This document shows positions 1 through 20,611 of a DNA stretch of 20,611 nt, piece after piece. How positions within the stretch are numbered: the first letter of the stretch is position 1; each line of letters begins with the position of its first letter. The notes under the pieces were generated by a model. It was not told the DNA's origin, did no database searches, and saw only the letters and a list, made by a program, of their open reading frames with translations. This stretch comes from a virus. The DNA is taken from positions 1 through 20,611 of the IMG/VR virus record IMGVR_UViG_3300010885_008559; one strand, written 5' to 3'. A program made the position numbers and the translations under genes.

Positions 1-44
1 AATTCGACGCGGCCATCAACGTGGGTGGTGAGTTCGTGAGACAT
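1..44 (-). CDS. 5' end of a small-operon gene, cut by window edge
   Basis: Only the first 14 codons are visible, reading MSHELTTHVDGRVE. The ATG at 44-42 is preceded by a good ribosome binding site (AAAGGAAA) at normal spacing, so this start is well supported. It would be the last visible gene of the leftward operon, separated from its upstream neighbour by about 90 bases that contain three tandem hairpins. The opening MSHELTT is reminiscent of some DUF932-type phage and plasmid proteins, but 14 residues are too few to assign a family. Confidence 0.6.
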   Translation of the reverse strand, partial: MSHELTTHVDGRVE

Positions 45-74
45 GATTAAATTTCCTTTAGGTTGGTTTAGATA

Positions 75-131
75 CTGGCGTTAGCCAGAGTGCGGATCGC
101 ACTGCACAGGGCACGTCATGCCCTGCACGCT
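75..131 (-). repeat. Three tandem stem-loops in an intergenic gap (copy 1)
   Basis: Three perfect stems lie side by side: 75-79 with 84-88 (CTGGC/GCCAG), 89-94 with 98-103 (AGTGCG/CGCACT), and 107-113 with 119-125 (CAGGGCA/TGCCCTG). On the minus strand they begin immediately after the stop codon of the 136-348 gene with TGATCACAGCGTGC. There is no T-run, so this is not an ordinary intrinsic terminator. A related arrangement occurs at 1413-1484. It may serve in mRNA processing or stability; this is inference. Confidence 0.6.
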
Positions 132-135
132 GTGA

Positions 136-348
136 TCAGCCCCGCATCTCGCGGAACAGCAAAGCCTTTGCTTTGTTGAGATATTGCCGGGCACGTTCTG
201 TATCACCGTAAGCCATCAGCTCTTGAGCGTCAGACATCAAACCAGCAACGACCATCAAAGGGCCAGCGGTTTTGTAAGTGATCGAATCTTCAACGCTGTC
301 GATGAAGTCGTCGATCATGCAGCCATACATTTTTATTTCGTTGTTCAT
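136..348 (-). CDS. Small conserved-looking phage protein, 70 aa
   Basis: Function is unknown. The ATG at 348-346 (MNNEIKMYG...) is chosen because an AAAGGA site sits just upstream; longer in-frame starts would overlap the neighbouring gene and lack such a site. The protein is predicted mostly helical. It has a central hydrophobic stretch (GPLMVVAGLMSDAQELM, about residues 29-45) and a charged C-terminal helix (ERARQYLNKAKALLF). From memory, proteins with a similar SDAQEMM-like core occur among small early genes of proteobacterial phages. The gene starts one base after the stop of the gene before it, which suggests co-translation. Confidence 0.72.
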   Translation of the reverse strand: MNNEIKMYGCMIDDFIDSVEDSITYKTAGPLMVVAGLMSDAQELMAYGDTERARQYLNKAKALLFREMRG

Positions 349-349
349 T

Positions 350-538
350 TCAATTCCTTTCGAGGCAAGCGGTGTAAGTAGCAGGGCCATTGGTAAAGCC
401 GCAGTTGTCGTTGTATTCGCGGCGAACGATTTTGATTGCGTTGCTGCGGCTGGTAGCACTGACCGGCGTTGTGTAGGGGTTGCAATTCCAAGAAATAAAC
501 TTGGGCACCACAGTCACAAGATAAGTTCTGAAAATCAT
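350..538 (-). CDS. Hypothetical protein, 62 aa
   Basis: I do not recognise this protein. Its ATG at 538-536 overlaps the stop of the upstream gene as ATGA and is preceded by GGAGG at normal spacing, which supports translation. The first twelve residues (MIFRTYLVTVVP) are hydrophobic but too short and too poorly organised for a confident signal peptide or membrane anchor. Three cysteines are spread along the chain. The composition is otherwise polar, rich in Asn and Thr. The frame is closed by a stop at 350-352, directly against the next gene's start. Confidence 0.62.
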   Translation of the reverse strand: MIFRTYLVTVVPKFISWNCNPYTTPVSATSRSNAIKIVRREYNDNCGFTNGPATYTACLERN

Positions 539-717
539 ATTGCCTCCACACGGGTGTAACCTTCAGCTTCCAGAACGCGTTGGAAGGTCATTGCCAAACC
601 ACTTTCGACTTTGAAAGTCTCGAAAGTACCAGTCACAGGGCTTATAGCCCGGAGCTCTTTTGGATAGTACGGAAAGCTCATTGAACCGTAGGTTTCATAA
701 AACTCAGCGCGTGTCAT
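535..717 (-). CDS. Hypothetical protein, 60 aa
   Basis: Function is unknown. The ATG at 717-715 (MTRAEFYETYG) follows AGGAGG at good spacing, so it is preferred over an upstream in-frame start that would run into the previous gene. The sequence reads like a small soluble alpha/beta protein with an aromatic-rich N-terminal half (FYETYGSMSFPYYP) and a C-terminal helix ending EAEGYTRVEAI. It sits between genes that abut or overlap it by a few bases, so it is part of the leftward polycistronic unit. Confidence 0.7.
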   Translation of the reverse strand: MTRAEFYETYGSMSFPYYPKELRAISPVTGTFETFKVESGLAMTFQRVLEAEGYTRVEAI

Positions 718-718
718 T

Positions 719-889
719 TCAAACCTCCTCAGTAAAAGACATTGCAGTTTCGATCGCGTCGGTGCGATCGCCAGTGAAGTAGTCCGCCTCTGCAAGGTAG
801 ACGCCTTCGCGATAAAACTTCACAACGAATTCCTCGTATTCGAAGTCGTAAAACACAGTGGCCGCAGGGGCCCTAAAAACAACTCTCAT
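719..889 (-). CDS. Small acidic protein, 56 aa
   Basis: Function is unknown. The start at 889-887 (MRVVFRAPAATVFY) is chosen because GAGGAG lies six bases upstream; a slightly longer in-frame start would place its ATG before that site. The protein has a beta-like first half (FEYEEFVVKFYREGVYLAEADYF) and then a short helix (DRTDAIETAMSF). The pattern of a VVKFY strand followed by EADYFTGDRTDA is one I have seen in many small phage proteins of unknown role, so it is probably a genuine family. It lies between close neighbours in the operon. Confidence 0.72.
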   Translation of the reverse strand: MRVVFRAPAATVFYDFEYEEFVVKFYREGVYLAEADYFTGDRTDAIETAMSFTEEV

Positions 890-899
890 GATGCACTCC

Positions 900-1094
900 T
901 CAATCAAATTCGCACCCCACTTCTATGGGTGCTTCGTTAAGCGCCTTGGCATAAAGCCGGGCGTCGTATTCAGCGTCAGGTCCGTAAAACTTTTCAATGA
1001 TGGGCGAAATGTTCCGCCCATCAACTGCTTCGTAAACGTACCAGCAAGGCAGGCGATCGTCGTCGCCCGGGCAGTCATCGACTTTGTATTCCAT
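900..1094 (-). CDS. Small acidic hypothetical protein, 64 aa
   Basis: I do not recognise this protein. The ATG at 1094-1092 (MEYKVDDCPGDDD) is preferred over a GTG nine bases upstream because the AAGGGTGG site is better spaced for the ATG. The protein is acidic, with three cysteines (in DDCPG, LPCWY and VGCEF) and a helical segment around AEYDARLYAKALNEA. It follows the stop of the 1106-1393 gene by eleven bases and its own stop is ten bases from the next start, so the whole block is one transcriptional unit. Confidence 0.7.
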   Translation of the reverse strand: MEYKVDDCPGDDDRLPCWYVYEAVDGRNISPIIEKFYGPDAEYDARLYAKALNEAPIEVGCEFD

Positions 1095-1105
1095 GACTGC
1101 CACCC

Positions 1106-1393
1106 TTATGCTTTGCGAGCAGTGACTTTGACACTGATCACTTTGCTGACTCTTTCGACTTGGCTGACCAAGTCACCTAGCAGCTCTTCGACCTTGCGTG
1201 GGTCGTAGCTGGTGCGGTCCTGCTTAACCACAACAGCGCTAAATACCTCGCCGTCGTAGCTATCCAAACCACCTTCTTTCAAACGCAATTTGATTGCGTC
1301 AGCTTCCTTGGTTAAGCGGCTGATGTCAGCCAGCAAGATACCCAAGTTGTCGATGTCGTCGGCGGTGATCGCCTGAATGATTGCTTTTGCCAT
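1106..1393 (-). CDS. Helical small phage protein, 95 aa
   Basis: The ATG at 1393-1391 (MAKAIIQAITADDID) follows GGAG at suitable spacing; an earlier GTG at 1444 lacks a site and would read through the hairpin region. An N-terminal helix with heptad-like spacing (LGILLADISRLTKEADAIKLRLKEGG, written here as segments around residues 18-42) is followed by a beta segment (YDGEVFSAVVVKQDRTSYD). It ends in the strand VISVKVTARKA. That layout, a helix and then a strand with an RTSxD motif and a terminal VTARK, matches a common family of small phage proteins of unknown function. I cannot assign a biochemical role. Confidence 0.75.
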   Translation of the reverse strand: MAKAIIQAITADDIDNLGILLADISRLTKEADAIKLRLKEGGLDSYDGEVFSAVVVKQDRTSYDPRKVEELLGDLVSQVERVSKVISVKVTARKA

Positions 1394-1412
1394 GATGATC
1401 TCCAAAGGCACA

Positions 1413-1484
1413 CCAGCATCCGGCTGGATCGGAGTGTTAATCACACTGCACTACACCCTGTCACGGTGCAGCACGCTGGGATTA
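1413..1484 (-). repeat. Three stem-loops in an intergenic gap (copy 2)
   Basis: Stems are 1413-1417 with 1423-1427 (CCAGC/GCTGG), 1433-1437 with 1443-1447 (AGTGT/ACACT), and 1446-1451 with 1466-1471 (CTGCAC/GTGCAG, overlapping the second stem by two bases). On the minus strand the element starts at the stop codon of the 31-aa gene as TAATCCCAGCGTGC. That matches copy 1 at 12 of 14 positions. Order and orientation of the hairpins are the same in both copies although stem sequences differ. Confidence 0.55.
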
Positions 1485-1577
1485 AGAGTTGAGCCACTCT
1501 TCAAAAGATTTAATTGGCAAGCCGAGCGACTCGGCACAAGCCACATAAATTTGATAACGCGATTGCAAAGATTCCAT
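1482..1577 (-). CDS. Very small protein, 31 aa
   Basis: The start ATG at 1577-1575 has an excellent ribosome binding site (GGAGG, five-base spacing) embedded in the end of the upstream gene. The 31-residue product begins MESLQSRYQIYVACAESLG and ends PIKSFEEWLNS. It is predicted as two short amphipathic helices separated by a GLP turn. Its size is below common gene-finder cut-offs, so it is easily missed. I know no function. The position, spacing and ribosome site make it likely to be translated. Confidence 0.65.
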   Translation of the reverse strand: MESLQSRYQIYVACAESLGLPIKSFEEWLNS

Positions 1578-1579
1578 AA

Positions 1580-1789
1580 TTACCTCCAAACAGAATAAGG
1601 TTCGCCACCGCTGAGCGCGATGTCGTACGGCGAAAAGACTGGGATAAACCGGCGAGCGTTGACGGTCAGGTTGACCGCGTTGTCGTAGAAGTCTTCGCGC
1701 AAAGTGTCGAAGCGTTTGCCGCCTACTTCAACCAGCGGCATGTCCAACTTGAGAAGCTGGACGACGATCGGTTCGTTGCGATATTTCAT
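1580..1789 (-). CDS. Hypothetical protein, 69 aa
   Basis: Function is unknown. The ATG at 1789-1787 overlaps the preceding gene's TGA as ATGA and is preceded by AGGAG at about six bases. The sequence looks like a small soluble alpha/beta protein: a beta strand (EPIVVQLLKLDMPLVEVGGKRF region, residues 6-27), a short charged helix, and a Phe/Pro-containing C-terminal half (RRFIPVFSPYDIALSGGEPYSVW). The last codons carry the ribosome site of the 31-aa gene. Confidence 0.7.
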   Translation of the reverse strand: MKYRNEPIVVQLLKLDMPLVEVGGKRFDTLREDFYDNAVNLTVNARRFIPVFSPYDIALSGGEPYSVWR

Positions 1790-2007
1790 ACTGAGCTCCT
1801 GTTAAATTTAACGCCAAGACGTGCAGCGGCATAAGCGTCGCTGTACTGAATTTGAAAGCCGAGGGCTTTGATAAGAGCAACTTGTTCAGCGTTGAAAGTC
1901 TTGGCGCCAATCAACTTGGCAAGCCGCAACGCAGTGCTGTTGCTTGAATCAGGGTAAATCTTGGGAACACCGTAAACATTTTTAATTGTCAGAAAAACAA
2001 CTGGCAT
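1786..2007 (-). CDS. Hypothetical protein, 73 aa
   Basis: Function is unknown. The ATG at 2007-2005 is preceded by AGGAG with normal spacing. The N-terminus (MPVVFLTIKNVYGVPKIYPD) forms a beta hairpin-like segment. It is followed by two helices (TALRLAKLIG; NAEQVALIKALGFQI), and the C-terminal part (YSDAYAAARLG) is Ala-rich. An N-terminal VYGxPxIYP followed by a xIKALGF helix is a layout I have seen in small proteobacterial phage proteins without known role. The stop overlaps the next start. Confidence 0.7.
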   Translation of the reverse strand: MPVVFLTIKNVYGVPKIYPDSSNSTALRLAKLIGAKTFNAEQVALIKALGFQIQYSDAYAAARLGVKFNRSSV

Positions 2008-2024
2008 ATCAATCTCCTAAAAAG

Positions 2025-2288
2025 TTAGACCAAATCAAGGTCCTTGATGTCTTGGCCTGAAGCCAAACGACCGTTAGCAGCAATGCTGTACTCAATCTGA
2101 GCAAGCGTTGGCTTGTAGCAGTCACCGTAGTCTGTCCACTGTCCACTCATACGCTTGCCTTCGAACCAAACAACATAAATGTTGAAGCCCCGAATTGCAG
2201 CCACGGTGTAGACCTGAGCGTCAGCGTGTGGGCCGCGCACAATCAATTGACCAAGGTAAAGCTGCTTGAGAGTTAATCTACTTGCCAT
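2025..2288 (-). CDS. First gene of the leftward operon, 87 aa hypothetical
   Basis: This is the promoter-proximal gene of the minus-strand operon. The ATG at 2288-2286 follows AGGAG with seven-base spacing. The sequence appears rich in beta strands (LGQLIVRGPHADAQVYTVAAI, residues 12-32; FNIYVVWFEGKRMSGQWTDYGD), which resembles a small SH3-like barrel, followed by a C-terminal helix (LAQIEYSIAAN). This fold suggestion is pattern-based only. As the first leftward gene, behind a strong promoter and an operator-like dyad, it is a candidate regulator or early host-interaction protein. No recognisable DNA-binding motif is visible. Confidence 0.7.
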   Translation of the reverse strand: MASRLTLKQLYLGQLIVRGPHADAQVYTVAAIRGFNIYVVWFEGKRMSGQWTDYGDCYKPTLAQIEYSIAANGRLASGQDIKDLDLV

Positions 2289-2540
2289 TTAAAACTCCTA
2301 AAAATATCAAGCTGTCACGGCCGCCTGAATACGCCGCCAATGCCAAGCACGCTTGGCATTAGTTGTGGGCGGGGGATTACCAACGTGCCCGATTAAGGAC
2401 CTTTACGTACCGGTTTAGCTCACCGCCTCAAGACTCTTGCCCTCGTGGACTCTGTCTAACCAGAACATCTCTCGGTCGTCTGGAACGTATCCCCTGTTGC
2501 CGGTTGGTGGGGAAAGCAAACAAAGAACAATCAACCGACA
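2289..2540 (-). other. Long untranslated leader of the leftward operon
   Basis: About 250 bases separate the inferred start of the leftward transcript from its first gene, and no convincing gene is present. Structure is visible. There is a 9-bp perfect hairpin at 2339-2360 (AATGCCAAG/CTTGGCATT with a four-base loop). Two 6-bp long-range pairings (2372-2377 with 2489-2494; 2379-2384 with 2503-2508) cross each other, as in a pseudoknot. I could not fit a tRNA or a riboswitch class I know. A 17-codon ATG frame within it lacks a ribosome site. Confidence 0.45.
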
Positions 2541-2545
2541 ACTCA

Positions 2546-2573
2546 AATGTAGCACAGTGACAGTGACTGTCAA
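2546..2573 (-). promoter_or_regulatory. Strong sigma70-type promoter for the leftward operon
   Basis: On the minus strand there is a perfect -35 box TTGACA (2573-2568) and a -10 box TACATT (2551-2546), separated by 16 bases. An extended -10 TG precedes it by one base. It reads toward the small-gene operon. The -35 box is covered by a 15-bp palindrome, implying repressor control. Confidence 0.72.
2558..2572. promoter_or_regulatory. Operator-like palindrome over the leftward -35 box
   Basis: The sequence TGACAGT-G-ACTGTCA is a perfect 7+1+7 inverted repeat. It covers all but one base of the -35 hexamer and part of the spacer of the leftward promoter. Its size and placement are typical of a dimeric repressor site. 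The binding protein is not identified in this window. Confidence 0.5.
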
Positions 2574-2587
2574 CTACTTTTTTAAAT

Positions 2588-2603
2588 GTTGCGCAAATAC
2601 AAC
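2588..2603. promoter_or_regulatory. Operator-like site 1 (GTTG-N8-CAAC)
   Basis: This 16-bp site GTTGCGCAAATACAAC has inverted half-sites GTTG and CAAC. It matches the reverse complement of the site at 2621-2636 at 13 of 16 positions. It lies between the two divergent promoters. The TTGCGC within it could alternatively act as a weak -35 box with TTTAAA at 2612-2617. Confidence 0.45.
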
Positions 2604-2620
2604 GAAAATAATTTAAAAGC

Positions 2621-2636
2621 GTTGTTTTTATGCAAC
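2621..2636. promoter_or_regulatory. Operator-like site 2 (GTTG-N8-CAAC, inverted copy)
   Basis: This 16-bp site reads GTTGTTTTTATGCAAC on the plus strand and GTTGCATAAAAACAAC on the minus strand. Its centre is 33 bp from that of site 1, about three helical turns, so both would face the same side of the DNA. A further hairpin CAACTA-AAAA-TAGTTG at 2633-2648 overlaps its right half. Confidence 0.45.
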
Positions 2637-2659
2637 TAAAAATAGTTGGGTTTTGCCAC

Positions 2660-2688
2660 TTGACCCGGAAATCTGGTTGGTTTATTCT
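2660..2688 (+). promoter_or_regulatory. Sigma70-type promoter for the rightward (morphogenesis) genes
   Basis: The -35 box TTGACC (2660-2665) matches consensus at five of six positions. After a 17-base spacer the -10 box is TATTCT (2683-2688), four of six. It fires toward the gene at 2777. Transcription would start near 2695, leaving a leader of about 80 bases that contains a small CGCC/GGCG hairpin and a terminator-like hairpin. Confidence 0.6.
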
Positions 2689-2735
2689 CTGCGTGCGCAG
2701 GTGCGCCCGCTTAAAGGCGAACAGAACCCAAGAAG

Positions 2736-2759
2736 AGCCGTCACTTTGCACGGCTTTTT
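2736..2759 (+). terminator. Terminator-like hairpin in the leader of the rightward unit
   Basis: A 6-bp stem AGCCGT/ACGGCT (2736-2741 and 2750-2755) with an 8-base loop is followed by five T residues. It lies between the promoter at 2660 and the start codon at 2777, so it could act as an attenuator or anti-terminated site rather than an operon end. Confidence 0.5.
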
Positions 2760-2776
2760 GCACATTTGGAGCCCTC

Positions 2777-3019
2777 ATGGCCAAGACAATTACTATCGAA
2801 CTGGCTGACGACGGCACGGTCATGGTTTCAAGCAGCGAAGGCGGTGAGCCTTACATGTGCGAGAGCCTCGCCGAGTGCCGTGAATACGTGGACAATATGC
2901 TGGCTGAAGAAGCCGGCGAAGGTTCGCAAGAGCAAACCATGGAAGGCCCCGAGGAATACGGCCAGATGTGGAATGAAGAAGCGGCCAGCCGCAAACCCCA
3001 ACCGGGCCTGATGGCCTAA
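2777..3019 (+). CDS. Small acidic protein, 80 aa, first rightward gene
   Basis: Function is unknown. The ATG at 2777 (MAKTITIELADDGTVMV) is chosen because GGAG lies seven bases upstream; an in-frame start at 2630 would precede the promoter. The N-terminus forms a beta hairpin (ITIELADDGTVMVSSS). A helix follows (LAECREYVDNMLAEEAG), then a disordered Glu/Gln/Pro-rich tail ending in KPQPGLMA. The protein is strongly acidic. Similar small acidic proteins often open the packaging cluster of podovirus-like phages, but no role is known to me. Confidence 0.72.
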   Translation: MAKTITIELADDGTVMVSSSEGGEPYMCESLAECREYVDNMLAEEAGEGSQEQTMEGPEEYGQMWNEEAASRKPQPGLMA

Positions 3020-3035
3020 TCGCAAGGAGCTACAC

Positions 3036-3284
3036 ATGCAAGACTACTCAAACCCAGAATCACGTAACAAAATGCGCGCAGCCGGCGGCATGACGGGCAA
3101 TGCAGCCAAGATGCCCGGCGCAGCCATTGGCGGCGGTGGCAATCAGACTCAAGGCAAGGGCGAGATCCCCGGCAAGGTGTCTGTACCAATGCCCGGCACG
3201 AACGCTACGCAGCCAGCCTACAAAGGCGGCGTGGCCAAGGCACCCGTTGGTTTTAACAACGGCATCATCAACGGAATGATCTAA
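3036..3284 (+). CDS. Gly/Ala-rich low-complexity protein, 82 aa
   Basis: Function is unknown. The ATG at 3036 follows AAGGAG at ideal spacing. The protein is rich in glycine, alanine, methionine and lysine (for example AAGGMTGNAAKMPGAAIGGGG). It has repeated GK and PG turns and a hydrophobic GFNNGIINGMI end. It is probably disordered and basic. The stop codon overlaps the next start as TAATG, implying translational coupling to the 56-aa protein. It is one of four small genes between the promoter and the terminase genes. Confidence 0.7.
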   Translation: MQDYSNPESRNKMRAAGGMTGNAAKMPGAAIGGGGNQTQGKGEIPGKVSVPMPGTNATQPAYKGGVAKAPVGFNNGIINGMI

Positions 3285-3454
3285 TGGCCAAGCCCGGCTT
3301 GTACGCCAACATCCAAGCCAAGCGGGCACGCATAGCCGCTGGCTCGGATGAGCGCATGCGCCAGCCCGGCGATAAGGGCGCGCCGACAAAAGCGGACTTT
3401 GTTGAGTCGGCCAAGACGGCTAAAACCGGCCTGATCAAAAGGGCGATGAAGTGA
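3284..3454 (+). CDS. Small basic protein, 56 aa
   Basis: The product begins MAKPGLYANIQAKRARIAAG and continues through a GSDERMRQPGDKGAPTKADF segment to a helical, lysine-rich end (SAKTAKTGLIKRAMK). This MAKPGLYANIxAKRxRIAAGS opening is one I recognise from small basic phage proteins encoded next to packaging genes; no function is established to my knowledge. The start overlaps the preceding stop (TAATG), and the final TGA overlaps the GTG of the next gene (GTGA). The high positive charge could fit nucleic-acid or capsid-interior association, which is speculation. Confidence 0.75.
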   Translation: MAKPGLYANIQAKRARIAAGSDERMRQPGDKGAPTKADFVESAKTAKTGLIKRAMK

Positions 3455-3789
3455 AGAGCCCCGCTTGGCAACGCAAAGAGGGCAAGTCACCGTCAGGTGG
3501 CTTGAACGAAAAGGGCCGTGCCAGCGCAAAGGCTGAGGGGATGAACCTCAAAGCTCCAGTCAAGTCCGGCGACAATCCTCGCCGTGCTTCCTTCTTGGCG
3601 CGCATGGGCAATATGCCCGGCCCTGAACGTAAGAACGGGGAGCCAACGCGTTTGTTGCTCAGCCTCAAGGCTTGGGGTGCCAGCAGCAAAGCTGACGCCA
3701 AGGCCAAGGCAAAGGCGATTAGCGCAAGAAACGAAGGACTGGTGCGAAAGGCAATGAACGATGGCAAGCAGAAGAAATCCAAGTCGTAA
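3451..3789 (+). CDS. Basic conserved phage protein, 112 aa (DUF6321-like)
   Basis: The gene uses a GTG start at 3451, overlapping the preceding stop as GTGA, with AAAAGGG upstream. It contains conserved-looking segments: SPAWQRKEGKSPSGGLNEKGR near the N-terminus, LKAPVKSGDNPRRASFLARM at about residues 33-52, and GNMPGPERKNGEPTRLLLSL followed by a lysine/alanine-rich helix. This pattern matches my recollection of the uncharacterised DUF6321 family found in phages. The exact family number is from memory. The protein is strongly basic and has no known role. Its 3' end overlaps the next gene by 29 bases. Confidence 0.78.
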   Translation: MKSPAWQRKEGKSPSGGLNEKGRASAKAEGMNLKAPVKSGDNPRRASFLARMGNMPGPERKNGEPTRLLLSLKAWGASSKADAKAKAKAISARNEGLVRKAMNDGKQKKSKS

Positions 3790-4225
3790 CGCCGACTTAG
3801 CCGGGGCGCCACCTAAGCTGGCGACCATGGATGATTTGGCGATTCCGACAGCGGCCAAGACTGGTCGCGCTCACCCAGTGAGCAAGAGTGCCAGCACGAG
3901 CCGCGCGCCACATCGCATCAACCTTCGCGCTGTTGCCGAGGCTTGTATTGAGGAAGGGCTCGATCCTGCTGTTGAGATCGCCAAGGCCTTGAAGGCCACG
4001 ATCCCAATGATGCGCGGTGGCCATCAGGTGCTTGACAACGAAGGCAAGGCGGTCATGATTCCGCTGCTTGACGTTGACACACGCATGCGGACGCTCAATG
4101 AGTTTCTGCAGTACACACAACCAAAGCTGAAAAGCATTGAGGTCAAGATGTCCGGCACGCTGGACCTGACCAGTGAGCAGCTGGACAACCGGCTGAACAT
4201 GCTACTAGCGAAGGCTGCAAGATGA
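3761..4225 (+). CDS. Putative small terminase subunit, 154 aa
   Basis: Its position immediately upstream of, and overlapping (ATGA), the large terminase suggests the DNA-recognition subunit of the packaging motor. It has a basic disordered N-terminus (ASRRNPSRNADL), then a helical part with APHRINLRAVAEACIEEGLD (residues 48-67, plausibly helix-turn-helix-like) and ALKATIPMMRGGHQVL. A C-terminal helical region follows, with TRMRTLNEFLQYTQPKLKSI. The length fits small terminases. No definitive motif is visible, so the assignment rests mainly on context. The start at 3761 has AAAGG nine bases upstream. Confidence 0.55.
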   Translation: MASRRNPSRNADLAGAPPKLATMDDLAIPTAAKTGRAHPVSKSASTSRAPHRINLRAVAEACIEEGLDPAVEIAKALKATIPMMRGGHQVLDNEGKAVMIPLLDVDTRMRTLNEFLQYTQPKLKSIEVKMSGTLDLTSEQLDNRLNMLLAKAAR

Positions 4226-5691
4226 TTCAACTCGATCGCATCGACACCACACTGTTGGACGACGACGAGAAGCGCGAGCTGTACGAGCTGCTGCGCCTGA
4301 AAGACATCAGGGCCAAGCGCAACCGCTTGTTGAGCTATGCGCCCTACAAGAAGCAGATCGAGTTTCACAATGCTGGTGCTGACTTCCGTGAACGGTTGTT
4401 CATGGCAGGCAACCAGCTTGGCAAGACGTGGGCCGGGGCCTTCGAGGTCGCGATGCACACGACAGGCCGCTACCCATCATGGTGGAAGGGCCGGCGATAC
4501 AACTACGCTATTCGCTGCATGGTTGGATCTGAATCGGCCGAGTTGACCCGCAAGGGTATTCAGCGCTTGCTGCTCGGTCCGCCAGAGATGCGGGAAGAGT
4601 GGGGCACTGGCGCCATTCCGTTTGACTGTGTGCGCGACACCAGCATGAAGCAGGGCGTGCCCGATGCGGTCTCAAACATTGTGGTCCGCCACGAATGCGG
4701 CGAAGACAGCGTGATCCAGTTCAACAGCTACGACCAAGGCCGCACCAAGTGGCAGGCCGACACAGTGGACCTAGTCTGGTTTGACGAGGAGCCGCCGCTG
4801 TCAATTTATTCTGAGGGCTTGACCCGTACGCAGGCAACGGCCGGTCAGGTCTTCGTGACGTTTACGCCGTTGCTCGGCATGTCCGAAGTGGTCAAGCGGT
4901 TCTTGCTGGAGAAACCAGCCGGGTCTAACGTGACCAACATGACGATCAGCGACGCCGAGCATTACACGCCCGAGCAGGCTGCAGCGATCATCGCCAGCTA
5001 CCCTGAGCACGAACGTGAGGCTCGGGCCAAGGGCATACCGATCTTAGGATCGGGCCGCGTGTTTCCCGTGGTCGAGGAGGCGATTAAGATTCGGGCCTTC
5101 CCGATCCCGCCGCACTGGGCGCGCATCGCCGCTATCGACTTCGGGGTTGACCACCCAACAGCCGTGGTGTGGTTGGCTTGGGACCGCGACAGCGATACGA
5201 TCTATGTGACTGACTGCTACAGACGCAGCGAGCCCGGCATTGCTGGCCACGCCATGGCTGTGCGAGCAAGGGGCGAATGGGTTCCTCTGGCTTGGCCGCA
5301 TGACGGCTTGCAGCGCGACAAGGGCGGCAGCGGTGAGCAGTTGGCCAAGCAGTACAAAGACCAAGGTCTCAACATGTTGCCCAATCGAGCCACTTTTGAG
5401 GATGGCAGCAACGGTGTCGAAGCCGGCTTGTCCGAGATGCTGACACGCATGCAGACCATGCGCTTGCGCGTGTTCTCGCATTTGGAGGACTGGTTTGAAG
5501 AATTCAGGCTGTACCACCGCAAGGACGGTATGGTCGTTAAAATCAGCGACGACTTGATGTCGGCAACGAGGTACGGCATGATGATGCGCCGCTTTGCCAA
5601 GACGCAGGAAGAGGCTGAGACAAGATTGAGACCGGGGCGCATGGCGCCAGTCTTATCCTTCAGCGTCTTTGACGAGACGACTGGATATTGA
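4222..5691 (+). CDS. terL: Terminase large subunit
   Basis: This is the DNA-packaging motor ATPase and nuclease. The ATPase domain shows a Walker A-type loop GNQLGKT at residues 63-69 and a Walker B strand LVWFDEE at 184-190. The coupling-motif segment FVTFTPLLGM is at 211-220. The C-terminal RNase H-fold nuclease shows AAIDFGVDHPTA (303-314), with candidate metal-binding Asp306 and Asp310. A late acidic pair lies in ISDDLMSATRYGMM (441-454), with Asp443/444. The length of 489 aa is normal for the family. The start at 4222 overlaps the upstream stop (ATGA) and has GAAGG seven bases before it. The GNQLGKT version resembles terminases of podovirus-like phages. Confidence 0.95.
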   Translation: MIQLDRIDTTLLDDDEKRELYELLRLKDIRAKRNRLLSYAPYKKQIEFHNAGADFRERLFMAGNQLGKTWAGAFEVAMHTTGRYPSWWKGRRYNYAIRCMVGSESAELTRKGIQRLLLGPPEMREEWGTGAIPFDCVRDTSMKQGVPDAVSNIVVRHECGEDSVIQFNSYDQGRTKWQADTVDLVWFDEEPPLSIYSEGLTRTQATAGQVFVTFTPLLGMSEVVKRFLLEKPAGSNVTNMTISDAEHYTPEQAAAIIASYPEHEREARAKGIPILGSGRVFPVVEEAIKIRAFPIPPHWARIAAIDFGVDHPTAVVWLAWDRDSDTIYVTDCYRRSEPGIAGHAMAVRARGEWVPLAWPHDGLQRDKGGSGEQLAKQYKDQGLNMLPNRATFEDGSNGVEAGLSEMLTRMQTMRLRVFSHLEDWFEEFRLYHRKDGMVVKISDDLMSATRYGMMMRRFAKTQEEAETRLRPGRMAPVLSFSVFDETTGY

Positions 5692-5715
5692 TTAACCCTA
5701 ACAGAGGAAACTTTC

Positions 5716-6081
5716 ATGGCTACTATTACACCAACAATCGATCGCGACTCAGTCCCCGGCGTGGTCCTTGCCTCATGGGCTGCCATGGCTACCAACGACG
5801 TTGGCGCTGGCGTACCTATTGCCTATGCAGCCGACCTAACTGGCCAAGCGACCGGTACCTTTGGCGGCGGCACAATTACGTGGCAAGGGTCCAACGACAA
5901 CACCAACTGGCACCCCTTGACCCGCCGGTCTGTTGGAACTGACATGGCCTTTACAGCGGCCGCAGTTCACACAGCCAACGAGAACCCAGCGTGGGTTCGT
6001 CCCGCAGTCACCAGCGGCACAAGCGTTGTAATCAAGGGCGTTATGGCCATTCACGCACGCTACGCCAAAGCACCTTATTAA
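5716..6081 (+). CDS. Small beta-rich virion-type protein, 121 aa
   Basis: The ATG at 5716 follows AGAGGAAA. The protein has an Ala/Thr/Val-rich first third, then GTFGGGTITWQGSNDNTNW (about residues 48-66). It ends in strand-like segments WVRPAVTSGTSVVIKGVMAIH. The pattern GTFGGxTxxxQGSNDxxNW...IRPxVTxG is one I know from small phage proteins encoded near terminase, portal or capsid genes, often annotated as hypothetical or putative structural. A beta-sandwich decoration or connector role is plausible but unproven. It is flanked by terL and the portal gene on the same strand with short gaps. Confidence 0.75.
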   Translation: MATITPTIDRDSVPGVVLASWAAMATNDVGAGVPIAYAADLTGQATGTFGGGTITWQGSNDNTNWHPLTRRSVGTDMAFTAAAVHTANENPAWVRPAVTSGTSVVIKGVMAIHARYAKAPY

Positions 6082-6098
6082 GCTGAGGATCAGAATCC

Positions 6099-8321
6099 AT
6101 GCACATCCAACCACAACAAATTGACGTCGAGATCGAGACCGAAGAAGACCTTCAAGCCAAGCAGGCCGAACGCTTGCAGGCTTTTGGACACGGCCTCGGT
6201 CAGCAGCGCGACGAATGGATTCGTTCGCGCTACAGCTACGGCGTTGACAAACGCTGGTTGGAGGACGAGGATCAATACAACGCCAAAGACAACGTCAACA
6301 AGGCAGCCAGCCAAATGATGACGTCGGTTGAGCAAGGCTACCCTGTGACCACACAGAACGCTAAGCCCCACCGCTCAACAGTGTTCATTGGCCTGACACG
6401 CCAGAAGACCAACTCAGCCGAGGCCCGCATAGCGGACATCTTGCTTCCAACAGACGATCGCAACTGGGGCATTCAACCAACGCCTAAACCAGACGTCGCT
6501 GAGATGGGGCGCGATACTCGCATGGCCGGTGACAAGTACACAGGCGAGCAGCTCAAGAACCCGGAGACCGGTGAGCCTTTGCGCATGAAGGACATTGCCC
6601 GCGCTGCCATGCAGACCGCACGGGAAAAAGCCAAGGCCATGCAGACCACAATTGAGGACCAGCTTGTTGAGTGTGACTACAACGGCGAGGTGCGCAAACT
6701 GATCCATGACTCAGCAGTGCTGGGCACTGGCGTGATCAAGGGCCCGATTGTCACTAACCGCACGCGCAAGGCTTGGCAGCCACTGACTGACGCCAACGGC
6801 GAGACAGTGCACCAGTTGGAGATTGTCAAGGAAACTAGCCCAGCCTCGTTCCGCGTTGACCCGCGTAACGTATGGCCTGACCCAGCTTGCGGCGAGTCGA
6901 TCCATCATGGCAAAGGCATCTATGAGCGCGAACAGATTACAGGCCGTCAGGTCCGTGAGCTGGCCAAGCAACCCGGTTTTATGAAGGACCAGCTGCGCAA
7001 GGTGCTTGAAGAAGGGCCTAAGCGAGCAGCCGTGTTCCAAGAGATGCGAGACGACGACCAGCGCGATGTGGCTCGCGCCACGTTTGAGATGTGGACCTAT
7101 TGGGGCGAAGTTGACCACGACGACCTTGAATCAGCCGGCGTCAAGATGGGTGAGAAGGATGTGCTGCGCAGCGTCAGCGGCTGTGTGGTCATGATCAACA
7201 ACACGGTTGTTAAGGCATTCCCTAACCCGCTGGAAGGCGGAGATCTTCCCTACGACTTCTTTGTCTGGGAAAAGGTAGCCGACAGCGTTTGGGGCTATGG
7301 CATCCCCTATCTCATGCGCGCGCAGCAAAAGGTCTTGAACGCTGCATGGCGCCAAATGATGGACAACGCCGGCGTGTCCAGCGGTCCTCAGATTGTCGTC
7401 AAGCCCAACACGATTCAACCAGCCGACAAGCAGTGGCAGCTATCAGCCCGCAAGATCTGGTACGCCACGGACGACGTGGATGATGTGAGCAAAGCTTTTG
7501 CGACGTTTGAGTTTGATTCGCACCAAGCCGAGTTGGCCAACATCATCAAGATGGCGATGGAGTTGGCAGACCAAGAGACCGGCGTGCCTGCCATCATGCA
7601 GGGCGAGCAAGGTGCAGCGCCAGACACTGTCGGTGGCATGCAAATGCTAATGAACTCAGCCAACGTGGTCCTGCGCCGTTTGGTCAAACAGTATGACGAC
7701 ATGATCACCCGCCCCCACATTCGCCGTTATTACGACTTCAACATGTTGTACAACGAAGATGAAGAGATCAAGGGCGATTTCAACGTTGACGCCCGTGGTT
7801 CATCAGCCTTGCTGGTTCGTGACGTACAGAACCAAGCATTCTTGAATTTGTTGGCTGCGGCCACCAACCCAGTGTTTGGCGTGTACATTGACGCCCAAAA
7901 GCTGTTTGAGAAGGCGTTGCAAGCCCAGCACATTGACCCAGCAGAAGTGTTCAAGTCCGAGGACGAGCTGGAGAGGATCAAAGAGCAGGCAAGCCAAGGC
8001 CAGCAGCAAGCACCAGACCCCCGTATCCAAGCTGCGCAAATCAGGGCCGAGTCTGATATGGCCAAAGCCAAAGCACAGAATGAAGCCGATGCCGCAGAGA
8101 TTCAGTTGCGCCAGCAATTGGCCCAGCAAGAAGCCGAGATGCGTATGGCCGAGCTGCAGATGTCCCGCGAGATCGAGATGCTCAAGATGTCCAACAACCA
8201 AAACATCAGCCTTGAGACCATCAAGGCCAAGCTGGCTGATACGGCAATCAAAGAGCGCAGCCGCAAAGAGCTGTTCTCCGCTGAGCAAGACCTCAAATTA
8301 CGGGTCGGATCAGGTATTTAA
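6099..8321 (+). CDS. Portal (head-to-tail connector) protein, 740 aa
   Basis: This forms the ring at the capsid vertex through which DNA passes and to which the tail attaches. It follows terL and has the right size for podovirus portals. Portal-like features include the N-terminal segment RSRYSYGVDKRWLEDEDQYN and the central block SPASFRVDPRNVWPDPACGE. The clip/stem-like segment PYDFFVWEKVADSVWGYGIP is followed by MRAQQKVLNAAWRQMMDNAG and an ADQETGVPAIMQGEQG segment. The last roughly 110 residues are Gln/Ala/Glu/Lys-rich and helical (QIRAESDMAKAKAQNEADAA), a long coiled-coil or barrel-like extension. The start at 6099 has GAGG ten bases upstream. Confidence 0.9.
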   Translation: MHIQPQQIDVEIETEEDLQAKQAERLQAFGHGLGQQRDEWIRSRYSYGVDKRWLEDEDQYNAKDNVNKAASQMMTSVEQGYPVTTQNAKPHRSTVFIGLTRQKTNSAEARIADILLPTDDRNWGIQPTPKPDVAEMGRDTRMAGDKYTGEQLKNPETGEPLRMKDIARAAMQTAREKAKAMQTTIEDQLVECDYNGEVRKLIHDSAVLGTGVIKGPIVTNRTRKAWQPLTDANGETVHQLEIVKETSPASFRVDPRNVWPDPACGESIHHGKGIYEREQITGRQVRELAKQPGFMKDQLRKVLEEGPKRAAVFQEMRDDDQRDVARATFEMWTYWGEVDHDDLESAGVKMGEKDVLRSVSGCVVMINNTVVKAFPNPLEGGDLPYDFFVWEKVADSVWGYGIPYLMRAQQKVLNAAWRQMMDNAGVSSGPQIVVKPNTIQPADKQWQLSARKIWYATDDVDDVSKAFATFEFDSHQAELANIIKMAMELADQETGVPAIMQGEQGAAPDTVGGMQMLMNSANVVLRRLVKQYDDMITRPHIRRYYDFNMLYNEDEEIKGDFNVDARGSSALLVRDVQNQAFLNLLAAATNPVFGVYIDAQKLFEKALQAQHIDPAEVFKSEDELERIKEQASQGQQQAPDPRIQAAQIRAESDMAKAKAQNEADAAEIQLRQQLAQQEAEMRMAELQMSREIEMLKMSNNQNISLETIKAKLADTAIKERSRKELFSAEQDLKLRVGSGI

Positions 8322-8327
8322 AAAAGT

Positions 8328-8358
8328 GTTGCACAAACCCTACGCTTTGATCTACAAT
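8328..8358 (+). promoter_or_regulatory. Internal promoter with GTTGCRCAAA motif
   Basis: TTGCAC (8329-8334) and TACAAT (8353-8358), 18 bases apart, form a moderate sigma70-type promoter: the -10 is five of six, the -35 only three of six. The -35 lies in GTTGCACAAACCCTAC (8328-8343), which matches operator-like site 1 (2588-2603) at 12 of 16 positions. It lies in the only gap of this size (97 bases) between portal and capsid genes. Confidence 0.5.
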
Positions 8359-8364
8359 TTGTTC

Positions 8365-8413
8365 GGGCGAAGTGCGCCCAAAATTTACCAAGCCAGCTAC
8401 CCGCTGGCTTTTT
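8365..8413 (+). terminator. Double hairpin with T-run ahead of the 8419 gene
   Basis: The first hairpin is GGGCG-AAGTG-CGCCC (8365-8379). The second is a 7-bp AGCCAGC/GCTGGCT stem (8391-8397 and 8403-8409) with five T residues at 8409-8413, the first closing the stem. It looks like an intrinsic terminator but ends only five bases before the next start codon and lies downstream of the promoter at 8328, so a leader or attenuator role is equally likely. Confidence 0.6.
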
Positions 8414-8418
8414 CGTAA

Positions 8419-8619
8419 ATGACTGATTACTCCTCCGATACTTGGCACAGATTACGCAAATGGGCAGAAGCTCAGCTTGAACTTGCGCGCAAGAAAAACG
8501 ATGCCGTCGGGCTCTCCGACACAGAGACGGCAGCGTTGAGGGGTGAGATCAGAGCACTAAAAAGATTTCTCGACTTGCCTAATGAGGCAACTCGGGGTGT
8601 GGCGGTCGAGCCGGAGTAA
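8419..8619 (+). CDS. Small helical protein, 66 aa
   Basis: This is a helical protein: TWHRLRKWAEAQLELARKK (residues 8-26), then an ALRGEIRALKRFLDLP helix near the C-terminus. Proteins of this size and pattern (WRxxRxWAExxLExAR...TExLRGxIxALRxLL) are commonly encoded close to the portal gene in podovirus-like phages. They have no assigned function. The ATG at 8419 has no Shine-Dalgarno sequence; it lies five bases after a hairpin-T5 structure, and no other in-frame start is available. Translation may therefore depend on leader folding or on an SD-independent mechanism. Confidence 0.75.
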   Translation: MTDYSSDTWHRLRKWAEAQLELARKKNDAVGLSDTETAALRGEIRALKRFLDLPNEATRGVAVEPE

Positions 8620-8641
8620 ATTCCCGCTTGGCCTTGTAAGT

Positions 8642-8663
8642 AAACCGCTGAGAGGCGGTTTTT
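8642..8663 (+). terminator. Hairpin-T5 between the 66-aa and scaffold-like genes
   Basis: A 7-bp perfect stem AAACCGC/GCGGTTT (8642-8648, 8655-8661) with a six-base loop runs into five T residues (8659-8663). It resembles an intrinsic terminator, but the next ribosome site (GGAGAG) begins five bases later, so at least partial read-through is required for capsid expression unless an unseen promoter lies between. Confidence 0.6.
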
Positions 8664-8678
8664 GTTTGGAGAGCAAAA

Positions 8679-9551
8679 GTGGAAGAAAACCAATTGACTT
8701 CGGAAGAAGCACAAAACTTATGGAACGAAGAGGCTTCAAAGTTAGCTGCCGGTGATGACTCACTCGCGGTTGACCCTATAGCCACTGCGCCGGAAACGCC
8801 GCAGGCTGAACTCCAGTTAGAACCGGAACAAGAGGAAGACCCATACGCTGGACTATCGCCAACGCTTCGAGCCAAACTGGCTCAGATCGATGAGTTAGCC
8901 CAAGCAAATGCTCAATTGCTGCACCACGTTAAGACTACCGAAGGTCGCGTGGCAGCGATGCAGCGAGAAGCCCAGCAGGCCCGTCAAGTAGCAGTACAAG
9001 ACGCGCCATCGCAGACGGCCATTGCCAGCGCCGCTAAAAACCCAGAGAAGTGGGATCAGCTTAAGCAGGATTTCCCCGAGTGGGCAGGAGCGATGGAGGA
9101 GTATGTCGCTGCCAAGATTGGCACACAGCAAGCAGGCTTGACACCCGAACAGGTATCACAACTTGTGCAGCAACAAGTGAGCCAGTCCAAAGCAGAGATG
9201 ATAGCCAACATTGAAGAGGCTAGGATTGAAGGTAAGTATGAAGACTGGAAAACAACGGTAAATACTCCGGAGTTTGCCGCATGGTTTGCCGTGCAATCCT
9301 TTGATGTCAAAGCCTTGGCAGAAAGCCCCCAAAGCAAAGACGCAATCAAGATGCTGGACATGTTCAGCGATTCTCGAACGCGTTCAGCATCGGATATTCG
9401 GCAAGAGCGCGGAGCACGTCTCGCTGCAGCCGCGACAACTCGACCCGGTCAGACACCGCCGCCTAAAACAATTGGCGACATGTCACCGGCAGAACTGTGG
9501 AACTACGAAGCCAAGAAACGTGAGCGAGAGCTCAAAGAACGCGGCTACTAA
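8679..9551 (+). CDS. Scaffold-like capsid assembly protein, 290 aa
   Basis: It lies directly upstream of the major capsid gene, where scaffolding proteins are normally encoded. The GTG start at 8679 is supported by GGAGAG five bases upstream. The protein has an acidic, disordered N-terminal third (TAPETPQAELQLEPEQEEDP). A coiled-coil-like region follows (LAQIDELAQANAQLLHHVK, then VAAMQREAQQARQVAV), then a helical middle with FPEWAGAMEEYVAAKIG. The C-terminus is charged and ends ELWNYEAKKRERELKERGY, a basic-acidic helix of the type that contacts coat protein. No enzymatic motif is seen. Function is inferred from position and composition. Confidence 0.75.
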   Translation: MEENQLTSEEAQNLWNEEASKLAAGDDSLAVDPIATAPETPQAELQLEPEQEEDPYAGLSPTLRAKLAQIDELAQANAQLLHHVKTTEGRVAAMQREAQQARQVAVQDAPSQTAIASAAKNPEKWDQLKQDFPEWAGAMEEYVAAKIGTQQAGLTPEQVSQLVQQQVSQSKAEMIANIEEARIEGKYEDWKTTVNTPEFAAWFAVQSFDVKALAESPQSKDAIKMLDMFSDSRTRSASDIRQERGARLAAAATTRPGQTPPPKTIGDMSPAELWNYEAKKRERELKERGY

Positions 9552-9579
9552 ATCAATTTTCAAAAAAGGAAACTAGACC

Positions 9580-10638
9580 ATGTCTATTCAAAATTACAGC
9601 ACCGTAGCATCGCGAAACCTTATCCGCGCTGCCCAAGGTATGCTTGAACACGCACAGCCCATCACTGTTTTGGGCGACTTCGGTACTCAACGCGAGATGC
9701 CACAGAACTCGACAGACACCTTGGTGTTCCGTCGTACTTTGCCTTTTGGCGCGTCTACCGCTGGCACAACAATTGAGAATTCTTCTCGCTATGTTGGTAC
9801 TCCTGACATCACCGCTTCCAACTTTGTGTTGGCTGAGGGTGTGACACCTAACGCAAACACGATCTCTTTCCAAGACGTGTCTGTCCAGTTGCAACAATAT
9901 GGCGTGCTGTTCAAGTACTCCAGCAAAGTTGAGCAACTGTACGAAGATGACATCCCCGGCGAAATGGTCAAGCTCACAGGCGAGACATTGGCTGAGGTGA
10001 TGGAGATGGTTCGTTACGGTGTGTTGAAGGCCGGCTCTACTGTGATCTATGCAAACGGTTCTAGCCGCTCTGCAATCAACACAGCGATCAGCTTGAATGC
10101 AATCCGTAAAGCAGCTCGTACACTTGAGTCCAACCGTTCACGCCGCGTTACCAGCCGTCTGGCTCCCGGTGTTAACTTCGGTACTCGCGCTGTGCAGCCC
10201 GCATACGTTATCTTCTGCCACACTGACGCTGTCAGCGACATTCGTAACTTGCCCGGCTTCACCCGCGTGGAAGAGTACGGTTCATTCAAGCCAATCCATG
10301 ACCGCGAAATCGGCGCTTGCGAAGACTTCCGTTTCATCAGCTCACCCCTGTTGAAATCCTTTGCTGCTGCTGGTTCTGCAACCTTGAACGGCATGTTGTC
10401 TGTTGGCGCTGCTAACGTTGACGTGTATCCCTTCATCATCATTGGTGAAGACTGCTGGGGCCAAGTCGCTCTTAAGGGCATGTCTGCCATCAAGCCTGTG
10501 GTCCTCAAAGCCTCACAGACCAACCACGCCAACCCATTGGGCCAATTCGGCTACGTGGGCGCTTCTACATGGTTCGCGACTGTGCGTCTGAACGACGCCT
10601 TCATGGCCCGTATCGAAGCCGGTGTGACCGCTCTCTAA
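9580..10638 (+). CDS. Major capsid protein, N4-gp56 family
   Basis: This is the main shell protein of the capsid. The N-terminus SIQNYSTVASRNLIRAAQGM, the block REMPQNSTDTLVFRRTLPF and the segment VSVQLQQYGVLFKYSSKVEQ are characteristic of the N4 gp56-type HK97-fold coat family. So are ETLAEVMEMVRYGVLKAGST, the internal AYVIFCHTDAVSDIRNLPGF and the C-terminal ASTWFATVRLNDAFMARIEA. The 352-residue length is typical of this family. The ribosome site is AAAGGAAA upstream of the ATG at 9580. It is surrounded by scaffold-like and beta-rich virion genes, as expected. Codons look well optimised, as is usual for an abundant protein. Confidence 0.93.
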   Translation: MSIQNYSTVASRNLIRAAQGMLEHAQPITVLGDFGTQREMPQNSTDTLVFRRTLPFGASTAGTTIENSSRYVGTPDITASNFVLAEGVTPNANTISFQDVSVQLQQYGVLFKYSSKVEQLYEDDIPGEMVKLTGETLAEVMEMVRYGVLKAGSTVIYANGSSRSAINTAISLNAIRKAARTLESNRSRRVTSRLAPGVNFGTRAVQPAYVIFCHTDAVSDIRNLPGFTRVEEYGSFKPIHDREIGACEDFRFISSPLLKSFAAAGSATLNGMLSVGAANVDVYPFIIIGEDCWGQVALKGMSAIKPVVLKASQTNHANPLGQFGYVGASTWFATVRLNDAFMARIEAGVTAL

Positions 10639-10648
10639 GGAGAACAAC

Positions 10649-11146
10649 ATGAGCAATGCCTCTTACTACAGCCTTCTCAACGACGGGAAGTTAACCGGCG
10701 ACATGGTTGGCGCGGTGGAAGCCACTCCGCCAGTCAGCATTACCGGCGCAACGCTTACCTGCACAATGGATACGCACGCGGGGCGTACGATAGTAATCAG
10801 TGCTGTGGCAGGTTGCGCAGTCACTTTGCCTGCTGCTACCGGCACGGGTTCTGTCTACCGATTCATCATTGGCTCAACAATAACGTCTAACTCGACAACC
10901 ATCAAAGTGGCTAACACCACTGACGTGATGACGGGCCGGGCGTTTGTGGTCAGTGATAACACGGCAGCAGTCTTGGGTTTTGCTACGGCTGCGGCCAGCG
11001 ACACCATTACCCTCAACGGCACAACACTGGGCGGCATCGTCGGCGATCACATCGAGATCATCGATGCGATCACCGGCACCTTTGCCGTGCGTGTGTTTAC
11101 CGCTGCGACTGGCACGGAAGCAACTCCGTTCTCAGCAACTGTCTAA
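10649..11146 (+). CDS. Beta-rich virion protein, 165 aa (possible capsid decoration)
   Basis: AAGGAG precedes the ATG at 10649, just eleven bases after the capsid gene. The sequence is almost entirely Thr/Val/Ala/Gly-rich strand segments (CTMDTHAGRTIVISAVAG, TLPAATGTGSVYRFIIGST, SDTITLNGTTLGGIVGDHIE). It lacks helices or catalytic motifs, typical of a small beta-sandwich or beta-helix capsid-associated protein. The TLPAATGTGxxYxFxxG pattern is shared with many phage structural proteins and fibre domains. A decoration or head-fibre role is inferred from fold style and location only. Confidence 0.72.
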   Translation: MSNASYYSLLNDGKLTGDMVGAVEATPPVSITGATLTCTMDTHAGRTIVISAVAGCAVTLPAATGTGSVYRFIIGSTITSNSTTIKVANTTDVMTGRAFVVSDNTAAVLGFATAAASDTITLNGTTLGGIVGDHIEIIDAITGTFAVRVFTAATGTEATPFSATV

Positions 11147-11166
11147 TTTTCTTAAAGGAATAAATC

Positions 11167-11604
11167 ATGTCTTACAACATCGAACAAGCCAATAGTGGCT
11201 ATCTCTCCCTGACCGCTGCCGGCGTAGCCGAAGGCACTAATAGCGCAACTTTCAAGACTACAAACACATTGACTTTTACAAGCAATGGTATTTTTAAGTC
11301 TAAGGCTGCTACTGACAACTTGACATTTACTGCCGGTACAGCTTTGGCTGCATCGCAGGCTTGCTTGTTTGCAGTGTGGATCACCTCTGGCGGCACGGTA
11401 TCGACCTCACAAGGTCCTATTGTTGCCGCTGGCGATCCATGCCCAGTGCCCAGTCAAGTTACGGCCAACACAACTTTGGTCGGTTTGATCAAAGTCACTA
11501 CCAGTTCTGCTGTTACGTTCACGCCAGCTACTACCGACCTGTCTGCCTCTGGCATCACAGCCGCGTTCTCTGATTGCATGGACATGCCCGGCTCAGCACA
11601 GTAA
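11167..11604 (+). CDS. Beta-rich virion protein, 145 aa
   Basis: AAAGGAATAAATC precedes the ATG at 11167. The protein is low in charge and rich in Thr, Ser, Ala and Gly, with alternating strand-like segments (NTLTFTSNGIFKSKAATD, LTFTAGTALAASQACLFAVW, TLVGLIKVTTSSAVTFTPA). This is typical of phage head-decoration or fibre-like proteins. The segment ACLFAVWITSGGTVSTSQGP resembles a motif I have seen in small structural proteins encoded after major capsid genes. It ends with DCMDMPGSAQ. No more specific role can be given. Strong hairpins follow its stop codon. Confidence 0.7.
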   Translation: MSYNIEQANSGYLSLTAAGVAEGTNSATFKTTNTLTFTSNGIFKSKAATDNLTFTAGTALAASQACLFAVWITSGGTVSTSQGPIVAAGDPCPVPSQVTANTTLVGLIKVTTSSAVTFTPATTDLSASGITAAFSDCMDMPGSAQ

Positions 11605-11614
11605 TTGTTGCCAT

Positions 11615-11664
11615 CCTCTCTTAACAGAGGGTTTTGCAGGTTGCCTTCGGGCAGCCTGCTTTTT
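11615..11664 (+). terminator. Strong intrinsic terminator after the capsid gene block
   Basis: Two hairpins lie in tandem. The first is CCTCT-N6-AGAGG (11615-11630), followed by GTTTT. The second is a 10-bp stem GCAGGTTGCC/GGCAGCCTGC (11636-11645, 11650-11659, one G-T wobble) capped by a TTCG tetraloop and followed by five T residues. This is a textbook terminator and could lower expression of downstream tail genes relative to capsid. Confidence 0.8.
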
Positions 11665-11700
11665 GGCAGACCGATTTTTTAAACCTAACGGAGAATGAAG

Positions 11701-12123
11701 ATGGCAAAAAAAGAAGTAGTCGCAGGAATTGAAATCATTGACGACACACCAGCAGTTGATCCGGTTTCCCAAGTCGTAGACTTTCGTGAGCTTGCAGCAA
11801 GCGAAGCATTCATGAACGAAATGGTTGAAGTCATGGTGCACGCCAGCACTGACGAAAACCAATCCCCTCATGTGATACTCAACTGCAACGGAACCAATCA
11901 GCCTATCATGCGCGGCGTGCCAATGCGCGTTCGTCGCAAGTACGTTGAGATCTTGGCCCGTATGAAGGAAACCAAATACAGCCAAGTAACTCGCAACCCA
12001 GCAGCGCCTGATCAAATTGACATGATCGCGCGCCATGGTTTGGCTTATCCTTTTGAGTTGATGCACGACGACAATCCCCGTGGCCGTGCATGGTTGCAAA
12101 ACGTATTAGCTGAACCCGCTTAA
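11701..12123 (+). CDS. Conserved-looking virion-cluster protein, 140 aa
   Basis: The ATG at 11701 is preferred over the one at 11695 because the GGAG site lies seven bases from the former but only one from the latter. An acidic N-terminus (IEIIDDTPAVDPVSQVVD) is followed by a helical region, then NGTNQPIMRGVPMRVRRKYV (about residues 64-83) and a C-terminal GLAYPFELMHDDNPRGRAWL. The MRGVPxxVxRKYVExLARxK and YPFxxxxDxNPRGxxWL patterns are shared by proteins next to gp56-like capsid genes as far as I recall. The function is not known to me. It may act in head assembly. Confidence 0.7.
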   Translation: MAKKEVVAGIEIIDDTPAVDPVSQVVDFRELAASEAFMNEMVEVMVHASTDENQSPHVILNCNGTNQPIMRGVPMRVRRKYVEILARMKETKYSQVTRNPAAPDQIDMIARHGLAYPFELMHDDNPRGRAWLQNVLAEPA

Positions 12124-12137
12124 ACCGGAGCCGCTTT

Positions 12138-12830
12138 GTGAACTTCCTTCAGCTTGTTAATCGCGCACGGGTAGAGTGCGGCGTCTCTGGCGCCAGCACA
12201 CCCTTGACTAGCGTTGTCGGTCTAACCGGCGAATCTGCAAGATTTTACAGTTGGATTAACTCGGCTTGGGAGGATATTCAAACGTCGAAGGAAGACTGGC
12301 AATGGTTGCGGGACACTTTTCAATTTAACACCATTACTCAGCAGCAAATCTACACCCCCACCGAAGCCGGTGTGGGGACTACCTTTGGAAATTGGAAGCG
12401 CGATAGCTTTCGAGCTTCGTCTGTAGGACAGAACTACGCCGACGAGCAGTTGTTGAACTACATGGATTGGTCAATTTTTAGAAATTTGTACGTCTACGGA
12501 AACATGCGTTTTACGTATACACGCCCTGTTGTTATTACAATTGACCCGGATAAAAACTTGGGCTTTGGTGCAGTCCCCGACCAGCCCTATGTAATCGTAG
12601 GTGAGTATTACAAAATGCCCACTACGTTTGCAGCAAACACAGACGCCCCATACGCGGCGTTTCCAGATCGTTTTCACATGATGATTGTCTATCGAGCCAT
12701 GATGTTTTACGGTGGATACGAAGCAGCACCAGAAGTTTATTCACGCGGTGAGTTTGAATTTAAACGTCTCATGAATCGTTTGACTATCGATCAACTTCCG
12801 ACCATGGTAAGCGGTCCGCCTTTGGCTTAA
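12138..12830 (+). CDS. Head-tail adaptor protein (SU10 adaptor-like), 230 aa
   Basis: This probably forms the ring between portal and tail nozzle. The GTG start at 12138 is preceded by GGAG at seven bases. Typical features are MNFLQLVNRARVECGVSG at the N-terminus and a helix containing ARFYSWINSAWEDIQTSKED, then WQWLRDTFQF. The C-terminal helical bundle contains FPDRFHMMIVYRAMMFYGGY and ends FEFKRLMNRL. This layout fits the phage adaptor family exemplified by podovirus SU10 (gatekeeper/adaptor rings). The family name is from memory. Gene order portal-scaffold-capsid-adaptor-nozzle supports it. Confidence 0.75.
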   Translation: MNFLQLVNRARVECGVSGASTPLTSVVGLTGESARFYSWINSAWEDIQTSKEDWQWLRDTFQFNTITQQQIYTPTEAGVGTTFGNWKRDSFRASSVGQNYADEQLLNYMDWSIFRNLYVYGNMRFTYTRPVVITIDPDKNLGFGAVPDQPYVIVGEYYKMPTTFAANTDAPYAAFPDRFHMMIVYRAMMFYGGYEAAPEVYSRGEFEFKRLMNRLTIDQLPTMVSGPPLA

Positions 12831-12840
12831 AGGAGGCGCG

Positions 12841-14886
12841 ATGCCACTCAAGACCCCTCCAGTTCAGTATGATTTGATACGCCTTGGCGGCGGTTTGGAT
12901 CAAGTCACTCCTACACTTTCTTTACCTCCCGGCTTTGCTCGCAAGGCCGCTAATTTTGAAGCCTCCATTACAGGGGGTTACACGCGCATTGTTGGATACG
13001 AGCGTTACGACGGGAGGCCAAGTCCTTCTTCTGCAATTTATGTTATTTTGATATGCAGCTTGACAGGCACTGTCGCTGTAGGCAATACCATCATCGGCCA
13101 GTCTTCCGCCGCTACTGGCAAAGTTATTGCGCTTGACGGTAGTACTGTTGTTATTACCCGTGAGGTCGGAACTTTCTTAGCAACTGAAGGCTTTTTAGTT
13201 GGCGCAACACCCGTTGGTACGATCACCACAATTCAAGGCGTTGACGCAGACGGCTACCAAGATGCGGTTTACCGCAACCTTGCTGCCGACGACTACCGAG
13301 CCGACATCACTGTTGTGCCCGGTTCTGGCAACATCCTAGGGGTCGGAATCCACGCTGGTATTTTGTACGCTTGGCGCAACAACGTTGGCGCTACAGCGGC
13401 CGTTATGTACAAAGCCACGGCATCTGGTTGGACCATAGTAACTTTTGGCAAAACAATGCGCTTTAACTTGGGCGTTATTGCGATACCCGACGGGTCCACA
13501 ATTAACGGTCAAACCAGTGGCGCTACGGCAGTGGTATCTCGCACCATGCTTGCGTCCGGGAGCTATTCCGCAGGCACAGCAGCCGGCCAATTAGTTTTAT
13601 CCAGCGTTACAGGCGTGTTTACGATTGGCGAAAACATTCGCATTAGTACAACGGTTTATGCGGTAGTAGTTTCTGTGCCCGTTCAAATTACTTTGCTTCC
13701 TAACGGCAGATTTGAAACAGTGATTGCCAACTTTGGTGGAGGCACAGCTAACGCCAAAATGTACGGGGCTGATGGCGTAAACAAAGCTTTTGAATTTGAC
13801 GGCACCGTGTTTGCGCCCATCCCGACCACAATGACAACGGACACTCCAGTGCACGTCGTTGTTCACAAACAGCACCTGTTTTTGAGCTTCGGTTCTTCGT
13901 TGCAGTTTTCAGCAATTGGCAATCCCTACCAATGGAGCCCGGTGCTGGGCGCGGGCGAGATTGCAATGAATGGCCCGATCAGCAATATGATTGCTTTGCC
14001 GGGTGACCAGTCAAGCGGCGCCTTAGCAGTCTATACCCGTCATGACACCTCGGTTCTGTACGGAACTAGCTCAGCAAACTTTGCGCTGTCTACGTTCAAC
14101 ACCGGAACGGGCGCTATGCCTTACTCAGCTCAAAACATGGATCAGTCCTACGTGTTGGACGATCGCGGTATTGTTAGTTTGGGTACGTCGTTAAACTTTG
14201 GTAACTTTACGCCGGCAACGCTGACCATGCCGTTGCGCCCATTTTTGACTAACCGAATTAACTTGACCACGGCCAGCACGCTTAGTCGAGAGAAGGGCCA
14301 GTACCGCGTGTTCTTTAGCGACGGCACTGCGCTTTACATGACCATATTAAACGGCAAGCTGCTTGGCACAATGCCTGTTGAACTGTTGGACCCCGTGCTT
14401 TGCGCAGTTGAAGGTGAGACAACCAACGGTTCAGCGGTTCAGTACTTTGGATCTGACAACGGCATGGTCTACCAGCTTGACAGAGGTACTAGCTTTGACG
14501 GTGATGCTATTGCGGCCAACTTTAACTTGGTTTATAACAGTACCAGATCTCCCCGCGTGCTTAAGCGATACCGCCATAGCAGTGTAGAGATGACCGGCAA
14601 TTACTATGCCCGAATTGAATTTGGATATGATTTAGGTTACCGTACAGATTACTTAACCCAGCCTCTTGACGAAACCCATGACGTTGATTTGAGATCTTCG
14701 TTTTGGGATAGCATGATCTGGGACAACTTTGTTTGGGATGGATCCGATGTTACCCCCTCAGAGATTGGTCTAACCGGAACTGCTGAAAATATGGGGATCC
14801 GTATTTCATCAACGTCCGACATTCTTCAACCTTTTACGGTGAATAGCATTATTATTCACTACACTTTGCGCCGAGGACTTCGATGA
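12841..14886 (+). CDS. Tail nozzle / stopper-like structural protein, 681 aa
   Basis: AAAGGAGG precedes the ATG at 12841. The opening DLIRLGGGLDQVTPTLSLPP and following ANFEASITGGYTRIVGYERY are typical of podovirus tail tube or nozzle proteins. So are the middle block AVYTRHDTSVLYGTSSANF and the C-terminal WDSMIWDNFVWDGSD followed by NSIIIHYTLRRGLR. Two related inserted beta domains are visible, GNTIIGQSSAATGKVIAL (residues 81-98) and GSTINGQTSGATAVVSR (218-234), both with G-x-TI-x-GQ-(S/T)-S-x-AT. These are probably surface-exposed insertions. It sits between adaptor and fibre and its TGA overlaps the fibre ATG. Confidence 0.78.
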   Translation: MPLKTPPVQYDLIRLGGGLDQVTPTLSLPPGFARKAANFEASITGGYTRIVGYERYDGRPSPSSAIYVILICSLTGTVAVGNTIIGQSSAATGKVIALDGSTVVITREVGTFLATEGFLVGATPVGTITTIQGVDADGYQDAVYRNLAADDYRADITVVPGSGNILGVGIHAGILYAWRNNVGATAAVMYKATASGWTIVTFGKTMRFNLGVIAIPDGSTINGQTSGATAVVSRTMLASGSYSAGTAAGQLVLSSVTGVFTIGENIRISTTVYAVVVSVPVQITLLPNGRFETVIANFGGGTANAKMYGADGVNKAFEFDGTVFAPIPTTMTTDTPVHVVVHKQHLFLSFGSSLQFSAIGNPYQWSPVLGAGEIAMNGPISNMIALPGDQSSGALAVYTRHDTSVLYGTSSANFALSTFNTGTGAMPYSAQNMDQSYVLDDRGIVSLGTSLNFGNFTPATLTMPLRPFLTNRINLTTASTLSREKGQYRVFFSDGTALYMTILNGKLLGTMPVELLDPVLCAVEGETTNGSAVQYFGSDNGMVYQLDRGTSFDGDAIAANFNLVYNSTRSPRVLKRYRHSSVEMTGNYYARIEFGYDLGYRTDYLTQPLDETHDVDLRSSFWDSMIWDNFVWDGSDVTPSEIGLTGTAENMGIRISSTSDILQPFTVNSIIIHYTLRRGLR

Positions 14887-17800
14887 GCAATAGCTACTAC
14901 AACCACGCCACTTACCCAACGCCCAACTCGCCGGGTTCGTCGGCCTCGTTAAGGGCTGAGTTGGAAGCGCTTACCGACGGTTTTGATCTTTTGCCCACAC
15001 TGGCCGCTAATGGATACAAAGTTGCAATGGTCAATTCAGCCGGCACGGCTTTGATTGCATCAGCGTCTCTTCAAGCCTTGGCAATCACGGCCAGCACTTT
15101 GAACAGCACACCTATTGGTGCATCCTCGGCTGCGGCCGGCACGTTCACCAATCTGACAGTTACCGGCAACGCGATTCTTGGCTCCAGCGTTGTGATTACC
15201 GGGGGCACAATAAACAGTACGCCGATCGGTGGAACAACTGCTTCAACAGGCGCTTTCACAACCGTTAGCGCCAGCTCTGGATTTACTGGCAACATTACGG
15301 GTAACGTTATTGGCAACGTGACCGGTAACGTCGTCGGCAACGTCACCGGCAATTTGACCGGCAACGTGACCGCCAGCTCCGGCACGTCGACGTTTAACAA
15401 CGTGACGATTTCCGGTGGTTTGGACATGGATGCCGGTACCGTAGCCACCATTACAAATCTGGCCACCCCAACCAACTCAGGCGATGCGGCCACTAAAGGT
15501 TACGTAGATACCGCAGACGCCCTTAAACTGGCCTTGGCTGGTGGCACGATGTCGGGCGCTATCGCCATGAACACCAGTAAAATTACTGGCATGGGCGATC
15601 CAACATCTGCCCAAGATGCGGCAACAAAAAACTACGTTGACAACACCGCACAAGGGCTGGATGCAAAGGCATCTTGCGTTGCAGCCACTACGGCCAACAT
15701 TACCTTGTCGGCCCCTCAAACAATTGACGGCGTGTCGGTTCTTTCAGGAGACCGGGTATTGGTTAAAGACCAAACCACCACGGCTAATAACGGCATTTAC
15801 GTAGTAGCCGCCGGCACTTGGAGCCGCGCCACGGATGCTGATACTTGGGTGGAGTTGACATCAGCTTTTACGTTTGTTGAAGCAGGTACGGTCAACGGAG
15901 ATAACGGTTTTGTTTGCACGATCGATGCCGGCGGCACTTTAGGTTCTACGGCTGTAACTTGGGTCCAGTTCTCAGGCGCCGGCCAAATCACCGCAGGTGC
16001 TGGCTTAACTAAGAGCGGCAACACTTTGGATGTTGGCACTGCGTCCAGCAGTCGAATTGTTGTCAACGCTAACGACATCGATTTGGCCACCACCGGCGTC
16101 GGCGCCAGCACATATAAGTCCGTGACCGTAGATACTTACGGCCGCGTGACTGCCGGCACAAATCCCACGACGCTGTCTGGTTTTGGCATCACCGATGCGT
16201 ATACACAAACGCAAGTTAACACTGCTCTTGCGCTTAAGCTTGATTTGGCTGGCGGCACGATGTCCGGTGTTATCGCCATGGGTGCAAACAAGATTACCGG
16301 CATGGCCGACCCTACGCTTGCCCAAGATGCCACGACCAAGACCTACGTAGACGGCATTCTGGGCAGCGCTACCAGCGCGGCGGCTTCAGCTTCTGCCGCA
16401 GCAACAAGTGCAACCAACGCGGGCAACAGCGCCACGTCATCGGCCAGCAGCGCCACGGCGGCCGCAGGAAGCGCTACGGCAGCGGCCGCGTCATACGATT
16501 CGTTTGATGACCGATACCTTGGTCCAAAAGCTACTGACCCGACGTTGGACAACGACGGTAATGCTTTGCTAACAGGTGCTTTGTATTTCAACACCACGAC
16601 AAGCGAAATGCGCGTGTACACCGGCGCTACTTGGCTGACCGCATACTTGCCGGCCAGTGGTTACTTAGCCCTTTCCGGCGGCACCATGACCGGCGCAATT
16701 ACATTTGCAGCCGGTCAAGGTTTTACAGGTGTTCTTAATGGCACCTTGGGCGCAACAACGGCAAACACAGCAGCAGTCACAACTTTATCCGCTTCAAGCA
16801 CCGTAACGCTTTCAGCACTAACGGCGTCTTCAGCCTTGGCATTGAATGCAAGTAACAACATTGTCTCAGTTACCAACACTGGAACGGGTAGTAACGTATT
16901 GGCAACATCGCCAACGCTTGTGACACCCGCCCTTGGTACACCGAGTGCAGCAGTCTTAACTAATGCTACAGGTTTACCTATTAGCACAGGCGTAAGCGGT
17001 TTAGGTACTGGCGTTGCAACCTTTCTAGCGACCCCTTCAAGTGCAAATCTTGCGGCTGCCTTGACTGATGAAACAGGAACGGGTGCAAATGTATTTGCTA
17101 CATCACCAACCCTTGTAACTCCTATTCTTGGTACGCCTACAAGTGGTACTTTAACTAATGCTACGGGTCTGCCTATTAGCACTGGTGTAAGTGGTCTTGG
17201 AACTGGTGTAGCAACTTTCTTAGCGACTCCTTCAAGTGCAAATCTTGCGGCTGCCTTGACTGATGAAACCGGTACTGGCGCTAATGTATTTGCTACATCA
17301 CCTACTTTAGTAACCCCGATTCTTGGCACGCCCACATCTGGTGTTGCAACAAACTTAACGGGTCTGCCTTTATCAACAGGCGTAACAGGAACTTTGCCAG
17401 TCGCCAACGGTGGTACAGGTGCAACATCTTTAACTGCCAACAATGTTATTTTAGGTAATGGCACTTCTGCGGTTCAAGTAGTAGCTCCTAGCACTTCAGG
17501 TAATGTACTAACCTCTAATGGAACAACTTGGCAATCTACTGCGCCAGCCGGAGGTAGTTCAGTCAAAATATCAAGTCGTACATCAAATACGATTCTTGGT
17601 ACAGCAGACAATAGTTATTGGATTAACATTACATCAGGTACTTTTTCTCAAACTTTTACTGCCGCTGCTACATTGACTAATGGTTGGTTTTGCTACATTC
17701 GCAATTCTGGTACTGGCGTAATTACACTCGACCCTAATGGTTCAGAGTTAATTGACGGGTTGACTACTTACGAAATGTATCCCAATGAAATGCGAATTAT

Positions 17801-18776
17801 TTCGTGTACGGGTACAGCTTTTACTTCAGAGGTTATGTCTCCGTTTGCAAATACTTTTACTTCATCATTAACCTTTGTGTCCCCACCGGGTTACAGTTTT
17901 ATTGGGCTTGATTTAGTTGGCGGGGGTGGTGGCGGTGTAAATGGTGGTGCTGGGTCATTTAAATTAAATGGCGGGGGCGCTGGCGGTGCTGGCGCTCGAA
18001 ATCAAATAGTTATTGCCAATCCTGCGGCTGGAACCTCAACTACAGTAACTGTAGCGGCTGGGGGTACTGCGGGCAATGCTGGTGGAAATACATCATTTGG
18101 CACTTTAGCCTATGCTTACGGCGGGGGTGCTGGAGGTTCAACTACATCACCCGTTGATCATACTGGCGGCGGCGGCGGCGGCGGAATTGGAAGCGCAGGC
18201 CCAAACGGTACTACTGGAAATCCAAATACTCCCCCAATAGCAGGTTTACCTGCGTATGCAACACCCGGTACAAGTGGAAACTGGGATGCTCTTTATGCTG
18301 GCAATAGTAGTTTTGGTGGTGGTCGAGGCCACGGCAGTGGCACTTATCCTGCTGGCTGGGCTACTTGGGGCGGTGGCGGCGGTGGGGGCTGTAAATACGG
18401 AGGTAGTACAGGAGCCTCATCAATTCTTGGCCCCGGAGGCGGCGGCGGAGGTGGCGGTTACTATTCAACTTCTGGTCAATACAGCGGGCAAGATGGTGGA
18501 TCTTCTGGAAACATAACTGCTGGTGGAGGCGGTTCTGGCGGTGCTGGTGCTTCTGGTGGAGGAGGTAATGGCGTTGCGGGATCTACAATTGCGACTACTG
18601 GCATGGGTTCTGGCGGTGGTGGTGGTGGCGGGGCTAATACTGGTAACGGGGGCAACGGTGGCAATGGCGGGTTCCCCGGAGGTGGGGGCGGTGGTGCTGG
18701 AAGCTCTAGGAGTGGTAGTGGTGGCACTGCTGGTACTGGTGGTGCGGGTCAAGCTAGAATTTGGGGAGTTGCATAA
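14883..18776 (+). CDS. Tail fibre with modular repeats and Gly-rich tip, 1297 aa
   Basis: This is the likely receptor-binding fibre. The N-terminus is followed by a GN-repeat region (residues about 135-162), then two copies of an LALAGGTMSGAIAMN...DAATKxYVD module (about 199-253 and 449-490). Between these lies a domain with LSGDRVLVKDQTTTANNGIY (about 285-304). Next come an Ala/Ser-rich stretch (494-540), tandem 65-residue repeats from residue 666, a GGTGATSLTANNVILGNGTS segment, and a beta domain (about 895-990). A Gly-rich tip with G6-G8 runs (about 1012-1297) resembles the poly-glycine adhesin domains of phage fibres. The 3' third is visibly AT-richer at third codon positions. Confidence 0.9.
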   Translation: MSNSYYNHATYPTPNSPGSSASLRAELEALTDGFDLLPTLAANGYKVAMVNSAGTALIASASLQALAITASTLNSTPIGASSAAAGTFTNLTVTGNAILGSSVVITGGTINSTPIGGTTASTGAFTTVSASSGFTGNITGNVIGNVTGNVVGNVTGNLTGNVTASSGTSTFNNVTISGGLDMDAGTVATITNLATPTNSGDAATKGYVDTADALKLALAGGTMSGAIAMNTSKITGMGDPTSAQDAATKNYVDNTAQGLDAKASCVAATTANITLSAPQTIDGVSVLSGDRVLVKDQTTTANNGIYVVAAGTWSRATDADTWVELTSAFTFVEAGTVNGDNGFVCTIDAGGTLGSTAVTWVQFSGAGQITAGAGLTKSGNTLDVGTASSSRIVVNANDIDLATTGVGASTYKSVTVDTYGRVTAGTNPTTLSGFGITDAYTQTQVNTALALKLDLAGGTMSGVIAMGANKITGMADPTLAQDATTKTYVDGILGSATSAAASASAAATSATNAGNSATSSASSATAAAGSATAAAASYDSFDDRYLGPKATDPTLDNDGNALLTGALYFNTTTSEMRVYTGATWLTAYLPASGYLALSGGTMTGAITFAAGQGFTGVLNGTLGATTANTAAVTTLSASSTVTLSALTASSALALNASNNIVSVTNTGTGSNVLATSPTLVTPALGTPSAAVLTNATGLPISTGVSGLGTGVATFLATPSSANLAAALTDETGTGANVFATSPTLVTPILGTPTSGTLTNATGLPISTGVSGLGTGVATFLATPSSANLAAALTDETGTGANVFATSPTLVTPILGTPTSGVATNLTGLPLSTGVTGTLPVANGGTGATSLTANNVILGNGTSAVQVVAPSTSGNVLTSNGTTWQSTAPAGGSSVKISSRTSNTILGTADNSYWINITSGTFSQTFTAAATLTNGWFCYIRNSGTGVITLDPNGSELIDGLTTYEMYPNEMRIISCTGTAFTSEVMSPFANTFTSSLTFVSPPGYSFIGLDLVGGGGGGVNGGAGSFKLNGGGAGGAGARNQIVIANPAAGTSTTVTVAAGGTAGNAGGNTSFGTLAYAYGGGAGGSTTSPVDHTGGGGGGGIGSAGPNGTTGNPNTPPIAGLPAYATPGTSGNWDALYAGNSSFGGGRGHGSGTYPAGWATWGGGGGGGCKYGGSTGASSILGPGGGGGGGGYYSTSGQYSGQDGGSSGNITAGGGGSGGAGASGGGGNGVAGSTIATTGMGSGGGGGGGANTGNGGNGGNGGFPGGGGGGAGSSRSGSGGTAGTGGAGQARIWGVA
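16878..17385 (+). repeat. Tandem 195-bp coding repeats in the fibre gene
   Basis: Units begin at 16878, 17073 and 17268 and encode 65-residue modules opening TGTG(S/A)NV(L/F)ATSPTLVTP and ending SSANLAAALTDE. The third unit is truncated near 17385, where it passes into the GGTG segment. Units one and two share near-identical DNA over their last 40 or so bases, which suggests recent duplication or gene conversion. Confidence 0.85.
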
Positions 18777-18970
18777 TGAGAGCGCATATTGTTGAAAATG
18801 GTGTCGTAGTCAACACAATTATTGTTGATTCTTTAGACGCACTTCCAAATCTAATTGACGGTGAAATTGGTGGCGTTGGTTGGCGCTATGAAAACGGAAC
18901 CTTAATTGTTCCACCACAACCAGAACTTTTACAATATGACGAAGGCCCGCATAATCCGCCGCCAATGTAA
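18776..18970 (+). CDS. Small post-fibre protein, 64 aa
   Basis: The ATG at 18776 overlaps the fibre stop (TAATG) and has GGGGAG seven bases upstream, so it is preferred over a TTG fifteen bases earlier. The N-terminus MRAHIVENGVVVNTIIVDSL is strand-rich, followed by GGVGWRYENGTLIVPPQPEL and a proline-rich end. Small proteins with an IENGVVVNxIVxDS opening and a (W)xYxxGxxxxPPxPE tail are often encoded right after phage tail fibres and may be fibre assembly or tip-associated proteins. The assignment is by pattern and place. Confidence 0.75.
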   Translation: MRAHIVENGVVVNTIIVDSLDALPNLIDGEIGGVGWRYENGTLIVPPQPELLQYDEGPHNPPPM

Positions 18971-18982
18971 GCATAAAAATAT

Positions 18983-19390
18983 ATGACCAGAACTTGTGAC
19001 GGATGCACTAAGTGTTGTGAAGGTTGGCTTTCTGCGTCTGCACATGGTCATACGTTTTACCCCGGTAAACCGTGCCATTTTTTAGGTAAGAGTTGTACGA
19101 TTTACAAAGACAGGCCAGAAGACCCCTGCAAGTCATATAAGTGCGAATGGTTGATAAATGAGGACATTCCCATGTGGATGAAGCCTGATTTATGCAATGT
19201 AATTATGACAAAGCGAACCGAAAATAATATTGAATTTTATGATCTGGCTGAAGCTGGCCAACAATTAGATTCGGCAGTATTGTCATGGGTTTTTATGTGG
19301 GCGCTGAATAAAAATAAAAATATCAAATACCAAATTAAAGGCGGCACCAACAAAATTGGGTCACAGGAATTTGTGCAAAATACCTCTTAA
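18983..19390 (+). CDS. CxxCxxCC metal-binding-type protein (YkgJ/PF03692-like), 135 aa
   Basis: The N-terminus carries the exact CxxCxxCC signature (CDGCTKCC, residues 5-12). Further cysteines follow at about 31, 38, 49 and 54 in GKPCHFLGKSCTIYKDRPED and PCKSYKCEW. This matches the putative zinc- or iron-chelating domain of the YkgJ family, which is expected to bind metal or an Fe-S cluster but whose reaction is mostly unknown. The C-terminal half (YDLAEAGQQLDSAVLSWVFM) is less typical. The ribosome site is weak. It stands between the fibre genes and the sulfotransferase in AT-richer DNA. Confidence 0.82.
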   Translation: MTRTCDGCTKCCEGWLSASAHGHTFYPGKPCHFLGKSCTIYKDRPEDPCKSYKCEWLINEDIPMWMKPDLCNVIMTKRTENNIEFYDLAEAGQQLDSAVLSWVFMWALNKNKNIKYQIKGGTNKIGSQEFVQNTS

Positions 19391-19412
19391 TTTTTAAGTG
19401 TAAACTTGTTAA

Positions 19413-20201
19413 ATGCAAAAATCATTTGAACAGTTTGTTTGTTTGGGTGGCCTGCCAAGAGCCGGATCCACCCTTTTATCGTCAATTCTTTCGCAGAATC
19501 CAGAGCTTCATGCCGAGGGTAATTCTGCTGTTTGCCAATTGATGTGGGATATGCAACAGGTGTGCATAGTTAACGCTGATGAAATGCTCAAAGGCAACAA
19601 AAGGTTTGACACCCACATGGATCTCATGGCGTCTATACCTAAGACGTATTATAAAGATGTCACTGCAAAGGTTGTAATTGACAAATGTAGATCGTGGTCT
19701 GCTCCCCCAAATATGGAGATGCTTCGTAAATACATTACTCCAAACCCCAAAGTTATTGTGATGACCAGACCACTGGCGGAAGTTGTTAAGTCTTTTGCGG
19801 CTTTGCGTGAGCAAAATAACTGGATAGGCAACCCAGAGCAAGATCTTCTTGATGGTGTTGGAGAGCCAATTATGAGGTCTTACCATGCAGCGCAATGGGC
19901 TAAACACAACAACAAGGGTCAGTTTCTGTTGGTGTCGTATGCAGAATTGGTAGACGATACCAAAGCCACTGTTGAAAAAATTTACGAGTTCTGCGGATGG
20001 GAATCATTTGCACACAATTTTAATAATGTGGTAAACACGCATCCAGAAGATGACGAGTTTTATAAGATGGTAGGAATGCACGATGTGCGTCCGGATATTG
20101 GACGCCGCACTGTTGACTACAAACTCTCAAAAGGTACACTAGCTTTGTGTGAGCTGATAGAGCAAAGCAACTTTTACAAACCACCTGAAGGGGTTGTATG
20201 A
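19413..20201 (+). CDS. PAPS-dependent sulfotransferase, 262 aa
   Basis: Predicted to transfer a sulfuryl group from PAPS to an unidentified acceptor. The 5'-phosphosulfate loop is clear: GLPRAGSTLLSSIL at residues 13-26. The 3'-phosphate-binding segment is KVIVMTRPLAEVVKSFAAL at 113-131, with Arg119 and Ser127 in the expected positions. The length of 262 aa is normal. No signal peptide or membrane segment is visible, so it is probably cytosolic. The ATG at 19413 lacks a clear ribosome site. The stop overlaps the start of the APS kinase-like gene (ATGA), linking donor synthesis and transfer. The acceptor could be a sugar, lipid, tyrosine or small molecule. Confidence 0.88.
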   Translation: MQKSFEQFVCLGGLPRAGSTLLSSILSQNPELHAEGNSAVCQLMWDMQQVCIVNADEMLKGNKRFDTHMDLMASIPKTYYKDVTAKVVIDKCRSWSAPPNMEMLRKYITPNPKVIVMTRPLAEVVKSFAALREQNNWIGNPEQDLLDGVGEPIMRSYHAAQWAKHNNKGQFLLVSYAELVDDTKATVEKIYEFCGWESFAHNFNNVVNTHPEDDEFYKMVGMHDVRPDIGRRTVDYKLSKGTLALCELIEQSNFYKPPEGVV

Positions 20202-20611
20202 AAAGAATTTTGGTGATGGGCCTACCCGGCGCAGGCAAAACATATCTTGCACAGCACGTCCTTGACCATCTGCAAGCTAACCGCAAAACGGTGATGTGGT
20301 TGAACGCTGATGATGTGCGAAAGAAGTACAACGACTGGGATTTTTCTCACGAAGGGCGTATTCGTCAGAGTCTGCGGATGCGTGAGTTGGCTGACAGCTA
20401 CGATGTGGACTATGTGATCTGCGACTTTGTTGCCCCTCTTGTTGAGATGCGTAACAACTTTAAAGCTGACTGGACTGTCTGGGTTGACACTATTAACCAA
20501 GGCCGTTTTGAAGATACAAACAAAGTGTTTGTTGCACCAGAGCAGTACGACTTCAGAATCACAGAGCAGCACTCTGAAAAGTGGGGTGAGTTCATTGCTG
20601 CACACATTTTA
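20198..20611 (+). CDS. cysC: APS kinase-like protein (CysC family), truncated by window end
   Basis: The reading frame is open for 138 codons to the window edge. The P-loop GLPGAGKT is at residues 8-15. It is followed by LNADDVRKKYNDWDFSHEGR (35-54), which parallels the LDGDNVR...FSxxDR region of APS kinases, and by a helix SLRMRELAD. The segment ICDFVAPLVEMRNNF (74-88) parallels the FISPxxxxR lid, and VWVDTI and VFVAPEQYDFRITE follow. The reaction would be APS + ATP to PAPS + ADP, supplying the upstream sulfotransferase. AAGGGG precedes the ATG, which overlaps the previous stop. The 3' end is probably close, given normal CysC length. Confidence 0.82.
   Translation, partial: MKRILVMGLPGAGKTYLAQHVLDHLQANRKTVMWLNADDVRKKYNDWDFSHEGRIRQSLRMRELADSYDVDYVICDFVAPLVEMRNNFKADWTVWVDTINQGRFEDTNKVFVAPEQYDFRITEQHSEKWGEFIAAHIL

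Follow-up and report, generated by a model that had tools for sequence, protein, structure and literature searches.

Genes at the 3' end of the contig

The window, by which we mean the whole 20,611-nt stretch that was analysed, is a viral contig that makes up the whole of its record and carries phage structural genes, namely those for a terminase, a portal and an adaptor of SU10 type, a capsid, and a fibre (Pfam and PHROGs); its terminase is nearest to those of Rhizobium phages (61%). At its 3' end, a tail fibre gene is followed in order by a 69-aa ORF, a gene for a 135-aa cysteine-cluster protein, a sulfotransferase gene (ST), and a kinase ORF that is open at the contig end (position 20,611), its real C-terminus lying outside this record. 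The features are listed below.

14883..18776, + strand: tail fibre gene, 1297 aa, with a glycine-rich C-terminal region (PHROGs tail fibre matches)
18983..19390, + strand: 135-aa cysteine-cluster protein between the fibre gene and ST (phrog_9155, 5.7e-34)
19413..20201, + strand: putative PAPS-type sulfotransferase (ST), 262 aa (Pfam PF13469, 3e-19; fold model)
19449..19472, + strand: 5'-phosphosulfate loop GLPRAGST of ST, residues 13-20 (sequence; conserved in relatives)
19758..19796, + strand: 3'-phosphate-binding motif VMTRPLAEVVKSF of ST, residues 116-128 (sequence)
20198..20201, + strand: ATGA, 4-nt overlap of the ST stop and the kinase start (sequence; recurs in relatives)
20198..20611, + strand: APS-kinase-like domain, the N-terminal 138 aa of a probable kinase-nucleotidyltransferase (PF01583, 4.7e-10; near-identical full genes)
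20219..20242, + strand: P-loop GLPGAGKT, kinase residues 8-15 (sequence)

The tail fibre gene matched Pfam Gly_rich_2 at 5.7e-4, which is under the cut-off of that family. The 135-aa protein contains a weak YcgN-type cysteine cluster, and one relative of it was found in a kinase locus (L058).

The ST protein matched Sulfotransfer_3 (3e-19; 70.5 bits, cut-off 27) and Sulfotransfer_1 (5e-12). Both PAPS-binding motifs reported in a preliminary description of this DNA, GLPRAGST and VMTRPLAEVVKSF, are present, and R119 and S127 are invariant across 26 of 26 diverse relatives. The AlphaFold model of ST (pLDDT 93.5) matched sulfotransferases in the PDB, with human TPST2 at the top (1.9e-8) and the olefin-synthase and curacin sulfotransferase domains next. 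Profile, motifs, and fold identify ST as a putative PAPS-dependent sulfotransferase with sulfate transfer as its predicted activity; the best match, TPST2, is a protein-tyrosine sulfotransferase, which is compatible with a protein acceptor. Proteins of the same Sulfotransfer_3 family, annotated as sulfotransferases, occur in cyanophages (S-SKS1 and S-SRM01) and in OM43 phages, and the window ST is about 26-32% identical to those of the cyanophages. Whereas these have been reported alone, ST is paired with a candidate PAPS-forming enzyme and a fibre gene. Sulfotransferases in phages have been described with no role given (PMC10580990; PMC8290583).

The kinase gene and its complete form in relatives

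The ATGA overlap at 20,198-20,201 confirmed that the ST stop overlaps the kinase start, as had been described. The 138 aa encoded in the window matched Pfam APS_kinase (4.7e-10; 40.1 bits, cut-off 21.1), and the best matches in a profile search were APS kinases (3.9e-15). The P-loop GLPGAGKT noted previously is present. When aligned with CysC from E. coli and from SAR11, the protein kept the P-loop, the (N/D)xDxxR motif, a Phe, and an Arg and lacked the canonical lid, DPKGLYKKARxGE. In the family alignments, R41 and F49 are invariant and R54 nearly so; we take these Arg, Phe, and Arg positions, with a further Asn position, to be the APS contacts known from APS kinase structures. The Asn is replaced by Gln in the window protein and most fusions and is kept in some (L241, L280). 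The FVAP segment that the preliminary description had assigned to the lid occurs twice, and both copies align outside it: residues 77-80 fall on the CysC strand FISP, and residues 111-114 on YEAP, past the lid.

Since the canonical lid is absent, we refer to the protein as APS-kinase-like. A plain CysC was ruled out by the missing lid and by the score against the CysC equivalog TIGR00455, which was below its cut-off (28.6 versus 138.7 bits, scored on the cut protein), and unrelated P-loop kinases (zeta toxin, KTI12, and PSTK) gave weaker scores in family and structure searches. The window kinase shares the P-loop, the NADxVR, F, and R positions, and the overall fold with CysC (PF01583, TIGR00455); CysC, however, has the DPKGLYKKAR lid, whereas the family of the window kinase lacks it and is usually fused to or in an operon with a nucleotidyltransferase. 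Although it fails two CysC features, its predicted fold and its surroundings point to the APS kinase reaction.

When viral contigs were searched for the 138-aa kinase, at least about 600 relatives were obtained, the best 80 of which were 82-97% identical. In the uncut relatives with 93-97% identity, the gene encodes approximately 262 aa, of which the window part is only about half, and the kinase is followed by a second domain with the motifs GRWQPWHxGH and ISATxIR, a nucleotidyltransferase (NT). Because all of these relatives contain NT, the window gene very probably once had an NT domain beyond position 20,611. The earlier view of the second gene as a stand-alone CysC could not be upheld, as the relatives show it to be the N-terminal half of a kinase-nucleotidyltransferase (kinase-NT) and the lid is absent.

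The profile of NT is that of a cytidylyltransferase-like or NadM-like nucleotidyltransferase. HxGH is invariant in our alignments A3 and A5, and SxTxxR is invariant in A5 and nearly so in A3, which assigns NT on sequence grounds to the HxGH nucleotidyltransferase superfamily. The AlphaFold model of kinase-NT, built from a 43-row alignment, had a pLDDT of 90.9, and all 50 PDB fold matches listed were APS kinases or PAPS synthetases; the grouping with unrelated P-loop kinases that the preliminary description had named as a risk was not seen. The structure predictions proposed there for both proteins led to sulfotransferases for ST and to APS kinases and PAPS synthetases for kinase-NT.

By sequence, NT is nearest to NMN adenylyltransferases rather than to ATP sulfurylase. 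The ATP sulfurylase domain PF01747 was not among the Pfam matches of the full kinase-NT protein, and its absence ruled out a canonical Sat. NT has the GRFQPFHxGH, S/TxIR, and NPF motifs in common with NadM, the archaeal-type NMN adenylyltransferase, but it scored under every NMNAT equivalog cut-off (NadM TIGR01527, 31.6 versus 181.2 bits), has a conserved PNITNIxYGRxVGY of its own, and adjoins aprBA in SAR11. PAPS synthases (human PAPSS1 and the bacterial and giant-virus Sat/APS kinases) also combine an APS-kinase domain with an HxGH nucleotidyltransferase; they have about 620-655 aa, however, whereas kinase-NT has 262 aa in total, with a C-terminal, NadM-like NT of approximately 120 aa that lacks Sat (PF01747). 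In four Casjensviridae phages (L003 5559-6735, L087, L088, and L089), kinase-NT overlaps the gene upstream, an arrangement conserved among the four; that gene is annotated NADAR in L003, and ST is not nearby in these phages.

Linkage and neighbourhood of the gene pair

A scan of viral contigs anchored on the kinase placed an ST within 6 kb in 48 of the best 80 loci. For ST, a scan with the single window protein found two loci only, and an alignment query was used instead; the kinase was present in 23 of the 79 contigs obtained in this way, within 60 nt in 13 of them and not nearby in the other 56. Among distant phages with kinase-NT, ST was rare (5/80). Over all sets we found 45 directly adjacent pairs, which are not phylogenetically independent and were counted with no tree correction from the best 80 loci per scan. 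In these pairs ST comes first, and its end abuts or overlaps the start of the kinase gene. When ST was clustered at 50% and the kinase at 60% identity, the 45 pairs represented nine combinations of five ST clusters with seven kinase clusters, and the cluster of the window ST alone had partners from five kinase clusters. The conserved linkage that the preliminary description had proposed to look for in related phage contigs was therefore found. The pairing recurs in many unrelated phages and we do not take it to be chance; repeated re-pairing in which the order is kept is hard to get by drift.

The kinase gene was a kinase-NT fusion in 32 of the pairs and a complete kinase-only gene in 12 (134-147 aa in those read), the remaining one being the cut gene of the window. 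Because a complete kinase without NT occurs in 12 pairs, the kinase by itself can suffice for ST. The coupling of ST to a PAPS-supplying kinase is thus well supported, with activity and acceptor predicted.

ST genes of the window type lie 3' of glycine-rich genes, often tail fibres, so the fibre neighbourhood described for the window recurs in relatives. Gly_rich_2 was detected in the gene directly 5' of ST in 6 of 10 relatives tested, and a glycine-rich gene lay at most three genes upstream in 52 of 76 ST loci; the latter figure counts loci, and the background of 4.5% refers to single ORFs with a glycine-rich region, a different unit. In the kinase-anchored set, only 2 of 49 had such a gene, and the fibre link is weak there. 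The surrounding genes in that set encode RCC1-repeat proteins, a 590-aa ST that is extended by a long stretch at its C-terminus, UDP-galactopyranose mutase, and glycosyltransferases, and they include genes of heptose and 7-deazaguanine type. The theme common to both sets is surface or fibre chemistry, and this favours an acceptor at the fibre-receptor interface.

Proposed sulfation cassette, alternatives, and the SAR11 context

We consider it probable (roughly 60%) that ST and kinase(-NT) constitute a small sulfation cassette, in which PAPS is made by the second gene and sulfate is moved by ST to an acceptor at the fibre-receptor interface. The N-terminal domain of the kinase would work like an APS kinase, converting APS and ATP to PAPS, and the NT domain, which lies outside this contig, would probably make or recycle APS as a compact sulfate adenylyltransferase. 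ST, as a PAPS-dependent enzyme, would be translated in coupling with the kinase gene and would transfer sulfate to a host surface glycan or a virion fibre; we infer these activities, the direction of the NT reaction, the acceptor, and the benefit. A two-step sulfation pathway had been proposed in the preliminary description. The linkage in several independent combinations, the APS-kinase fold, and the recurrent fibre neighbourhood agree with it, but its second gene is no stand-alone CysC; superinfection exclusion was raised there as a possible outcome.

In bacterial genomes, contigs with the kinase/NT family were mostly from Pelagibacteraceae, where kinase and NT occur as one gene, as two overlapping genes, or as NT alone. 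NT lay within 6 kb of aprB in 32 of 148 Pelagibacteraceae genomes, usually at a distance of approximately 1.1 kb with an aprM-like membrane gene as the sole gene between them; the identity of AprA and AprB was confirmed by NCBIfam. Stand-alone NT genes one gene from aprB and beside an aprM-like gene were seen, for example, in SAR11 loci L329 (41-3638) and L332 (3304-6909), from genomes in which sat is mostly absent. NT tracked AprB across the 148 genomes (79/101 versus 7/47; size-stratified OR 41). Sat was present in 9 of the 148; strong PF01507 matches (CysD/CysH type) occurred in 6, none of which had the kinase or NT. A separate NadD scored over its cut-off in 24 of 25 genomes tested, with or without NT, indicating that NT is not needed as the NMNAT of SAR11 cells, a role that was thereby ruled out.

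The kinase also co-occurred with sulfotransferases in these genomes (51/73 versus 13/75; size-stratified OR 7.8, p 2e-6), an effect that sits in the smaller genomes. Some SAR11 sulfotransferases instead adjoin more CysC-like kinases (L335, L336, L337, and L338, the last also near Sat), so that there is more than one PAPS source and the correlation of sulfotransferase and kinase is not exclusive.

SAR11 is known to have aprBA as core genes without sat or cysDNCHIJ, which has been read as sulfite detoxification with the fate of APS not stated (PMC5069961, PMC12636525). The fusion of NT to an APS-kinase fold and its position beside APS reductase and beside a PAPS-using ST raise the possibility that NT makes or consumes APS; by sequence alone NT would be classed as NadM-like, and its APS role is a hypothesis. 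Our tentative reading, to which we give somewhat less than an even chance, is that NT is a compact APS-forming or APS-consuming adenylyltransferase, NadM-like by descent, that completes the aprBA route in SAR11, and that its fusion to the kinase is a 262-aa PAPS synthase accompanying phage sulfotransferases. In SAR11, NT would then complete a sat-less aprBA route of sulfite oxidation. No substitute for sat was found in the SAR11 literature searched, which is no proof of absence. NT is a concrete candidate for the fate of APS in SAR11, in which aprAB is core but sat and cysDN are absent, and it may explain the handling of activated sulfate in the ocean's commonest bacteria, a long-standing ATP sulfurylase gap.

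Kinase-NT could instead be a nucleotide or NAD salvage enzyme similar to NadR, in which the kinase phosphorylates a nucleoside and NT adenylylates it, with ST as a coincidental neighbour. Phage pathways that restore NAD are known, the NT profile matches NadM-type NMN adenylyltransferases, and the NADAR gene overlaps kinase-NT in the Casjensviridae phages. We nevertheless regard salvage as quite unlikely, given that the kinase resembles APS kinases in fold and profile rather than NRK or NadR, that the adjacency to ST is repeated in nine combinations that include kinase-only forms, and that NT adjoins aprBA in SAR11 genomes with a separate NadD. The kinase-only partners, the APS kinase fold, and the position beside aprBA also make it unlikely that kinase-NT produces an activated metabolite (NDP-X) for phage glycans in the manner of HldE, without sulfate, while ST modifies glycans in parallel with host PAPS. 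That proposal draws on the relatives among heptose-type genes (PfkB kinase, cytidylyltransferase-like, and epimerase), GLF, GT2, and GT25, and on the fact that a kinase with a nucleotidyltransferase is the usual layout for small-molecule activation.

The two genes might also be separate morons that drifted as cargo into the variable region 3' of fibre genes and share no pathway. Members of the kinase family abound in viral contigs, and most ST loci (56/79) have no kinase nearby; however, the 45 pairs keep their order and their abutting or overlapping ends with differing partners, and the co-occurrence extends to bacterial genomes, so that we hold drift to be improbable. The sulfation cassette remains the reading that we prefer.

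A predicted Sat/APS kinase and a sulfotransferase have been reported from a glycan cluster of giant viruses, and the Moumouvirus enzyme (ma457) lies near a sulfotransferase as the phage kinase does (PMC10117803). The preliminary description had called a linked donor and transferase more specific than isolated sulfur-metabolism genes; this is valid for phages, but giant viruses already have a proposed pair (PMC10117803). For phages, the literature searched contained no such pair, although absence there is no proof. As far as that literature goes, the recurrent phage ST-kinase cassette, the compact kinase-NT enzyme, and the link to aprBA are new. The cysC genes of freshwater phages (COBRA) are transcribed in situ and have been interpreted as assimilatory sulfate reduction (PMC10914622). 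The window kinase family may be among those genes, in which case sulfation would be the function indicated. Our results suggest that sulfation, and not the reduction of sulfate, is what some of the cysC genes in viruses are for. Labels of cysC and sulfotransferase that stand isolated in phage metagenomes can now be read as a sulfation pathway of two genes that is open to testing and is linked to genes for receptor binding.

Several other arrangements were observed in the kinase loci. The protein of approximately 590 aa near RCC1-repeat genes (L013 1473-3260; similar in L025-L049) has a sulfotransferase region, then a weak match to TPR, and at its C-terminus a portion resembling a heptosyltransferase-type glycosyltransferase. 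In L013-L048, the kinase is followed 3' by genes for an HldE-like cytidylyltransferase, a cupin, a PfkB kinase, and an epimerase, possibly a phage heptose or nucleotide-sugar pathway. Kinase-NT lies within a 7-deazaguanine-type cluster of GTP cyclohydrolase I, QueD-like, and QueE-like genes in L065, L072, L074, L077, and L080. Divergent sulfotransferase-like ORFs (clusters 24, 40, and 41) were found near the kinase in L059-L070; one has a Sulfotransfer_3 match under the cut-off, and the other two have no Pfam match.
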